A stretch of DNA of 64,000 nucleotides, taken from Picrophilus oshimae DSM 9789 (GTDB taxonomy: Archaea > Thermoplasmatota > Thermoplasmata > Thermoplasmatales > Thermoplasmataceae). The notes under the pieces were generated by a model. The model searched no databases. It was not told where the DNA came from and saw only the letters and a program-made list of their open reading frames with translations. Positions 1-64,000 of this stretch are shown one piece after another. How positions within the stretch are numbered: position 1 is the first letter of the stretch; every line of letters begins with the position of its first letter. The stretch lies in contig NZ_FWYE01000003.1 of assembly GCF_900176435.1 (NCBI RefSeq), forward strand, positions 1-64,000, in the 5' to 3' direction. The translations under genes were made by a program, and so were the position numbers.

Positions 1-1
1 T

Positions 2-112
2 GCAATGAACGCAAAGTCCGAGGGTCATGACGACATAGAGGCAATGCTCTGCAAGTTTGCAGACCAGGAAAAGGGCATAGCCGAAACATTAAACAAATAC
101 AGGAACAACTAA
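2..112 (+). CDS. C-terminal end of an unknown protein (partial)
   Basis: An open frame enters from the left edge and ends at TAA 110-112, leaving 36 residues that finish with LNKYRNN. The fragment is hydrophilic and probably helical, with no motif I recognise. It converges on the Nudix gene with 8 bp between the stop codons. That it is coding is inferred from the open frame and protein-like composition; function cannot be assigned from this piece. Confidence 0.5.
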   Translation, partial: AMNAKSEGHDDIEAMLCKFADQEKGIAETLNKYRNN

Positions 113-120
113 ATCTAAAA

Positions 121-540
121 TTATTTATTTTCTATTATATTTACAGGAAGCTTTTCATTATTTATGATACAATTTATAAGCTTAAGGCTTGTTTTGTTGA
201 CATTCATGCCTTTTATTTCATCGATGCCAAAGAAGCCAGCATCCATGGCGTCTGAACTGCTTTTTATGCTGCCGGATAGATATTCTGCGAGATAGTCTAT
301 TATAACGTAATGAAAGTCCTTTAAGATAATCTCTGTTATTGAGGCTATTCCATTTATTTTAATATCTATATTTGTCTCCTCTTTTATCTCCCTAACCGCA
401 CATTGCTCAAGGGTCTCACCATACTCAAGCTTCCCACCAGGAACTGCCCAGAGTCCTGCATCAGGTTCATCCATCCTTTTTACAAGCAAAAATTTGTTGT
501 TTTTTAAAACAAGTGCACCGGCGGCAACCCTTGGAATCAT
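121..540 (-). CDS. Nudix hydrolase (MutT / ADP-ribose pyrophosphatase-like)
   Basis: A 139-residue protein with a complete Nudix box at residues 36-57 (G-x5-E-x7-RE-x2-EE, seen as GGKLEYGE then REIKEE). This is the Mg2+-binding catalytic helix that hydrolyses nucleoside diphosphate-X compounds. The preceding LWAVPGGK is typical of small MutT and ADP-ribose pyrophosphatase proteins. The substrate cannot be told from sequence. It lies 14 bp downstream of the PEP carboxylase gene on the same strand, so the two may be co-transcribed. Length is normal for a single-domain Nudix enzyme. Confidence 0.88.
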   Translation of the reverse strand: MIPRVAAGALVLKNNKFLLVKRMDEPDAGLWAVPGGKLEYGETLEQCAVREIKEETNIDIKINGIASITEIILKDFHYVIIDYLAEYLSGSIKSSSDAMDAGFFGIDEIKGMNVNKTSLKLINCIINNEKLPVNIIENK

Positions 541-554
541 AAAAGTATATATTT

Positions 555-2081
555 TTATCCTATAAATTTTCTTATCAGGGCCATATCAAGTATATACTTC
601 CTTGTATTTTCAAAGTCATGGTTCTTGAAGGCCAGGTTCATCAGTGATGAAAGATAATTATGCCTTTCCCTTTCATAGCCAAGATCAGATTTTATGCCGT
701 AGTTATTCTCTATGTATTTAACATCGGCCTTTATCATGTTTATTGTTTCCTGATCTATTTTATATACATCCTTAAGTGCATCGAAGACCTCATAGTTCAA
801 ATATGATGAGCTCTCCATGATATCTGACCTTAAATTTATGTATGTTTTTTCGATAATGTCCAATTCATCATCTTTCATGTTTAACAGTGATGAAATGCCT
901 ATTATCTCTGGCGGAAGCCCCATTGAATACATGGCCCCAACAAATGAGATGGCCCTGGGCAGTGTCACATTTCCAGTGCTCCTTGAGTATCCAAATAGAC
1001 CTATATGGAGCTTTCTGGACCTCCTCTTTGGCAGGTACATTGTTATATTGTTTATTGCAGGTGCCAGCTTCTCTATTATTTTTTGGTAGTTTATAACGTA
1101 CTTATTAACAGCGTTTTTTATTATCTCCTCCTCGTAATCCTCAAGATAATCAAATGAGCGCTCATGCCTATTAATAATATTTATAGAGTTTTTAACAGAG
1201 TCCTGTGGATAATCATACTTAAATGCGGATTGCAGTGTAAATGTATAATAATTTGAGTATTCATAAAGGCTTTTTTCAATGTTTTCAGGCGAAAATCTGC
1301 CCCTGAAGGTTGATGAGCCAACACCAACTATTGGATAGTTTTCTATATCATCGTTCATTTTACAGAGCCTGCTGGCCGCATACTTTGACATTAGAACGGC
1401 GGGTATCATGCCATAGTTCATTGCCGGGTCCGATCTTGCTATGAAAACCCTCATTTTTTTAGCAGAGACTGCCCTTGCAAAGTTTTTAACTATGCCATCG
1501 ATGTTAAACATTGAGTCTTTGTCCTCGATTAATGGTATTATATTTATTTTCTTTGGTTTTGTCTCACCAAGTATGTTTTTTACCATGACATTATCATAAA
1601 GCTCTATCTCATCCCTGGCTGCAACAGCCTTCTCATAATATTTTGCAATATTAAGCAGATCTTTTGATGATGTTGTAAATGGTAGAATAACCTCGAAGAT
1701 CGGTGGTATGTCCCTTTTATAAACGGTGTTAAAAACATCGTAGTTTACAGGTATGCTTTCAAGTGTCTCTGTTAGAACCTTTCTCTCAGTGCCCTCTATC
1801 GCAGGATTTGGAACCCTGTATGTTAGAAATATATCGCTTCCAAGGACGTTTTTTTCAAAGAATTCATGGTTTTTTGAGATTAATTTCCTTAAAACATGTG
1901 TATCAACATCCTTGCCCTCTGCATCCCACATGACCTCCTTTATACCAATGGTATAGCACTGGTATGCCTCCTCAACCTCATCATCATTCCTTATCATGCT
2001 CTTTTCAGATGCCCATGCTGGCATTTTTGCATTGTCCGGGTGCTGTGTTGACATGGTTTTTGGTATCATTGCAATTGCCAT
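555..2081 (-). CDS. ppcA: Phosphoenolpyruvate carboxylase, archaeal type
   Basis: A 508-residue protein beginning MAIAMIPKTMSTQHPDN. The MSTQHPDN signature near the N terminus and the length of about 500 mark the short archaeal-type PEP carboxylase (PpcA), roughly half the size of the bacterial/plant enzyme. It carboxylates PEP to oxaloacetate, replenishing the citric acid cycle encoded at 25-35 kb. The conserved RSDPAMNYG and FRGRFSPENIEKSL segments fit the family. Starts at 2081, 2069 or 2054 are possible; the family usually has a few residues before MSTQHPDN, favouring 2081 or 2069. It is divergent from pyrB across a 190-bp AT-rich spacer. Confidence 0.93.
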   Translation of the reverse strand: MAIAMIPKTMSTQHPDNAKMPAWASEKSMIRNDDEVEEAYQCYTIGIKEVMWDAEGKDVDTHVLRKLISKNHEFFEKNVLGSDIFLTYRVPNPAIEGTERKVLTETLESIPVNYDVFNTVYKRDIPPIFEVILPFTTSSKDLLNIAKYYEKAVAARDEIELYDNVMVKNILGETKPKKINIIPLIEDKDSMFNIDGIVKNFARAVSAKKMRVFIARSDPAMNYGMIPAVLMSKYAASRLCKMNDDIENYPIVGVGSSTFRGRFSPENIEKSLYEYSNYYTFTLQSAFKYDYPQDSVKNSINIINRHERSFDYLEDYEEEIIKNAVNKYVINYQKIIEKLAPAINNITMYLPKRRSRKLHIGLFGYSRSTGNVTLPRAISFVGAMYSMGLPPEIIGISSLLNMKDDELDIIEKTYINLRSDIMESSSYLNYEVFDALKDVYKIDQETINMIKADVKYIENNYGIKSDLGYERERHNYLSSLMNLAFKNHDFENTRKYILDMALIRKFIG

Positions 2082-2271
2082 TATTGAATAATATTAAAAT
2101 CTTTACGATATTATTTTAAAAATATGACAAATTATTATATTAAGGCATTGAAAAATGTTAATGATAGAATCCTGAATTATGTTTCCAATAATAGACCGGA
2201 ATAATAATTTATCAGTTTATATGTAAATAAAATGCAAAAAATTAAGATTAAAGTATAGATTACCAGATCTA

Positions 2272-3186
2272 ATGTTAAAAAATAATAGTGTTATATCAAT
2301 AAATGATTTGAGCGATGAGGATTTAAATCTAATCTTCAACACAGCTGATTCAATGGCCGGGAACCTTAAAAATGGAAGTCAAATAAAAACAATGTCAGGC
2401 AGGATTATGGCAACACTGTTTTTTGAGCCAAGTACAAGAACAAGACTGTCATTTGAAAGTGCGATGCAGCGGCTTGGAGGCTCTGTTATAAGCATGGCGG
2501 ATTCAAAATCATCATCAACTGCAAAAGGTGAAACCCTTGCAGATACAACAAGAATGGTCTCATCATATTCTGATATAATTGTTGTCAGGCATCCGCTTGA
2601 GGGCGCCGCAAGGCTTGTTCAGAAGTTTTCATCAAGGCCTGTTATAAATGCCGGTGACGGTTCCGGGGAGCATCCAACCCAAACTCTTGTTGATCTTTAT
2701 ACAATTAAAAAGAGCTTTGGAGATATAAATAATCTTGAAATATCAATAATAGGAGATTTAAGATATGGCAGAACCGTTCACTCATTGCTCCTTGCACTTT
2801 CAAGGTACAATGTTAGGATAAATCTTGTATCGCCGGATCTTCTTAGATTGCCAGGACACGTTATGTCAAGGCTAAAAAATATAAAAATCAATGAGTACAA
2901 TGACTTAAATAATGTTATAGAATCATCTGATGTTTTTTATGTAACAAGGATACAAAGGGAAAGATTTACAGATAAAAATGATTATAACAAGGTCATAGGA
3001 ACATATGGAATTACTGAAAAAGACACGGAAAAAATGAAGGAAAATGCAATAATAATGCACCCGCTGCCAAGGGTTGACGAGATATCGAGTTCCGTGGATA
3101 ATACAAAGAATGCAAAATATTTTATCCAGGCTGCAAATGGAATACCTGTAAGAATGGCATTAATATCATTAATACTGGGTGATTGA
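2272..3186 (+). CDS. pyrB: Aspartate carbamoyltransferase, catalytic chain
   Basis: A 304-residue enzyme that condenses carbamoyl phosphate and aspartate in pyrimidine synthesis. The carbamoyl-phosphate site [21 protein letters not shown] is intact around residues 50-70, and [12 protein letters not shown] and [10 protein letters not shown] are the other ATCase signatures. It is followed by pyrI, whose GTG start lies inside the end of pyrB, so the two are translationally coupled and should form the class B type holoenzyme. Confidence 0.96.
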
Positions 3187-3643
3187 TATGGAAAAAACGT
3201 TAAAGATATCAAAGATAAGGGATGGAACCGTTATAGACCATATATCTGCAGGAAAGGCCCTTGAGGTTCTTAACATACTTGGCTCAAACAATGGATCAAT
3301 AAGCATAGGTATAAGAGTAAACAGCAAAAAAATGGGTCTAAAGGACGTGCTTAAAATTGAAAACGTCTTCCTTGAAAAGGAGGATCTTGATAGAATTGCA
3401 TTAATTGCACCAGAGGCAACAATAAGTATTGTAAAAAACTATGAGATCATTGAAAAATTCAATGTTGACATGCCAGAAAAGATCTACGGAATAGTAAAAT
3501 GCTCAAATCAGAACTGCATAACAAATGCAAATGAGCCCGTAAAAACAGAATTCATTGTTGACAGCAGAAGCCCTGTAACATTAAGATGTCTTTACTGTAA
3601 CAGATCCATGTCTGGCGACGAAATTATAAAGAATCTTATATAA
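3179..3643 (+). CDS. pyrI: Aspartate carbamoyltransferase, regulatory chain
   Basis: A 154-residue regulatory subunit with an N-terminal nucleotide effector-binding domain ([16 protein letters not shown] near residue 13) and a C-terminal Zn domain with four cysteines (CSNQNC and CLYC) that contacts PyrB. The frame opens with GTG at 3179, overlapping the pyrB end by 8 nt; an ATG at 3188 is an alternative start giving MEKTLK. The last 8 nt overlap the convergent Dph6-like gene. Allosteric control by nucleotides is known for the family. Confidence 0.95.
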
Positions 3644-4262
3644 TTTCAAAGTCAAGATATCCTCCGGAGCCCTTCCATATAATATTCTTATTTTTTATAT
3701 TCAATACATTTTTACCAAGGCCAAATACAAAGGTTTCATATTCCCCGCCCTCGCCGGCTATGTTTATTCTATACCTTTCATTCAAATTTAAGAGCCTTTT
3801 TAAATAATTATTGTTTATCTCCATGCCGAGGTCATTAATATTTAAACCCTCGGCAGAAACAGATACTATCATTGCCCTTATCTCTCTTGATATGATCTCC
3901 CTGATGATCTCTATCTGGTTTTTCCGCCACAGCGGTGCAAAGGATATTATACCGGACATTGTGCAAAGCCTTTCTATCCTGGTTTTTTGATAATCTGAGG
4001 CTATTGCACCGGACACAAGTGCATCAACATCATTAAGTTTTAATATATATTCCTCAAATTTTGATTCATATATATATTCAACGTCAATTGATAAAAGGGA
4101 TGCCGCGTACCTGGATTTTTCGGCATTTGGGTAATGGAACATCATTGAATACTCCTCAGGTATTATTGTAACGGCCCTTTTAACATCAAAGCCCTGCTCC
4201 ATGGCAATCATGGCTGATAAAAATGAATCCTTTCCACCTGAAAATAAGGCAACAGCTTTCAT
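3636..4262 (-). CDS. dph6: Diphthine--ammonia ligase-like ATP pyrophosphatase (Dph6 family)
   Basis: From the ATG at 4262 the protein begins [17 protein letters not shown], an N-type ATP pyrophosphatase PP-loop (SGGKDS), followed by [11 protein letters not shown], characteristic of the Dph6/TIGR00289 family. These proteins amidate diphthine on elongation factor 2 in the last step of diphthamide formation. The [10 protein letters not shown] segment near the C terminus is also family-typical. An in-frame ATG at 4277 would add MYYIS, but the later start places the PP-loop at the usual distance. About 208 residues, normal for the family. Confidence 0.85.
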
Positions 4263-4338
4263 TGATATATAATACAAAGTTCGTATTTATTTTCATGTAT
4301 TTAACAACATTTATTTATACAAAAAGAATATAGCACGG

Positions 4339-5589
4339 ATGTTTCATCTCTATTACTTTTATATTATACTTGCGTTCATTGCCTTAGTCTCATTTTTCTA
4401 TTACATATTAAATTCATACTATGCCAGGGTTTACAATGATGATGATAACAAAATAAAAGGTAATATAAAGGATGTTACTGCCGTAATACCTGTTTATAAT
4501 GAAAATCCAGAAATTTTTGAATCTGTAATAAAATCTCTTATAAACCAGTGCGGCTCACTTATAGTTGTTGGCGATTCATCATATGAACCATACAGGTCAA
4601 TAACGGAAAAATTTAATGGCAGATTCATATATTTAAAAAAGCATTCAGGCAAGAGGCTGGCACTGGTTGAGGGCATTAAAAACGTAAAAACAAGGTACGT
4701 TCTTTTTGTGGACAGCGATACTTTAGTTCCAGAAAAAGCAACATTGAGCATGCTTTCAAAATTTAAGAGGAATGTCGGCGGTGTTGGTGTAAACATAAAT
4801 ATAAAAAATGACGGTTCAGGTATAGCATATGCATCCGAGTTCATAGAGCGGGTTCGTGAGGTAATCTTCAGGGCGATGTCCTATCATGGCAGCATACTTG
4901 TTGCAGATGGCCGCTGTGCAATGTACCTAACAGAGGCTGTAAGGCCATTGCTTTTATCCAATGATTTTATGAACAAGAAGATCCTTGGGAAAAAAACCAT
5001 GCTTGGTGATGATATCCAGATAACAAGTTATTTAATAAAGTCGGGTTATAAGGTTGTAAAGGACTACAATGTCACGGTACAGACAGAGCCTCAGAGGGAC
5101 TTCAAAAGATTCTTCAGGCAGCAGATACGCTGGTCCAGGAATGGATGGTACTACTTCTTTAAAAATATATCAAACGGGACTGCAAGGAGGGCTGGCTGGT
5201 TCTACAGTTTTGATCTTTTATACATGTATATAATACCAATAGCAGGATTAATTCTTGTATCCTTAAGACTTATATTTTACCTCTTTGTTTTCAGGCATCT
5301 TGATTATGATGCCTATTACATGATGCGTTTTATAATGCATGACATAATACCAATAGCTAGGCATCACTTTATTAACGAGTTTTATTACATACACATCCTA
5401 ACAAGCGCTGTAACAGATATATTTGGCACCGTTGGGGAGGGTTTTTTCATCTTAACTGTTATGGGCAGGATTCCAAAGAAGAGGCTTAGAACCCTGGCAT
5501 ATGGTGCGCTCGGCCTTCTTATAATGTTTATCGCCAACATATATGGTCTGTTTACATTCTGGAGGCAGGGGTCCTGGCTGACAAGATAA
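4339..5589 (+). CDS. Membrane glycosyltransferase, family 2 (processive type)
   Basis: A 416-residue protein with one N-terminal membrane segment (about 5-25), a cytoplasmic GT-A domain and several C-terminal membrane helices. Catalytic features are AVIPVYNE, the DSDT metal-binding motif, DGRCAMYL, LGDDIQ and QQIRWSRNGWYYF (the Q-x-x-RW motif of cellulose/hyaluronan synthase-like enzymes). It likely polymerises or transfers sugars to a lipid or surface glycan; donor and product are not inferable. It converges on rbkR with no gap between the stops. Confidence 0.85.
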   Translation: MFHLYYFYIILAFIALVSFFYYILNSYYARVYNDDDNKIKGNIKDVTAVIPVYNENPEIFESVIKSLINQCGSLIVVGDSSYEPYRSITEKFNGRFIYLKKHSGKRLALVEGIKNVKTRYVLFVDSDTLVPEKATLSMLSKFKRNVGGVGVNINIKNDGSGIAYASEFIERVREVIFRAMSYHGSILVADGRCAMYLTEAVRPLLLSNDFMNKKILGKKTMLGDDIQITSYLIKSGYKVVKDYNVTVQTEPQRDFKRFFRQQIRWSRNGWYYFFKNISNGTARRAGWFYSFDLLYMYIIPIAGLILVSLRLIFYLFVFRHLDYDAYYMMRFIMHDIIPIARHHFINEFYYIHILTSAVTDIFGTVGEGFFILTVMGRIPKKRLRTLAYGALGLLIMFIANIYGLFTFWRQGSWLTR

Positions 5590-6255
5590 TTATAATTTTC
5601 CATCTATGCTTGCAAGGACCTCTATAATTTCTCCATTCTCAAGGTTAAGCTCCTTCCTTAAATATTTCTCAGATATAACTTCGAATGTATCTCTGTATAC
5701 ACTTCTCTCCGGGAATATTATAAAACATCTTATGCCGTCTATTCTGGCAGCATGGCAAAAAACACCGCCAAATGTCCTCTGCTGATCCTTAAACCCTGTT
5801 ATATAAATGCCGTCTGAATTCTTTATCCTTCTTAGATTGTTCTCGTATTCATTTAATATCTTAATATTTAATGTTCCTGGATACGGGTCTATGCCAAGCT
5901 TCGCTATAAACTGGTCTTTATAACCCTTTTTTGATATGTAGTATTTCCCCTCACCGAGACCATTCTGAACGGCACCAACGAGCTTAAGCTCCTGGCTGAA
6001 CCTTAATATGCTTGATATCTCATTGTACTCACGGTATAGAACGTCAAGGCCAGAATCGTTTATTGTTATCTTCTGCTTCCTGTTCTCAAGGGTTCTGGTT
6101 ATGTATCCAAGCCTGTCAAGTGATATAATAATTCTTGATGCTGTTTGCTGGCTTACATTCATTTCATTTGCAAGTTCCTTTGATGATATAAAAACCGTGT
6201 TTTTTTCCCCGGCCATCTTTTTTATCGTTTTTAATGCAATATATATATTTTCCAT
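5590..6255 (-). CDS. ribK: CTP-dependent riboflavin kinase with N-terminal wHTH (RbkR type)
   Basis: A 221-residue two-domain protein. Residues 1-80 form a winged helix-turn-helix (ISSKELANEMNVSQQTASRIIISL). Residues 90-220 match the archaeal CTP-dependent riboflavin kinase fold, with GEGKYYISKKGY and IDPYPGTLNIKI. Archaeal RbkR proteins both phosphorylate riboflavin to FMN and act as transcription factors on riboflavin genes; that role here is inferred from domain order. It lies 31 bp downstream of the PIN-domain gene on the same strand. The FAD synthase partner RibL is at 40.0 kb. Confidence 0.9.
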   Translation of the reverse strand: MENIYIALKTIKKMAGEKNTVFISSKELANEMNVSQQTASRIIISLDRLGYITRTLENRKQKITINDSGLDVLYREYNEISSILRFSQELKLVGAVQNGLGEGKYYISKKGYKDQFIAKLGIDPYPGTLNIKILNEYENNLRRIKNSDGIYITGFKDQQRTFGGVFCHAARIDGIRCFIIFPERSVYRDTFEVISEKYLRKELNLENGEIIEVLASIDGKL

Positions 6256-6286
6256 AACATGAAATGCAATTAATCTTAAAATCTTT

Positions 6287-6649
6287 TTATTTGTAGAAAT
6301 GTATTCTTTTCTCTCCTGATATTATTAGTATCTTTATACCATGATCCCTTAGTCTTGATATTAAACCACGATCATTTGTTAAAACAAATGCATTAATTTT
6401 CATTGCCATTTCAAGTATGCAGTCATCGCCACGGCCCTGGGATCTTAATAAATTAAATTTAAGTCCAAGCTGCAATGCTGCCTTTGCGTACCAATGGGAT
6501 CTTGAGAGGCCACGCAGCTCTGATATAACGCACTCTGGAACGTATATATTAAATGTGTATGGTAAATACAGCAGCTTCTCCCTTATATCTATCTTGTTTT
6601 TTATTGAATATATTAATGCATTTGTATCTATTATCAGATTTTCATTCAT
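6287..6649 (-). CDS. PIN-domain nuclease, Fcf1/Nob1-like
   Basis: A 120-residue single PIN domain with the four acidic positions in place: D8 in IIDTNAL, E39/E44 in PECVISEL, D75-D76 in GRGDDCI and D93 in TNDRG. Archaeal stand-alone PIN proteins next to translation factor genes are related to rRNA-processing Fcf1/Nob1 nucleases rather than toxins. Its ATG overlaps the aIF2beta stop (ATGA), so it is translationally coupled to a translation gene, and no antitoxin partner is adjacent. The housekeeping RNA-processing role is inference. Confidence 0.8.
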   Translation of the reverse strand: MNENLIIDTNALIYSIKNKIDIREKLLYLPYTFNIYVPECVISELRGLSRSHWYAKAALQLGLKFNLLRSQGRGDDCILEMAMKINAFVLTNDRGLISRLRDHGIKILIISGEKRIHFYK

Positions 6650-7263
6650 TTTTTATCTGCCAGTTCTGCTATGGCAACATTTCTTTTTATCTTTCTTATT
6701 ATTATCTTTACCCTCTCATCCTTTTTTGCCTTTGGAACGTATATTGTGTATCCCTGATACCTTGCAATACCCTCACCGGCGCTTCCAGTTGATTCTATTG
6801 TAACAGTGTATTCTTTACCTATCTCTATGCCATTGCTGTTCTCAATAATCTCACGATTCGATCTTATTGGATGCTGTGCACCACATGCCTTGCAAACCAA
6901 AAGATATGTCCTGCCTATTTTTTGTATCTCAGTATCCGGTGATTTGCATTCATAGCAGATTACATATGTTGCCATGTACTCATTCATCTTTGATTGTATT
7001 TCATCCTCTGAAACCTTTCTATTTATTATCAATCTCTGACCTGAAAGTACTGCGCCTATACCAAATTCCTTTGTTAAATATTTTATTACATCCTCGGGGT
7101 CTCTATTCATCATTTCTGTTATGTCTATAAAATTCCTTATTATTGTTGATTTCCCCTCGTATATAACATCCGGCTCCGGAATCTTAAGCCTGCTCTCATT
7201 TTTTGTCTTTGAGGATAGAACACCGGATGCCCTTTCAAGTAACTTATTATAATCGAAGTTCAT
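6646..7263 (-). CDS. Translation initiation factor aIF2 beta subunit with C-terminal TRAM domain
   Basis: A 205-residue protein. Residues 1-135 are aIF2beta/eIF5-like, with the DPEDVIKYLTKEFG core and a C4 zinc ribbon (CYECKS and CKACGA). Residues 145-203 form an added TRAM-type RNA-binding domain (GKEYTVTIESTGSAGEGIAR ... VPKAKKDERV). aIF2 delivers initiator tRNA to the ribosome. The TRAM extension suggests extra RNA contact. The gene leads a run with the PIN nuclease and RbkR. Start chosen at ATG 7263, which is preceded by an AT-rich promoter region. Confidence 0.92.
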   Translation of the reverse strand: MNFDYNKLLERASGVLSSKTKNESRLKIPEPDVIYEGKSTIIRNFIDITEMMNRDPEDVIKYLTKEFGIGAVLSGQRLIINRKVSEDEIQSKMNEYMATYVICYECKSPDTEIQKIGRTYLLVCKACGAQHPIRSNREIIENSNGIEIGKEYTVTIESTGSAGEGIARYQGYTIYVPKAKKDERVKIIIRKIKRNVAIAELADKK

Positions 7264-7326
7264 GGATCGGTATTTTAAATTAGAATATTAAGGTTTTTTT
7301 AATATTTATGTCTTTTAAAAATATAC

Positions 7327-7350
7327 GTATGTACATACATTTATAAATTT
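7327..7350. promoter_or_regulatory. Perfect 12-bp palindrome next to a TATA-like box
   Basis: GTATGTACATAC at 7327-7338 is a perfect palindrome, directly followed by TTTATAAATTT. It lies in the 233-bp spacer between aIF2beta (minus) and the ribbon-helix-helix gene (plus). A symmetric site beside a TATA box fits an operator for a dimeric repressor. That the neighbouring RHH protein binds it is inference. Confidence 0.45.
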
Positions 7351-7435
7351 AACAATTTTAATTTTTTATAAAACCTGTATTTTCAAAGGTCTAAGAACAA
7401 AATTTTTATTTACTTTTTCTATAAAAATGTACACA

Positions 7436-7475
7436 TGGTATAAATATGTCATGACAAAAAAGAAATATTTAAATA
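7436..7475 (+). promoter_or_regulatory. Candidate promoter/operator of the RHH operon
   Basis: The stretch holds TATAAATA (about 7440-7447), the perfect 10-bp palindrome TGTCATGACA at 7447-7456, and an AT-rich TATTTAAATA box about 29 bp before the ATG at 7497. The palindrome would sit in the TFB/TBP region of either box, a usual place for archaeal autorepression. No binding evidence is available from sequence alone. Confidence 0.45.
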
Positions 7476-7496
7476 TTATTAATCTTTATATTATTA

Positions 7497-7892
7497 ATGG
7501 TGGAAAAAACAACCAAGATAACTTTAAGAATTTCCGAGGAAGAATTAAATGAAATAGATGATTTTCTGGAAAGAAATCCTCAGTATGGTAGCAGATCTGA
7601 ATTTCTAAGGCATAGTGCACTTAATTTTATAAATTCTCAAAGGGTATTCCTTGTAAATGATGATAATGCAATACACATAGCAAAACGCTTTGAAAATTTC
7701 TTTAAAATGGCCGTTGACAATGGTTATTTCACAAGCATAGAATCCGCAGTAAATGAGGTAATTGAAAATGCAATGAGAGAAGAGCTTCTATTAAAGATGA
7801 TAAATGCAAAGAAGGGCGGTTTAAAGAGCCTTGAAAAGGCATTAAAGGATGATATGGAGGTAGACAGGGAATATGATAAATACAAATTTTAA
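7497..7892 (+). CDS. Ribbon-helix-helix (CopG/MetJ-type) regulator
   Basis: A 131-residue protein with an N-terminal RHH DNA-binding domain, residues 5-45 (TTKITLRISEEELNEIDDFL then GSRSEFLRHSAL). The strand-helix-helix pattern binds DNA as a dimer. The C-terminal 80 residues are helical and charged, without a known ligand domain. It is longer than a typical CopG antitoxin (about 50-80 aa), so a general regulator is more likely than an antitoxin. It is closely followed by the 7.9 kb gene, and two palindromes upstream suggest autoregulation. Confidence 0.82.
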   Translation: MVEKTTKITLRISEEELNEIDDFLERNPQYGSRSEFLRHSALNFINSQRVFLVNDDNAIHIAKRFENFFKMAVDNGYFTSIESAVNEVIENAMREELLLKMINAKKGGLKSLEKALKDDMEVDREYDKYKF

Positions 7893-7896
7893 TTAT

Positions 7897-8346
7897 ATGG
7901 CAGATATAGGCATTGAAAAACAGATATGTTTTGTTGCATCTAAGGAATCCAGCCTTGGAGGCTGTATGGACGATTCCTCATCATATTATTTAATAAAGAG
8001 CTTCGGTGGCACCGTAAATCTTTACGAGTATATGGGCTCGATAGAATCCATAGAAACATCAAAATTTGATGATATGGAAATAACAATAGAATATGAAAAT
8101 ACAGATAAAAAATCCTTTAAAAACATAATGTCAATAAAAATAAATGATGATATGATGAAACAGATAATGTGCATGCTGGAGCCATCATTTGTGTATATTG
8201 TCATAACTGATTCAATAATAACAGGTAACTTTGCTGATTTCCTTGAGAAAAATAATTTGCCAGTTATAAGAATACCCAGTGAAAGCTCATTAAAATCAAT
8301 AATAAACAGCCTGCATGAAAAAATATTTAAAAATATATTATATTAA
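7897..8346 (+). CDS. Unknown protein co-transcribed with the RHH regulator
   Basis: About 149 residues if started at ATG 7897, 4 nt after the RHH stop; an earlier in-frame ATG at 7873 overlaps that gene. I do not recognise a family. It has a possible alpha/beta fold, with alternating hydrophobic strands such as SFVYIVITDSIITG followed by NLPVIRIPSESSLKSIINSL, which resembles a C-terminal half of a small Rossmann-like or receiver-like domain. Tight coupling to a DNA-binding protein suggests a sensor or partner role, but this is speculative. Confidence 0.65.
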   Translation: MADIGIEKQICFVASKESSLGGCMDDSSSYYLIKSFGGTVNLYEYMGSIESIETSKFDDMEITIEYENTDKKSFKNIMSIKINDDMMKQIMCMLEPSFVYIVITDSIITGNFADFLEKNNLPVIRIPSESSLKSIINSLHEKIFKNILY

Positions 8347-8367
8347 TAAAGATATTATTATATTTAA

Positions 8368-8391
8368 TTATGTATCTTATGAAATACATAA
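8368..8391. repeat. Inverted repeat, 8-bp arms
   Basis: TTATGTAT (8368-8375) and ATACATAA (8384-8391) are perfect complementary arms with an 8-nt spacer. They lie between the RHH operon and the MFS transporter gene. It may be an operator for the transporter or a hairpin at the operon end. The core TATGTA/TACATA is shared with the palindrome at 7327, which hints at a common regulator. Confidence 0.5.
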
Positions 8392-8448
8392 GCTTTGTTA
8401 ACAATTTTCACCCTGTAATGTTTATTATTGATCATGTAATTACGAAAT

Positions 8449-9651
8449 ATGAAAGATTACCTTCACGCAACCTTTGCATCAACATTTGCATGGGCTGGAA
8501 ATATATACGATCTTATAATAATAACATATATTTATTCAGAGCTGGAGAGATTCTTTCACATAGGCATCTTTGAGGTATCGCTTTTATTTTCCATTGGCTT
8601 AATAGGCAGATTCTTTGGTGGGCTCATCTTTGGCAGGTATATAAATTATATTGGCAATAAAAACGGTATGATCATTGGCACTCTTGGTTATAGCATCGCA
8701 TCCGCGGGCATGGCCTTTTCAATTAATGTCCCGATGCTCTTTGCATTTAGAACAGTACAGGGCATCTTCATGGGCGGTGAATGGACAACAGGCACGGTAT
8801 TAAGTTATAACTATGCGCCAAAGAACGTCAGCGGTGCGATAGTTGGTTTTGTGCAGAGCGGTTATGGCCTTGGTTATGCTTTAACAGGCGCCTCATACAT
8901 CGTTTTTCTATCAGTGATCTCATATGACTGGCGTCTTTTCCTTTTAACCGGGCTTATACCAATTGCAATAGCGCCATATGCATTTTTGAAGATACCAAAG
9001 GAAAATCTAAAAAGTTATAAAAAATTAAATATAAAATTAGGCACATACAAAATTGCAATACTAAAATCATCAATAATGATGTCAGGCCTCTTTGGTGCAT
9101 ATTTTTCGATCTTTTCATTCTATCCAACAATTGCCCCGGAGATCGGAATTTCAGGTGCAATAATAGGTATTGTAATAATAGCATCCAACGTGATCGTCTC
9201 AATAGCATTCATCACATTTGGCAGGCTTTCTGATATTGCGAGCAAAAAGCTGCTTGTAATAGCAGGTTCTGCATCCGCAATGATCTCATCGTTCTTTGCC
9301 ATTCCGGCATTCGGTGTAATTCATATGTATTCAATACCTGGAATCTTTGTATTCTCATTCTCCGTTGGCATACTTACGGTGATACCACTGATAATAATGG
9401 AAAGGGTGGCAGACCAGGCAAAGAGCTTCGTTTCAGGGATATCATACAACCTTGGTGCACTTGTTGGCGGTGTTATCTCTGTTGTTGTCAGTCTTATAGT
9501 ACAGATCGTGCCATCCATAAGTATACTTTATGTAATCAACTGGGTGGATGTTATATGCCTTTTGGCTGTTATAGGTACGGCATTGACCATAAAGAGTATG
9601 GAAAGGTCATATACATTAAACAAGCTAAATAATATAAGAAATCAAAACTAA
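8449..9651 (+). CDS. MFS transporter, 12 transmembrane segments
   Basis: A 400-residue major facilitator protein with hydrophobic segments throughout and MFS loop 2-3 character (GRFFGGLIFGRYINYIGNKNG). GEWTTGTVLSYNYAPKN resembles the metabolite:H+ symporter branch (sialic acid/aromatic acid/sugar-phosphate-like). The substrate is unknown. It starts about 100 bp after the RHH operon with an inverted repeat in between. A proton-driven permease fits a cell living at very low external pH. Confidence 0.85.
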   Translation: MKDYLHATFASTFAWAGNIYDLIIITYIYSELERFFHIGIFEVSLLFSIGLIGRFFGGLIFGRYINYIGNKNGMIIGTLGYSIASAGMAFSINVPMLFAFRTVQGIFMGGEWTTGTVLSYNYAPKNVSGAIVGFVQSGYGLGYALTGASYIVFLSVISYDWRLFLLTGLIPIAIAPYAFLKIPKENLKSYKKLNIKLGTYKIAILKSSIMMSGLFGAYFSIFSFYPTIAPEIGISGAIIGIVIIASNVIVSIAFITFGRLSDIASKKLLVIAGSASAMISSFFAIPAFGVIHMYSIPGIFVFSFSVGILTVIPLIIMERVADQAKSFVSGISYNLGALVGGVISVVVSLIVQIVPSISILYVINWVDVICLLAVIGTALTIKSMERSYTLNKLNNIRNQN

Positions 9652-9676
9652 TTATATTTTTAATGAATTAACCATC

Positions 9677-10048
9677 ATGGACTTAAAAGATTTACAAAAC
9701 ATTGTATCAAAATTTATAGATGACAGGGACTGGAGAAAATTTCAAACTGTAAGGGATATTGCCATGAGTGCATCCGTTGAGTCAAATGAGCTTCTGGAAC
9801 TATTTTTATGGGACAGGAACCATGACAATGAAATTTTAAATGATAAAAAATTACTTAAAATGGTCATGAACGAAACGTCAGATGTACTCTTTGCATGTCT
9901 ATCCATGGCAGATCACCTAAATTTTGATCTTGAAAGGGCATTTCTGGAAAAAATGGACGAATTAAATAAAAGGTATGATATCAATAATGTAAAGGGTAAA
10001 AATGTAAAGATACCATCACCGGAGCATCTTAATCAAGAAGACCGTTGA
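9677..10048 (+). CDS. MazG-like nucleotide pyrophosphohydrolase (dCTPase type)
   Basis: A 123-residue all-alpha NTP pyrophosphatase. The metal-binding pattern is split between SVESNELLELFLW (E-x-x-E) and NETSDVLFACLSMAD (E-x-x-D), as in the MazG / dCTP pyrophosphatase 1 family. It would hydrolyse non-canonical or excess NTPs to NMP and PPi, cleaning the nucleotide pool. TTATATT about 24 bp upstream of the ATG is a candidate TATA box. The 3' end overlaps the convergent ABC gene by 20 nt. Confidence 0.85.
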   Translation: MDLKDLQNIVSKFIDDRDWRKFQTVRDIAMSASVESNELLELFLWDRNHDNEILNDKKLLKMVMNETSDVLFACLSMADHLNFDLERAFLEKMDELNKRYDINNVKGKNVKIPSPEHLNQEDR

Positions 10049-11702
10049 TTTTTAATACATGTTCCGGTGTGCCGGTACTTTTTATCTCGCCATTTTCAAG
10101 AAGTATTGCCTGATCTGAATCAAGTATTGTTGAAAGATGATGTGCTATTACAATAAAAGTCTTGTTTACAGATCTTATTGCATTCTGTATTATTTCCTCT
10201 GTTTCCGGATCAAGCTGTGATGTTGCCTCGTCCATAATTACGATTTCAGGATTCCTTATCATTGCCCTTAGTATTGATACGGCCTGCCTCTGGCCCTGCG
10301 AAAGCCCGTGGCCGTTCTCGCCCACGTTTTCATAGAGATCCTTTTCTGAAAAGATGCCCTCAAGATTGAATCTTTTTATTAAATTTATTACATCATCATC
10401 GGTGTAATTACCATTAAATTTTATGTTGTCCATTATCGATCCATTGAAAAGCAATGGTTCCTGTAAAATAACACCAAAAAGCGATCTGTAGCTGTAGATG
10501 TCAACGTCGTTTATATTAATATTATCTATTTTTATCTCCCCAGATTCGGGCCTGTAAAACCTTAAAAGCAGGTTGATAAGCGTTGATTTTCCAGCACCGG
10601 TTTTGCCTATTATTGCAAGCTTTTCACCCCTTTTTAATGAAAAATTTATATTCTTTAAGGCCAGTTTTGATCCATAGGAAAATGAGACGTTTTCAAATTT
10701 TATCTCACTGCCAAAATCTTCAATTTTGTATTTATATTTATTATCATCCTGCTCCTCGTCTATAATTGAATATATCCTTTTAATTGCAACCTTTGAAGAC
10801 TGGTAAGAATTATAAAACTGTGATAGCTGTGCCAGAGGATTAAAAAAGGACTGAACATAAACAATAAATGACACAAGAAGACCTATTTGAATTGTATGAT
10901 TTATCACCTGTGTTGCGCCAACACCTATAACTATAATTATGCCAAGAGCCTGGATAATATCAACAAGCGATGAGAAGATGGATCCAAGCCTGTTTGCCCT
11001 TATATTCGCAAGGTAGTTCTCATAGTTCTTTACCGAGAACTCATCGATAAAGCGCTGCTCACTGCCGAATTCCTTTATTGATGATATGCCATTTATTGAT
11101 TCGCTTGCGAAACCTGTAAGTCTCGCTATTTTAATCCTGGTTTCATTGTAATAATTTCTTATTTTTCCGCTTATGGAAAATACGGTTATAAGTAAAAGCG
11201 GTATAACAATAAATGAATAAAGCGCAAGATTCCAGTCAAGATAAAGCATGATCGCCATCGAAAATATTATGCCTATTACGCCGGCAAGCACCTGTGGCAT
11301 CTGGAATGTAAGAAAATCGCTCATTGCCTCCCCATCATTGGTTATCCTGCTTATGATCTCGCCGGCCTTTCTGTATGTATAATATCCAAGCGGTACATAC
11401 TGCAGCCGCTCAAATTCTCTGTTCCTTAGATTCATTATAAATCCCTGTGATATATATGTCATGTTGTAGGTCCTTAATCTCTCAAAGGCATAGTTTATGA
11501 TATATATTATTATATAAATAATACCAAAATCCAGTATAAGTGAAAGATCACGATGCGTTATTGCATCAACGGCAAGGCCTATTATGTAAGGCCCTATCAT
11601 GGCAACTATCGAGGAACCTATTATTGCCATTGAGACTAGGTACAATCTTTTTTTATATATCATTAAATCTCTTAAAACACGCCTTATGCTGTAATTATTC
11701 AT
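10029..11702 (-). CDS. ABC exporter half-transporter B (variant signature motif)
   Basis: A 557-residue type IV ABC exporter half: about six N-terminal membrane helices, then an ATPase domain with Walker A IGKTGAGKSTLI, signature LSQGQRQ, Walker B IVIMDEATSQLD and switch histidine IAHHLSTI. The signature has Gln in place of the first Gly of LSGGQ, while Walker B Glu is kept. It is the second gene of a pair, overlapping the partner by 8 nt, and together they should form a heterodimer. The substrate is unknown: lipid, peptide or drug are all possible. Confidence 0.9.
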   Translation of the reverse strand: MNNYSIRRVLRDLMIYKKRLYLVSMAIIGSSIVAMIGPYIIGLAVDAITHRDLSLILDFGIIYIIIYIINYAFERLRTYNMTYISQGFIMNLRNREFERLQYVPLGYYTYRKAGEIISRITNDGEAMSDFLTFQMPQVLAGVIGIIFSMAIMLYLDWNLALYSFIVIPLLLITVFSISGKIRNYYNETRIKIARLTGFASESINGISSIKEFGSEQRFIDEFSVKNYENYLANIRANRLGSIFSSLVDIIQALGIIIVIGVGATQVINHTIQIGLLVSFIVYVQSFFNPLAQLSQFYNSYQSSKVAIKRIYSIIDEEQDDNKYKYKIEDFGSEIKFENVSFSYGSKLALKNINFSLKRGEKLAIIGKTGAGKSTLINLLLRFYRPESGEIKIDNININDVDIYSYRSLFGVILQEPLLFNGSIMDNIKFNGNYTDDDVINLIKRFNLEGIFSEKDLYENVGENGHGLSQGQRQAVSILRAMIRNPEIVIMDEATSQLDPETEEIIQNAIRSVNKTFIVIAHHLSTILDSDQAILLENGEIKSTGTPEHVLKINGLLD

Positions 11703-13332
11703 TTACACCACTCTCAACGGGTAGAAGTGCGCCATTTGACATGTAATAAACATCATCTGCAAGCTCAAGGGTTTTCTTCTTGTATCCTGAAATAACAAGG
11801 GTTTTACCGTCAAGCAGCGGTCTTATATCGTTTATTAATTCTTCCTCTGTAACAATATCAAGGCTTGAGGTAAAATCATCCATTACAAGTATTTTTGGAT
11901 CTCCAATTAATGCCCTTGCAAGTGCTATGCGCTGCCTCTGTCCACCTGAAAGATTTATTCCATGCTCACCTATTACCGTGTTGTATTTATCAGGCAGGGT
12001 TTCTATAAAATCATCTATCTTCGCCAGCCTTGCCGCATTAATGACCTGTGATAATGAATAACCGCGGCCAAAATCTATATTATAAAATATCGATCCGGAG
12101 AATATAAATGGATTTTGTGGTATTATACCTATAATCTTTCTTAATAATCCCGGACTTATGTCTCTTATCTCAATACCGCCAAGCCTTATGCTTCCATCAT
12201 AGTTTTTATAAAGCCCGGATATAAGGTTTAAAAACGTTGTTTTCCCGGAGGCTGTTCCTCCTGTCAATGCGATATGCTCATTCTCATGGATGTTTAATGA
12301 TATATTATTAATTATCTTTTTATTATTTCTAAAAAATGACAAGTTCTCTATTATTATATCATAGCCGGTGGGCTCCTTTTTTGAATAGTTTTCATTGTTA
12401 TAATCAATCTCTGAAAGCCTCTCCAGGCTGGCCATGCCATTCTCATAGAATGATATGTACCTGCCGTAAAATCTTACAGGCCGCAGTACAAGTGTGAATA
12501 TGTTTATTGCCGCAACTATCGAACCTATTGGTATTCCTGCGGCAGATGATATGCCACTGGTAATTATTATAAATCCTATTGATATGCTTATTATTGCGGC
12601 CAGAAGTGGTGTATAAAATGATCTAACAGCGGCTATGCCAACATAATCTGAAAAATAGTCCTGGGTTTTATCCTTAAAACTTTTAATCTCAAAATCCTCT
12701 GCATTGAATGATCTCACAACACGCATGCCTGATATATTTTCACCGATCTTGCTGTTCATATTGCCATACTTTTTTCTTAATGAACGCCAGTAGCCGCGCT
12801 GCATCCTCTGCATTTTAAATGTTAGATATATCGTTGGTACCATTACAATTAAAAAGATTATTGAGAACAAATAATATATTCTTGTCAGCTCATATAATGC
12901 TATGAAAAGAAGGATAGTTGTGCTAAAAAGATTTGATATGCTTATGGTTACAAAACGCCTCGATGCATCCACATCCATGGTAATCCTTGATAGTAAATCA
13001 CCGGAATCCTGATTTTCCAGTTTATCATAGCTGTTTGAAAGAACCCTTTTAAAAGACATGTCTCTTATTCTCCTGGCAAATATGTTTCCGGTCTTGCTTG
13101 AATAGTATTCAAGTATAAAGCCAAATAAAGATGATAATAAAGACACAATTAATATTAATATTATATAATCAAATATTTTATAATACCTTGGAACACTGTC
13201 TATTGCGTCACCTATAAAGACAGGTACAAGTATTGTTAGATACGATGATAATATGCCAGAGATTAAAACCATGATTATTAAATACCACCTATCACGGAGC
13301 AGGTCATATATCAGTTTATACTGGGGCTTCAC
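11695..13332 (-). CDS. ABC exporter half-transporter A (degenerate ATPase site)
   Basis: A 545-residue half-transporter with membrane domain 1-300 and nucleotide-binding domain after 320. Walker A is TGGTASGKTT and the signature is a standard LSGGQRQ. Walker B reads ILVMDDFTSSLD, so the catalytic Glu is Asp, and the H-loop His of AHRLST is missing (VISGYKKKTL). This partner therefore contributes Walker A/B to the weak site, and the other gene contributes the variant signature to that same site, as in TM287/288-type heterodimers. It is the first gene of the pair. Confidence 0.9.
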   Translation of the reverse strand: MKPQYKLIYDLLRDRWYLIIMVLISGILSSYLTILVPVFIGDAIDSVPRYYKIFDYIILILIVSLLSSLFGFILEYYSSKTGNIFARRIRDMSFKRVLSNSYDKLENQDSGDLLSRITMDVDASRRFVTISISNLFSTTILLFIALYELTRIYYLFSIIFLIVMVPTIYLTFKMQRMQRGYWRSLRKKYGNMNSKIGENISGMRVVRSFNAEDFEIKSFKDKTQDYFSDYVGIAAVRSFYTPLLAAIISISIGFIIITSGISSAAGIPIGSIVAAINIFTLVLRPVRFYGRYISFYENGMASLERLSEIDYNNENYSKKEPTGYDIIIENLSFFRNNKKIINNISLNIHENEHIALTGGTASGKTTFLNLISGLYKNYDGSIRLGGIEIRDISPGLLRKIIGIIPQNPFIFSGSIFYNIDFGRGYSLSQVINAARLAKIDDFIETLPDKYNTVIGEHGINLSGGQRQRIALARALIGDPKILVMDDFTSSLDIVTEEELINDIRPLLDGKTLVISGYKKKTLELADDVYYMSNGALLPVESGVNE

Positions 13333-13424
13333 ATCTTAAAAATGCAATTATTATACTTTATCTTTTTTAAACCAGGCTTTGATATTTATAAAAAATATGC
13401 GTTCCAGTATACAAAGCGATAATG

Positions 13425-13433
13425 TTATATATT
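13425..13433 (+). promoter_or_regulatory. TATA box fixing the start at 13454
   Basis: TTATATATT is centred 25 bp before the ATG at 13454, the spacing expected for a leaderless archaeal transcript. This supports the internal ATG over the upstream in-frame ATGs at 13379 and 13397. Confidence 0.5.
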
Positions 13434-13453
13434 GTCATTCATTTATTACTTTA

Positions 13454-14044
13454 ATGTCTCTTGAGAGATTCTATTATTATATGAGATTGATAAACAGTAC
13501 ACCATATGATATGAAAAGGGCCATAGAACTTTGTCTTTCCATATCGCAGGCCCTGGAGAACGACAACAATTTAACGGATTCTGAAAAGGAGGATCTTGAA
13601 AAACAGATAGGTGAAAGGATATCATTTTACAACAGGTATTCTTTAAAGGTTATAAATGCATTAACAGGAATAGAGGAGGAGCCACCAAAAACGGTTATAG
13701 ACGATTTTGGAGGCAGTGCACTTTTCATAGGCAAGGAGATAAAATACGGAATAGAATGGAAGGTATACATATCAAGGAGTTTAAACACCAAATCACAGAA
13801 ATGGTATTACAATGAAAGGGTTGCAGAGATATTAAACAAAACATTAAGAAATGCCGTGCCAAATAAAATGAGCAATTACTTTGATATACCACCATGGATG
13901 CTCGGCCCATACTATAAAAGCCTTGGTGAGATAATAAACATAGCAATAGAGAAGGAGATAATACCAAATGCAGAGTTTCTCGTCAGCAGGGGCCTGCCAA
14001 GGGAGTTTATATACGATGTCCGTGAGAACAACCCAAAATTATGA
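13454..14044 (+). CDS. Unknown protein, about 196 residues
   Basis: Starts MSLERFYYYMRLIN from ATG 13454, chosen from the TATA spacing; the frame is open back to 13379. A helical, charged N-terminal half (residues 15-65) is followed by an alpha/beta region with FGGSALFIGKEIKYGIEWKVYI and a C-terminal segment with PPWMLGPYYKSLGEII. No catalytic motif or membrane segment is visible and I do not recognise a family. It precedes the DtxR-like gene by 31 bp on the same strand, so they could share a transcript. Confidence 0.7.
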   Translation: MSLERFYYYMRLINSTPYDMKRAIELCLSISQALENDNNLTDSEKEDLEKQIGERISFYNRYSLKVINALTGIEEEPPKTVIDDFGGSALFIGKEIKYGIEWKVYISRSLNTKSQKWYYNERVAEILNKTLRNAVPNKMSNYFDIPPWMLGPYYKSLGEIINIAIEKEIIPNAEFLVSRGLPREFIYDVRENNPKL

Positions 14045-14075
14045 AACTTTATATATTTTAGCATGATACTAAATT

Positions 14076-14471
14076 ATGGAGATAACAAAGAAGGAAAGGG
14101 ACTGTATTGTAAAGATAAAGGAGCTTTCCGGAAGTTTTCCACCAAGATTATCGGATCTGGCGGTTGGGCTTAACATAAAACCACCAACGGCAATAGAGCT
14201 CCTTGAAAGATTGGAGCGCAAGGGTCTTATAAAGAAGGAGCATGGTATGATAATTCTTACCGATAACGGTAATAATGAATATTCAAAGATCATGCTGGCC
14301 CACAGAACCTATGAAACATTGTTATCGATGAGCGGTGTTTCAACAGAGGATGCTTGCCTGCAGGCGGAAAAAATAGATTATCTGATGGAGCCGGAATCCA
14401 TGAGGCACGTTCTCAAAAGCCTGGGCAGCCCTGAAAAGTGCCCGCATGGAAAGCCGATACCCAAAGAATAA
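14076..14471 (+). CDS. DtxR/MntR-family metal-dependent regulator
   Basis: A 131-residue two-domain regulator: winged HTH (residues 5-65, LSDLAVGLNIKPPTAIELLERLERKG) and dimerisation/metal-binding domain with DACLQAEKIDYLMEPESM and CPHGKPIP, matching the ancillary metal-site helix of IdeR/MntR proteins. It lacks the SH3-like third domain, like MntR. It probably represses iron- or manganese-responsive genes; the cognate metal is not determinable. The next gene starts 23 nt after its stop. Confidence 0.88.
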   Translation: MEITKKERDCIVKIKELSGSFPPRLSDLAVGLNIKPPTAIELLERLERKGLIKKEHGMIILTDNGNNEYSKIMLAHRTYETLLSMSGVSTEDACLQAEKIDYLMEPESMRHVLKSLGSPEKCPHGKPIPKE

Positions 14472-14494
14472 ATATTCATATTATATATATTCCC

Positions 14495-14932
14495 ATGGCC
14501 ATACTTGAAGAGAATTTATACTTAAAGATAAGGGATTATTTAAACGATCTGTGCAGTTATTTAAGATCAGAGAATGAAAAGTACAACTGGGTTGGAGTTT
14601 ACGTTGTTAATAATGGAAACCTTTCATTGATTTCATACTCCGGGAAAAGAACAGAGCATGAGATCATAAATCTTGGATCAGGTCTTTGCAGCCTTGCAGT
14701 TACAAAAAGAATGATAATAAACGAGGGCGATGTTAAATCAAACAACGATTATCTTGCATGCTTCCCGGAAACAAACTCCGAGCTTGTTGTGCCAATAGAA
14801 TACGATAATAAGATCATAGGAGAAATAGATATAGACTCTGATAAAAAATCTGCATTTAATGAAGATGATGAGAGATACATATCAGATATATGCAATTACA
14901 TAGCAAGGCTTGTTTCATACGTATCAAAATAA
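14495..14932 (+). CDS. GAF-domain protein, free methionine-R-sulfoxide reductase-like
   Basis: From ATG 14495 (MAILEENLYL) the protein has about 145 residues and is a single GAF domain. Family features of fRMsr are present: WVGVYVV, GSGLCSLA with a Cys, DYLACFPETNSELVVPI with a second Cys, and GEIDIDSD. These match the active-site and resolving cysteines of enzymes that reduce free Met-R-O. The upstream frame to 14438 overlaps the regulator and lacks homologous sequence. Linkage to a metal regulator suggests an oxidative-stress role, which is inference. Confidence 0.8.
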   Translation: MAILEENLYLKIRDYLNDLCSYLRSENEKYNWVGVYVVNNGNLSLISYSGKRTEHEIINLGSGLCSLAVTKRMIINEGDVKSNNDYLACFPETNSELVVPIEYDNKIIGEIDIDSDKKSAFNEDDERYISDICNYIARLVSYVSK

Positions 14933-14959
14933 TTATATTGTAATTTAATCTTACATATC

Positions 14960-16033
14960 ATGGATTATAAAAAGATTTTTGATTATACAAGAAGGGCAGA
15001 TGCAATAATCATATTCAATGGCGGTGAGGAAAGCATTGATAAAACGTTTTTCTATCTGACAGGTGCAAGAAGCGGAATCTTTGAGAATTCCGCATTAATT
15101 GTTACAAGGGATAGCATAAAAATAGTAACATCAAAGCTTGAGGAATCCGCTGCCAGTGAAACCGGTATAGAAACACTTATATTTAATAAAAGAAGTGAGA
15201 TGGAGGATATCATAAGAAACGAAACGAAAAACTTCGACAGCATTGGAATAAACTATTCAAGCATGACGCTAAGCCTTTACAGGGATCTAATGAGGATGAT
15301 ACCTGATAAGGATTTCATTGATGTTTCTGAATCAATTCTGGAGGCAAGAAAGATAAAGGAACCTGAGGAACTTGAGAAGATAAAAAATGCGGCCAAAATA
15401 GCAAGTGATGCACTTCAGGATGCAATAAAAAAGATAAAGGAAGGCATAACAGAAAGCGAACTTGCCAGCGAGGTTGCATACTCCATGATGAAGCTTGGCG
15501 CCACAGGCCCATCATTTAATACAATAGTTGCCTTTGGGAAAAACTCGGCAATACCCCATTATTCTCCAGGGAATAAAAGGCTAAGGCCAGGTGATTTTGT
15601 GCTTATAGACTACGGTGCCCTCTATAACAGATACTGTTCAGATGTAACAAGAACAATGGTTTTTGGAAGGGCATCACAGGAGCAGCGTGACATCTATGAA
15701 ACTGTAAAGGAGGCTCAGCAAAAAAGCATGGATGCAATAAAGGCTGGAAAGAACGGCCGTGATATAGATGCCATAGCAAGATCCATCATTGATGAAAAAT
15801 ACCCTGGTAAATTCATACACAGCCTTGGTCATGGCGTCGGCATGGATGTTCACGATCATCCTGCGCTTTCGCCTTCCTATGATTTTATATTAAAAAGGAA
15901 CATGGTCGTTACCGTTGAGCCTGGAATATACATACCTGAAACAGGCGGCGTGAGAATAGAGGATGATGTGATAGTTACTGATTCCGGCCATACAAGAATA
16001 ACAACAGCACCGAGGGATTTAATAGAACTATGA
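14960..16033 (+). CDS. pepQ: Xaa-Pro dipeptidase/aminopeptidase (M24 family)
   Basis: A 357-residue metallopeptidase: N-terminal creatinase-like domain (1-125) and C-terminal pita-bread domain. Dinuclear metal ligands are visible: D in LIDYGALY, D in CSDVTRTM, H in [12 protein letters not shown] in VTVEPGIYI and E in GGVRIEDDV. It cleaves Xaa-Pro bonds in the last stage of peptide use, which fits a proteolytic heterotroph. It overlaps priL by 4 nt (ATGA). Confidence 0.92.
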
Positions 16034-16989
16034 ACAGCATGTACTTTGATATTATATCAAAATACGACGATATAATAAAAATAATAAATTCAAATAAAAT
16101 CGACGATAGGAATTGTGTTATAAATGCACAGGCATACATAAACAGCCTTATAAAGCACGAGGACCGGCTTGCGATAAATGACAATAAGAGCCTTTCCATT
16201 GCGATATGGTTTCTAAGATGCATAGACGAACCACAGCTAACGTCAAGGTTTTTAATAGACCAGAGAGACATATTTAAAAACTATATAATGAAAACTGCCA
16301 GGGATGAGGACTTTCCAGATCTTATAAGGAATCTTGGCATACCTGTATTTATAAATGGAAATAATTATAAGATGGACTTCTCCTTCTTTGCATCATATAA
16401 TAAAAGGATCTCAGGATATAAATACAGGCTGGTATATCAAAGTCTTGACCATGGATATATAAATCTTGACATAGAGACATTTTCAAACATAATGCGTGAA
16501 TACATAGTTTCAAGATTATTAAATATATACAATTCAATAGATAAGGATCAGGCCATTAAGGCAATGAACAATTACATTAATAAAATAGAGTCAATGAGGC
16601 GTGAATTTAAAGAAAGCATAAGAAAATACACACCATCTGGAAAAATAAGATGGGAGAACTTTCCACCATGCATCAAGGCATATATAAACGAAATAAACGA
16701 TGGCGGAAATCCGGCACATCTTGCAAGGCTTACACTGGCAACGTTTCTGCATCACATAGGCATGCCAAATGATGAAATTGTAAAGGTTTTTAGCGGCACG
16801 GCTGATTTTGATGAAAACAGTGCAACCTATCAGGTAAACCATCTAACAGGAAAGATCTCAGGGACAGAATACTCCCCGCCAAAATGCGATACATTAAGGT
16901 CAAACCATCTCTGCTTTATGGATGATGATCCATTATGCAGGCAGGTAAAGCATCCATTACAGTATTACATGAAAAAGAGGTCACATTAA
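16030..16989 (+). CDS. priL: DNA primase large subunit (Fe-S)
   Basis: A 319-residue PriL/PriB protein. The C-terminal domain carries four conserved cysteines ([27 protein letters not shown]) that bind the [4Fe-4S] cluster of archaeal/eukaryotic primase. [18 protein letters not shown] is a strong family signature. It works with PriS (not in this window) to make replication primers. It is translationally coupled to pepQ and convergent with srp19, the 3' ends overlapping by 9 nt. Confidence 0.93.
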
Positions 16990-17235
16990 TCTTTTCTCTA
17001 TAATCTTTATCAGTGATGTTTTTTTAATATTTCCATCTATAACATAGATCCTTGTTGTTTCATATGGTATTCTCGGATATCTTCCCTCGTTTACCTCATA
17101 CTGCAATTTCATGGAATCAAGTATGTTTTTTAGCCTTTCATCTGTAAAATTGACGGCCGCAGTTTTATTTATCCTCCGGCCAAGCCTTCTCGAAATGTTT
17201 GGATTAAAATACTGCGAGTAAAGAACAAGTGTCAT
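16981..17235 (-). CDS. srp19: Signal recognition particle protein SRP19
   Basis: An 84-residue protein starting MTLVLYSQYFNPNISRRLGRR; the YFNPNISRRLGRR segment is the RNA-binding signature of SRP19, which clamps helices 6 and 8 of SRP RNA. IPYETTRIYVI and the basic C terminus fit the family. The size is normal for archaea. It overlaps the S8e gene by 4 nt in an operon for translation/targeting. The SRP RNA itself is not in the window. Confidence 0.9.
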   Translation of the reverse strand: MTLVLYSQYFNPNISRRLGRRINKTAAVNFTDERLKNILDSMKLQYEVNEGRYPRIPYETTRIYVIDGNIKKTSLIKIIEKRLM

Positions 17236-17609
17236 AGCAGCACTGCGTTTATAACGCCATCCTGACCAGGTCTTGATGTTATTCTTGCATCACCAAGCTC
17301 TGTTGATATTACTGTTCCCCTGTTCATTATATTCCTCTGGACATAGTGTGGGTCTGCACTGTTTTCCTTAACAGTGTTTATCTTAACCTTCCTTGTGGTT
17401 TTATCCTTTGGATTGTAAACGTTTGCATAATCGCATCTCAAGAGCGCAAACTTGCTGTTTCCGCCGTAAGACCTGATCTTTCTGAGTTCCCTGTCTCCAA
17501 GCCTTGTAAGTGTTGGCTCCCTTCCAAGCTCGTATCTTCTCTTTGAATGATTCGGTCTTAATTTTCCACCTGATGGTTTTCTTGTGGCCCTACCCTGAAA
17601 TATAGTCAT
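17232..17609 (-). CDS. rps8e: 30S ribosomal protein S8e
   Basis: From ATG 17609 the protein begins MTIFQGRATRKPSGGKLRP and has 125 residues, matching archaeal S8e along its length (GREPTLTRLGDRELRKIRSYGG, NIMNRGTVISTELGDARITSRPGQDG). The frame is open upstream to 17657 but those 16 residues are not part of the family and run into the flippase gene. It is upstream of srp19 in a translation operon. Confidence 0.95.
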   Translation of the reverse strand: MTIFQGRATRKPSGGKLRPNHSKRRYELGREPTLTRLGDRELRKIRSYGGNSKFALLRCDYANVYNPKDKTTRKVKINTVKENSADPHYVQRNIMNRGTVISTELGDARITSRPGQDGVINAVLL

Positions 17610-17653
17610 AAAAAGCACATTGATCATTGATATATTAACTTTTTTAAATATAA

Positions 17654-19198
17654 TCATTCATTGTACATGGTCTTTTTAATTGAAAATGGATTCAGCGCCT
17701 TTATAAAATCTATTATCTGGTAAAGCGTTATCTCTTTTATTATTATTGAAATGCCCAGGAATATTATAACGGACGCAAGTGAAAAGGGTATAAAAACCAA
17801 TATATCGTATGGCTTAATAAATAATAATACCATGTATATAAAAAGCAGCTGAACCATTGCAGGGACTATCTGTTTAAATATTGCAAAGTCCTGCGTGACG
17901 CCATGCCTGCCAAGTGCTATTCTATAGCCGATTGCCTCGTATGCAGCCGCAACGAAGGTGCTGACCCCACCACCAAGAACACCAAGTGATAGGTATCTGT
18001 AACCAAATATCGATCTTGGTATTAATATAAGATCAAGGACTATATTTATTGTTATTCCAGTTGCTGTTAGAAAGCCTATGGTCTTTGTATGATTCTTTGC
18101 AATTAAACCGGAATTGTAAGGCATGTTTATAACATTCAGATATGCGGCAAGTACAAGGAAGATCAGAACATCAGAATATGGTATTAAGGATGCGGAAACA
18201 AGATTAACAAAGTAAACCCTTAGGCCAATAAGTGCAATTACAAAGGGAAGTATAAATAGCGATATCGTTCTTTCAAAGCCAAGTATTGAGCTTCTGTGAT
18301 CTTCAGATCTTGTCTTCATGAGCATTGGTATAAAAAGAAAGGATATTGCACCAGAGAAAGACATTATTGGTTTTGTAAAAACCTGCATTGAATAAAATGC
18401 ACCGGTTGCAACAGCATGCCAGTAGAACTGTATTAAAACCTTGTCTATGTTTGCACTTACAGTTCCTATAATTCCTGAGAGAGCCAGTGGATATGCAATC
18501 CTTGAATATTTTTTAAAGATGGACATGCTTGGCCTTCCTATATTCCATGGCCTTCCAAGAATATATGATATCATAAAATAAACAAGATATGAAAGGCTGT
18601 ATGCAGCTGAAAGTACAATTGCACCATTTACATTATTATAGCCAGGTATCCTAAAGGCATAAAATATGCCAAGGATTATAAATATTGAGTTCCTTATAAT
18701 TGCCTCAAGCATTCTTGGAAGCGCCATTCTTGCGCTCTTCATCTTTGCCTGGTAATAGTTTCTGGTGAAGTCGTTTACCCTGTTAAAAAACAGATACGGT
18801 ATCAGTATTAATATTGCGTATAGTTCTATCTTGCTCTGGAATCCATGGTGCAGCAAATCAACCCAGACATATAATGATAAAAGAACCAGCAAAACAGCGA
18901 TAAAGGATAAAACAATCTTTATTAAAAGAAAGGTGCCATTTAACACCTTTTCCTCTTTTTCACTGTTATTACCGGAGATCTCTCTAATAAAGACCGTGCC
19001 ATAGCCAAGATCGGTGACTATGGAAAATAGGCCGACAAATGCAAGTCCGAAGCTGAGAAATCCCCACTCCTGCAGACCTATAAATCTTATAACAAAGAAC
19101 AGGCCCGCATAGCCCATCAGAGAATTTATAAGCTGCTCCGATACAACAATAGGGGACTTTTTTGAGATCAATAATGAGGTAAATAAAAATACAATCAT
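17654..19198 (-). CDS. Polysaccharide flippase (MOP/Wzx-like)
   Basis: A 514-residue polytopic membrane protein with about 14 hydrophobic helices. Early FVIRFIGLQEWGFLSFGLAF and IVTDLGYGTVFIRE are typical of O-antigen/polysaccharide translocases of the MOP superfamily. It probably flips a lipid-linked oligosaccharide for S-layer or glycolipid glycosylation; no glycosyltransferase is adjacent. Its 3' end lies 45 bp upstream of the S8e start, and it may be a separate unit. Confidence 0.83.
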   Translation of the reverse strand: MIVFLFTSLLISKKSPIVVSEQLINSLMGYAGLFFVIRFIGLQEWGFLSFGLAFVGLFSIVTDLGYGTVFIREISGNNSEKEEKVLNGTFLLIKIVLSFIAVLLVLLSLYVWVDLLHHGFQSKIELYAILILIPYLFFNRVNDFTRNYYQAKMKSARMALPRMLEAIIRNSIFIILGIFYAFRIPGYNNVNGAIVLSAAYSLSYLVYFMISYILGRPWNIGRPSMSIFKKYSRIAYPLALSGIIGTVSANIDKVLIQFYWHAVATGAFYSMQVFTKPIMSFSGAISFLFIPMLMKTRSEDHRSSILGFERTISLFILPFVIALIGLRVYFVNLVSASLIPYSDVLIFLVLAAYLNVINMPYNSGLIAKNHTKTIGFLTATGITINIVLDLILIPRSIFGYRYLSLGVLGGGVSTFVAAAYEAIGYRIALGRHGVTQDFAIFKQIVPAMVQLLFIYMVLLFIKPYDILVFIPFSLASVIIFLGISIIIKEITLYQIIDFIKALNPFSIKKTMYNE

Positions 19199-19251
19199 AA
19201 AGTTTGTTGTGATTTTATGACAAATATTTATCTAATTAAAAATATTAATGA

Positions 19252-20001
19252 ATGGTGGAGAGACTAGATGGTGTTTTTAAAAGTATATCAGATTTTCTGC
19301 GACAGGAATTGAATGGTAAGAACGCTGTTATTGGTGTAAGCTCAGGCATAGACAGTGCACTTGTACTCACAATACTATCAAAGGCAATAGATAAAGATAG
19401 AATACATGCATTTTTCATGCCTGATAGATTTACAAGGAGTGCAGACTTCGATGATATAAGATCCCTGGAAGGATCTACAGGTGTAAAGATAAATGAAATA
19501 AACATAGAGAACATTGTTAATGGATACAAATCAACCCTTGGAATAAAAGATAAAAAATACGAGGGCAATATAAGATCAAGGGTAAGGTCAGTTATATTAT
19601 ACTACAACGCAAACCTGCTTAATGGCCTTGTTGTTGGAACAACGAATAGAACGGAGTATTTAATAGGCTACTTCACAAAGTACGGTGATAGTGCATGCGA
19701 TCTTGAGCCGATAGAGCATCTCTACAAGAGCGATGTGCGTGAGCTTGCCTCATATCTAAAAGTTCCTGAATCAATAATAAGGAAGAAGCCATCCGCAGGT
19801 CTTTGGAGCGATCAGTACGATGAGGATGAGCTTGGGATGGGCTATGAGGAACTGGACTCGATATTAAAGGATCTTTTCGAAAAAAAGACCGGAATACTTG
19901 ATGATAGATATAAAATGGTTTATGACATGTATATAAGATCACAGCATAAGAGGAAACTTCCAAAATCAATGATGAACGATGATTTCAGATATAACGTATG
20001 A
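19252..20001 (+). CDS. nadE: NH3-dependent NAD+ synthetase
   Basis: A 249-residue N-type ATP pyrophosphatase with the P-loop GVSSGIDSALVLTI (Ser replaces the second Gly of SGGxDS), plus GTTNRTEYLIGYFTKYGD and KPSAGLWSDQYDEDELG, diagnostic for NadE. It amidates deamido-NAD with ammonia, the last step of NAD synthesis; NAPRTase at 35.5 kb makes the upstream nicotinate mononucleotide. No glutaminase domain. Its 3' end overlaps the antiporter gene by 23 nt. Confidence 0.95.
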   Translation: MVERLDGVFKSISDFLRQELNGKNAVIGVSSGIDSALVLTILSKAIDKDRIHAFFMPDRFTRSADFDDIRSLEGSTGVKINEINIENIVNGYKSTLGIKDKKYEGNIRSRVRSVILYYNANLLNGLVVGTTNRTEYLIGYFTKYGDSACDLEPIEHLYKSDVRELASYLKVPESIIRKKPSAGLWSDQYDEDELGMGYEELDSILKDLFEKKTGILDDRYKMVYDMYIRSQHKRKLPKSMMNDDFRYNV

Positions 20002-21256
20002 GTATTACCAGATAAGCTTTATACTGATAATAGCAGCCTTTGCGATACCGCTTTCAAGGAAGGTTTCAATAGTTTATATTCCAGTGCTAATGCTCTTTGG
20101 TATAGTCTTCGGGCCCATCCTTGGCTTTATTAACCAATCATTTGCCCTGTTCCTTTTATCATCATTTGGAACAGTCGGCATTGGCATACTGGGCCTGGTG
20201 ATAATACTTTACTATGAATCGCATAATATAAATCCAAGGATCATAAGAAGATATTTATATGATATAGCCGCACTTGATACCATAGGCATGGTTATTACTG
20301 CCATAGGTGCAGGTGTGATATTCTCATTAATAACAGGCGTTCCCTTCAGAATAGGATTTCTGTTTGGTGCAATAATATCACCAACAGATCCGGCGTCCCT
20401 TATACCAACCTTTAGAAGAATATCCATGCGTGAGGACGTTTCAGGCACATTAATAGGCGAGAGCCTGTTCAATGATCCACTTGGAATAATACTTCTTGAT
20501 GTTGGCATAGCATTAATAGCACCTGAATCAAGTTATGTTTCATTTTTTACGCTTTTTTCATCGCATATCGGTTTGATCCTTGGTTCTGTTGTGTTCATGA
20601 TTCTGCAGATGGCCATACCGGCCTTAATAGGCATAGCGCTGGGCTTTATAATAATATATTTAAATAAATATTTTAATTTTGAAAATTTTATTATAGCATT
20701 AACGCTGGGAATAGTGCTTTTTGAATTTACATCACTCACGGCATTTAATATAACGCCGTTTCCGGCAATAATAGCCACCGGTGCAATTGTCGGAAATTAC
20801 TCGGACAAGAGCATATTCTGGAGCAGGGAGATGAGCTTTAATGAAAATCTCTCATTTATGGCCCAGTCCATAATATTCATACTCTTGGGAAGCATACTTA
20901 CATTAAGGGAAATGGAAAATTACATTTTACTTGGCATTATATTATCATTACTGGTGATGTTTCTGGTAAGGCCGGCAGCGGTTTTCTCATCATTGAGCAT
21001 ATTCAATTTCAAAAGGGAATTAATCAGATTTAATAATAAAACAAAGACATTTATGTCACTTGTTGGGCCAAGGGGTATAGTTCCAATTGTATTATCCACG
21101 GTTCCATACGTTGTTGGCCTTGATGATGATATAAATATATTAATAAAATACGGGCCATTAATATATGTCTCAGTATCATTTGTGGTTCTTATAACAATAA
21201 TAGCACAGACGATATACGTTCCATTAATCGGCAAAAATCTTCTTGGAAGAAAATAA
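19979..21256 (+). CDS. Na+/H+ antiporter (CPA1, NhaP-like)
   Basis: A 425-residue membrane protein with about 12-13 helices. Family motifs are SPTDPASLIPTFRR and GESLFNDPLGIILLD; the Asn-Asp (ND) pair is typical of electroneutral CPA1 exchangers. GPRGIVPIVL near the C terminus is also typical. A role in pH and cation homeostasis fits an acidophile. The start ATG 19979 lies within the nadE end, out of frame; no nearer in-frame start gives a full first helix. Confidence 0.9.
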   Translation: MISDITYEYYQISFILIIAAFAIPLSRKVSIVYIPVLMLFGIVFGPILGFINQSFALFLLSSFGTVGIGILGLVIILYYESHNINPRIIRRYLYDIAALDTIGMVITAIGAGVIFSLITGVPFRIGFLFGAIISPTDPASLIPTFRRISMREDVSGTLIGESLFNDPLGIILLDVGIALIAPESSYVSFFTLFSSHIGLILGSVVFMILQMAIPALIGIALGFIIIYLNKYFNFENFIIALTLGIVLFEFTSLTAFNITPFPAIIATGAIVGNYSDKSIFWSREMSFNENLSFMAQSIIFILLGSILTLREMENYILLGIILSLLVMFLVRPAAVFSSLSIFNFKRELIRFNNKTKTFMSLVGPRGIVPIVLSTVPYVVGLDDDINILIKYGPLIYVSVSFVVLITIIAQTIYVPLIGKNLLGRK

Positions 21257-21262
21257 TTAATT

Positions 21263-21841
21263 TTATAACGATTTTGCAAAATTCACGATCTCATTGTTGA
21301 AGGATTTATTATCATCAAGGTAGCATGCATGCTGGTATCCAACGTTTATAAACTTCGCATCTTTATTGTACTTCATTAACATCTGGTAATTTGCGGGTGA
21401 TGATACCATGTCGTTCTTACCCCAGATGAGAAGGAATGGCTTCCCTGATATCTTGTTTAGCTCATTTTCATACTGTGAAACTCCGACAGCACCAACAAGG
21501 ACAATTCCGGAGTAGTTTTCATACTTTACAGAGAAACCAAGAACCGCCTCACCGCCCATGGATGCACCAAGCACGATCGGCTTTTCAAGACCCATTGCAT
21601 CTATAAATTCATTTATAAAATCTGGAAGGTTTTGATCGGATCTATCGGACTTCCCAAAACCTGGAAAATCAACGGATATTGCCCTGAAGCCTGCGCCTGA
21701 TAAGGCATCTATTGTTCCTGTTTCCTCCCAGGTTCTGGCATTGAATCTGGCCCCATGAAAAAGCAGGAAGGGTTTGCCATTTCCTGACTCTATGTAATGC
21801 ACCTTTTTTGAATGTACCTCTGTGTACATATCATCGATCAT
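21263..21841 (-). CDS. Alpha/beta hydrolase
   Basis: A 192-residue small hydrolase with oxyanion segment LLFHGARFNARTWEE, nucleophile elbow LGASMGGEAV (Ser), a candidate Asp in WGKNDMVSSP and His in GYQHACYLDD, so the catalytic triad looks complete. Most like the compact CIB/ABHD14-type hydrolases without a lid domain. The substrate is not inferable. It converges on the antiporter gene with a 6-bp gap. Confidence 0.85.
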   Translation of the reverse strand: MIDDMYTEVHSKKVHYIESGNGKPFLLFHGARFNARTWEETGTIDALSGAGFRAISVDFPGFGKSDRSDQNLPDFINEFIDAMGLEKPIVLGASMGGEAVLGFSVKYENYSGIVLVGAVGVSQYENELNKISGKPFLLIWGKNDMVSSPANYQMLMKYNKDAKFINVGYQHACYLDDNKSFNNEIVNFAKSL

Positions 21842-21864
21842 AATCTTAAATGTTTTTTTTAATA

Positions 21865-22521
21865 TTAAATGTTCCCATTTATATAAGACCTTATTGAGAT
21901 CAAAAAATTTACAAAATCATCTTTTTTTAATAAACCAGTGTTCACATTTCTTGGGCTTGGGTGGTATGAACAGTATAATCTTATATTGTTTATATCATAA
22001 TAAGCAAAATTTTTGAACTTTATATTTTTTGTATCTACATTCTCAGTCTTTAAATAATTAATATATGAATCAAATGCTATTCTTCCAAGTACAAGAACGG
22101 CCCTTAGATTAACCATGGATCTTATTTCATTGAATAAAAAAACTGAGCAGTTTTTTAATTCGCACTTCAAAGGTTTATTTTCAGGCGGTGCGCACTTAAG
22201 AGCCAGTGTTATATAAGAATCAATGTAGATTAATCCATCGTCCCTGCTCCTTGATTCGGGCTGGTTTGTTATGCCTGCAGAGTAAAGCGATGAAACAAGA
22301 AAGTCAGAGCTTTTATCGCCCGTGAATATCCTGCCGGTTCTGTTTCCGCCATGCGCCGCCGGTGCCAGGCCTATTATAAGCAGTCTTCCATTTATGTCTC
22401 CATATCCGGTTATTGGCCTTGACCAGTATTCCTCGTTGTATTTTTTATGTTTTTCAACAAATTCCCTGTATTTTATTAATCTATCGCATTTCGTGCATCC
22501 TATTATTTCATCATTAATCAT
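21865..22521 (-). CDS. Uracil-DNA glycosylase, family 5 (UDGb)
   Basis: A 218-residue glycosylase. Family-5 motif 1 GLAPAAHGGNRTGRIFTGD is intact (no catalytic Asp/Asn, as usual for UDGb), and motif 2 is YHPSPRN. Four cysteines fit the [4Fe-4S] site: GCTKC near residue 10, KCAPPENKP and the later KNCSVF. It removes uracil and other deaminated bases from DNA, a pressing need at high temperature and low pH. Compare the cysteine-poor family-4-like domain at 52.6 kb. Confidence 0.92.
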   Translation of the reverse strand: MINDEIIGCTKCDRLIKYREFVEKHKKYNEEYWSRPITGYGDINGRLLIIGLAPAAHGGNRTGRIFTGDKSSDFLVSSLYSAGITNQPESRSRDDGLIYIDSYITLALKCAPPENKPLKCELKNCSVFLFNEIRSMVNLRAVLVLGRIAFDSYINYLKTENVDTKNIKFKNFAYYDINNIRLYCSYHPSPRNVNTGLLKKDDFVNFLISIRSYINGNI

Positions 22522-22527
22522 GTAAAT

Positions 22528-23226
22528 CTAAAGCAGGCTGTGGCCGCCATCCACGGCTATGATCTCTCCATTGATCCAGTCATTTTCAGCCATGATGTCA
22601 TAAACAACCCTTGAAATATCCTCAACCGGCGTTTCCGGTTTTCCGTACTTATGCATAGCATGATAGTCCCTGTTAGGTTCAAAGCTTTCTATTATGTAAT
22701 CAGGCGCAACTGCATTTACCCTTATGCCCTTGTTTATAAGGTTAACAGCAGCAATCTTTACAGCCTTATTAAGGGCATACTTTGATATTGTGTAAGAAAA
22801 CGTCCTTAAATTACTCTTGCGATCAGCGGTTGAGTTTGATATAAACATTATTGATGAGCCGTGTTCCATGTATTTTAATGCAGCAGATGCAAGGTAGACA
22901 GGTATCTTCAAATGATTGTTTATCATAACGTCAAGACCTGTTGGATCTTCTATGCTATCCTCAACGTAACCGCCAACAGAAACTATTAATCCAAAGATGC
23001 TTCCATGCCTTTTATGCATTTCATCCATTAAATTCTTGCAGCTTTCCATATCTTTTAATTCCATTGCTATGTGGTCTATTGAACCGTAGGCTGATAATCT
23101 ATTTTTTATATCATCCAGCTTTTTTTCGTTTCTTGAGTTTACTGTTACATGAAAGCCATGGCGCAGGAAATCGTATGCTATGGATTCACCAAGATAACCA
23201 GTACCTGCTATTAGAACATTCCTCAT
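22528..23226 (-). CDS. Short-chain dehydrogenase/reductase
   Basis: A 232-residue SDR. The dinucleotide motif is GTGYLGES instead of the usual TGxxxGIG. The catalytic YTISKYALNKA (Tyr-x3-Lys) and upstream ISNSTAD serine are present, and VNAVAPDYIIES is standard. The end WINGEIIAVDGGHSLL is typical of SDR oxidoreductases. Cofactor and substrate are unknown. It precedes the UDGb gene in the same orientation with 6 bp between them. Confidence 0.87.
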   Translation of the reverse strand: MRNVLIAGTGYLGESIAYDFLRHGFHVTVNSRNEKKLDDIKNRLSAYGSIDHIAMELKDMESCKNLMDEMHKRHGSIFGLIVSVGGYVEDSIEDPTGLDVMINNHLKIPVYLASAALKYMEHGSSIMFISNSTADRKSNLRTFSYTISKYALNKAVKIAAVNLINKGIRVNAVAPDYIIESFEPNRDYHAMHKYGKPETPVEDISRVVYDIMAENDWINGEIIAVDGGHSLL

Positions 23227-23261
23227 AACCTAAAATTTTTTAATAAATAATAAAGTTATTG

Positions 23262-23588
23262 TTATCCCTTCCATATTCCTATGCCAAGGCCTATGATAAA
23301 AACAATCAAAAAGAACGTTATTGTTAAAGATTGCAGGTGCAGATCTGAGGCATAGGTTGATGCATATTTTGTCACATTTGATATTACATCAGCGGCGCTT
23401 ATATGTGGTATAAACGATAAATCTATAAATGATGCTATAATCAATGCAACGACCAGCAAGACAACTGCAACAATGGCCTTTTTTGCAACCATGCCGAATA
23501 ACAGGCCATCGACAAAGACCAGAACCAACGTTATGTAGCCCTGATATGGTTCAAGATAGGATGGATAGATCATCTGATATTTATCCAA
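23262..23588 (-). CDS. Small membrane protein, unknown
   Basis: A 108-residue protein with three hydrophobic segments (about 16-36, 37-55 and 85-107) and a short loop containing PHISAADVISNVTKYAST. No known family. It lies just upstream of the SDR gene on the same strand (35 bp). Divergent from the PLD gene across 61 bp. Confidence 0.65.
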   Translation of the reverse strand: MDKYQMIYPSYLEPYQGYITLVLVFVDGLLFGMVAKKAIVAVVLLVVALIIASFIDLSFIPHISAADVISNVTKYASTYASDLHLQSLTITFFLIVFIIGLGIGIWKG

Positions 23589-23649
23589 AATCTGTATATA
23601 AAACTTTCAATTTCAAAATATATTTTATAAAAGTATTGCATACCATAAC

Positions 23650-24531
23650 ATGATTTATAGGGAACCTGAGGATACTCTATCACCAGTTATAGATATAATA
23701 AGATCCTCGAAAAAGAGGCTTTACATGAACTTTTATCTAATAGATGACCAAAGGATACTCTCCGAGATAAAAGAGCTTGTTTCCAGGGGCCTTGATGTAA
23801 AAATCATCATTGATGGCAGGCCATGCGGTGACAGTAATGCAGAAAACGAGCTTGAAAATCTGTTAAAGACAGGTGCTGCCGTAAAAAAGGCGCCAAAAAG
23901 ATTTGAAACGGATTCATCCTTTGACCATGCAAAGTATCTATTTAATGAGAAATATTTTATGATAGGCACGGCCAATCTCACGGAGGCTGCTTTTTCAAGA
24001 AACCGTGAGTACATAATAATAGAAAAGACCAGGTCAATAAGAAAAAATCTTGAAAAAATCTTCGATGCGGACTGGAATGATAAAATGGCCGGTGATTCTG
24101 ACTCTCTCGTTGTCTCTCCTGGATCAGAAGATGCAATACTATCTTTTATAGAGAACAGCAGGAAGATACTTATAGAAAGTGAGGAGCTTGGAGACGATGA
24201 AAAGATTTTAAACGCAATGATAAAAAAGGGTAAAAAATTAAAAATAATACTGCCTGACACACTTTCAGAAACAGATTACAGAAATTCTTTAAGATTAAGG
24301 GATGCCGGTGTCAGGATAAGGTACATGCCAAAAAATAAGATTTACATGCATGCAAAGATGATGGTCTCAAAGTATGGATTCATAGGCTCCCAGAACTTCA
24401 CAAAGGCCAGTCTAAACAACAACAGGGAGGTCGGTCTCATATTTAAAAGTTATAAATACAAATCGCTATTAAAAAGGACTTTTAAAAAGGACTGGAAAAT
24501 GGCGGAAAAAAGGCCGGGTGGCAGGAAATGA
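23650..24531 (+). CDS. Phospholipase D-family protein with two HxK motifs
   Basis: A 293-residue protein with two PLD repeats: HAKYLFNEKYFMIGTANLT (about residue 98) and HAKMMVSKYGFIGSQNFT (about 233). Each has the H-x-K and downstream N of the superfamily, giving one active site per monomer. The D of HKD is replaced in both. Possible roles are phospholipid transfer or a nuclease; no membrane helices are present, which argues against classic cardiolipin synthase. The cobJ start overlaps its stop by 4 nt. Confidence 0.82.
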   Translation: MIYREPEDTLSPVIDIIRSSKKRLYMNFYLIDDQRILSEIKELVSRGLDVKIIIDGRPCGDSNAENELENLLKTGAAVKKAPKRFETDSSFDHAKYLFNEKYFMIGTANLTEAAFSRNREYIIIEKTRSIRKNLEKIFDADWNDKMAGDSDSLVVSPGSEDAILSFIENSRKILIESEELGDDEKILNAMIKKGKKLKIILPDTLSETDYRNSLRLRDAGVRIRYMPKNKIYMHAKMMVSKYGFIGSQNFTKASLNNNREVGLIFKSYKYKSLLKRTFKKDWKMAEKRPGGRK

Positions 24532-25268
24532 CAGGGAAATTGTACATCATCGGGATAGGGCCAGGCAGCATCGAAAATATGACTTTAAGGGCATTGAATG
24601 CAATAAAGGACTCGGACGTTGTCGTTGGTTATTCATATTATATTAATCTTATAAAGGATCTTTTAAGGGAGAAATATGTTATATCAAACGACGTTTCCAG
24701 TGAGATTGAAAGGGCGGAGAGGGCCATTGAACTCTCAATGGAGAAAAAGGTTTCGCTTGTATCAAGTGGTGATTCCGGAATATACGGCATGGCCGGCATT
24801 GTGCTTGAAATACTATCCTCAAGGAACATTGATTTAAATATTGAGGTCATACCAGGGGTATCTGCTTTAAACGCTGCAGCATCCTTGGTTGGTGCACCTT
24901 TGATGAATGATTTTGCTGTTGTAAGCCTCAGTGATATAATAACCCCTGGAGAGACAATAATAAAAAGAATAGAATATGCATTACTCGGCGATTTTGCCCT
25001 TGCAGTATACAATCCAAGGAGTCGTAGAAGAAAGGAGCTTATATTAAAGCTGCACGATCTTTTAATAAAATATAGAAAGCCTGAAACGCCTGTTGCTGTA
25101 ATTAGAAATGCCTACAGGGAAAATGAATCCATTACAATCACTAATATAAAAAACTTTTTATCATACAATATAGATATGTTCACAATAATTCTAATAGGCA
25201 ACTCAAATTCATATACATTCAAAAATTTCATCATAACGCCGAGGATATATGTCAAAAAAATAAATTAG
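24528..25268 (+). CDS. cbiH: Precorrin-3B C17-methyltransferase (CobJ/CbiH)
   Basis: A 246-residue tetrapyrrole methyltransferase: GKLYIIGIGPGSIENMTLRAL (glycine-rich SAM site), SSGDSGIYGMAGIVLE and EVIPGVSALNAAAS are the family signatures. The overall pattern, including AVYNPRSRRRKEL, is specific for CobJ/CbiH, the ring-contraction step of corrin synthesis. No other cobalamin gene lies in the window, so it is isolated from its pathway here and coupled (ATGA) to a PLD protein. Confidence 0.88.
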   Translation: MTGKLYIIGIGPGSIENMTLRALNAIKDSDVVVGYSYYINLIKDLLREKYVISNDVSSEIERAERAIELSMEKKVSLVSSGDSGIYGMAGIVLEILSSRNIDLNIEVIPGVSALNAAASLVGAPLMNDFAVVSLSDIITPGETIIKRIEYALLGDFALAVYNPRSRRRKELILKLHDLLIKYRKPETPVAVIRNAYRENESITITNIKNFLSYNIDMFTIILIGNSNSYTFKNFIITPRIYVKKIN

Positions 25269-25308
25269 CTAATAAAAAGATTTTTAATTTACCGTTTAAT
25301 ATTTAGTC

Positions 25309-26283
25309 ATGGCAAGAAGCAAAATCTCAGTTATAGGTGCAGGCGCTGTTGGTGCTACTGTTGCACAGACGCTTGCTATCAGGCAGACAGGTGATATATA
25401 CATTTTCGATATTGTTGATGGCCTTGCAGAGGGCAAGGCACTTGATATCCTTGAAGGTGCACCCCATTGGGGCTATGATCTTGATATAAAGGGATTCTGC
25501 ACTGCAGATGAATCAAAGTATGCTGAGATGAAGGGCTCAGACGTCATAGTTGTTACGGCAGGCCTTGCAAGAAAGCCCGGAATGAGCAGGGATGACCTGC
25601 TTTTAAAGAACATAGGCATAATGAAATCTGTGGGCGAGGCCATAAAAAAATACTCACCGGAATCAAAGATCGTTGTTGTAACAAACCCTGCTGATATCAT
25701 GGCATATGCAATATACAAGGCATCAGGAATAAGCCCTGAAAGAATAATTGGCCTTGGTGGCTCACTGGACAGCACAAGGTTCAGAACATTCCTTGCACAG
25801 GAGCTAAACGTATCGTTTGAGGATGTAAATGCATTCGTTATAGGCGGCCATGGGGACGACATGGTACCATTTATAAGATATTCAAATGTCTCTGGAATAC
25901 CAATAGAGGATCTTTTGCCAAGGGAAAAAATAGATGAGATAGTAAAAAGGACAAGATTCGGCGGCGGTGAGATTGTCAACCTTTACAAGACCGGATCCGC
26001 ATTCTATGCACCGGGCATATCAATAGCGGTAATGGTTGAATCAATAGTAAATGACCGCAAGCGCGTGATACCGTGCGCGGCTTACATAACAGGCGAGCAT
26101 TCAAAGACATATCTGGTAAATAATCTCTTCATAGGCGTTCCAATTAAGATTGGCAAAAATGGTGTTGAAAAGATATACGATCTAAAATTCAATGAAGATG
26201 AGCTCGAGGCATGGAAGAAAAGCGTTGAATCTGTTAAAAAGAACAGTGCAATAGCCGATGATTATTTTGCAAAAAATCAATAA
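25309..26283 (+). CDS. mdh: Malate dehydrogenase (LDH-like)
   Basis: A 324-residue NAD(P)-dependent malate dehydrogenase with N-terminal Rossmann [11 protein letters not shown] and [15 protein letters not shown] (Asp after beta-2 suggests NAD preference). Substrate-binding features are [23 protein letters not shown] and the catalytic [15 protein letters not shown] (His). The Arg of RKPGMSR is the malate-specificity loop. It stands 26 bp before sdhA, placing two citric acid cycle steps in one unit. Confidence 0.95.
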
Positions 26284-26309
26284 ATATTTATTTTAAAGGG
26301 GCGAAAGTA

Positions 26310-27992
26310 ATGGAAAAGATGAAGTATGACGCAGTTATAATGGGTGCAGGCCTTGCCGGTCTCATGGCCGCAAATGAGATTGCATCCGCCGGCTATAGCG
26401 TTGCAGTTGTTTCAAAGGTTTTTCCAACAAGGTCGCATTCATCAGCCGCAGAGGGTGGTATAGCAGCATACATTCCAGGAAACTCTGATCCAAATGACGA
26501 TCCAGATTACATGAGCTATGATGAGATAAAGGGCGGTGATTATTTAGTAGATCAGGATGCTGCAGAGCTATTATCATCAAAATCTGGAGAAATAGTAAGA
26601 ACCCTTGATTCCTGGGGTGCACCGTTTAACAGGCAGCCTGACGGCAGGATAGCATTAAGATACTTTGGCGGCCAGACATATCCAAGAACGAGGTTTGTTG
26701 GTGATAAAACAGGCATGGCCCTTCTTCATACGCTTTATGAAAGGGCATCTGGTTTTAACATAGATTTCTACAATGAATGGTATGTAATAGATCTATTAAA
26801 GGAGAAGAAGGCCGCAGGTCTTGTGGCACTTAAAATGCGCTCACTTGAGCCCATATATCTTACTGCCAAAGCCATAATAATAGCATCAGGCGGTCTTGGT
26901 ATGATATACAAGCACAGCACAAACAGTTATATAAACACCGGTGATGGCTATGGCATTGCGCTTAGGGCCGGTGTTCCGTTAAAGGATCCTGAGTTTGTTC
27001 AGTTCCATCCAACAGGTCTCTATCCATCTGATATATTGATAAGTGAGGCCGCCAGGGCCGAGGGTGGCATACTAAGAAACAATAAAAATGAAAGGTTTAT
27101 GGAGAAATACGCACCGCATAAGTTTGATCTTGCACCAAGGGACATTGTTTCAAGGTCAATGACCATAGAAATAAACGAGGGCCGTGGATTTCCTGGAGGC
27201 TATCTTGGTCTTGATCTAACACATCTTGGCAGGGATTATATAATAGAAAGATTAAGCCTTGCCTATGAGGCTGCAAAGACATTTGCCGGTGTGGATGCAA
27301 CAGAGGAGATGATTCCTGTAAGGCCGGCCCAGCATTACTTCATGGGCGGCATAGATGTTGATATAACAGGTGCATCACCACTTCCGGGATTATTTGCGGC
27401 CGGAGAGGCTGCCTGTGTATCAGTTCATGGTGCCAACCGTCTTGGTTCAAACTCCCTTCTTGAAACGCTGGTTTATGGTAGGGAGACAGGCAAAAATGTT
27501 GTGGAATTCCTAAAGAAGGAGCATGACATCCCGGATTTAAATCCTGAAAAATCACTGGATGATGCATATAAATACGTTAAGAGGGAGACAGGCGAGCACT
27601 TTGGATCGATACTAAACGATTTAAGGGAAACAATGTGGGACAATGTTGGCATATTCCGTGATGAGAAAAAGCTTTCAAAGGCCGTCTCTGACATAAAATC
27701 CTTAAGAAAGCGTGCCGAATCATTATACGTAACAGATAAAAGCAATAACTATAATACCGAATTCTTCAATGCCCTTGAGCTTAGAAACATGCTTGATGTT
27801 GCATATGTTATAGCCGAGAGCGCCCTAAACAGAAAGGAATCCCGTGGTGCGCATTACAGAACAGATTTTCCTGACAGAAACGATGATAGCTGGTTAAAGC
27901 ACACAATATCATATCTATCAAATGAGGATGTTAGGATAGATTACAAGCCGGTCAAGATGACCAGGTGGAAGCCTGAGGTTAGGGTGTATTAA
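26310..27992 (+). CDS. sdhA: Succinate dehydrogenase flavoprotein subunit
   Basis: A 560-residue FAD protein. [12 protein letters not shown] binds [16 protein letters not shown] is the covalent-flavin region (His), and [21 protein letters not shown] and [13 protein letters not shown] are active-site motifs. It oxidises succinate to fumarate. Followed directly by sdhB (1-nt gap), then the CCG-type subunit and a small subunit. The operon is preceded by mdh. Confidence 0.96.
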
Positions 27993-27993
27993 A

Positions 27994-28932
27994 ATGGTTG
28001 AGGAAAAAGAAATAACAGTAAAAATAAGAAAGTATTCAAAGGCTAATGGTGAATCCTGGCAGTCATATAAGGTCAAGGTTGATAGATACACACAGATGAC
28101 CGAGGTTTTAAGAAGAATAAAGACAGAGCAGGATCCATCATTATCATACCGTGCTGCATGCCATATGGCCGTCTGCGGAAGCTGCAGCATGATAATAAAT
28201 GGTGAGCCCAGGCTGGCATGCAAGACGCTTGCACTGGATATAGCAGATGAAAAAAATGAGGTTACATTGCAGCCAATGGGCTATTTCGAAACCGAGCGTG
28301 ATTTAATACCGGATATAGATGAGTTCTATGACAGAATGCACAGGGTAAAGCCAAGACTGTACGCTGATGACGAGGTTTTGAAGGGCGACTTCGAGCCAAG
28401 GATGACTCCAGAGGATCAAAAAGAGGTCTGGAAGTTTGCACAGTGTATATGGTGCGGCCTCTGCGTTTCCGCATGCCCATCTGTTCGCATAGATGAAAAC
28501 TTCCTGGGCCCTGCCGCACATGCCAAGGGATACAGATTCCTGGCAGATTCCAGGGATACAATAAGGGATGAAAGAATAAATATACTAATGGACAGTGCAT
28601 GGCGCTGTACATCATGCTACATGTGCTATGAGGTCTGCCCAAGGGATATCGAGCCTGTTATAGCAATAAAGAAGACAAAGGCCTATGTTAATGATTTTAA
28701 AAAGGACACACCTGTTACTGTAATGGCAAAGAAGCATGATGATGCTGTAAGTGAGTCAATAGCCGAAACAGGAAAAATAAAGGAATCATCACTTTATCTT
28801 AAAACGTTTGGTATAACCGAGGCAATGAGGGATATGAAATACATGTTTGAGGAGGGAAAATTAAAGTACGCATTTTCAAAAGATAATAATGTGAAACGTA
28901 TTGATGAAATAAAGAAGATTATGGAGGAATAA
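27994..28932 (+). CDS. sdhB: Succinate dehydrogenase iron-sulfur subunit
   Basis: A 312-residue protein. The N-terminal ferredoxin domain holds a [2Fe-2S] pattern ([10 protein letters not shown] then C in RLACKT). The C-terminal domain has two full CxxCxxCxxxCP motifs: [13 protein letters not shown] and [14 protein letters not shown]. The second has four Cys, unlike the three-Cys [3Fe-4S] site of standard SdhB, as in the Sulfolobus-type (type E) enzymes. It passes electrons from SdhA to the CCG subunit. About 60 residues longer than bacterial SdhB. Confidence 0.94.
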
Positions 28933-28934
28933 AA

Positions 28935-29807
28935 ATGAAGGTTGCTTACTATCCAGGATGTGCATCACACGGTATAGCAAAGGATATAGATATAGCAACG
29001 CAGCTCATAGCGAAGGATCTTGATCTTGAACTGATGGAGGTTGATGACTGGAACTGCTGTGGCGGCGGTTTCATGGATGATCGCAGTGAGGAGATACACA
29101 CAGCATTAAATCTGAGAAATCTCAACAATGTAAAGAAGATGGGCCTTGAAAAGATGGCAACACCATGCAGTGTCTGCCTAAACAGCCATAGAATAGCACT
29201 TGACAAGTATAACAATGATACTGTTTTAAGGGAAAAGGTAGACGAAAGGCTTGAGCGTGCAAATATAGATTACGAGGGTGGCGTTTCAGCGGAGCATTTC
29301 ATATGGGTTTTAATAAGGGATGTCGGCATAGATAATATAAAAAAGCATGTAAAAAGACCATTAAAGGGCATAAAGGTTGGAACATACTATGGCTGCCAGC
29401 TTCTAAGGCCATACAGGGTCATGGGCTTTGAATCACCGTTCAGCCCGCATAGTGTCATGGATCTCGTTGCGGCAACAGGCGCAGAGCCGGTTGCATTCCA
29501 GATGGCCACTGCATGCTGTGGTTTTCCATTAATGGGCAGCAATCCCGATGCCGGACTCAAGCTTGCAAACAACGTTTTGAGCTCTGCAAAAAACAACGGT
29601 GCAGAGATTCTTGTACATCCGTGCTCATTGTGCCATCTGCAGCTCGATGTAACACAGCTAAAAATAAAAGATCACTTCAACCAGGACTGGACACTGCCAG
29701 CAATATACATATCACAATTAATAGGTCTTTCCTTTGGATACACACCTGACGAGCTTGGCCTTGGCAAACTGGCAAAGAAATACCTTGCGGAGCGTGGTAT
29801 CTCATGA
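28935..29807 (+). CDS. sdhC: Succinate dehydrogenase subunit C, CCG-domain (HdrB-like)
   Basis: A 290-residue protein with two CCG domains (C ... CCG ... CxxC): [20 protein letters not shown]; then YYGCQLL, ACCGFP, CSLC. This is the heterodisulfide reductase B-type subunit that replaces the heme-b membrane anchor in type E succinate dehydrogenases. It has no clear transmembrane helix, so attachment is probably peripheral. Electrons would pass to quinone here. It overlaps the next gene by 4 nt. Confidence 0.9.
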
Positions 29808-30133
29808 AAATAGATGAAGCAGAGCTTGGTGAGGAGAAGCCTGTATCTGAAAGACCGGGCGGGAAGCCATTTGCAAGGGAAATAGATTACCGCGTTGGTG
29901 ACCTCTTCTGGGGAAAGATACATATAAGAAACAGCGGTAAAATGTACATGCTCGTCACATCCAAGATACCATTTAACTGGAAGCCGCTGGTCAAGGACTT
30001 AAAATTAAAGGGAAAGATTGTTGATTCCGCAGGTGGCTTTCTCTGGGTTCAGGAAGATGAAAAATATATAAATGACGATGTAAAATTTTTAAAGGATTAT
30101 TTAGAAAAGATGAAAAATAGTAAAAAGGAATAA
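29804..30133 (+). CDS. sdhD: Small succinate dehydrogenase-associated subunit (SdhD-like)
   Basis: A 109-residue hydrophilic protein overlapping sdhC by 4 nt (ATGA), so it is translated with the Sdh complex. It contains [20 protein letters not shown] and lacks membrane helices. Its place at the end of the operon matches the fourth subunit of archaeal type E Sdh. Assignment rests mainly on position; no motif defines its job. It converges on the 2-oxoacid oxidoreductase operon with 2 bp between stops. Confidence 0.65.
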
Positions 30134-30135
30134 TT

Positions 30136-31056
30136 TTATTCTATATTTTTATCAACAAAGGTTGCAATTGGATCAACTATTGTATAACCATCAGCATCGG
30201 AGACCTCCTGAAGTGCCGGTGGATTCTCAAAGTACTGTGGAACTATATCCTTTAATCTTTCAGGGTACGATGGAATTGTTCTGTTCTCAAGGAATATACC
30301 TATTGGTATTTTGTCTCCCCATTCCATGGATTTCTCATATGACCTTATGAACTTTGCTTCAAGCTCATCATCGCTGTTAATTACAGGGTCCCAGGATTTG
30401 TCATTTTCAAGCTTGTAAACACGCTTCCTGTACCAGTCAAGTGTGTTTACATCATTGTATGTAGGGCATGGCTGCAGCACATCTATAAATGCCGAGCCAT
30501 TGTGATTTAATGCCTTTTTAATTATTTCAGTTAGCTGTCTTATCTCTGATGAAAATGCCCTGGCAACAAAAGTGTACCCGCTGGTAAGTGCAAGGCCAAC
30601 AGGATTTATCTTTCCCATAATGTTTGGTCTTGCAAGGCTCTTTGTTTTCTCACCGAACGGCAGTGTCGGCGCTGCCTGACCCTTTGTTAATCCATAGACA
30701 CCATTGTCAAACATTATTACAACGATGCCGGAATTCCTCCTGCCCTCGGCAACAAAGTGACCTGCACCTATGCCAAGAAGATCGCCATCACCACCTATTG
30801 TCAACACCTTTAATTTTGGATTTGATAATTTTACACCAACGGCATAAGGTATTGCCCTGCCATGAAGTGTATGTGCACCTGCAATATTTAAATAATGCGG
30901 TGTTTTTCCAGAGCAGCCTATGCCAGAGATCGCAACAACCTCTGTTGGATCTAAATTTAACTCACCAAGCGCGTTTGTCAGTGCCGTTAATATGGCGAAA
31001 TCGCCACATCCCGGGCACCAATCTATTGTTATATCATTCCTAAAATTATGAGCCAT
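30136..31056 (-). CDS. 2-oxoacid:ferredoxin oxidoreductase beta subunit
   Basis: From ATG 31056 (MAHNFRNDITIDWCPGCGDF) the protein has 306 residues. It has the TPP-binding signature GDGDLLGIGAGHF ... FDNGVYGLTKGQ and the conserved cysteines WCPGCGD, SGIGCSGK and CPTYNDVNTLDWY that bind the single [4Fe-4S] cluster. The start lies inside the alpha gene (11-nt overlap). Together the subunits oxidise pyruvate and/or 2-oxoglutarate to acyl-CoA with reduction of ferredoxin. Confidence 0.93.
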   Translation of the reverse strand: MAHNFRNDITIDWCPGCGDFAILTALTNALGELNLDPTEVVAISGIGCSGKTPHYLNIAGAHTLHGRAIPYAVGVKLSNPKLKVLTIGGDGDLLGIGAGHFVAEGRRNSGIVVIMFDNGVYGLTKGQAAPTLPFGEKTKSLARPNIMGKINPVGLALTSGYTFVARAFSSEIRQLTEIIKKALNHNGSAFIDVLQPCPTYNDVNTLDWYRKRVYKLENDKSWDPVINSDDELEAKFIRSYEKSMEWGDKIPIGIFLENRTIPSYPERLKDIVPQYFENPPALQEVSDADGYTIVDPIATFVDKNIE

Positions 31057-32941
31057 TGTTAAGCACCACCATATATCCATTCTTTTTAATAATATCCTTC
31101 GTGGCCTTCAAAATTTCGTCAAGCGTCATGTGCCTGCCGTTGTATTTTAATATATTATTCTCTATTTCTATACCTGTGTTCATTCTTATTACCTTTGCAG
31201 CCTGTGCTGTCATGTTGCTCTCCACGTTTATAATAAGCCTTGCCCTGCCGAGAACCTTTTTCACAAATTCAGATGGAAACGGTTCAAACATCTTTATGTA
31301 AAGCAGATTGGCATTTATTCCATCCTTCTTTAATTCCTCTATTGCATCAAGTATCGGCCCCTTCTGGCTTCCCCATGTTACATATGTTATATCAGCGTTC
31401 TCATCACCGAAAAGGATTGCCTTGTCCTCAAGCGGTATCTCTGCATCTGCGGTTTCAAGTTTTTTCATTCTCTTCTCCATCATTCTGTCCCTTATGAAAG
31501 GATCCTCTGTTACATGGCCAAGCTCGTCGTGCTCATCTCCGGTCATCCAGAATATGTTCCTTCCAAAGACGCCCATTGGTGATATGCCATTTGATGTATC
31601 AAGCATGTATCTTTTTATTAATTTTTCATTGCTGATCTCGGATTTAATCAATTTGACCCTTTTTGGATCTACTGTCGGTATTAAATCCATTGTGTTTGCA
31701 AGGTTTTTATCTATGACGTGTATTACAGGCATCTGGTATCTCTGTGCATAATTTAATGCCTTCATTGCATCGTATATGCATTCCTCAACATCTCCTGAGG
31801 AAATGACTATCCTTGGGAATTCACCATGGCCAGTGTTCAGTGCAAACAGGAGATCCGCCTGGCCATTCCTTGTAGGTAAGCCTGTTGATGGACCACCGCG
31901 CTGGTAAAATGTAACAACAACCGGTATCTCAGTCATTCCGGCGAATGAAATACCCTCTGCCATTAAAGAAAATCCAGGTCCGGACGTGGCTGTTGCAGAT
32001 CTTGTACCTGTTAGGGCAGCACCGTTTGCCATGTTAACAGCAGCAAGCTCATCCTCAGTTTGAACAACAACGACGCCTGCACTCTTTAATTTTTCATTTT
32101 CCCTTGATAATAATTTTACATCCTCATGAGCCTCAAGCAGCGTGCTCTCGTCGCTTGCAGGTGTTATTGGATAATAGGTCTGAAATCTGAGGCCGCCCAT
32201 CAGCTTTCCTATTGTAACGGCGTCATTGCCGCTGAGCATTAACCTTGGCTTCCTCTCAAAAACCTCAAGATTATCTATCTTTAGATTTAATGATTTTACA
32301 TAGTCGTATCCAGATTTTACAACCTTCAGGTTTGTTTCTATAACCTTGTCCTTGCCACGGAATGCGTATCTAATACCATCATCCATATGATCCTCATCAA
32401 GGCCCAGCATGGCAACAGTTATTGCCGCTCCAAGTGTGTTATAATAACGTGTTGCCGGACCATCAACACTGTTCTGTGTTATTAATTTTTCAAATGGTAT
32501 TGAATATATCTCGGCGCCCTTTGATTTTAAATATGCCGAGATTCCCTTCATATCCGGTGTTAGGGATGCCTCCTCAAGTATTGATCTAACCCTGGACATC
32601 GTGTCATGGTTCATCATCCTTGCATTCTTTAACTCGAAGGAATCGAATGATGAATCATAGATGACCTTTGTGCCATTGCCAACATTATCCATGTGCTCAA
32701 AAACTGTATCCGGGTCAAGTGCAACCATGAAGTCAACTGGATATTTAAGCGATCTTGGCCTTTCCTTCATGATCCTGTAGTGTATATAGCTATGCCTGCC
32801 CTTTATATTTGAGTGATATTCCCTGACACCAAAAACATTATAACCAGCAAGTGCAAAGGCCCTGCTTATCATATTTGCCGCGCTGTCTATACCTCCACCC
32901 TGCGGGCCGCCAATCAGGAGGTTTATATCTGTTTCTGACAT
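31046..32941 (-). CDS. 2-oxoacid:ferredoxin oxidoreductase alpha subunit (gamma-alpha fusion)
   Basis: A 631-residue fusion: N-terminal gamma-type domain (1-200, GGPQGGGIDSAANMISRAF) and alpha domain with the YPITP motif (FQTYYPITPASDEST) that recognises the 2-oxoacid. This is the two-subunit layout of Sulfolobus-type enzymes with broad specificity for pyruvate and 2-oxoglutarate. It feeds acetyl-CoA and succinyl-CoA into the citric acid cycle next to sdh and sucCD. Promoter is in the 200-bp spacer upstream. Confidence 0.94.
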   Translation of the reverse strand: MSETDINLLIGGPQGGGIDSAANMISRAFALAGYNVFGVREYHSNIKGRHSYIHYRIMKERPRSLKYPVDFMVALDPDTVFEHMDNVGNGTKVIYDSSFDSFELKNARMMNHDTMSRVRSILEEASLTPDMKGISAYLKSKGAEIYSIPFEKLITQNSVDGPATRYYNTLGAAITVAMLGLDEDHMDDGIRYAFRGKDKVIETNLKVVKSGYDYVKSLNLKIDNLEVFERKPRLMLSGNDAVTIGKLMGGLRFQTYYPITPASDESTLLEAHEDVKLLSRENEKLKSAGVVVVQTEDELAAVNMANGAALTGTRSATATSGPGFSLMAEGISFAGMTEIPVVVTFYQRGGPSTGLPTRNGQADLLFALNTGHGEFPRIVISSGDVEECIYDAMKALNYAQRYQMPVIHVIDKNLANTMDLIPTVDPKRVKLIKSEISNEKLIKRYMLDTSNGISPMGVFGRNIFWMTGDEHDELGHVTEDPFIRDRMMEKRMKKLETADAEIPLEDKAILFGDENADITYVTWGSQKGPILDAIEELKKDGINANLLYIKMFEPFPSEFVKKVLGRARLIINVESNMTAQAAKVIRMNTGIEIENNILKYNGRHMTLDEILKATKDIIKKNGYMVVLNNGS

Positions 32942-33141
32942 TTTTTATCGGTTAGTATATTTACACCACGTTTTAAATATTTTTCTTAAGGATAAAAGAA
33001 AATGATTAAAAATAAAAATATCAAATGACGAATTCTTTATTAAAGATATTATCTCTAAAAAATCAAAAAATGTTTATATATTATAAGGGAATACAGGTAA
33101 TTCGCTGATAGACGATTAATTATATTATTTCCATTATATAT
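32942..33141. other. Spacer with no recognisable gene
   Basis: About 200 bp, AT-rich, between the 2-oxoacid oxidoreductase start and the end of the small acidic gene. It should hold the promoter for the former. A short GC-richer patch (GGTAATTCGCTGATAGACG near 33095-33113) is not matched to any RNA I know. Confidence 0.4.
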
Positions 33142-33426
33142 TTATATGTATTTTAGCCATTCCATTATGGGATCATCATCCAGTATCTCAGTCTCGGTCT
33201 TACCAAGGCTGCTGTTTGTTTCAAATTTATAGAAGTATATGTCATCATCTATTATCTCGCCGTACATGACGTGCTCCACCTGCTCGCCATCAGGAAAATG
33301 CGCCTGTGCCTCAGGTGTATTTGGGAAAAAATGCAGCTCTATATAATCATTTTTTTCATATAATTTAAAGGATGGATTTTCTATTACATATTCCTCAAGC
33401 CTGTTTTTATTTATATGCGGTTTCAT
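33142..33426 (-). CDS. Small acidic protein of unknown function
   Basis: A 94-residue acidic protein, with YIELHFFPNTPEAQAHFPDGEQ in the centre and IDDDIYFYKFETNSS after it; it ends in ILDDDPIMEWLKYI. No membrane segment, cysteine or catalytic motif. It lies 36 bp downstream of sucD on the same strand and may be the last gene of that operon. Composition is protein-like, so I regard it as a real gene. Confidence 0.65.
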   Translation of the reverse strand: MKPHINKNRLEEYVIENPSFKLYEKNDYIELHFFPNTPEAQAHFPDGEQVEHVMYGEIIDDDIYFYKFETNSSLGKTETEILDDDPIMEWLKYI

Positions 33427-33462
33427 GATATATAATAATATTAAAAAAGTTATTTAACCTTT

Positions 33463-34317
33463 TCATTGTTTTAATAGATCCGGTATCTGGTATGGATACT
33501 CTGCGACCTTTATACCTGCGGACTCAAATGCCCTTATCTTTGATTCTGCTGTGCCTGCACCCTTCTCTATAATTGCGCCAGCATGGCCCATTCTTTTTCC
33601 TGGTGGTGCACTCCTTCCGGTTATATATCCAACAACCTTCTTTTTTACATGCTCCTTTACATAAGATGCCGCGCGCTCCTCCTCGCTGCCACCGATCTCG
33701 CCAACCATGACGATCATATCTGTCTCAGGATCCTCATTAAATATCCTCACGACCTCCGTAAATGTTGTGCCAACTATTGGATCGCCGCCAAGACCTATGA
33801 CGGTGCTCTCACCAAGGCCGGCCTGTGTTATTGCATTTACAATCTCATAGGTTAATGTTCCACTTCTTGATGCAACAGCAACCCTGCCCTTTCTGAATAT
33901 ATTGTTTGGCATTATGCCGATCTTTGATTCGCCAACGACTGTTATTCCAGGACCGTTTGGGCCTATCATGAATATGTTCTTCCTTCTGGCCTGGTTTACA
34001 ATCTCCATTGTATCCTGGACTGGCACATGTTCCGTTAATATATATATAAATTTTATTCCATGATCTATTGCCTCAAGTGCTGCATCCTTAACAAACGGTG
34101 CCGGAACAGATACCATTGTTGCATCAGGCTTTAGATCCATTACCTCATCAATTGTATCATAGACCGGGATATTATTAATTTTTGAGCCACCCCTTCCTGG
34201 TGAAACCCCTGCAACGATGTTTGTTCCAAATTTTAGCATCTCGCCGGAATGGAAAGATCCCTGGTGGCCTGTTATTCCCTGTATAATTACCCTTGTATTC
34301 CTGTTTATTAATACCAT
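33463..34317 (-). CDS. sucD: Succinyl-CoA ligase alpha subunit
   Basis: A 284-residue subunit that binds CoA and carries the phosphohistidine. [15 protein letters not shown] is the N-terminal CoA-binding loop, and [20 protein letters not shown] contains the active His. It converts succinyl-CoA to succinate with substrate-level phosphorylation, between the 2-oxoacid oxidoreductase and Sdh. It starts immediately after the sucC stop (no gap). Confidence 0.95.
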
Positions 34318-35424
34318 CTATTTTCCCTCCTTTATTTTAACGATGTCTAGTATAGCATCGTTCATGTTTGAAAACGCATTTATGCCGTTATCCTTTAATA
34401 TTCTTCTTCCCTCATCCTCATGGATTCCGCTTAACCTTACAACTATTGGCTTTGTGATGTTAAATTCCTTTTTTGAGGCAACTATACCATTTGCAACGGT
34501 ATCTGCCTTTGTAACACCGCCGAAGATGTTAACAAAGATTATGTCCGGATCAGCCTTCATTACAAAGGAAAATGCATCCTTTACTATATCAATGCTGTCT
34601 GTTCCACCAAGGTCAAGGAAATTCCTCGGCTTAAGGTTGTGCAGTGTTAACGCATCTAAAGTTGCCATGGTTAGTCCGGCACCATTTGCTATAACGCCAA
34701 TGTCGCCATCCATCTCAATAAATGTAAAGCTCTTTGACTGGGACTCTATTTCAAGCTCTGTCTTTTCCGGGTCTCTTATGTTTATCTCCTTATGCCTGAA
34801 AAGTGCGTTGTCATCAAGGACAATCTTGGAATCAGCTGCTATTATATTTTTATTACCATCTATGACCAGCGGGTTTATCTCAACGAGGAGTGCATCCTCG
34901 CCCATAAAGACCCTGTAAAGCCTTTCAAGTATTTCAAGAAAACTCTTTGAAAGATCGGCGTCAAGCTTCATCGAGCTTACTATCTCCCTGCCTATGTATT
35001 GTGAATAACCTATTAATGGATCTATTACCCTCTTTACAATCTTATCGTCCGGGACTTCCTCTATATCCATGCCACCCTCCGTGGATGCTATTATTACAGG
35101 AGCCCTGTTTGTTCTATCCATTGTTATACTAAGGTAAAGCTCCTTTTTAATATCGAGCTTTTTTTCTATAAGAAGCTTTGTCACAGTCATGCCGTTTATC
35201 TTTGAACCAAGGAGCTCTGAGGCATATTTAACAGCATCGCTTTTATTATCGGCAAATTTTATGCCGCCTGCCTTGCCACGCTTTCCTATTAATATCTGCG
35301 ATTTGATTGCCACAGGGTAGGATACATCCCTTATTTCATCTGTTTTTTCTATTGTGTACCCATCAGGTACCGGTATTCCATAGTTTCTAAATATTTCCTT
35401 GCCCATGTATTCATAAAGATTCAT
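34318..35424 (-). CDS. sucC: Succinyl-CoA ligase beta subunit
   Basis: A 368-residue ATP-grasp subunit: MNLYEYMGKEIFRNYGIPVPDGY, KSQILIGKRGKAGGIKFA (nucleotide site), LLVEINPLV and NIFGGVTKADTVANGIV are SucC signatures. It is the first gene of sucCD. The nucleotide (ADP or GDP) cannot be told. Length is slightly under the usual 380-390. Confidence 0.95.
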   Translation of the reverse strand: MNLYEYMGKEIFRNYGIPVPDGYTIEKTDEIRDVSYPVAIKSQILIGKRGKAGGIKFADNKSDAVKYASELLGSKINGMTVTKLLIEKKLDIKKELYLSITMDRTNRAPVIIASTEGGMDIEEVPDDKIVKRVIDPLIGYSQYIGREIVSSMKLDADLSKSFLEILERLYRVFMGEDALLVEINPLVIDGNKNIIAADSKIVLDDNALFRHKEINIRDPEKTELEIESQSKSFTFIEMDGDIGVIANGAGLTMATLDALTLHNLKPRNFLDLGGTDSIDIVKDAFSFVMKADPDIIFVNIFGGVTKADTVANGIVASKKEFNITKPIVVRLSGIHEDEGRRILKDNGINAFSNMNDAILDIVKIKEGK

Positions 35425-35504
35425 AATTTATCCCGTTATAATTAATAAATAATATATAATTCTATTTTAAATCCTAAAATTATCCTTTATAATCACTTAA
35501 AAAA

Positions 35505-35515
35505 GTTATAATAAT
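35505..35515 (+). promoter_or_regulatory. TATA box of the NAPRTase gene
   Basis: GTTATAATAAT is centred 26 bp before ATG 35536, supporting a leaderless transcript starting there rather than the upstream TTG at 35530. Confidence 0.5.
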
Positions 35516-35535
35516 CAAATGACCTTATCTTGAAA

Positions 35536-36693
35536 ATGAGATTCGCAATAGCATCTGAGGATGATATATTAAATGGAAAAACGGCAGATATATACTTTGA
35601 GAGGACAATTGAGGATCTTAAGCTCAATGGTAAGAATCCGGAAGTTTACGCTGAGGTAACGGTTTCATCAACCAAATATAAATATATAAATTTTACAGGT
35701 TTAAACGACGTCCTAAACCTCCTCAGGGATAAAAAAATTGATGTTTATGCAATTCCAGAGGGTACATTAATAAAAAACCGCGATGAAAAAGGTGTTCCGG
35801 TGCCGTTTTTAATAATACATGGAAGATACCTTGATTTTGCAATATATGAAACAGCACTGCTTGGATTTTTATGCCAGGCCTCCGGGATATCATCGTATTC
35901 ATCAATGATATATAAAGTACTTGGAGATATACCATTTTATTCATTTGGAATAAGAAGAATGAACCCTGCAATATCACCAATGATTGATAGATCCGCATAC
36001 ATAGGTGGCGCATCTGGAGTCTCAGGTATACTGGGTGCCCGTTTAATTGGCATTAAACCTGTTGGTACGATGCCGCATGCGCTTTCGATAATACTCGGTG
36101 ATGATGCTGCATGGGAATCCGTTTATAAAAACAGTGACGTAAAGACCATTTTAATAGACACGTTCATGGATGAAAAGTTCGCCGCGATAAAGGCAGCTGA
36201 AAAATTTCCGGGCCTTGATTACATAAGACTTGACACACCGGCATCAAGGCGCGGAAACTTTAAAAATATTGTAAGAGAGCTTCGCTGGGAGCTCAATATA
36301 AGGGGTTATAACAATATAAAGATCATGGCCTCAGGCGGTCTAAAACTTGAGGATCTTAAGGATCTGGTTGATGCAGGCGTCTCCGCATTTGGTATCGGCA
36401 CATCAATAGCATCAGCAGAGCCCGTGGACTTCTCACTGGATATTGTAAACGTTGAGGGAACGAATATAACAAAGAGGGGTAAGTTTTCAGGCATCAAGGA
36501 CGTTTATAAATGCAATGATTGCGGAAATATATACGTTTTACCAATTAACAGCAATGATAGATGTGAATGCGGGGGTGAGCTGAAAAGCATTATGATAAAA
36601 TACATGGATTCAGGAAATGTAATCTTCAATGATGATATAGAAAGCATAAGATCGAGATCAATAGAGGCAATAAAAAGGCTTGATATTTTATAA
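35536..36693 (+). CDS. pncB: Nicotinate phosphoribosyltransferase (archaeal)
   Basis: About 385 residues, starting MRFAIASEDDI at ATG 35536. Matches the Thermoplasma-type NAPRTase: ALLGFLCQASGISSYS, RRMNPAISPMIDRSAYIGG and the phosphate-binding IMASGGLKLEDLKDLVDAGVSAFGIGT (written here in shorter parts: ASGGLKLED, GVSAFGIGT). The C terminus carries a zinc ribbon, CNDCG and CECGG. It makes nicotinate mononucleotide from nicotinate and PRPP; NadE at 19.3 kb completes NAD. Confidence 0.93.
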   Translation: MRFAIASEDDILNGKTADIYFERTIEDLKLNGKNPEVYAEVTVSSTKYKYINFTGLNDVLNLLRDKKIDVYAIPEGTLIKNRDEKGVPVPFLIIHGRYLDFAIYETALLGFLCQASGISSYSSMIYKVLGDIPFYSFGIRRMNPAISPMIDRSAYIGGASGVSGILGARLIGIKPVGTMPHALSIILGDDAAWESVYKNSDVKTILIDTFMDEKFAAIKAAEKFPGLDYIRLDTPASRRGNFKNIVRELRWELNIRGYNNIKIMASGGLKLEDLKDLVDAGVSAFGIGTSIASAEPVDFSLDIVNVEGTNITKRGKFSGIKDVYKCNDCGNIYVLPINSNDRCECGGELKSIMIKYMDSGNVIFNDDIESIRSRSIEAIKRLDIL

Positions 36694-36855
36694 GATAATA
36701 AAAAGTTTATATTTAAATATTGCATAACATTTTAATATTTAAAATTCAAATAAAACCAGCATCAACGTATATTATTAGAAATATTTATAAATAATACCCG
36801 CGCAGGTTTTAGTATAATACTACTCAATAAATATTTATACAACGTAGTTATAATA

Positions 36856-37077
36856 TTGACAATGAATGCCATACTGAAGTTTATACTTCTGGCCCTGCCA
36901 TACTTTTTTATGGTTCTGGGCGTGGGTATTTATATGCGTGTTAGGCCAGAGCTTTTTGGGATACCGTTCTTTTACTGGTATCAGCTGGTCTGGATCTTTC
37001 TTGCTGCAATACTGACATACACGGTCTATGCAATAGAGTCGCACGAAAGGAGGGGCTTAAATGTTCACAGACCTTGA
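36856..37077 (+). CDS. DUF3311-like small subunit of a symporter
   Basis: A 73-residue protein with two membrane helices (about 7-28 and 40-60) and PEIFGIPFFYWYQLVWI-like text (ELFGIPFFYWYQLVWIF), the signature of the DUF3311 proteins that pair with SSS permeases. It overlaps the permease gene by 17 nt, so both are made together. It likely stabilises the transporter. Confidence 0.8.
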   Translation: MTMNAILKFILLALPYFFMVLGVGIYMRVRPELFGIPFFYWYQLVWIFLAAILTYTVYAIESHERRGLNVHRP

Positions 37078-38557
37078 TCTGGCACTGTTCTTCATCATAA
37101 TATTTATAGTTTTGTTCATAGGTTACATAGCATACTTCTGGAGAAAGCCAGATGACATACATAAGCATGGTGAGTGGAGCCTTGGCGGGAGAAGATTCGG
37201 CACAGTGGTTGTCTGGTTTTTGCTTGGTGGCGACCTTTACACTGCATACACATTGATAGCAGTTCCTGGTGCCGCTGCAACCCCGGGCATAGGTGGTGGT
37301 GCCTTTGCAATGTTCGCAATAACATACGGCATAATGATATATCCTATAGTTTACGGGACAATGCCAAGGCTTTATAATGTATCCAAGAAACGTGGCTACA
37401 TAACGGCAGCCGATTTTGTTAAGGACAGGTTCTCATCTAGGTTTTTGGCCATGTTAATAGCATTAACCGGTGTACTTGCAGAATTACCATACATAGCATT
37501 GCAGATAACAGGCATAAAATACGTTCTGGCATCGCTTTCACTGCCAATATCAATAAGCTTAATCATAGCATTTTTGCTCGTTGCAGGTTTTACATTTGTA
37601 AGCGGACTCAGGGGTCCGGCCCTAACAGCAATAATAAAGGACGCCATAATATGGGCTGCAGTTCTTGTAATAATAGTTTACATACCATTGAAGCTGCATG
37701 GCTTTGGAAACATATTCTCAAAGGCTGCAACCATAAGCCCAAATCTTCTTGATATATCACCAACAATAGATATAGGCTATGTCTCTCTTGCCCTTGGATC
37801 TGCACTTGCACTGTTTTTATATCCACATGCTGTAACAGGAACACTTGGCTCAAAGGATGTTAAGACAATAAAAAGAAATGCGGCTCTTTTACCTTTATAC
37901 AACGTGCTGTTAATGTTCGTTGCAATTATCGGTATAATGTCTGTTGTTTATTTCAATGCCTATCCAAAGGTAAGCAGCGAGGCGTTACCTCTTTTGGTGC
38001 TTCATGTATTCCCATCAACGTTCACCGCGTTTGCATTTGCGGCAATAGTTGTCGGCAGCATAGTGCCTGCATCAATAATGGCCCTTGCATCTGCAAATCT
38101 TTTAACCAGGAATTTGTATCTTGAATATATAAATCCAAATGCAACAGAAAAGGCCCAGACAAACCTCTCAAGGGTTCTGGTCGTTGTTGTGATAGTTGCG
38201 GCTCTGGCATTTTCACTGGTTCCGGCGGCATCTGGTGAGATAGTCTATTTACAGACAATAGGCGGTGCAATAATAATGCAGACGTTGCCATCTGTTTACC
38301 TTGCACTGTTTACAAGAAAACTGAATAAATATCCTGTTGGTTTGGGCTGGCTTGCAGGTCTTGCAACAACAATGATCCTTTTGTTTGATCTGCACTTTAA
38401 GACATCACTTTATAAAGGATTCTTCTTTATGTACGTCGGCATAATAGCGCTTTTGATAAACCTTGCCGTTGTTGGCCTTGGTATGCTTATAATGGCCGCA
38501 ATGCACAGGATAAAGAACGAGGGCATAATCGAGGATCATGAATTTTTAGATGAATAA
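37061..38557 (+). CDS. Sodium:solute symporter (SSS) family permease
   Basis: A 498-residue protein with about 13 membrane helices. WSLGGRRFGTVVVWFLLGGDLYTAYT and FVKDRFSSRFLAMLIAL match the SSS monocarboxylate-uptake branch that occurs with DUF3311 partners. It would import an organic acid (for example lactate, pyruvate or acetate), perhaps with H+ rather than Na+. Substrate is inference from family context. Confidence 0.85.
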   Translation: MFTDLDLALFFIIIFIVLFIGYIAYFWRKPDDIHKHGEWSLGGRRFGTVVVWFLLGGDLYTAYTLIAVPGAAATPGIGGGAFAMFAITYGIMIYPIVYGTMPRLYNVSKKRGYITAADFVKDRFSSRFLAMLIALTGVLAELPYIALQITGIKYVLASLSLPISISLIIAFLLVAGFTFVSGLRGPALTAIIKDAIIWAAVLVIIVYIPLKLHGFGNIFSKAATISPNLLDISPTIDIGYVSLALGSALALFLYPHAVTGTLGSKDVKTIKRNAALLPLYNVLLMFVAIIGIMSVVYFNAYPKVSSEALPLLVLHVFPSTFTAFAFAAIVVGSIVPASIMALASANLLTRNLYLEYINPNATEKAQTNLSRVLVVVVIVAALAFSLVPAASGEIVYLQTIGGAIIMQTLPSVYLALFTRKLNKYPVGLGWLAGLATTMILLFDLHFKTSLYKGFFFMYVGIIALLINLAVVGLGMLIMAAMHRIKNEGIIEDHEFLDE

Positions 38558-38614
38558 AATTTATATTTTTTATAAAAGGAAACATCTTAAATAATTATAT
38601 ATTATTAAGTATTA

Positions 38615-38827
38615 ATGATAAAGATCACAATAACCCTAGATAATGATAGTTATCTAAGGGCTGTTGAACCCGACATTGATGAAGAAAATAAAAGGACAAA
38701 GGTGTACATTTCAGGAAATAATATAATCATAGAGGCCCTTGATGTTAATGCGGCCAGGGCAGCGATATCCACAATAGCCAGGGTGTTAAATGTGACAAGG
38801 AAGATTATGGAGGTGAATGTTTGGTAG
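38615..38827 (+). CDS. pcc1: KEOPS complex subunit Pcc1
   Basis: A 70-residue protein with the Pcc1 pattern: an early AVEPDID segment, an IIIEALDVNAARAAISTIARVLNVT helix, and a short final strand. Pcc1 dimerises KEOPS, which makes t6A37 on ANN-decoding tRNAs. It overlaps the prefoldin gene by 7 nt. The size is that of archaeal Pcc1. Confidence 0.82.
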   Translation: MIKITITLDNDSYLRAVEPDIDEENKRTKVYISGNNIIIEALDVNAARAAISTIARVLNVTRKIMEVNVW

Positions 38828-39192
38828 AGCCAAATTTAAGTGCATATATACAGAACCAGATAAAGCAGGCACAGGACATAGAGGCACAGATAGAGAGCAT
38901 AGCCTCTCAGAGGTACCAGCTCGATGTCCTTATAAGGGAGCTTGACAAGACCATAAAGGAATTAAAGTCAATTTCTGAAGGAACACCTGTTTATAAAAGT
39001 GTTGGACCAGTTATGTACCTTGTTGAGGATAAAAATAAACTTATAAATGATCTTGAGGAACAGAAGGAACTTAGCCAGATGAGGAGCAAGACCCTAGAAA
39101 ACCAGCAAAAATCACTTGAACAAAAGTACCGCGAGGTGCAGGAATCATTACAAAAAAAGTATCAGGAAGCCAGCAAGGGTGAAGGTAATTGA
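38821..39192 (+). CDS. pfdB: Prefoldin beta subunit
   Basis: A 123-residue two-helix coiled coil with a central beta hairpin: EGTPVYKSVGPVMYLVEDK between long amphipathic helices (residues 5-50 and 70-120). It assembles with prefoldin alpha as a jellyfish-like chaperone holding unfolded protein. The start is TTG at 38821, inside the pcc1 end. It overlaps mptA by 4 nt. Confidence 0.92.
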   Translation: MVEPNLSAYIQNQIKQAQDIEAQIESIASQRYQLDVLIRELDKTIKELKSISEGTPVYKSVGPVMYLVEDKNKLINDLEEQKELSQMRSKTLENQQKSLEQKYREVQESLQKKYQEASKGEGN

Positions 39193-40010
39193 TAGAGCTT
39201 AAGGATGTCCAGGGGTTTAGACCTGATTATGAGATACCAATAAAAAGGGCCGGTATAAAATCATTTAAAAGGCGTGTTAAATTAAATTATAATAACGAGT
39301 CATTTGACTCATATGTGGATGTATCAATATCTGTTTCATTGAATCCTGACAGGAAGGGCCTGGACATGTCAAGAACTATTGAATCAGTAAGATCTTCATA
39401 TAATTTAAATGACGTTGCATACGATATATACAATGATCTATTTTCAAGAATAAATTATTCCAGCAGCGGTTATGTTAATCTTTCATTTGACTTTTATTAT
39501 AATAACAAGATCTATCCGGTTTCATTAATTGCCGAGGGCGATAAAAATGATGTTAAAAGATATGTTGAGGTCTCCGCCGAGGGTATGACCGTATGCCCAT
39601 GTGCCATGGAAACAATAAGATCAATAATGCTCTATGACTATAATGTATCATACGGTGATATAGGCATATCACATAACCAGAGAAATAAAGCTTCATTGAA
39701 AATTCAGTACATTAAGGATGCGCATCTTGAGAGATTAATAGATATACTTGAGTCATCTTTTTCATATCCTGTAAGGAACATGCTAAAGCGCTATGACGAG
39801 GGTAAGATGATAATAGAGGCCCACAAAAGGCCAAAATTTGTTGAGGACGTTGTCAGGGAGATAGCCTACAAGGCAGCCTTTATGGAGCCTGAAATGAACC
39901 TTTACATGGATGTAAGATCTGAAAGCTTTGAGAGCATACATCCACACAATGCATACGCGGAAATAGAGGATTACACAGCCAATATAAGGTCATATTTAAA
40001 AAATCGTTAA
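39189..40010 (+). CDS. mptA: GTP cyclohydrolase MptA (FolE2 family)
   Basis: A 273-residue GTP cyclohydrolase IB-type enzyme: IKRAGIKSFKRRV at the N terminus, EGMTVCPCAMETIRS with the metal-binding Cys, and SIHPHNAYAEIED near the end. It opens GTP for archaeal pterin (methanopterin/tetrahydrofolate-type or modified base) synthesis. The start TTG at 39189 overlaps the pfdB stop. Fe2+ or Zn2+ dependence follows the family. Confidence 0.9.
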   Translation: MIELKDVQGFRPDYEIPIKRAGIKSFKRRVKLNYNNESFDSYVDVSISVSLNPDRKGLDMSRTIESVRSSYNLNDVAYDIYNDLFSRINYSSSGYVNLSFDFYYNNKIYPVSLIAEGDKNDVKRYVEVSAEGMTVCPCAMETIRSIMLYDYNVSYGDIGISHNQRNKASLKIQYIKDAHLERLIDILESSFSYPVRNMLKRYDEGKMIIEAHKRPKFVEDVVREIAYKAAFMEPEMNLYMDVRSESFESIHPHNAYAEIEDYTANIRSYLKNR

Positions 40011-40426
40011 CGATTATAAAGCTCGATAATTCTCCTTCTTATATCAGATGAGCTTTTTATCTTCCCATCATATTTTGATATTCTTACGACCCTGGTGTTT
40101 AATCCAAGGTCCCTGCATTTTTTTTCTATCTCAGAATCATTAAAGTGCTGATCATAGCCAAGTGTTATTATATCAGGCCTTACCTCGTATACAGTTTTAA
40201 AAATATCATCCTCATGGCCGATTATCGCCTCGTCGACCATCCTTAGCTGCGATACCATAAATCTCCTCTGCTCTTCATTGAAAATAAGCTTTTTTCCATG
40301 GCTGCCTGCCGTTTTATCCGTGGCTATTATAACTATTAAATAGTCACCAAGCTTTTTTGACTCTGATAAATAATGTATGTGACCCGGATGCAATATATCA
40401 AAGACTCCTGTGGCCATGATCTTCAT
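40007..40426 (-). CDS. ribL: FAD synthase (archaeal RibL)
   Basis: A 139-residue nucleotidyltransferase with the HxGH motif (FDILHPGHIHYL) and a C-terminal ISSSD-like loop (KIKSSSDIRRRII). Short single-domain proteins of this type convert FMN and ATP to FAD in archaea; glycerol-3-phosphate cytidylyltransferase is the other family option. With RbkR at 5.6 kb it completes flavin synthesis. Convergent with mptA, 4-nt overlap. Confidence 0.85.
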   Translation of the reverse strand: MKIMATGVFDILHPGHIHYLSESKKLGDYLIVIIATDKTAGSHGKKLIFNEEQRRFMVSQLRMVDEAIIGHEDDIFKTVYEVRPDIITLGYDQHFNDSEIEKKCRDLGLNTRVVRISKYDGKIKSSSDIRRRIIELYNR

Positions 40427-40500
40427 GAAAATGTTATGTCAAACATCTTAATGAGTTTTTAGTTTCAAAAGGCTTTTAATCGATGTATTGATTTATTATT

Positions 40501-40980
40501 ATGATAAGGGAAATAGTAATTGAAAGACCAGATGATTCAAACGTAATTCTTGGTTATTCACATTTTATAAAGACCATAGAGGATTTAAAGGAGATTGTTG
40601 TTACAAGTGTACCAAAATGCAGGTTTGGCATAGCATTTTCTGAGGCCTCCGGTGAAAGGCTCATTAGATTTGATGGCAATGACAGGGAACTAACTGATAT
40701 TGCAGTAAAAAATCTTTTAAATGTAAAGAGCGGGCATACATTTATAATAATCATAAGGGATGCATACCCTATAAACATGCTCAATGCCATCAAGATGTGT
40801 CAGGAGGTTGGAACAATATTTGCAGCAACTGCAAATCCTTTAAGCGTTATTGTATACGAAGGCAGCAATGGCAATGGAATCCTTGGCGTTATCGATGGGT
40901 ACTCACCACTTGGGATAGAGGATGAGGCTGCAAAGGAAAAAAGGAAAAAGCTTTTAAGAGATATTGGCTACAAGTCATAG
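40501..40980 (+). CDS. Adenosine-specific kinase
   Basis: A 159-residue protein of the adenosine-specific kinase family (PF04008): FGIAFSEASGERLIRFDGND, GHTFIIIIRDAYPINMLNAI and FAATANPLSVIVYE followed by DGYSPLGIEDE. Known members form a small alpha/beta enzyme reported to phosphorylate adenosine. The final G of its TAG stop is the first base of the next tRNA. Confidence 0.88.
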   Translation: MIREIVIERPDDSNVILGYSHFIKTIEDLKEIVVTSVPKCRFGIAFSEASGERLIRFDGNDRELTDIAVKNLLNVKSGHTFIIIIRDAYPINMLNAIKMCQEVGTIFAATANPLSVIVYEGSNGNGILGVIDGYSPLGIEDEAAKEKRKKLLRDIGYKS

Positions 40981-41052
40981 GGCCCGTAGTGTAATGGATC
41001 ATCATATAGGCCTCCGGAGCCTATGATCCGGGTTCGAATCCCGGCGGGCTCA
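40980..41052 (+). tRNA. tRNA-Arg (anticodon CCG)
   Basis: A full cloverleaf: acceptor GGGCCCG paired with CGGGCTC (one G-U), D arm with GG in the loop, anticodon stem TAGGC/GCCTA with loop CTCCGGA (anticodon CCG, reading CGG), five-nt variable loop, and T arm CCGGG-TTCGAAT-CCCGG. Discriminator A at 41052; CCA is not encoded. No intron. It begins on the last base of the preceding stop codon. The stretch beyond it is unusual (see findings). Confidence 0.95.
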
Positions 41053-41165
41053 TTCTTTATTGCGTTTTATTTTTTCTATTTTATTAGAAAATACTACATT
41101 TTTAATAAGTTAAATGGTACCTATAATTAGATATTTTTCCAATTTTATTTATATACTCTTGGGAT

Positions 41166-41190
41166 GGTTCTGAACCGGTTTTATAAATAT
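41166..41190 (+). promoter_or_regulatory. Symmetric element fused to a TATA box
   Basis: GGTTC-T-GAACC at 41166-41176 overlaps the palindrome AACCGGTT (41173-41180), directly followed by TTTATAAATA. The GC-rich symmetric core stands out from the AT-rich surroundings. No gene starts within the next 330 bp on this strand, so it may drive a long leader or an untranslated RNA. Confidence 0.4.
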
Positions 41191-41225
41191 AAAAATAGTT
41201 AAATAAAAATAAGGGATTATTTAAT

Positions 41226-41474
41226 TTATAATTTATTTAAGAAAGTCTGTATGCATATAATAGTTTCATTTTTCTTCAATATACTCCGAATATACCTTCC
41301 TAGATATATCATTATGCCTAATATTATAATTAATGAAAGAGCATCTGTTCATTTAAAGTCCTTATCAGTAGTGTCTATGACTGATTTGTTTTTACTTTTT
41401 TGAGATGGACTTCCCAATACTTGTTCATATATATCATCAAAAGTATATGCTTGTCCATCTTCAAGCTTATTTAC
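41226..41474 (-). pseudogene. Remnant of a membrane-protein gene with an in-frame TGA
   Basis: Reading from 41474 leftward gives 41 residues starting VNKLEDGQAYTFDDIYEQVL, a TGA (41349-41351), then 40 more residues in the same frame with a hydrophobic helix (ALSLIIILGIMIYLGRYI), ending TAA at 41226-41228. There is no ATG at the start; a TAA occurs upstream. The charged first half plus a membrane anchor look protein-like. This may be chance, so confidence is low. Confidence 0.3.
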
Positions 41475-41495
41475 AAAAAATACAAAACAATAATT

Positions 41496-41505
41496 TTTAT
41501 ATTAA
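41496..41505 (+). promoter_or_regulatory. TATA box of the thermopsin-like gene
   Basis: TTTATATTAA is centred 25 bp before ATG 41525. It supports that start, which gives a standard signal peptide, over the upstream in-frame ATG at 41405. Confidence 0.5.
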
Positions 41506-41524
41506 CATAAATTATATTCTCATA

Positions 41525-43822
41525 ATGGGAAAAAGTCGGATTGTTAGAACTAATGTTTCTGTTATTCTCATTGTTTTGTTAACCGTCTCTGGAATGTTGT
41601 CTTTTCCGTTAATTACAGGAGGGCATGCTGCCACAAGCACTGCACCAGCAGTGATAAAAGAGCTTCCACAAACATATGCAGCAGAGAAATCATCTACTAG
41701 TATGCAGTCCAATCAGATTAACGTTTTTCAATATAATTCAAAAGAGCCTGCTCCCATGGGTATTGCCGATTACGGCATAGGCTATAATAATGAGTCGTAT
41801 GAATATAATACAACATCATTTCTTGGCATAGCAAATATCAATTATCTCTGCACATATAATAATTCATTAAGTAATGCATCTAAATTTATGTCTTTTCAGC
41901 TTAATATCAACCTGGTTTTCTACGAAGGGGACACTGAATACGTGTACTGGGTGCAGGATGTTGCATTTTTGAATACAAGTTCCGGAAATCATTTGATTTA
42001 TTTCATCGATAATGTCTGGAACAGCTCAGCTCCAAATGCAAACATGCATAACTCTACAATATCCGGGAATGGAACTGTGGGCAATTCCTCTGGAACATAC
42101 TTTTATTATGACTATGCATCCTCATCCTTGCCTGGAAATTGCATTGACTTACAATATCCATCTACAATCGAATTCAAGATCGTTTCTGCAATAACAAGCA
42201 ATGACCAGCCAGAGGTAATATTTATGTACAATGATGGCCACGGCTGGGTCACATACGATAACGTGGTTTTTAAGTTCGTGAATGATCTGACATCTGACTG
42301 TGGTTTTGTGGTTAATGGTAACAACTACAATCCGCATGGCGATTATTATGATGCAGCACTTATTTTAGGCGGCCCCGGAGATGGTTCGCAAACAAATGAT
42401 ATATCATCTAATATTCAATTGCAGTTGGAGTACTGGAATGGACATAACTACCAGGAGATATTGAATGCATATAATTATGGTTCTGATACGGCAGAGGGCA
42501 TATGCAATGTTTCTGATTCAGCTGCTTATTATACATACAATGGAACTCTATTCTCCGAAGTCACTAACGGAACAGGCAGTCTGGGGCAGATATATAACCA
42601 GTATGATATAGGTATAATTAATCTAACATCAAATTTAAAATCAGGTTCATTGGTTGTTAATGGGACTTCATATAACTTTGTAAATTGTGATGTAAATATT
42701 ACATTAGCTCCTGGATATTATGATCTACAGCTATATAATTCAGAGGGTGTTTTGGTAGCCCAGGGTGATTTCAATCTAACAGCAGGCGAATATTTACCAC
42801 TTTCAGCCTCAATTTCATACTATACTGTAAGCTTCACAGAATCTAATCTCCCCTCTAATACAATATGGTATGTTAATCTTTCAAATGGGCAGTCATTTTC
42901 CTCTTCAACAAACGTTATATCATTCACAGAACCTGATGGAACATATTCATATACAATAGCAACAACAAATAAAATATATTCACCATCACCATTTTCTGGG
43001 TCATTTACAGTAAATGGTAAATCAGTATCTGAATCTGTTATATTCTCATTAGTTAAATACAATATTACATTCACAGAAACAGGTCTTCCATCAGGAACAT
43101 CATGGATATTAGTTTTTGATAATCACAGTTACACATTAACAAACACATCCTATGTATTCTCATTAACAAATGGAACATATAGTTATTCCGCAACATCTAA
43201 AGATTACAAGAATATATCAGGAACTTTTACAGTTTCTGGCAGTAGCAAATCAATTTCATTAACATTTACATTGCAGACATATAATATTACATTCACAGAA
43301 ACAGGATTACCATCAGGTACATCCTGGACTCTTGATTTTAATGGTAATACACATTCTTTAACTAATACTTCATACACATTCAAACTAACCAATGGAACAT
43401 ATAGTTATTCTGCAACATCTAAAGATTACAAGAATATATCAGGATCAGTAACAGTTAACGGTGCAAGTAAAACAGTTGACCTATCATTCATATTGCAGAC
43501 ATACACAGTAACATTCACAGAAACAGGATTACCATCAGGTACAGCATGGTATGTAATATTAAATAATATAAATGAGTCATCTAATACAAATACAATAATA
43601 TTCTCAATTCAAAATGGAACATACGCATATAAAATTGGTAATATACCAGGATATTCTGTATCATCTGGTTCTATAGTAGTTAATGGAAACAATATATCAA
43701 AAACTATAACATATACAAAAAATGCAGTCTCTGGAATCAACATTGGAGAATATATAATAGCAGGAATTATCATCATCGCAGTAATTGGGGCTATTATTGT
43801 ATTAATTCGAAAGAGGAAATAA
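41525..43822 (+). CDS. Thermopsin-like acid protease with C-terminal repeats and membrane anchor
   Basis: 765 residues from ATG 41525. A signal peptide is at 1-35 (VSVILIVLLTVSGMLSFPL). Residues 60-425 resemble thermopsin (peptidase family A5): PAPMGIADYGIGYNN, TTSFLGIANI, and a large beta-rich region. Four tandem repeats of about 75 residues follow (433-735), each with FTETGLPSGTSW and NGTYSYS-like cores. A C-terminal helix (YIIAGIIIIAVIGAIIVLI) and RKRK anchor it to the membrane. It should digest peptides outside the cell at low pH. Many N-x-S/T sites suggest glycosylation. Confidence 0.82.
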   Translation: MGKSRIVRTNVSVILIVLLTVSGMLSFPLITGGHAATSTAPAVIKELPQTYAAEKSSTSMQSNQINVFQYNSKEPAPMGIADYGIGYNNESYEYNTTSFLGIANINYLCTYNNSLSNASKFMSFQLNINLVFYEGDTEYVYWVQDVAFLNTSSGNHLIYFIDNVWNSSAPNANMHNSTISGNGTVGNSSGTYFYYDYASSSLPGNCIDLQYPSTIEFKIVSAITSNDQPEVIFMYNDGHGWVTYDNVVFKFVNDLTSDCGFVVNGNNYNPHGDYYDAALILGGPGDGSQTNDISSNIQLQLEYWNGHNYQEILNAYNYGSDTAEGICNVSDSAAYYTYNGTLFSEVTNGTGSLGQIYNQYDIGIINLTSNLKSGSLVVNGTSYNFVNCDVNITLAPGYYDLQLYNSEGVLVAQGDFNLTAGEYLPLSASISYYTVSFTESNLPSNTIWYVNLSNGQSFSSSTNVISFTEPDGTYSYTIATTNKIYSPSPFSGSFTVNGKSVSESVIFSLVKYNITFTETGLPSGTSWILVFDNHSYTLTNTSYVFSLTNGTYSYSATSKDYKNISGTFTVSGSSKSISLTFTLQTYNITFTETGLPSGTSWTLDFNGNTHSLTNTSYTFKLTNGTYSYSATSKDYKNISGSVTVNGASKTVDLSFILQTYTVTFTETGLPSGTAWYVILNNINESSNTNTIIFSIQNGTYAYKIGNIPGYSVSSGSIVVNGNNISKTITYTKNAVSGINIGEYIIAGIIIIAVIGAIIVLIRKRK
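42821..43729 (+). repeat. Four tandem coding repeats, two nearly identical
   Basis: Repeat units start at 42821, 43058, 43280 and 43502; the last three are exactly 222 nt apart (74 codons). Units 2 and 3 share an almost identical stretch starting at 43169 and 43391 (NGTYSYSATSKDYKNISG in both), showing recent duplication or gene conversion. Units 1 and 4 are more diverged. The repeats look like Ig-type or PEGA-type beta domains. Confidence 0.85.
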
Positions 43823-43929
43823 TATATTTACTATATAATGCACTTTAAGCTTTGATAGATATACCCAATTAAAATGTTATATCTTATTATTAATTTTTAA
43901 TTTTGACTATTTGAATAGTTATTATACCT

Positions 43930-44181
43930 TTAAATTAAATATGGTTCAAGATATAAATTAAAAATTATTATGTTTGTTCCTCCTGCAATAACTTTTTGTG
44001 TAAACACCATAAAAGTTTTATGTGGTTTTACATAAACATAACCATCTGGGCATCTGCCATCCTGATTTATTTTATTGGTATCTATCGTGTCGTCAAATTC
44101 CCTATCTGGCATTTCCTCAATAACTGGCTCCTCCTCTTCCTTTTTCTCCCTTTCTTCTACTGCACCGTTTGCCTCTGCCAT
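43930..44181 (-). CDS. Unknown small protein with acidic N terminus
   Basis: An 83-residue frame. Residues 1-35 are highly charged (VEEREKKEEEEPVIEE), and the second half (GRCPDGYVYVKPHKTFMVF) looks folded and ends abruptly after LYLEPYLI. I do not recognise it. It is downstream of the broken coiled-coil gene on the same strand and may belong to the same former unit. It could be a truncated gene. Confidence 0.5.
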   Translation of the reverse strand: MAEANGAVEEREKKEEEEPVIEEMPDREFDDTIDTNKINQDGRCPDGYVYVKPHKTFMVFTQKVIAGGTNIIIFNLYLEPYLI

Positions 44182-44278
44182 TTTACTAGCCTTTTAACTT
44201 CGCCCATATACCTTTATTTTTAACCTGACCAGACAGTCTTTCTAGATGTTTTAAAGATTCTTCAATTGGTGTCAATAC

Positions 44279-44791
44279 CTAATTTATACCTGATTTTCCA
44301 AATCTCAATCCGCCATCTATGGTAATATCACCTTTCTGGAACTGGTATATGAATTGTTTGATATTATCTATAACATTCTGCAAAACCTTTTGTGGGTTAT
44401 GTGCCATAAAGCCATCCATTTCCTTTTTTGCGTCTTCCATTTCCTTTTCAATCTGATCCTTTAATGCCTGTCTTTTCTCGCTTAATTTATAATCTGAAAG
44501 CATATCCTCAATCATCTTCTTTATTTCTTCTGCCTGTTCTGATAATAATTTTAAGGTGTTTTTCTGGTCAGATGTAAGTTTAATTTCATGAACCATTATG
44601 ATGTTCACATTTTCAGGCTTGAGATTGTTATCAAATATCGATTTTACAAGAGAAATAAAAGATTCATTGAAGTTTTTTATTTTCTTCAGAACATCTGGAT
44701 CCTCAAGGTTGCCGACTTCTTTATCTAATTCCTCTTTGCGTTTATTAATATCGTCAAGTTTGGCTTCAATTTCAATGTATTGGTTCTGCAT
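44279..44791 (-). CDS. Coiled-coil protein, unknown (largest piece of the split gene)
   Basis: 170 residues beginning MQNQYIEIEAKLDDINKRKE. Long helices with heptad patterns at 1-60 and 85-140, then a short beta-type end (GDITIDGGLRFGKSGIN). No family recognised. Its ATG lies within the end of the 65-aa upstream frame (67-nt overlap). If the chain is not a pseudogene this would be the main product. Confidence 0.5.
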   Translation of the reverse strand: MQNQYIEIEAKLDDINKRKEELDKEVGNLEDPDVLKKIKNFNESFISLVKSIFDNNLKPENVNIIMVHEIKLTSDQKNTLKLLSEQAEEIKKMIEDMLSDYKLSEKRQALKDQIEKEMEDAKKEMDGFMAHNPQKVLQNVIDNIKQFIYQFQKGDITIDGGLRFGKSGIN

Positions 44792-44922
44792 TCTTCAATT
44801 TCAGATTTTAATTTATGTTCCTCATCCTTTGCCCTGCCTATATTTTCAAGAAGAGCCATCTGCTCCTGCCTTAATTTTTCCAGCTTGTTTTCATCAATCT
44901 GATTTTGTGAATATTTCATCAT
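44725..44922 (-). CDS. Short coiled-coil frame upstream of the 170-aa piece
   Basis: 65 residues, MMKYSQNQIDENKLEKLRQEQMA..., coiled-coil-like until about residue 45 (KSEIEEC), after which the frame continues with less typical sequence (LKLKPNLTILINAKRN). The change in character at the point where the next frame starts supports a frameshift. Confidence 0.4.
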   Translation of the reverse strand: MMKYSQNQIDENKLEKLRQEQMALLENIGRAKDEEHKLKSEIEECRTNTLKLKPNLTILINAKRN

Positions 44923-45003
44923 TAAATTTGATCATGTCAGTATGTATCTCGTTATCTATTATTTTGAGCCTCTTTATAAGGCTCAAACTCAGATAAATTT
45001 TTC

Positions 45004-46158
45004 TCATTTTTGAACATATATTGTTTCCCTGTTTAATTCACTTAAAGATCCATATCCGGAAAGGGCCATTTCCAAATTAAATTCTGATCTTAACTGATCC
45101 ATGTATCTTTCAATTCCCGCCTGGCCGGCAACGGCCAGTGCGTATATGTATGGCCTGCCTATAAGAACTGCGGATGCACCAAGGGCAATGGCCTTGAAGG
45201 CATCAGCCGCATGCCTTATGCCGCTATCAAATAATATTGTGCCATTTATATCATTTAAAGAAAGTTCATGAAGTGCATCTATTGATGAAATTGCACCATC
45301 AACCTGTCTGCCTCCATGATTCGATATAACCACGGCATCTGCATTATAATCAAAGGCCTTTTTCACATCATCAATATGTGTTATACCCTTTATAATTAAT
45401 GGAAGCCTAGTCCATGACCTTATCTCTGAAAAGTCGTCCCAGGTAAATCCTGGATTCACGTAAATGGAAAGAAACTCCTCTATTGCTGCCTTCATATCCT
45501 CCTCCGGACTTTTATCGAGTCTTGCATTGAACTCAGGATCTGTTATATAATTTGCAATTCCATAACCAAGCAAGAACGGCAGGTAGGCATTTTTTAGATC
45601 CGTTTCACGCCAGCCAAGCATGGTTGTATCAACAGTCACTATAATTGCACTGTAGCCTGATTTTTCTGCCCTTCTAATCATGCTTTTCATAATATTTTTA
45701 TCCCTGCCCGGGTAGAGCTGAAACCACCTCTCCGCATTTGGCGCTGCTTTTGCAACATCCTCTATGCTGTATGATGACACAGTACTTAATGCAAAGGGCA
45801 TTCCAAGATTTTCTGCTGCCTTTGCTATTGCAATATCGCCATCATTATGAATAATTGACGTTACGCCTATCGGCCCAAGTATAAAGGGCGTCTCAAATCT
45901 TTTTCCAAAAAGCCTTATTGACATATCTATATTCGAGACATCTCTAAGATACCTTGGCCTTATTCTATACTTTAAAAAAGATCTTTCATTATTTTTTTCG
46001 GTATCATTGGAACCGGCGGAACCCTCAAGATATCCCCATGGACCATTATCAAGCTTTTTCATTGCCAGGTCATGCCAGTCATTAATTGATACGGGCATGT
46101 CGTTGCCATCAATTTTTAAATATGTTCTCAGCTGGTAATTTAAACCATAATTTGTCAT
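45004..46158 (-). CDS. FMN-dependent 2-hydroxyacid oxidase (lactate oxidase/monooxygenase type)
   Basis: A 384-residue TIM-barrel flavoprotein. STVSSYSIEDVA, QLYPGRD, TVDTTMLGWRETDL, ISNHGGRQVDGA (catalytic His and substrate Arg) and FDSGIRHAADAFKAIALGASAV are family signatures. It oxidises L-lactate or related acids; lactate 2-monooxygenase, lactate oxidase and LldD cannot be separated from sequence by eye. The organic-acid symporter at 37 kb could supply substrate. Confidence 0.9.
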   Translation of the reverse strand: MTNYGLNYQLRTYLKIDGNDMPVSINDWHDLAMKKLDNGPWGYLEGSAGSNDTEKNNERSFLKYRIRPRYLRDVSNIDMSIRLFGKRFETPFILGPIGVTSIIHNDGDIAIAKAAENLGMPFALSTVSSYSIEDVAKAAPNAERWFQLYPGRDKNIMKSMIRRAEKSGYSAIIVTVDTTMLGWRETDLKNAYLPFLLGYGIANYITDPEFNARLDKSPEEDMKAAIEEFLSIYVNPGFTWDDFSEIRSWTRLPLIIKGITHIDDVKKAFDYNADAVVISNHGGRQVDGAISSIDALHELSLNDINGTILFDSGIRHAADAFKAIALGASAVLIGRPYIYALAVAGQAGIERYMDQLRSEFNLEMALSGYGSLSELNRETIYVQK

Positions 46159-46239
46159 TATATTATAATGCCAGATGATATTAATAATCTTTTAAACCTG
46201 AATAAATAAAAATATTAATTAAATCATTTTACACATATT

Positions 46240-47040
46240 ATGATAATAGGTTACTTTGGCGATCCAGGATCATACACCTCAATGGCGGCAAGGCTCATGC
46301 TTGGTGGCAGATACGTTAGTTACAGGTCAATACTTGATATAGTGAATGCAATAGAAAGGAATGAACTGGATTTTGGCGTTGTTCCAATAGAGAATTCAAT
46401 AGAGGGGCAGGTTGGACAGACATATGACATCATTTATTATAAGGATATATATATAAATTCAGAATATTACATGAAGATTGATCACTGCCTCATTGGAAAT
46501 TCAGAGATAAACAAAATAAGGTTTGTGCACTCACATCCACAGGCATTGGCACAGTGCTCAAATTTTATAAATAAAAACGGGTTTATACCCGTGCCTGAAT
46601 ATAGCACATCATACGCAATAAAAACAATCAGTGAGATTAACAATGATGAGCATGCCGCAATAGGCAGTGAGGAGGCCGCAAATCTATATAATCTAAAGAT
46701 AATATCAAAATCGATACAGAATAATATAAATAATTACACAAGATTTATATCAATATCAAAACACATGAACGATCATGGTGATAAATATTCTATAGGTTTT
46801 TCTCTTGAAAACAGGCCAGGCTCGTTATCAAGGATATTAAATATTATATCAGCCTTTAATATTAACATGACAAAGATAGAATCAAGGCCATACGCAAAAA
46901 ATCCATTTTCTTACATATTTTTTATAGATTTTGAGGACAATGGCTATGGCAATGTATTAATTGATATAATAAAACGTGAAACAATAAATTTCAAGCTCAT
47001 TGGCCTTTACAGGAAATCGGGCATTGAAACAGGTTATTAA
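46240..47040 (+). CDS. pheA: Prephenate dehydratase with ACT domain
   Basis: 266 residues. The dehydratase domain has YFGDPGSYTSMAA, VPIENSIEGQVGQT and NNYTRFISIS (TRF motif); the C-terminal ACT domain has PGSLSRILNIISAFNINMTKIESRP (seen as GSLSRIL and KIESRP), the phenylalanine-binding ESRP. It converts prephenate to phenylpyruvate, with feedback by phenylalanine. No chorismate mutase domain is fused. Confidence 0.94.
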   Translation: MIIGYFGDPGSYTSMAARLMLGGRYVSYRSILDIVNAIERNELDFGVVPIENSIEGQVGQTYDIIYYKDIYINSEYYMKIDHCLIGNSEINKIRFVHSHPQALAQCSNFINKNGFIPVPEYSTSYAIKTISEINNDEHAAIGSEEAANLYNLKIISKSIQNNINNYTRFISISKHMNDHGDKYSIGFSLENRPGSLSRILNIISAFNINMTKIESRPYAKNPFSYIFFIDFEDNGYGNVLIDIIKRETINFKLIGLYRKSGIETGY

Positions 47041-47109
47041 ATGTTTTTATAATATTGATAATATTCAATGATTATGAATAAATAATATCCATGCAAATGA
47101 TAATAAATT

Positions 47110-48186
47110 ATGTACAATTATAATAAAAAGCCATTATTAATATTCTATGAAACAACAAAGGCCTGTGATTTACAGTGCAGGCACTGCAGGGCATCATCAA
47201 TAAGTGAGCCCTTACCGGATGAATTAAATACAAAAGAAAGTCTCGATTTCATTCGATCAATAAAATATTTCGGAAAGCCATATCCGGTTTTGATATTAAC
47301 CGGCGGGGACGTCATGAAAAGAAAGGATATAAAAACATTAATAGATGAGGCAAATTATTACGGTATACCAGTTTCCATAAGCCCTGCGGCAACAGATCTT
47401 CTCGATGATGATTTTCTTAACTATGCAAGAAATCGTGTTGCATCGATTTCACTGAGCCTTGACGGTCTTAAGGAAAATCATGACTGGCTAAGAAATAAAA
47501 ACGGCCTCTTTGAAAAGACAATAGATCTTGTTAAAAAAATAAAAAATATGAATATAAAACTTCAAATAAATACCCTTGTTTATAAAAGAAATATTATGGA
47601 TCTGCCATATATACTAAAAATATTGACTGACAACAAAATCGATGTCTGGGAGCTTTTCTTTTTAATAAGGACCGGTCGCGGCATAGACCAGGAGGATTTA
47701 AGTCCACAGGAATACGAGGATGTAAATCACTGGTTGTTATTTGCCAGTGGTTATATAAATATAAGAACGGTTGAATCCCCAATGTTCAGGCGTATTATTG
47801 ACCAGGGAAATAAAAATTATTCTGGAAAATTATACAGTGACCTTGTTAGATCAACGATATCATTGCTTGGAGAACCTGAAAAAAGAAGGATTCTTAGATC
47901 AGTAAATACCAGGGATGGAAAGGGCATAATCTTTGTTTCATACAATGGTGATGTTTATCCAAGTGGCTTTTTACCGGTTTCTCTTGGAAATATAAGGAGC
48001 ACAAGCCTTATAAGCATTTACCAGGAAAACAGTGTTTTACAGGCGTTAAGAGACAGTAAAAATCTAAAGGCGCCATGTGGTACATGCTACTGGTCAGATT
48101 CATGTGGCGGATCAAGGGCAAGGGCATACTCATATTTTCATGATATACTTGGATACGACCCTGCATGTATAACAGGCTATTTATGA
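47110..48186 (+). CDS. Radical SAM/SPASM protein
   Basis: A 358-residue radical SAM enzyme with CxxxCxxC (CDLQCRHC) and GGD motif (LTGGDVMKRKD), and a C-terminal SPASM-type cysteine set (CGTCYWSDSCGG ... C). It resembles the TIGR04053 / AhbC-AhbD-like group, members of which act in alternative heme synthesis or peptide modification. No heme or peptide gene is adjacent, so the reaction stays open. The 3' end overlaps the convergent VIT-like gene by 6 nt. Confidence 0.82.
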   Translation: MYNYNKKPLLIFYETTKACDLQCRHCRASSISEPLPDELNTKESLDFIRSIKYFGKPYPVLILTGGDVMKRKDIKTLIDEANYYGIPVSISPAATDLLDDDFLNYARNRVASISLSLDGLKENHDWLRNKNGLFEKTIDLVKKIKNMNIKLQINTLVYKRNIMDLPYILKILTDNKIDVWELFFLIRTGRGIDQEDLSPQEYEDVNHWLLFASGYINIRTVESPMFRRIIDQGNKNYSGKLYSDLVRSTISLLGEPEKRRILRSVNTRDGKGIIFVSYNGDVYPSGFLPVSLGNIRSTSLISIYQENSVLQALRDSKNLKAPCGTCYWSDSCGGSRARAYSYFHDILGYDPACITGYL

Positions 48187-48702
48187 TATTAATTTTAAAT
48201 ATGAACCTGCAATTGTAACTATGATGCCTATGGCAATCATTATAAAAATCCAGAAGCGCCAGCTACCGGCCGTGGTTCTGCTTATAAAGTAGCCAACCAG
48301 TCCCAGGGCGGCATAGGATATTAAAAGTGGAATATATATATTATGCGGCACCAGCATGCTTGACATTAAAGGTATCAAAGCACCGGTGAAGCCAAAAAAG
48401 GACGATATCAAAGTGCCTATAAATGCCTCAAGAAGTATGTCACGGCCAAGTCTGCCCCTTAAAAGATACCTTGTTGATCTGAGATTAAGCTGCCTTGCAG
48501 TTCTGTGCAGTTCCTCATTTAAACCTGCATAATCTGCTATGAAAAAACTGAACATACCTGCAAATGCCGATCCAAAGGAGATTTTAAGTGCAAGAAATGG
48601 GGTTATTCCCATTGATACAATGCCACCTGACGCAAGTATTAATGCAGTTATTATTCCATCTGAAACACCTATTGAAAATGGGAATAAAAGATTCTGCCTC
48701 AT
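48181..48702 (-). CDS. VIT1/CCC1-like membrane protein
   Basis: A 173-residue protein with about five membrane helices. GVSDGIITALILASGGIV and FGSAFAGMFSFFIADYAGLNEEL fit the VIT/CCC1 family of Fe2+/Mn2+ transporters, though it is shorter and lacks the long metal-binding loop. Its start overlaps the DUF211 stop by 4 nt. Metal export or storage is inference. Confidence 0.7.
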   Translation of the reverse strand: MRQNLLFPFSIGVSDGIITALILASGGIVSMGITPFLALKISFGSAFAGMFSFFIADYAGLNEELHRTARQLNLRSTRYLLRGRLGRDILLEAFIGTLISSFFGFTGALIPLMSSMLVPHNIYIPLLISYAALGLVGYFISRTTAGSWRFWIFIMIAIGIIVTIAGSYLKLIS

Positions 48703-48965
48703 TTTATTATGTGCCTTCCGGTGGCAACCTCATCAATGGAGTGTATTGCACAGCCCATCTCCTCTATTGTTTTTATAAGCTGATTATAATTAATGTTTGT
48801 GCCCTCGACTATTATGCTGGTGCCCATGGTCTCCATGTCCATCTCTGTAACGGTTATCTTTACAGCCTCCACGCCTGGAACCTCCTCAATGGAACCGGCA
48901 AGCTCCGTTAATGTTGGCCTGTTCAGGCCCTTATCAACATCAAGCAATATACGCCGTAAGTTCAT
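48699..48965 (-). CDS. DUF211 family protein
   Basis: 88 residues from ATG 48965 (MNLRRILLDVDKGLNRPTL). Short ferredoxin-like alpha/beta domain with EVPGVEAVKITVTEMDMET and the EEMGCAIHSIDEVATG end, matching archaeal DUF211. An upstream in-frame ATG at 48977 adds only four residues. Coupling to a VIT-like transporter suggests a metal-linked regulatory role, unproven. Confidence 0.8.
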   Translation of the reverse strand: MNLRRILLDVDKGLNRPTLTELAGSIEEVPGVEAVKITVTEMDMETMGTSIIVEGTNINYNQLIKTIEEMGCAIHSIDEVATGRHIIK

Positions 48966-49046
48966 AATCAATATCACACCGGATTATAATAATTCAATAT
49001 TTAAAAAGCATTTATTTATTTTTCTATTTCTTAAAACATTATATAA

Positions 49047-49520
49047 TCATTTTAAACTGATTTTATCATCGATGTTTTCAATCAATTTTTTGTGGCCATA
49101 AACATTTATATAACCCTTTAAAAGCCTGCAGTAACTAAAACCGAGACCGTTTATTATCCTCCTTATCTGTTTTTCACAGTATTTTATATTCTGGTCCTCT
49201 AAAAAGCACTTAACATCTATAATAGAAAATGGCATTTTTTCATTGAGGTAATTTATTAATATTTCCATTTGGGAACTATTTAGTTTACAGTGCCTTCCTT
49301 TTTTTGATTTGTTATTTTTAATGCAGTTTTTGATGATTTTATAACCATACTGCCTTGAAAAGCCGCAAATACGCGATGCATTATTAACGCTTACACCTGA
49401 TAATATTAACCTTATGAATTTTAGGCGTTTTAGCTCCCTTTCATGGTATTTTATCCGGTTATTAATGGATTCTAATGAATAAAAAGTCATATTTTGAAGT
49501 AATTCATCATATTTTGTCAT
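49047..49520 (-). pseudogene. Orphan IS630-type transposase DNA-binding region
   Basis: 157 residues. A helix-turn-helix (NNASRICGFSRQYGYKIIKN) is followed by a winged-helix part (SIIDVKCFLEDQNIKYCEKQIRRI) and GLGFSYCRL, the order seen in the N-terminal half of IS630/Tc1-mariner transposases. The DDE catalytic domain should follow but the frame stops at 49047 and the next 70 bp hold none. It is therefore a remnant or a domesticated DNA-binding protein. No terminal repeats were identified. Confidence 0.65.
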
Positions 49521-49627
49521 TAAATATCACATTGATCATGATATTTATAAATAATACATAAAAATAATGTAAATTTGTTTTTTTCCAGAATTTTAAATTT
49601 TAAGTCATAGATATTGATAAACTTTCG

Positions 49628-51226
49628 ATGAATAAGAAAATTATTGTCGCAATAGTTATAGCAGTGCTGGTTGGTGCTGGAATCGGTGCCGGGGTTACCT
49701 ATGTATCAATACATAAACCAGTGGTAAAACCTGAGGTAAAACCAAGGGTGACAGTATACAGGGAATACAATGGCATGTACTTTCCATATGCCCTTAAGGT
49801 AACATTTTATAAAAACAATGAATCAAAGAATTATGGTTTTCCATCAAACTGGCCTGTTACATCGTATAATACAACACATGAAACAGTTTTTACAACAACA
49901 AATAAACTTTTAAACAAAGGCGTTTCATGGAATATACCTATTATAAACTATGCCGGGGGCAATGCCATACCATTAAATGTTACAGATTCAAATTTACCGG
50001 CAGCACATAACATAGGAAATAAATCCGCGCTGACAACGATGACACAGTACATGGGTGAACCACTTGGTGTAACACTATCGAACAATCTGGTTTACGTTGA
50101 GGAGGATACAGGCCCAGGCTCAATATTTGCATTGAATCCATCAAACGGCAGCATCGTATGGTACGCCACAGGCCTTGCATCACAGGCAATGAACAATCCA
50201 ATAGTATACCATGGTATTGTTTATGTTACCGTTGGGGACACGGGTTTTAGCTTTGCACAGATAGAGCATGCACTTCACAATGAATCAAATAAGGTAAGGC
50301 GTGGTTTAACTTACGGTGCAATATACGCATTTAATGCAACAGACGGTAAATTACTGTGGATGAACTTTACAACCGGAGAAACAATGCCATCACCAGCAGT
50401 TCATGACGGTATAATTGCATACGCCGATGGCGGCGGCCAATTTATTGGATTAAATGCAACGACAGGTAAGGTTTTATGGTCAGATCACTTCGGTGGCTTC
50501 TTTGACAACATGGGCAGCGTTACATATTACGTCCTTCCAAATGGAACAACAGAATTTATAGCAGGTTATACATTTGTTGGTGCACCCCACGGTTTAATTA
50601 TAGCAGTAAATGGTACCAATGGCAGGGTATTGTGGAAAACATCAATGAAAAAGCCATACGTTCCATATGATACCGGCATGGGCGATGTACCTCTTGCGGT
50701 CGATCCTGAAACAGGAATGATATATCAATCCGCAATAGCAAACTATAACTCAACCTCAGGAAGGGTCGATACTGTGACAATGGCAATAAACGCTGTAAAT
50801 GGAAGTGTTGTCTGGGAGACAAACATAGGTCGTGGTTATGTTCCACCGGCATTTAAGGGCGGCATACCATTAATTTATCATAACATGGTTTACACCGGGG
50901 ATCAATCCACCGGAAGCCTTGTTGCACTTTATGCAAACAATGGAACAATAGCATGGTCATTGAGATTGCCGGATGTGCATCTGCCACCAAAATCACCAGG
51001 AGGCCCAAGGGGATCACCTGTTTATTATAATGGCGTTCTATTTGTCGGTGCTGATTCATACATATACGCAATAAATGCAACCACAGGATCTTTAATAAAT
51101 AAGTATTACATAGGCGGCAGGTTTGGAATAGTAAATCCTGTAATAGCAGGAAACACAATGTTTTTAACAAATTCATACGGCTGGGTTACAGCCTTACCGC
51201 TTACTGAAATAGATCCAGGTATATAA
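49628..51226 (+). CDS. Membrane-anchored PQQ-type beta-propeller protein
   Basis: A 532-residue protein: N-terminal membrane anchor (IVAIVIAVLVGAGIGAGVTYV) then an extracellular beta-propeller with at least seven blades having the A-x4-G-x2-W pattern (ALNPSNGSIVWY, AFNATDGKLLWM, GLNATTGKVLWS, AVNGTNGRVLWK, AINAVNGSVVWE). This is the quinoprotein dehydrogenase/BamB-like fold. Whether it binds PQQ and oxidises alcohols or sugars is not clear, since the catalytic Asp/Ca site was not located with certainty. Asn-x-Ser/Thr is frequent. Confidence 0.8.
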   Translation: MNKKIIVAIVIAVLVGAGIGAGVTYVSIHKPVVKPEVKPRVTVYREYNGMYFPYALKVTFYKNNESKNYGFPSNWPVTSYNTTHETVFTTTNKLLNKGVSWNIPIINYAGGNAIPLNVTDSNLPAAHNIGNKSALTTMTQYMGEPLGVTLSNNLVYVEEDTGPGSIFALNPSNGSIVWYATGLASQAMNNPIVYHGIVYVTVGDTGFSFAQIEHALHNESNKVRRGLTYGAIYAFNATDGKLLWMNFTTGETMPSPAVHDGIIAYADGGGQFIGLNATTGKVLWSDHFGGFFDNMGSVTYYVLPNGTTEFIAGYTFVGAPHGLIIAVNGTNGRVLWKTSMKKPYVPYDTGMGDVPLAVDPETGMIYQSAIANYNSTSGRVDTVTMAINAVNGSVVWETNIGRGYVPPAFKGGIPLIYHNMVYTGDQSTGSLVALYANNGTIAWSLRLPDVHLPPKSPGGPRGSPVYYNGVLFVGADSYIYAINATTGSLINKYYIGGRFGIVNPVIAGNTMFLTNSYGWVTALPLTEIDPGI

Positions 51227-51325
51227 ATAATATAAAATTTTCATCAATATTTTTCATTTAAATTATAATAAAAACTTATTTTACATAAAAAAATAGAAAA
51301 TTTATATATAATATTTTAAAATATG

Positions 51326-51411
51326 TCTATGGGGGAGCCGAAAAGGCTGAGAGGATCTAAAAAGATCGACCCTTTGAACCTGATCCGGGTAATACCGGCG
51401 GAGGGATTTTA
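51326..51411 (+). ncRNA. TPP riboswitch (THI element)
   Basis: Conserved THI-box blocks occur in order: GGGGAGCC (51332-51339), GGCTGAGAGGAT (about 51345-51356), ACCCTTTGAACCTGAT (51369-51384) and GGGTAATACCGGCGGAGGGA (51387-51406), with a variable stem (GATCTAAAAAGATC) in between. It ends next to the GTG start at 51412, so the GGAGG ribosome-binding sequence lies inside the aptamer's 3' part. TPP binding would hide it and stop translation of the transporter. A TATA box (TTTATATATAA) is near 51301. Confidence 0.95.
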
Positions 51412-52593
51412 GTGGAATTGAATGTCGACATTTATGAAAAAAGAAGCTGGGACTATCTTGACAGTGTTTCAATCATAGCACTCGCCTCCTCATTTTTTAT
51501 GTGGGGCGTTGCACTGAGCATAGCGCCGTTGATAACAACATGGCCTTTTATACCTGTTAAATATGATGTGTTTATAATAGCCACATCACCTGCAGGTCTG
51601 CTATTTGGTAATCTTTTTCTCGGCATATTCTCAGATCGTTTTGGCAGAAAGCGCTTATTCATGTTAACTGTAGTCATTACTGCAATAGGTCTTTTAATAA
51701 TAGCACTTTCATATTCGCTTTTATTAATAATACCTGGAATCTTCATGGCCGAATTTGGGCTTGGCGGTGATGAAACTGTTTCTCTTGCATACATTGCCGA
51801 GATGCTGCCAAAACGCTACCGTGGCACGGCCATTGCAGAAACAACAAACATGGCAAATATAGCAATAACCATAATGGCAGGAATATTCATCTTTGTAAAT
51901 TACTCATTATACAATGAAAAGGTATCACTGCTAATAATTGCAATACTGGGTTTTATAATAGCATTCTTTTCAAGGTTAAAAATCAGGGAGAGCATAAGAT
52001 GGGAGGCATATCATAAAGAAAAGCCTGATAAAAACTTATTTAGATACTTACCGCTTGGCTTTATGGGCATTGCAATAATAGTTGGCTTTGCATTCTCTGA
52101 TCTTGTGCTTGGTCCATTCGAGTTTCCAAAATATTCTGCAATAATAATATTTTTCTCGGTTCTTGCCGAGTCTCTCACAGGTATAATTGCAGGTTTAATT
52201 CTTGGCCGCTCAAAAAGGAAAAATCTTGCCCTGTTTGGATTCACAGGTCTTTTTGTATCCTGGCTTTTCCTTGTGATATTTCTAAAAGATGTGCTTTTTA
52301 GCATTTCCCTGTTGATAATAATATTAATAATCAATGGCGTCACAGGTGAGTTTGGCTGGATGGCACGTGGCATGCTGGAACCTGAAAATTTTCTAACGTC
52401 ATTTAGGGGCACCGGTGTTGGCATTGTTAGATCCATTGGATATTTAATATACATATTCACAGTATTCGCGCTTTATAATAGCAGTATTACGGTTTATGCA
52501 TACTATTTACTCATCATATATTTAATAGGCTTTGCAGGTGCAGTAATATACATGCTCTATGGAAGGGAAACAAATAATATATTAATTCATTGA
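51412..52593 (+). CDS. MFS transporter under TPP control (thiamine-related)
   Basis: A 393-residue, 12-helix MFS protein (GNLFLGIFSDRFGRKRLFML is the loop 2-3 motif; GLGGDETVSLAYIAEMLPKRYRGTA follows). The TPP riboswitch just upstream indicates uptake of thiamine or a precursor; TPP-regulated MFS carriers are known in Thermoplasmatales. Start is GTG 51412, set by the riboswitch-embedded GGAGG. The 3' end overlaps the convergent Nudix-UDG gene by 7 nt. Confidence 0.9.
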   Translation: MELNVDIYEKRSWDYLDSVSIIALASSFFMWGVALSIAPLITTWPFIPVKYDVFIIATSPAGLLFGNLFLGIFSDRFGRKRLFMLTVVITAIGLLIIALSYSLLLIIPGIFMAEFGLGGDETVSLAYIAEMLPKRYRGTAIAETTNMANIAITIMAGIFIFVNYSLYNEKVSLLIIAILGFIIAFFSRLKIRESIRWEAYHKEKPDKNLFRYLPLGFMGIAIIVGFAFSDLVLGPFEFPKYSAIIIFFSVLAESLTGIIAGLILGRSKRKNLALFGFTGLFVSWLFLVIFLKDVLFSISLLIIILIINGVTGEFGWMARGMLEPENFLTSFRGTGVGIVRSIGYLIYIFTVFALYNSSITVYAYYLLIIYLIGFAGAVIYMLYGRETNNILIH

Positions 52594-53549
52594 TTTTTTA
52601 TTCTGTTAATCTCATTTTTTAATTTTATAAAATCATTCTCCATTTTGCTAAGCACGGTTTTTGACCTCAACGCTGCCGCAGGATGATATGTAATAAAATA
52701 TCTTTTGTTTATAATCGTTCCATGGTTATTTTTTATGTCATTGATCCCAAGCAAAGACTGTGCTGCTATTCTTCCAAGAATTACTATGATCTTGGGGCTT
52801 ATTACATCAAGCTGCCTCTTCAGATATGGAAAACAGGCATCTATTTCAGATTTATCCGGAACCCTATTTTTTTCAGGGTAAAACTGAACAACGCTTGTTA
52901 TGTAAACGCTCTCCCTGTTTATATTTATCATTGAAAGCATGGAATTTAATATCCTTCCGCTCCTGCCAACAAATGGTCTTTTCATTTCATCCTCAGTTTT
53001 TCCTGGCGCCTGGCCAACGAAAACGATCTCTGCATTGTAATTACCCTCGCCTGGAACAAAATTCCTGCTGAGCCTCCAGGTCTTTATCATATCAGGTAGC
53101 TTCATGTATTCCATGTTTATCTCGTTAATTGCATCCCTTCTTGTAAGGTACTTTTCCGCGTAATAAACCATGTCCTTCTGGTTTATGTATCTTAGCCTCC
53201 TCAGAAGCTCGTGATAGTTCAGCCATTCATAAGAAACATGCTCCTTTGAAATTTTTATCTCGTTATTATTGTACTCTGCAAGAAACATCTTTGTATGCTT
53301 GTTTATAATTTCATCGCCTTTGTTAAATGAGTAGTTCATTGTATAAGAAAAGAAGGCTTCAATATCATTTTTGTCTATCATTATGTTTGTTTCCTCAAAC
53401 GTTTCCCTTATCGCCGCATCAAATTCATCCTCGTTTTTTTCTATGTGCCCCTTTGGAAAATCAAGCCAGCCCTCTGACCTTAAAAGAACAAGGTACTCAT
53501 ACTCAACATCTTTTTTGTATATAATAATACCATAACTGTACTCGTCCAT
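52587..53549 (-). CDS. Fusion of Nudix hydrolase and family-4-like uracil-DNA glycosylase
   Basis: 320 residues from ATG 53549. Residues 1-135 are a Nudix domain (GHIEKNEDEFDAAIRETFEE, box at 34-56), most like Ap4A hydrolases. Residues 150-320 match family 4 UDG: VPGEG, VFVGQAPGKTEDEMKRPFVG, NRVPDKSEIDACFPYLKRQL and TYHPAAALRS. Family 4 enzymes use four Cys for a [4Fe-4S] cluster, but this whole protein has a single Cys (239). Motif 1 is GQAPG rather than GEAPG. The upstream frame to 53705 adds non-homologous sequence. Confidence 0.9.
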   Translation of the reverse strand: MDEYSYGIIIYKKDVEYEYLVLLRSEGWLDFPKGHIEKNEDEFDAAIRETFEETNIMIDKNDIEAFFSYTMNYSFNKGDEIINKHTKMFLAEYNNNEIKISKEHVSYEWLNYHELLRRLRYINQKDMVYYAEKYLTRRDAINEINMEYMKLPDMIKTWRLSRNFVPGEGNYNAEIVFVGQAPGKTEDEMKRPFVGRSGRILNSMLSMININRESVYITSVVQFYPEKNRVPDKSEIDACFPYLKRQLDVISPKIIVILGRIAAQSLLGINDIKNNHGTIINKRYFITYHPAAALRSKTVLSKMENDFIKLKNEINRIKNQ

Positions 53550-53586
53550 TAATAAGAATAAAAAGATTGTATTAATAATTTTTAAT

Positions 53587-55521
53587 TTAATGACCCTTAT
53601 AGTCAGGCTTTCTTTTTGACAGAAATGCGGAGATTCCTTCTCTAAGGTCGTCTGTTGAGTACAAAACACCCACGGCAGCAGCCTCAAAATCAAGGCCAGA
53701 ATCAAAATTCATCTCTGAGTATATTAATTTCTTTGCCAGATTAACAGACACAGGGGCGATCCTTTCAGAAAGGTCAACGGCATATGTCATGACCTCATCA
53801 TCATTTTCAAATAATTTATTAACTATGCCATAGTCAAGAGCCCTTTCACCCGTTATCCTCTCCGCCGTAAGTATCATTGAAACGGCCCTGGACATGCCTA
53901 TTAATTTGTAAAGACGCTGGCTACCGCCGTAGCCGGGTATAAGTCCAAGAGATGTCTCCGGAAATCCAAGAATTGAAGACCTGGTTGCCATTCTTATGTC
54001 ACAGGCCAGTGCAAGCTCAAGGCCACCGCCAAGGGCATATCCCTTTATTGCCGCAATAAATATTTTACCTGTTTTTCGTATCCTGTCAAAGACCCTCTCA
54101 ACACGCTCTGCATTTTTCATAAAATCTGCTGAATTCCTGAAGAACTGTGATAGATCGGCACCTGCAGAAAAGGTATCCCTTCCTGTTATAACAACGACAT
54201 TTATATCATCGTTCTTTGATATCATGTCTATCTCATCATTAAGCTCATCGACAAGTTCCTTCGTAATTAAATTGTTTTTACCGTTGTTAAGTAATAATTT
54301 TAAAACCCTGTTGTTTTTTTCCTCAATAATATATTTATTCTTCTTTTCCTGAACCTCTGGAACAGAGATCTTTTTATGTATTATGGCCTTTAAATTGCCG
54401 GAATCTATTGATTTTGCAGGTTTAAACGTTTCAAATTTGGACATTTCATAGAGCTTTAGCAGTGTATCCTTTACCTCCCTGTTTGAAAGGCCCTCTGCCA
54501 CGCTTATCGGCCCGAATGGCCTGTTAAGCCCGTACTTTACACCGGTTTCAATATCCTCAGGTGTTGCAACGCCATCCTCTATGAGCTTAACCGCCTCATT
54601 TATCTCAAGCGCAAAGATATCCATTAGATTTATCTTATCACTTGGATTAGCCCTTGGAATTAAGGCCTTTCCGTTCTCCCATTTGTAAAATCCCTGGCCT
54701 GTCTTCATGCCCTTTTTCCCTGAGTTTACAAGATCTGATATAACAGTGCATTTCTTATAATCCTGAGATAATTCATTTCCATAGTAATCAAAGAGATCCT
54801 TTATTACGTCCAGGCCAACGTAATCAAATAACTCATATGGGCCCATGGGCATGCCCTGGGCCTTTATATATGAATCGACCTCCTCAGGTTTTGCAAGGCC
54901 GCTCTGGTATATAAAGCAGAAGAGCAGCGTCTCCGGTCCGGATATCCTGTTTACAACAAACCCCGGGGTATCCTTCATGACCTTTATTGGTATCTTTTTA
55001 ATGGACTTTGCAAGGTTATAAACCTCATTGAATACGCTTTCTGCCGTTTTTTCTCCCCTTATAACTTCGACGAGTTTAAGTACAACCGGCGGATTAAAGA
55101 AGTGCATGCCAAGGAATCTCTCTGGTTTGTCTATATGCTCCGCTATCTCTGATATTCTTATACTTGATGTGTTCGTTGCTATGATTGAATCTGTTTTCTT
55201 TGATACCTCTGATAGCACCGATGTTTTTATATCAAGCCTTTCAGGAACGGCCTCTATTACGAAATCAGAGTCCATTAATGCCTCGTCAAGGTTTCCGTGG
55301 AATTTTATTCTGGATTTTATCTCGTTTAAATCCTCCTTTTTGATCTTTCCGGAGTTTAAAAGCCTTGAAAGGCTGTTATCTATGGATTTTTTTGCATTTT
55401 CAATTGCCGCCGGAAATGAATCATATAAATTAACGTTGTATCCATTCAGCGCAAAAACCTCGCCTATGCCATGGCCCATGAGGCCGGCACCAATAACTGT
55501 TATGTTCTTTATCATGATCAT
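53587..55521 (-). CDS. 3-hydroxyacyl-CoA dehydrogenase / enoyl-CoA hydratase fusion
   Basis: A 644-residue bifunctional beta-oxidation enzyme. N terminus is the NAD-binding HADH (VIGAGLMGHGIGEVFA, GMHFFNPPVVLKLVEVI). The C-terminal 250 residues are a crotonase-type hydratase (GRDTFSAGADLSQF, KGYALGGGLELALACDIR, LGLIPGYGGSQRL). This order, dehydrogenase first, occurs in archaea and differs from FadB. ATG 55521 or 55515 may be the start. It is divergent from the acyl-CoA synthetase gene. Confidence 0.93.
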   Translation of the reverse strand: MIMIKNITVIGAGLMGHGIGEVFALNGYNVNLYDSFPAAIENAKKSIDNSLSRLLNSGKIKKEDLNEIKSRIKFHGNLDEALMDSDFVIEAVPERLDIKTSVLSEVSKKTDSIIATNTSSIRISEIAEHIDKPERFLGMHFFNPPVVLKLVEVIRGEKTAESVFNEVYNLAKSIKKIPIKVMKDTPGFVVNRISGPETLLFCFIYQSGLAKPEEVDSYIKAQGMPMGPYELFDYVGLDVIKDLFDYYGNELSQDYKKCTVISDLVNSGKKGMKTGQGFYKWENGKALIPRANPSDKINLMDIFALEINEAVKLIEDGVATPEDIETGVKYGLNRPFGPISVAEGLSNREVKDTLLKLYEMSKFETFKPAKSIDSGNLKAIIHKKISVPEVQEKKNKYIIEEKNNRVLKLLLNNGKNNLITKELVDELNDEIDMISKNDDINVVVITGRDTFSAGADLSQFFRNSADFMKNAERVERVFDRIRKTGKIFIAAIKGYALGGGLELALACDIRMATRSSILGFPETSLGLIPGYGGSQRLYKLIGMSRAVSMILTAERITGERALDYGIVNKLFENDDEVMTYAVDLSERIAPVSVNLAKKLIYSEMNFDSGLDFEAAAVGVLYSTDDLREGISAFLSKRKPDYKGH

Positions 55522-55666
55522 TAAATCAGAAATTATTATTTAAATGTTTATTAAGTTATCAGAATAAACGGTTTATGAAACTTATTTTATTATTTTGGAT
55601 TACTAATAAAAAGTTTTTAAATTATAATGACCGAAAACATTATTAATAAATGTTATATGTAAATGC

Positions 55667-57244
55667 ATGAATGGTTTCGATTTAACAATAAATAACCTCC
55701 TGGAAACCGCTGCAAGGGACAATGGAGATCAAAAGATTGTGTACATGGGTAAATCAGTGACTTATAATGAATTCTATAAAAATGCTTTAAATTTATCAAG
55801 AAACCTTATAAGGATAGGCGTAAGGAAAAATGATGTTGTGGCTGTAATAGACTATGACTCGCTGATGTACATGTATGCATACTATTCAATACCGATGATT
55901 GGCTCAATTCTACACACCGTTAATATAAGGTATCCGCCTGAAATAATCTTTTACACAATGCAGAGGGCCGATGATTCATACATAATGATCGATGAGAGCT
56001 TTATGGGTCTAATTGTTAAGAACAGAGATTATCTAAACTTTATAAAGGGTATCATCGTAAATTCTGCAGGGCACAGGCACTTTGATGTAAATATTCCTGT
56101 TTATTATTTTGACGATCTTTTAAAGGATTCCGATGCAAAGTTTGAAGAGCCTGACGAAAATGATACCGCAACGTTGTTCTTTACATCAGGAACCACGGGA
56201 CTTCCAAAGGGCGTGTCATTTACGCACAGGCAGCTTGTACTCCACTCAATTGCATCAATAGCAGCATTATCAAACGAGCCTATTAAATACAATATAAATG
56301 ATGTTATAATGCCCCTGGTTCCAATGTTTCATGTCCATGCATGGGGAATTCCATACACATCGATTATGAATGGATTAAAGTACGTGCTCCCGGGAAAGTA
56401 CGATGTGCCAAGGATACTTGAAACCATGGCGACTGAAAGGATATCAATGTCTGCAATGGTCCCAACAATACTTTATATGCTTTTATCGGATAAAAATGCA
56501 AAGCAGGCATTCCAGAATTTAAATTTAAAGGTGATAATTGGCGGTGCTGCATTAAGCCGTGGTCTTGCAGAACGTGCACGCGCCTATGGCATTGATGTGG
56601 TAAGCGGCTACGGCATGTCTGAAACGGCACCGATACTCACACTCGGTGTTTACAACAGAAAGGTAATAAACAAAAGCGATGAGGAAAAATTTGAATTCAG
56701 GCTAAAAACAGGAATACCAATACCAATGGTCAGCCTTAGAGTTGTTAATAATAACCGGGACGTTGAAAACAATGGCAAGGAGATAGGCGAGATCATTGTA
56801 AGGGCACCATGGCTGACAAAAGGATACATAAAGGATGAGGAAAAAACAAGGGAACTATGGAAAGACGGCTGGCTGCACACAGGTGATCTTGCAGTTGTTG
56901 ATGAATATGGTTATGTAAAAATTGTTGACAGGGAAAAGGACGCAATAAAATCAGGTGGTGAATTCATACCATCCCTGATACTTGAGGATCTAATAAGCAC
57001 GATCTCTGGTGTAAACGAGGTTGCTGTAGTGGCAAAGAGCGATGATAAATGGGGCGAGAGACCTGTGGCATTTATAAATGGAAACCTCAGCGTGGAGGAA
57101 TTAAAATTAAAGATGATGGAATTTGTGGATACAGGCAGAATAGCAAAGTTCTGGATCCCTGATGATTTCATCTTTGTTAATGAAATGCCAAAGACAAGCA
57201 CCGGTAAGATAGATAAAAAGGTGCTAAGGGAAAAATTGAGGTGA
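55667..57244 (+). CDS. Acyl-CoA synthetase (AMP-forming)
   Basis: A 525-residue ANL-family ligase with TLFFTSGTTGLPKGVSFTH (AMP-binding P-loop), VVSGYGMSETAPIL, GWLHTGDLAVVDEYGYVKIVDR and the C-terminal PKTSTGKIDKKVLR lysine. It activates fatty acids for the following enzymes. The stop overlaps the GTG of the thiolase gene, so the run 55.7-60.5 kb is one operon. Confidence 0.93.
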   Translation: MNGFDLTINNLLETAARDNGDQKIVYMGKSVTYNEFYKNALNLSRNLIRIGVRKNDVVAVIDYDSLMYMYAYYSIPMIGSILHTVNIRYPPEIIFYTMQRADDSYIMIDESFMGLIVKNRDYLNFIKGIIVNSAGHRHFDVNIPVYYFDDLLKDSDAKFEEPDENDTATLFFTSGTTGLPKGVSFTHRQLVLHSIASIAALSNEPIKYNINDVIMPLVPMFHVHAWGIPYTSIMNGLKYVLPGKYDVPRILETMATERISMSAMVPTILYMLLSDKNAKQAFQNLNLKVIIGGAALSRGLAERARAYGIDVVSGYGMSETAPILTLGVYNRKVINKSDEEKFEFRLKTGIPIPMVSLRVVNNNRDVENNGKEIGEIIVRAPWLTKGYIKDEEKTRELWKDGWLHTGDLAVVDEYGYVKIVDREKDAIKSGGEFIPSLILEDLISTISGVNEVAVVAKSDDKWGERPVAFINGNLSVEELKLKMMEFVDTGRIAKFWIPDDFIFVNEMPKTSTGKIDKKVLREKLR

Positions 57245-58437
57245 TTAAAATGGAGGATGCATATATAGTTTATTTCAAAAGGGTACCATTCTCAAGGGCA
57301 AGGCCAAATGACCCTGAAAGGGATATGTACAACGATTTAAGGATGGACGATCTTTTATCAAGGCTGATAAGAAAATCTGTTGATGATACAGGAATAAATC
57401 CAGAGGAGATCGGAGACGTTATAACAGGCTGTGCATTCCAGGCAGGTGAGAACTGGACATACGGCGGCAGGCATCCGGTTCTTTTATCGGAATTGCCGGT
57501 AAGTGTGCCTGCAATGTCGCTGGACAGGGCATGCTCATCCTCATTAAACGCGGTTTCAATTGGCGCAATGGAGATCATGTCAGAAAAATCTGATATAGTA
57601 ATAGCAGGTGGCATGGAGCACATGACCCATGTGCCGCTTGGCATATCAAATCCTTATATAAAACCGAATATGTCCTTAATGCTGAATCCAAGATATTCAA
57701 AATATGACATGAACGTTTCATATAACATGGGATTAACAGCAGAAAAGCTTGCTGCACTAAGGGGAATAACCAGAAAGGAAATGGATGAATATTCATACAA
57801 TTCACATTTAAGGGCAAGAAAGGCATATGAATCTGGCTTTATGAAGGATGAGATAATGCCAGTTACAGTGGAAAGGGATGGCGAGGAAATAAAAATAGAA
57901 AAGGATCTTAGCATAAGGGACGACGCATCACTTGAAAGCATGGAGGCTTTAAAACCGGCATTCAAACCAGATGGAATAATAACAGCCGGCAACTCGGCCC
58001 CACTGAACGACGGTGCATCAATGGTAATGCTCATGTCTGAGAGGGCCATGAATGAATATGGTTTAAAACCAATGGCCAGAATAGTTGATTTTGCCGCTGC
58101 CGGTGTCGATCCGACGATAATGGGCGATGGTCCTGTGCCTGCAACAAGGAAGATCCTTTCAAGGAATAAAATCGATCCACAGGATATAGATCTCTGGGAG
58201 ATAAACGAGGCTTTTGCCGTTGTTGTTTTAAACGCTGTAAAATCATTTAATCTGGATTTAAAAAAGGTTAACATCAACGGTGGCGGGATATCAATAGGCC
58301 ATCCACTGGGTGCAACAGGTGCCAGAATAGCAGGTACACTTGCAAGGCAGCTTGCTAATAAAAGAAAGAGGTATGGCATAGCAACGCTGTGCGTCGGCGG
58401 AGGCCAGGGATACTCATTGTTAATGGAGCGTATCTAA
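57241..58437 (+). CDS. Acetyl-CoA C-acyltransferase (thiolase)
   Basis: A 398-residue thiolase: nucleophile Cys in DRACSSSLNAV, NGGGISIGHPLGATGARI with the catalytic His, and LCVGGGQG with the second Cys, so the active site is complete. It cleaves 3-ketoacyl-CoA in beta-oxidation. The start is GTG 57241 or ATG 57250. The stop codon meets the start of the next gene. Confidence 0.94.
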   Translation: MIKMEDAYIVYFKRVPFSRARPNDPERDMYNDLRMDDLLSRLIRKSVDDTGINPEEIGDVITGCAFQAGENWTYGGRHPVLLSELPVSVPAMSLDRACSSSLNAVSIGAMEIMSEKSDIVIAGGMEHMTHVPLGISNPYIKPNMSLMLNPRYSKYDMNVSYNMGLTAEKLAALRGITRKEMDEYSYNSHLRARKAYESGFMKDEIMPVTVERDGEEIKIEKDLSIRDDASLESMEALKPAFKPDGIITAGNSAPLNDGASMVMLMSERAMNEYGLKPMARIVDFAAAGVDPTIMGDGPVPATRKILSRNKIDPQDIDLWEINEAFAVVVLNAVKSFNLDLKKVNINGGGISIGHPLGATGARIAGTLARQLANKRKRYGIATLCVGGGQGYSLLMERI

Positions 58438-59511
58438 ATGTTTGAGGAATATGATGATTTCAGGAAGAAGATCAGGGAATTTGCGCTCGAGAATTTCACA
58501 AATAATGATATAAGGAAATACGATATGGATGAAACATATCCAGACGAACTAAGAAAAAAGGCTATTTCATTTATTGATATGGCAAATCCAATAAAGATCG
58601 TTCTGGCCATAGAGGAGCTCTGCAGGGTCGATGCCGGCCTTGGCATAGCGGTAACCACGCCATACTTTGGAAATGAGATTATAAACCTTTTTGGAAACGA
58701 TGCACAGAAAAAGATACTTTTAGATGTAATGTCAGGCAGGAAGATCCTGGGCCTGGGTGTTACAGAGCCAACTGGCGGCAGTGATGTTGCAGGATTAAAG
58801 ACAACGGCGGTTAAATCAGGAAACAAATACATAATTAATGGCAGCAAGATCTTTATAACAAACGGCAGTATTGCGGATTACATACTGGTTCTTGCCAGGA
58901 CATCAAATGAATCAAAGAGGCATCTTGGTTTAAGTGTTTTTCTTGTTGATACAAAATCAAAGGGCTTCTCGGCAAGCAAATTACATGGAAAGCTTGGTGT
59001 TAGGGCAACCGACACGGCCGAGTTAAAATTTAATGATCTTGAAGTTGACGAGTCCATGCTTGTCGGGGAGGAGGGCATGGGATTCTATTATATAATGATC
59101 TTCTTTGATATAAGCAGGGTCTACGTTGCGGCACAGGCACTTGGCATAGCCGAGGGTGCCCTTGACTCCATGATGAAATACGTTAAGGAAAATAACATCA
59201 GGGATGAAAATACAATGTTTGACATAGCAAGAGTTTATACAAGGGTACAGGCAGCAAGGCTTTTAACCTACAATGCAACAATGAACCTTGTAAACAGCGT
59301 TACAAAGCCAGAGGATACAAGTGCGGCAAAGGCCTATGCAGGTGAAGCAGCCGTTTATGCTGCTGAGAAGGCACTTGAAATAACAGGGTTATCCGGATAC
59401 AGGTACAACCTTGATATAACGTTCAGAAATGCAAAGATCATGGAGATATGGGAGGGAACAACAGACGTTGAGAATTTAATCATAGCAAGAACACTTTTAA
59501 AGGGTGATTAA
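58438..59511 (+). CDS. Acyl-CoA dehydrogenase (catalytic type)
   Basis: A 357-residue flavoprotein. LGLGVTEPTGGSDVAGLKT and FITNGSIADYILVLART are FAD/acyl-CoA binding motifs. The catalytic base Glu is present in the C-terminal EIWEGTTDVENLI. It makes the trans-2-enoyl-CoA. It is followed after 2 nt by a shorter paralogue and probably partners it. Confidence 0.93.
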   Translation: MFEEYDDFRKKIREFALENFTNNDIRKYDMDETYPDELRKKAISFIDMANPIKIVLAIEELCRVDAGLGIAVTTPYFGNEIINLFGNDAQKKILLDVMSGRKILGLGVTEPTGGSDVAGLKTTAVKSGNKYIINGSKIFITNGSIADYILVLARTSNESKRHLGLSVFLVDTKSKGFSASKLHGKLGVRATDTAELKFNDLEVDESMLVGEEGMGFYYIMIFFDISRVYVAAQALGIAEGALDSMMKYVKENNIRDENTMFDIARVYTRVQAARLLTYNATMNLVNSVTKPEDTSAAKAYAGEAAVYAAEKALEITGLSGYRYNLDITFRNAKIMEIWEGTTDVENLIIARTLLKGD

Positions 59512-59513
59512 TA

Positions 59514-60458
59514 ATGGAGGACGAGATTAATATAATACGTGACAATATTAAGGAATTCTCATCAAAAAATCTTGATGAAAAGGAAATAGAGGCAAATGGA
59601 TTAAATAATATGCTTGAAAAACTATCGGCCCAGGGTATAATAAATGGCACAATTGAATCAAAGTACGGTGGCCTGGAGCTTGATAAAAAAACTGGCATGG
59701 CCATAATAGAGGAGGTTTCAAAGTACTCGCCATCTGCGGCATTTTATTCATATATTACTGGAATATACATAAAGGCTGTTTCAGGTTCTGAAATAGAGGA
59801 TACATCAAATGACATAGCAGCAGGCAAAAAAACCGCATCAATAAGCTTTTCATACAAAAATAATGATAATAAAATATACGATGTTTTTTTCTTAAGCAAT
59901 GAAAATGCACTTGCCGTTATCGATAATGACTTATATTACGTTTCAGGTAAATATGAAATAAGGGATTCCCTTGGATTTAAAGGCCTGAAATTCGGGGATA
60001 TGGAAATAGAGAAAAAAACAAAAATAGGCGAATCAGAATCATTTTTTAACGCAGTTAGATTCATGGATCCTGAGCTTTGCTCGATGTCTCTTGGTTTAAT
60101 GTATGGCTCCATAGAAAAGGCCTTTGAATACTCAAAGATCAGATCACTATTTAACACAAAGATAAAGGACTTTGGCCCTGTTGCATATACGATCTCAGAT
60201 ATAATGAGCAGGCTTGAAATTGCAAGGCACTATCTATACAGCAATGGAAAGATTGAATTTGCAAAGAATTTTATATCATCAATGCTGGTTGACGTTACAA
60301 GAACTGCAGTAAACATACACGGTGGTTATGGATTCTTTGTTGATTTCGGCATTGAAAAGTACTACAGGGATGCTGTAACACTGAAATCAATGTTATTTAT
60401 GAACATAAAAAACGAGCTTTCAAATTATGTTTATGGGGATAAAGCCGGCTTTATATAA
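59514..60458 (+). CDS. Acyl-CoA dehydrogenase-like protein lacking the catalytic Glu
   Basis: A 314-residue diverged paralogue of the gene before it. Fold features remain (ESKYGGLELDKKTGMAIIEEV, VNIHGGYGFFVDFGIEKYYRDAV), but the TEP/TGGSD segment is degraded and the C-terminal EGT motif is replaced by LKSMLFMNIKNEL, so no catalytic Glu is present. It likely forms a heteromer with the catalytic subunit, as in split actinobacterial acyl-CoA dehydrogenases. Inference from tandem arrangement. Confidence 0.85.
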   Translation: MEDEINIIRDNIKEFSSKNLDEKEIEANGLNNMLEKLSAQGIINGTIESKYGGLELDKKTGMAIIEEVSKYSPSAAFYSYITGIYIKAVSGSEIEDTSNDIAAGKKTASISFSYKNNDNKIYDVFFLSNENALAVIDNDLYYVSGKYEIRDSLGFKGLKFGDMEIEKKTKIGESESFFNAVRFMDPELCSMSLGLMYGSIEKAFEYSKIRSLFNTKIKDFGPVAYTISDIMSRLEIARHYLYSNGKIEFAKNFISSMLVDVTRTAVNIHGGYGFFVDFGIEKYYRDAVTLKSMLFMNIKNELSNYVYGDKAGFI

Positions 60459-60461
60459 ATT

Positions 60462-60469
60462 TTTATATC
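60462..60469 (+). promoter_or_regulatory. TATA box of the KDG aldolase gene
   Basis: TTTATATC lies 24 bp (centre) before ATG 60489 and supports that start and a separate transcript from the beta-oxidation operon. Confidence 0.45.
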
Positions 60470-60488
60470 ATCATTGCATTTTTTATTA

Positions 60489-61352
60489 ATGCCATTAAAG
60501 ATTGTGCCTGTGATAACGCCGTTTAAGAATAATGTTTTGGATATGGATATTTTAAGAGAACACTGTGAAAGGCTCTTGAATTCAGGCATCGATAAGGTAT
60601 TTCTGGCAGGTACCAACGGCCTTGGGATATCCCTGGATTTCAGCGAAAAGCTAAAAATAATAAACGAGCTTGATATCGACGGTGATAAATTAATAATCCA
60701 GATAGGATCATTGAATCTAGAGAAGAGCATGGAGCTTGCCAGGGCTGCAAGGGCAAAAGGATACTTTGCCATAGCATCTGTGCCCCCATACTATTACAGC
60801 GATCTTGATGAAAATACAATAATAAGGTACTTTTTGGATCTTTCCAGGCATTATAAAACAATTGTTTATAATTATCCAAAAATGACAGGCCATGACGTCA
60901 ATGCAAGGATGTTGAAAAGGATTATTGATTCAGGTGGGGATATTATAGGTGTTAAGGATACTGTGAATGATATAATGCACATGCTCGAATATAAAAACAT
61001 TGAAGATGATCTCATTGTACTGGCAGGGCCCAGCACACACATATTTTCTGCATTGAGATCTGGTGTTGATGGTACAGTGTCGGCAGCAGGAAATTACATG
61101 CCAAATATATTTAGATATCTATCAGATCATGTTTATTCAAATAATGCATTCAAACTTCAGATTTTAATAAACAGTGTTATAGATGCATCGGCGCATTTTG
61201 GAATATACTCTGCTAATTACAGCCTTGTAAAAATCATAAAGAAATATTACTGTGGTGAGCCCAGGCCACCGTTCTATCCATTAACAGAATCTGATGAAAA
61301 TAATCTGGAAAAAATTATTAAAAATATATTAAAAGACGGTGATAATGTTTAA
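60489..61352 (+). CDS. kdgA: 2-keto-3-deoxygluconate aldolase (KdgA)
   Basis: 287 residues from ATG 60489 (MPLKIVPVITPFKNNVLDMD). DapA-family TIM barrel with Schiff-base Lys156 in GVKDTVND, catalytic Tyr129 in VYNYPKM and the GTNGLG substrate loop. It cleaves 2-keto-3-deoxygluconate into pyruvate and glyceraldehyde in the Entner-Doudoroff variant. It is close to the KD(P)G aldolases of Picrophilus and Sulfolobus. Whether it also uses the phosphorylated substrate cannot be told. Confidence 0.87.
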   Translation: MPLKIVPVITPFKNNVLDMDILREHCERLLNSGIDKVFLAGTNGLGISLDFSEKLKIINELDIDGDKLIIQIGSLNLEKSMELARAARAKGYFAIASVPPYYYSDLDENTIIRYFLDLSRHYKTIVYNYPKMTGHDVNARMLKRIIDSGGDIIGVKDTVNDIMHMLEYKNIEDDLIVLAGPSTHIFSALRSGVDGTVSAAGNYMPNIFRYLSDHVYSNNAFKLQILINSVIDASAHFGIYSANYSLVKIIKKYYCGEPRPPFYPLTESDENNLEKIIKNILKDGDNV

Positions 61353-61696
61353 ATAACATCATTTGCACGCTTTGAATCAAAGTATGGATACCTTATATTG
61401 TATCTGCTAACAGAGTATTCCAGATAGTATACCAGGGATTTTATGTAATCCTCGTAGTCGCTTACATCATCTAGAAGAAGCCTTCTGTACTTCTTCTGCA
61501 GAAGCTCGTTCTCAAGTTCCTGTGCATTCAGCTCACTCTGGAGGAACTTAATTATGTTATCTATAAATGCCACATTGTTATCCCTTCCACGTTTTAAATA
61601 ATGCTCCTTTGCATTATCAAGGATCTTATAACTGCGATCAACATCACCCATCAATATTGACATCTCAAAATTTGTTAATATTTCATACATGTTCAT
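61349..61696 (-). CDS. Unknown protein at the end of the complex I operon
   Basis: A 115-residue helical, charged protein starting MNMYEILTNFEMSILMGD; a second ATG lies two codons later. No membrane segment. Its ATG overlaps the NuoM stop by 4 nt, so it is translated with complex I. It may be an assembly factor or accessory subunit; a position-based guess. The 3' end overlaps the KDG aldolase gene by 4 nt. Confidence 0.7.
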   Translation of the reverse strand: MNMYEILTNFEMSILMGDVDRSYKILDNAKEHYLKRGRDNNVAFIDNIIKFLQSELNAQELENELLQKKYRRLLLDDVSDYEDYIKSLVYYLEYSVSRYNIRYPYFDSKRANDVI

Positions 61697-63174
61697 ATAA
61701 CACCACCCGCATAAATACTTATTATTTTGAAAAATATATCCGGATAGATACCGGAAAGAACCGCCAGCGCAAACAGGCCAAGGAGTATAAGGAACTCAGG
61801 TTTATTTAGATCCTTAATGGACCCAAGGTTCTCGTTATAAGGGCCAAACAAAGCCCTCTGCGCTGCCCATATCAGTGAGGCTGCTATTATCATAAGGCCT
61901 ATAACTATTATTATGGAAAAAGCGCCAATGCTCTGGAACGATGATATAATTATGGAAAACTCGCTTATAAAAGGTGTAAAACCAGGAAGACCAAGTATGC
62001 CAACAAATGCCATTAATGTGAATCCTGCAAGGAAGGGCGCATTTCTTGTTATGCCACCAAGCCTGTATATCATCTCTGTTCCGGTCTTTTTATAAATTAT
62101 AAACAACGATGCAAAGGCCATTGTTATTAAAAACGATGCGGCAATGATCTGGTACATGCCACCGGACGCTGCAAGCACACTAACCTTTCCATGTGATATC
62201 AGTGAAACGCCAAAGGAAATCAATACAAAGGAAAGATCGGCAGCGCTGAGATATGCCAGCATCATCTTAATGCTTTCCTGGAAAACAGAGGCTGTTGAAA
62301 AGTATATTAAACTCAGTATGCCAAGGCCTATTAATATATATGAAACATCATGCGATAATACGTTTATTAAAAGTGGGTACATTATGCCGAATAGACCATA
62401 GCCCCCCATCATACCAAGGCCACCTGCAAGCATCACCGTTCCGGAGTATGGCGCTGAATTGTATGAATCTGCAAGCCATCCATGCAATGGAAAGATCGGC
62501 AATTTTATTAAAAATACCAGGAGCAGCGAGAATATTATAAAACCGGCGCCAAATACAGGTATTGTTGAAAAGAATGTATAGTTCAGAAGCTGCTGGAATG
62601 AAAATGATATTATATGAAAATCTATGTAATAGTAGGTTGCAAGTGCAAAGAATCCAAGCAATAGAAAGAGAGAGCCAACATGCATGTATATAAAGAACTT
62701 TATTGAAATTGAGCGCCTCTGTAGCCTGCCGTACCTGTAAATTATAAAGAAAACAGCAAGTATTGCTATCTCCCAGAATATAAAGAAGAAAAGAAAGTCC
62801 CTGGAGATAAAAAGACCTATAAGACCAAGGCCTGCGGTTGCTATCAAACCGGTTGATATACTATCCTCCATGTTTGATATTAAAAGCGCAAAGATTGTTA
62901 TTATATATGCAACGGCGCTTAGCGAAGCTGTTAAGCCGGTTAAACCTATGCTAAAATCTATGTCTATGTATTTATTAACTGCAAGCGGGAACTGTGATGC
63001 ATCCATTATGCCTGAATGATAGGATGAAAATGTTAAAATAGAATAAACAGCGAAAATCAAGAATAAAATGAAGAATGATATTATTCCAAAAGCCCTGTGA
63101 TATCTTTTAATGAAGTATGTTGCAGCAGTTGCAATTATTGTTAATATGAATATTAAAAAAAGCAATGACATCAT
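61693..63174 (-). CDS. nuoM: NADH dehydrogenase-type complex I subunit M
   Basis: A 493-residue antiporter-like subunit with about 14 helices. FFIFWEIAILAVFFI holds the TM5 Glu and IKLPIFPLHGWLADSYNSAPYSGTV the TM7 Lys and helix-break. The TM8 motif reads LAGGLGMMGGYGLFG, with Met where NuoM normally has Lys. It pumps protons as ferredoxin or another donor is oxidised. The start overlaps nuoL by 4 nt. Confidence 0.9.
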   Translation of the reverse strand: MMSLLFLIFILTIIATAATYFIKRYHRAFGIISFFILFLIFAVYSILTFSSYHSGIMDASQFPLAVNKYIDIDFSIGLTGLTASLSAVAYIITIFALLISNMEDSISTGLIATAGLGLIGLFISRDFLFFFIFWEIAILAVFFIIYRYGRLQRRSISIKFFIYMHVGSLFLLLGFFALATYYYIDFHIISFSFQQLLNYTFFSTIPVFGAGFIIFSLLLVFLIKLPIFPLHGWLADSYNSAPYSGTVMLAGGLGMMGGYGLFGIMYPLLINVLSHDVSYILIGLGILSLIYFSTASVFQESIKMMLAYLSAADLSFVLISFGVSLISHGKVSVLAASGGMYQIIAASFLITMAFASLFIIYKKTGTEMIYRLGGITRNAPFLAGFTLMAFVGILGLPGFTPFISEFSIIISSFQSIGAFSIIIVIGLMIIAASLIWAAQRALFGPYNENLGSIKDLNKPEFLILLGLFALAVLSGIYPDIFFKIISIYAGGVI

Positions 63175-64000
63175 ATTATTCTCACCACCTCGACTATGAG
63201 AAATACTATGGCTATGCCACCAATCATAAATATCATGTAATAGTTTAAAAGCCCTGCCTGTATTTTTCTAAATGCATTTCCAAGGTTTATGAATTTTGAA
63301 AAGGCTTTATCTGTATCAATTATGAAATATTTGTTTATGTATGAAATTCCATGCGAGAATGAAACAAAGGCATCCTGTGCTATGTAATATGTAAATAACC
63401 TATCAAGATAGAATTTGTTTCTTACAATTCTTGAGAATATATTGCTATCCTGTATTCTTATTCTGCCGATTGATACAAGGTATGCTATAAATATACCTAT
63501 TACCACATATATCAATGGAAGTGCATCTATTAAAATAGGCGGCGTGTAAACGTATGCATTGTTATATATGTAATGATAGAATGGTACCTGGAATATACCA
63601 AGTATTAAGGAAAGAACTGCAAGAACCATTACAGGTATTAAATATACAAGCTTTGGGTCCCTTGCACGCTCTGCAAGCTTTGACCTTGGCCTTCCAAGAA
63701 AGACCTTAAAGTACATTCTAAATATGTAAAGCGCCGTGAATATCTCACCAAGGGATAATAAAAGCCATGGGATTATATCTCCAGATCTTATGTAATATAA
63801 ATATGCAAATGAAACTATTGTATCCTTTGAATAGAAGCCTGCAGTCGGCGGAATGCCTGCAAGCGTTATGGAGCCTATAAGCATTAATATTGCAGTTGCC
63901 GGCATCCTTTTAAACAAACCGCCCATGTATCTTATATCACGGTTCTCAAGGGTCATTATCATTATCGCACCGGCAGCCATGAACAATAATGCCTTGAATA
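63171..64000 (-). CDS. nuoL: Complex I subunit L, C-terminal part (partial)
   Basis: The right edge cuts the gene; 276 residues are visible, starting within FKALLFMAAGAIM. AGIPPTAGFYSKDTIVSFAY is a NuoL signature, followed by membrane helices and the amphipathic region near the C terminus. It pumps protons at the distal end of the membrane arm. The upstream part (with the TM5-TM8 residues) is outside the window. Confidence 0.93.
   Translation of the reverse strand, partial: FKALLFMAAGAIMIMTLENRDIRYMGGLFKRMPATAILMLIGSITLAGIPPTAGFYSKDTIVSFAYLYYIRSGDIIPWLLLSLGEIFTALYIFRMYFKVFLGRPRSKLAERARDPKLVYLIPVMVLAVLSLILGIFQVPFYHYIYNNAYVYTPPILIDALPLIYVVIGIFIAYLVSIGRIRIQDSNIFSRIVRNKFYLDRLFTYYIAQDAFVSFSHGISYINKYFIIDTDKAFSKFINLGNAFRKIQAGLLNYYMIFMIGGIAIVFLIVEVVRII

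What the first reader, a model, noticed from the sequence alone, without database searches (positions are those of the whole stretch)
52587..53549. Nudix-UDG fusion whose glycosylase half has lost the iron-sulfur ligands
One 320-residue frame joins a complete Nudix box (residues 34-56) to a family-4-like UDG (residues 150-320). Family 4 enzymes bind [4Fe-4S] through four Cys; here the entire protein contains a single Cys (239), and the expected Cys positions near residues 152, 155 and 223 are Pro, Ile and Phe. Motif 1 is GQAPG, not GEAPG. A repair enzyme physically linked to a nucleotide-pool enzyme would couple uracil removal to pool cleaning, and the cluster-free fold may be an adaptation to an acidic cytoplasm.
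Basis: partly seen in the sequence, partly recalled or inferred. Interest (0 to 1): 0.75.

Follow-up and report, generated by a model that had tools for sequence, protein, structure and literature searches.

The report
Iron-free Nudix–uracil glycosylase fusion enzyme
A real gene in an acid-loving archaeon joins a nucleotide-cleaving enzyme to a DNA-repair enzyme that has lost its usual iron-sulfur cluster, and the same fusion turns out to be a conserved family shared with the tiny Micrarchaeota (archaea of a group known to live on acid-loving hosts), apparently not described before.

Summary
Observation confirmed. Window 52587-53549(-) encodes one 320-aa protein: an Ap4A-hydrolase-type Nudix domain with all catalytic residues, plus a family-4-like uracil-DNA glycosylase (UDG) domain with one Cys (239); three of four cluster ligands are gone and motif 1 is GQAPG. 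It is not an error or misassembly. The same fusion, with the same losses, occurs in a second species of the genus, in Ferroplasma, in a paralogue in the same genome, and in 80 of 196 Micrarchaeota genomes searched. dN/dS is 0.05-0.11. All 43 distinct fusions examined lack the cluster, and nearly all carry a fixed package: E41 to Q, N80 to S, KCR to QF[FY] (Thermus numbering), while H155, N89, E47 and F54 stay. It replaces the free Fe-S UDG in the genomes checked. AlphaFold gives a confident model (pLDDT 95.7, pTM 0.92); the halves match family-4 UDG and Ap4A hydrolases. Not supported: 'acid adaptation' (the same genome keeps Fe-S EndoIII-like proteins and a Cys-bearing family-5 UDG; equally acidophilic relatives keep Fe-S UDG) and 'pool cleaning' (fold points to Ap4A-type substrates). 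Best reading: a new cluster-free, bifunctional subfamily with a rewired base pocket; activities inferred, untested.

The parts
52587..53549 (-). CDS of the Nudix-UDG fusion protein, 320 aa (P0001)
   Evidence: orthologue with the same start in G001, 80% identical; dN/dS 0.075
53181..53534 (-). Nudix domain (residues 6-123), Ap4A-hydrolase type
   Evidence: Pfam NUDIX E 5e-14; best PDB sequence match 1kt9 Ap4A hydrolase, E 7e-12; Foldseek to Ap4A hydrolases TM 0.80-0.88 of target
53382..53450 (-). Nudix box, residues 34-56 (GHIEKNEDEFDAAIRETFEETNI); G34, E40, R48, E49, E52, E53 invariant in 31 fusions
53106..53186 (-). long bridging helix, residues 122-148, between the two halves
   Evidence: AlphaFold model, DSSP
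52611..53075 (-). family-4-like UDG domain (residues 159-313)
   Evidence: TIGR00758 163 bits, cut-off 125; 4zbx E 3e-36; Foldseek 4zbx E 2.5e-16, TM 0.82 of target
53076..53078 (-). Trp158, in 30 of 31 fusions, just after the place where Fe-S relatives have CxxC
53001..53015 (-). motif 1, GQAPG (179-183); Gln180 replaces the Glu of family 4
52863..52904 (-). motif 3, YITSVVQFYPEKNR (216-229): Ser219, Gln222, Phe223 replace Asn80, Lys83 and the third Cys ligand; Asn228 (N89) kept
52833..52835 (-). Cys239, the only Cys, at the fourth ligand position; kept in 29 of 31 fusions
52665..52685 (-). motif 2, HPAAALR (289-295): catalytic His and DNA-intercalation loop kept

Best explanation
The gene encodes a member of a conserved, cluster-free family of bifunctional enzymes. 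SHOWN: one chain joins an Ap4A-hydrolase-type Nudix domain with a complete catalytic set to a family-4-like UDG domain; three of four [4Fe-4S] ligands are absent throughout the family; base-pocket residues E41, N80, K83 (Thermus numbering) are replaced as a nearly fixed set (Q, S, Q); both halves are under purifying selection; in the genomes checked it takes the place of the free Fe-S UDG. INFERRED: the UDG half flips a deaminated base (uracil is the first candidate) out of DNA and cuts the glycosidic bond, with His289 stabilising the leaving base, Asn228 placing the water, Glu186 and Phe193 shaping the pocket, and the HPAAALR loop filling the gap in DNA. The loop that the cluster pins in Fe-S enzymes is held instead by protein packing (W158, QF[FY]P). 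The Nudix half is an active Mg2+-dependent hydrolase of a dinucleoside polyphosphate or similar nucleotide. The fusion keeps the two at a fixed ratio and place; a direct chemical link between the two reactions is not shown.
For: Domains and cut-offs. Family: same-genome paralogue P0002, same-genus species, Ferroplasma acidarmanus Fer1 and other Thermoplasmata, 80 of 196 Micrarchaeota genomes with both halves in one open frame (my count of the listed full-length rows). One clade in the UDG tree, 100/98*, and in the full-length tree, 100/96*. Site table: catalytic Nudix residues 31/31; His289, Glu186, Phe193 31/31; Asn228 30/31; Gln180 30/31; Ser219 29/31; Gln222 29/31; Phe223 30/31. dN/dS 0.05-0.11 over the whole gene in four pairs. 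Model pLDDT 95.7, pTM 0.92; folds match 4zbx and Ap4A hydrolases. Replacement: the window's genome has fusion, paralogue and a family-5 UDG but no free Fe-S UDGa; Ferroplasma-type genomes have fusion plus family-5 UDG, and ARM-1 and four other Micrarchaeota have the fusion as the only UDG-superfamily match. Roles of the pocket residues: PMC5387724, PMC10359453 and PMC10776899.
Against: No activity has been measured. In Thermus UDGa, E41Q alone cuts k2/Km by about three orders of magnitude and N80 changes by over 40-fold (PMC5387724); in UdgX, N91A and K94A are inactive and K94A unfolds (PMC10776899). This family has changes at all three places, so uracil excision may be weak or the substrate may differ. 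Genomes of Ferroplasma and Picrophilus type also have a family-5 UDG that could do uracil repair. The Nudix substrate is a guess from fold. Atomic coordinates of the model were not available, so the packing that replaces the cluster is inferred from conservation.
Confidence: 0.62

Rival explanations
1. The UDG half has changed substrate: the Q/S/Q pocket no longer reads uracil through the Asn80 amide but accepts a wider or different set of deaminated bases (hypoxanthine, xanthine, oxidised pyrimidines).
For: The three pocket changes are fixed together and are not a simple by-product of cluster loss: other Cys-less DPANN UDGs (L157-159, L174) keep E, N and K. Asn80 reads N3/O4 of uracil in Thermus UDGa (PMC5387724). 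Families 2, 3 and 5 act on several deaminated bases (PMC5387724), and BdiUng-like enzymes have wide specificity (PMC8307549).
Against: Ser at N80 also occurs in Fe-S homologues with otherwise normal motifs (L147, L151, L155). Paralogue P0002 and L046 keep Asn. In several Micrarchaeota it is the only UDG-superfamily gene found, so a uracil role is expected.
Confidence: 0.2
2. The UDG half is a catalytically weak or dead DNA- or uracil-binding module that brings the Nudix hydrolase to DNA.
For: Mutations at E41, N80 and K83 equivalents strongly reduce or abolish activity in Thermus UDGa or UdgX.
Against: His155, Asn89, Glu47, Phe54 equivalents and the HPAAALR loop are conserved in 28-31 of 31; two Micrarchaeota keep the Cys-less UDG with no Nudix domain (L142, L143), which a mere targeting module would not explain.
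Confidence: 0.13
3. One reading: the Nudix half cleans the dNTP pool (dUTP, 8-oxo-dGTP) while the UDG half removes uracil, and the cluster was dropped as an adaptation to an acidic cytoplasm.
For: The catalytic Nudix box is intact; Picrophilus- and Ferroplasma-type archaea are extreme acidophiles (established knowledge).
Against: Nearest relatives by sequence and fold are Ap4A hydrolases; a dUTPase-fold protein is separately present in most genomes; EndoIII-like proteins and the family-5 UDG keep their Cys in the same genome; other acidophilic genera of the family keep Fe-S UDGa.
Confidence: 0.08
4. Artefact: misassembly, frameshift or sequencing error.
For: None found.
Against: Independent assemblies of many species carry the same join and the same substitutions; purifying selection; one confident fold.
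Confidence: 0.01

Closest known systems
Family 4 UDG (UDGa), e.g. Sulfolobus tokodaii 4zbx, Thermus thermophilus 1ui0
   Same: Sequence (TIGR00758 163 bits; 4zbx E 3e-36), fold (TM 0.82 of target), motif 2 HPAA with catalytic His, Asn89, Glu47, Phe54
   Different: Three of four Cys ligands missing; motif 1 GQAPG not GE[AG]PG; Asn80 to Ser; KCR triplet to QF[FY]; N-terminal Nudix domain
Ap4A hydrolases (Nudix; C. elegans 1kt9/1ktg, Chlamydia CT771, human NUDT2)
   Same: Closest by sequence and fold; catalytic Nudix box; conserved S-x-EH-x4-W segment
   Different: Fused to a glycosylase; N55 and T50 in the box of this copy; substrate untested
BdiUng (Blr0248, 5gn2), UDG-superfamily enzyme of Bradyrhizobium
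   Same: From memory, a UDG-superfamily enzyme without an Fe-S cluster
   Different: Only E 0.38 by sequence; not fused; not the same family
UdgX
   Same: Derived from family 4; changed motif 1
   Different: UdgX has GEQPG, an inserted R-loop with His109, and keeps Asn91 and Lys94; the fusion has none of these
MutY/MUTYH
   Same: A DNA glycosylase fused to a Nudix-fold domain
   Different: HhH glycosylase with Fe-S cluster; the Nudix-like domain is C-terminal, non-catalytic and reads 8-oxoG (PMC9266487); here it is N-terminal with its catalytic residues intact

Membership tests
UDG family 4 (UDGa) | overall sequence similarity (TIGR00758 cut-off 125.3 bits) | tested here: met
   163.2 bits; but below the archaeal equivalog NF040953 (164.5 of 250)
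UDG family 4 (UDGa) | UDG fold closest to family 4 structures | tested here: met
   Foldseek best 4zbx, E 2.5e-16, TM 0.82 of target
UDG family 4 (UDGa) | four Cys ligands of a [4Fe-4S] cluster | tested here: not met
   only C239 present; absence of the other ligands conserved in the family
UDG family 4 (UDGa) | motif 1 GE[AG]PG | tested here: not met
   GQAPG; Gln in 30 of 31 fusions
UDG family 4 (UDGa) | Asn80 that reads uracil N3/O4 | tested here: not met
   Ser219 here; Ser in 29 of 31, Asn in P0002 and L046
UDG family 4 (UDGa) | catalytic His155 (motif 2) and Asn89 (motif 3) | tested here: met
   H289 31/31, N228 30/31
UDG family 4 (UDGa) | excision of uracil from ss and ds DNA | not testable with these tools
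   needs assay
Nudix hydrolase superfamily | Nudix box with catalytic G, E, R, E, E, E | tested here: met
   invariant in 31 of 31; T50 and N55 depart from the strict consensus at non-catalytic places
Ap4A hydrolase (NUDT2-like) | nearest fold and sequence among Nudix enzymes | tested here: met
Ap4A hydrolase (NUDT2-like) | hydrolysis of Ap4A | not testable with these tools
   needs assay
UdgX | R-loop with nucleophilic His109 and motif GEQPG | tested here: not met
   no insertion after motif 3, GQAPG
BdiUng-like UDG | sequence relationship to Blr0248 | tested here: not met
   E 0.38 over 68 residues only
UDG family 5 (UDGb) | motif 1 GLAPA and grouping with UDGb | tested here: not met
   UDGb forms a separate clade, 100/100*; the window's own UDGb is another gene, P0003

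The most novel reading that the evidence does not exclude
A repair glycosylase family that gave up its Fe-S cluster and rebuilt its base pocket (Q/S/Q) for a different or wider set of lesions, and whose activity is tied through a bridging helix to a Nudix domain that binds or destroys the alarmone Ap4A: an alarmone-linked DNA glycosylase shared between acidophilic Thermoplasmatales and the Micrarchaeota.
Probability: 0.15. Interest if true: 0.75.

Novelty: new variant of a known kind. Interest (0 to 1): 0.52.

Why it matters
Family 4 UDGs are textbook Fe-S repair enzymes, and what the cluster does in them is debated (structure, loop positioning, redox signalling). A natural, conserved lineage that keeps the fold and the catalytic His/Asn but has no cluster gives a direct test of what the cluster is for. 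The fixed Q/S/Q pocket is a natural version of changes that nearly abolish activity in Thermus UDGa or UdgX, so its enzymology would show how a UDG pocket can be rebuilt. The fusion may be the only UDG-superfamily enzyme in many Micrarchaeota, and its sharing with Thermoplasmatales adds a DNA-repair gene to the traffic between the two groups. No paper found in the held library describes it, but that library lacks most subscription journals.

Tried and rejected
Error or misassembly: rejected by orthologues. BdiUng membership: rejected. UdgX: rejected (no R-loop). Origin of the UDG half from a source other than the Fe-S UDG of the same family of Thermoplasmatales: the quick tree suggested it, but a tree joining the fusions with those Fe-S UDGs was even more likely, and the careful tree leaves it open, so no claim is made. 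Direction of transfer: not settled. Thermoplasmata fusions form one side of a branch (87/89); the Nudix half groups with Thermoplasmatales free Nudix proteins (95*, quick tree), while the nearest unfused UDG is from a Micrarchaeota genome (L146). dUTPase-substitute idea: rejected, dUTPase-fold proteins are present in most of these genomes. The EndoIII Fe-S loop profile PF10576 gave no hits in any genome, a sensitivity problem of a 17-column model; replaced by reading the HhH-GPD proteins directly. Viral contigs: no fusion. A free Nudix in Acidiplasma (L062) ends 60 bases from a contig end with no UDG remnant visible. Whether the fusion is limited to acid habitats could not be tested from record titles.

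Full report
WHAT IS THERE. Window 52587-53549 on the minus strand is one open frame of 320 codons plus a TGA stop. The genome (G000, 1.53 Mb in 6 contigs, window G+C 37%) looks like Picrophilus; that name is my inference from size, composition and neighbours, not a database label. Pfam finds NUDIX at residues 6-123 and UDG at 166-303, both well over their cut-offs, and NCBIfam places the second half in UDG family 4. There is one Cys (239). The Nudix box spans 34-56 with all catalytic residues, with T50 and N55 as departures at non-catalytic places.

IT IS NOT AN ERROR. The own genome has a second fusion, P0002, 45% identical, with none of the four Cys ligands. A second species of the genus has an 80% identical copy with the same start; dN/dS between them is 0.075, with dS near saturation, and three other pairs give 0.05-0.11 over the whole gene. 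A scan of one genome per species found full fusions in Ferroplasma acidarmanus Fer1, other Thermoplasmata, and many Micrarchaeota including Candidatus Micrarchaeum A_DKE and ARM-1. Among 196 Micrarchaeota genomes, 80 have a match over both halves in one open frame (counted by me from the listed rows). Among 117 genomes of the window's order, the fusion is confined to two genera: the window's own (2 of 2) and one that appears to be Ferroplasma (8 of 10) (that the second genus includes Ferroplasma acidarmanus rests on the identity of the L007 and L040 proteins). Patterns used for the named scan lie in the Nudix half, so fusions with other Nudix sequences could have been missed.

WHAT IS CONSERVED AND WHAT IS CHANGED. 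In 31 aligned fusions every catalytic Nudix residue is invariant (G34, E40, R48, E49, E52, E53), as are S101, E103, H104 and W109. In the UDG half, H289 (Thermus H155), E186 (E47) and F193 (F54) are invariant and N228 (N89) is in 30 of 31. These are the catalytic His, the thymine-excluding Glu, the stacking Phe and the water-placing Asn of family 4 (PMC5387724). Against that, Q180 replaces Glu41 in 30 of 31, S219 replaces Asn80 in 29, Q222 replaces Lys83 in 29, and F223 replaces the third Cys in 30. The fourth Cys stays in 29. None of the 38 Fe-S family-4 sequences in my set with the four Cys has Gln at 41, and none has the QF[FY] triplet. Ser at position 80 does occur in three Fe-S Micrarchaeota sequences (L147, L151, L155), so that change alone need not kill activity. 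Other Cys-less family-4-like proteins of DPANN archaea (L157-159, L174) keep Glu, Asn and Lys. Cluster loss and pocket change are therefore separable, and cluster loss is not tied to the Nudix fusion. Two Micrarchaeota have Cys-less UDGs of this clade with no Nudix domain (L142, which still begins with what looks like a scrap of it, and L143).

STRUCTURE. AlphaFold2 on an alignment of 30 fusions gives mean pLDDT 95.7 and pTM 0.92, with a 27-residue helix (122-148) bridging the halves. Foldseek against the PDB puts the UDG half nearest family-4 UDG 4zbx (TM 0.82 of target) and the Nudix half nearest Ap4A hydrolases (TM 0.80-0.88 of target). Sequence searches agree. Coordinates could not be inspected, so what fills the cluster site is inferred: W158 (30 of 31), F223 (30 of 31) and an aromatic at 224 (30 of 31) are fixed in the fusions; the Fe-S relatives have Cys and Arg/Lys at the last two.

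EVOLUTION. Fusions and Cys-less relatives form one clade in a careful UDG tree (100/98*), with L146, an unfused Micrarchaeota UDG that keeps CxxC but not the other two Cys, as sister (97/95*). The full-length tree separates all fusions from concatenated unfused pairs (100/96*) and makes the Thermoplasmata fusions one side of a branch (87/89). So the fusion most likely arose once and passed between the two groups; ARMAN-type Micrarchaeota are known to live with Thermoplasmatales and to exchange genes with them (PMC5498576). The direction is not resolved. Each group has its own stable gene order: in Picrophilus- and Ferroplasma-type genomes the gene faces a major-facilitator transporter; in Micrarchaeota it follows an exosortase/archaeosortase-family gene, ARM-1 included. 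Transfer, if that is what it was, is therefore old.

ROLE IN THE CELL. The window's genome has three UDG-superfamily genes: the two fusions and a family-5 UDG; no free Fe-S UDGa. Ferroplasma-type genomes have the fusion and a family-5 UDG. ARM-1 and four other Micrarchaeota have the fusion alone; A_DKE also has a MUG-like ORF. None of the nine Micrarchaeota genomes from which I fetched Fe-S UDGs is among the 80 with a fusion. The fusion thus stands in for the Fe-S UDG. That argues for a working glycosylase, but single changes at these pocket sites cost 40-fold to 1000-fold in Thermus UDGa (PMC5387724) or inactivate UdgX (PMC10776899), so reduced rate or changed substrate is a serious rival.

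ACID ADAPTATION. Not supported. The same genome keeps two HhH-GPD proteins with the EndoIII-type four-Cys loop (L205, L220) and a Cys-bearing family-5 UDG. Other genera of the same family keep the four Cys of UDGa.

VERDICT. It works like a Nudix hydrolase joined to a family-4 UDG (inference from anatomy); it should not be filed as an ordinary family 4 UDG because three defining features (cluster ligands, GE[AG]PG, Asn80) were tested and not met. New variant of a known kind.

Noticed in passing
window 21865-22521 (-): A 218-aa family-5-like UDG (motif GLAPA) with its Cys residues intact, in the same window; it groups with family 5 (100/100*).
   Followed up: partly
L002:997-1977 (G000 contig C1, 41193-42173): Second Nudix-UDG fusion in the same genome, 45% identical; keeps Asn80 and Lys83 equivalents, has GQSPG and none of the four Cys. 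Its place in the trees is unstable (with Thermoplasmata in the full-length tree, with Micrarchaeota in the UDG tree).
   Followed up: partly
L044:1368-2984, L041:1369-2967, L061:1487-2983, L059:1433-2989: In Micrarchaeota the fusion gene directly follows an exosortase/archaeosortase-family membrane-protein gene, with archease divergent upstream in two loci tested; conserved order, functional link unknown.
   Followed up: partly
L146:965-1534: Unfused Micrarchaeota UDG with GMAPG, CxxC kept, third and fourth Cys lost: a half-way form, sister to the fusion clade.
   Followed up: partly
L157, L158, L159, L174: Other Cys-less family-4-like UDGs in DPANN archaea with normal Glu/Asn/Lys pocket: separate cluster losses.
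   Followed up: no
L129 (Candidatus Micrarchaeum A_DKE): MUG/TDG-like ORF (GINPHPGS), about 14 kb from the fusion gene.
   Followed up: no
L062:2995-3420 (Acidiplasma aeolicum VT): Free Nudix protein 54% identical to the fused Nudix half, in a genome with only a family-5-like UDG match; possibly a fusion that lost its UDG half, but a contig end lies 60 bases downstream.
   Followed up: partly
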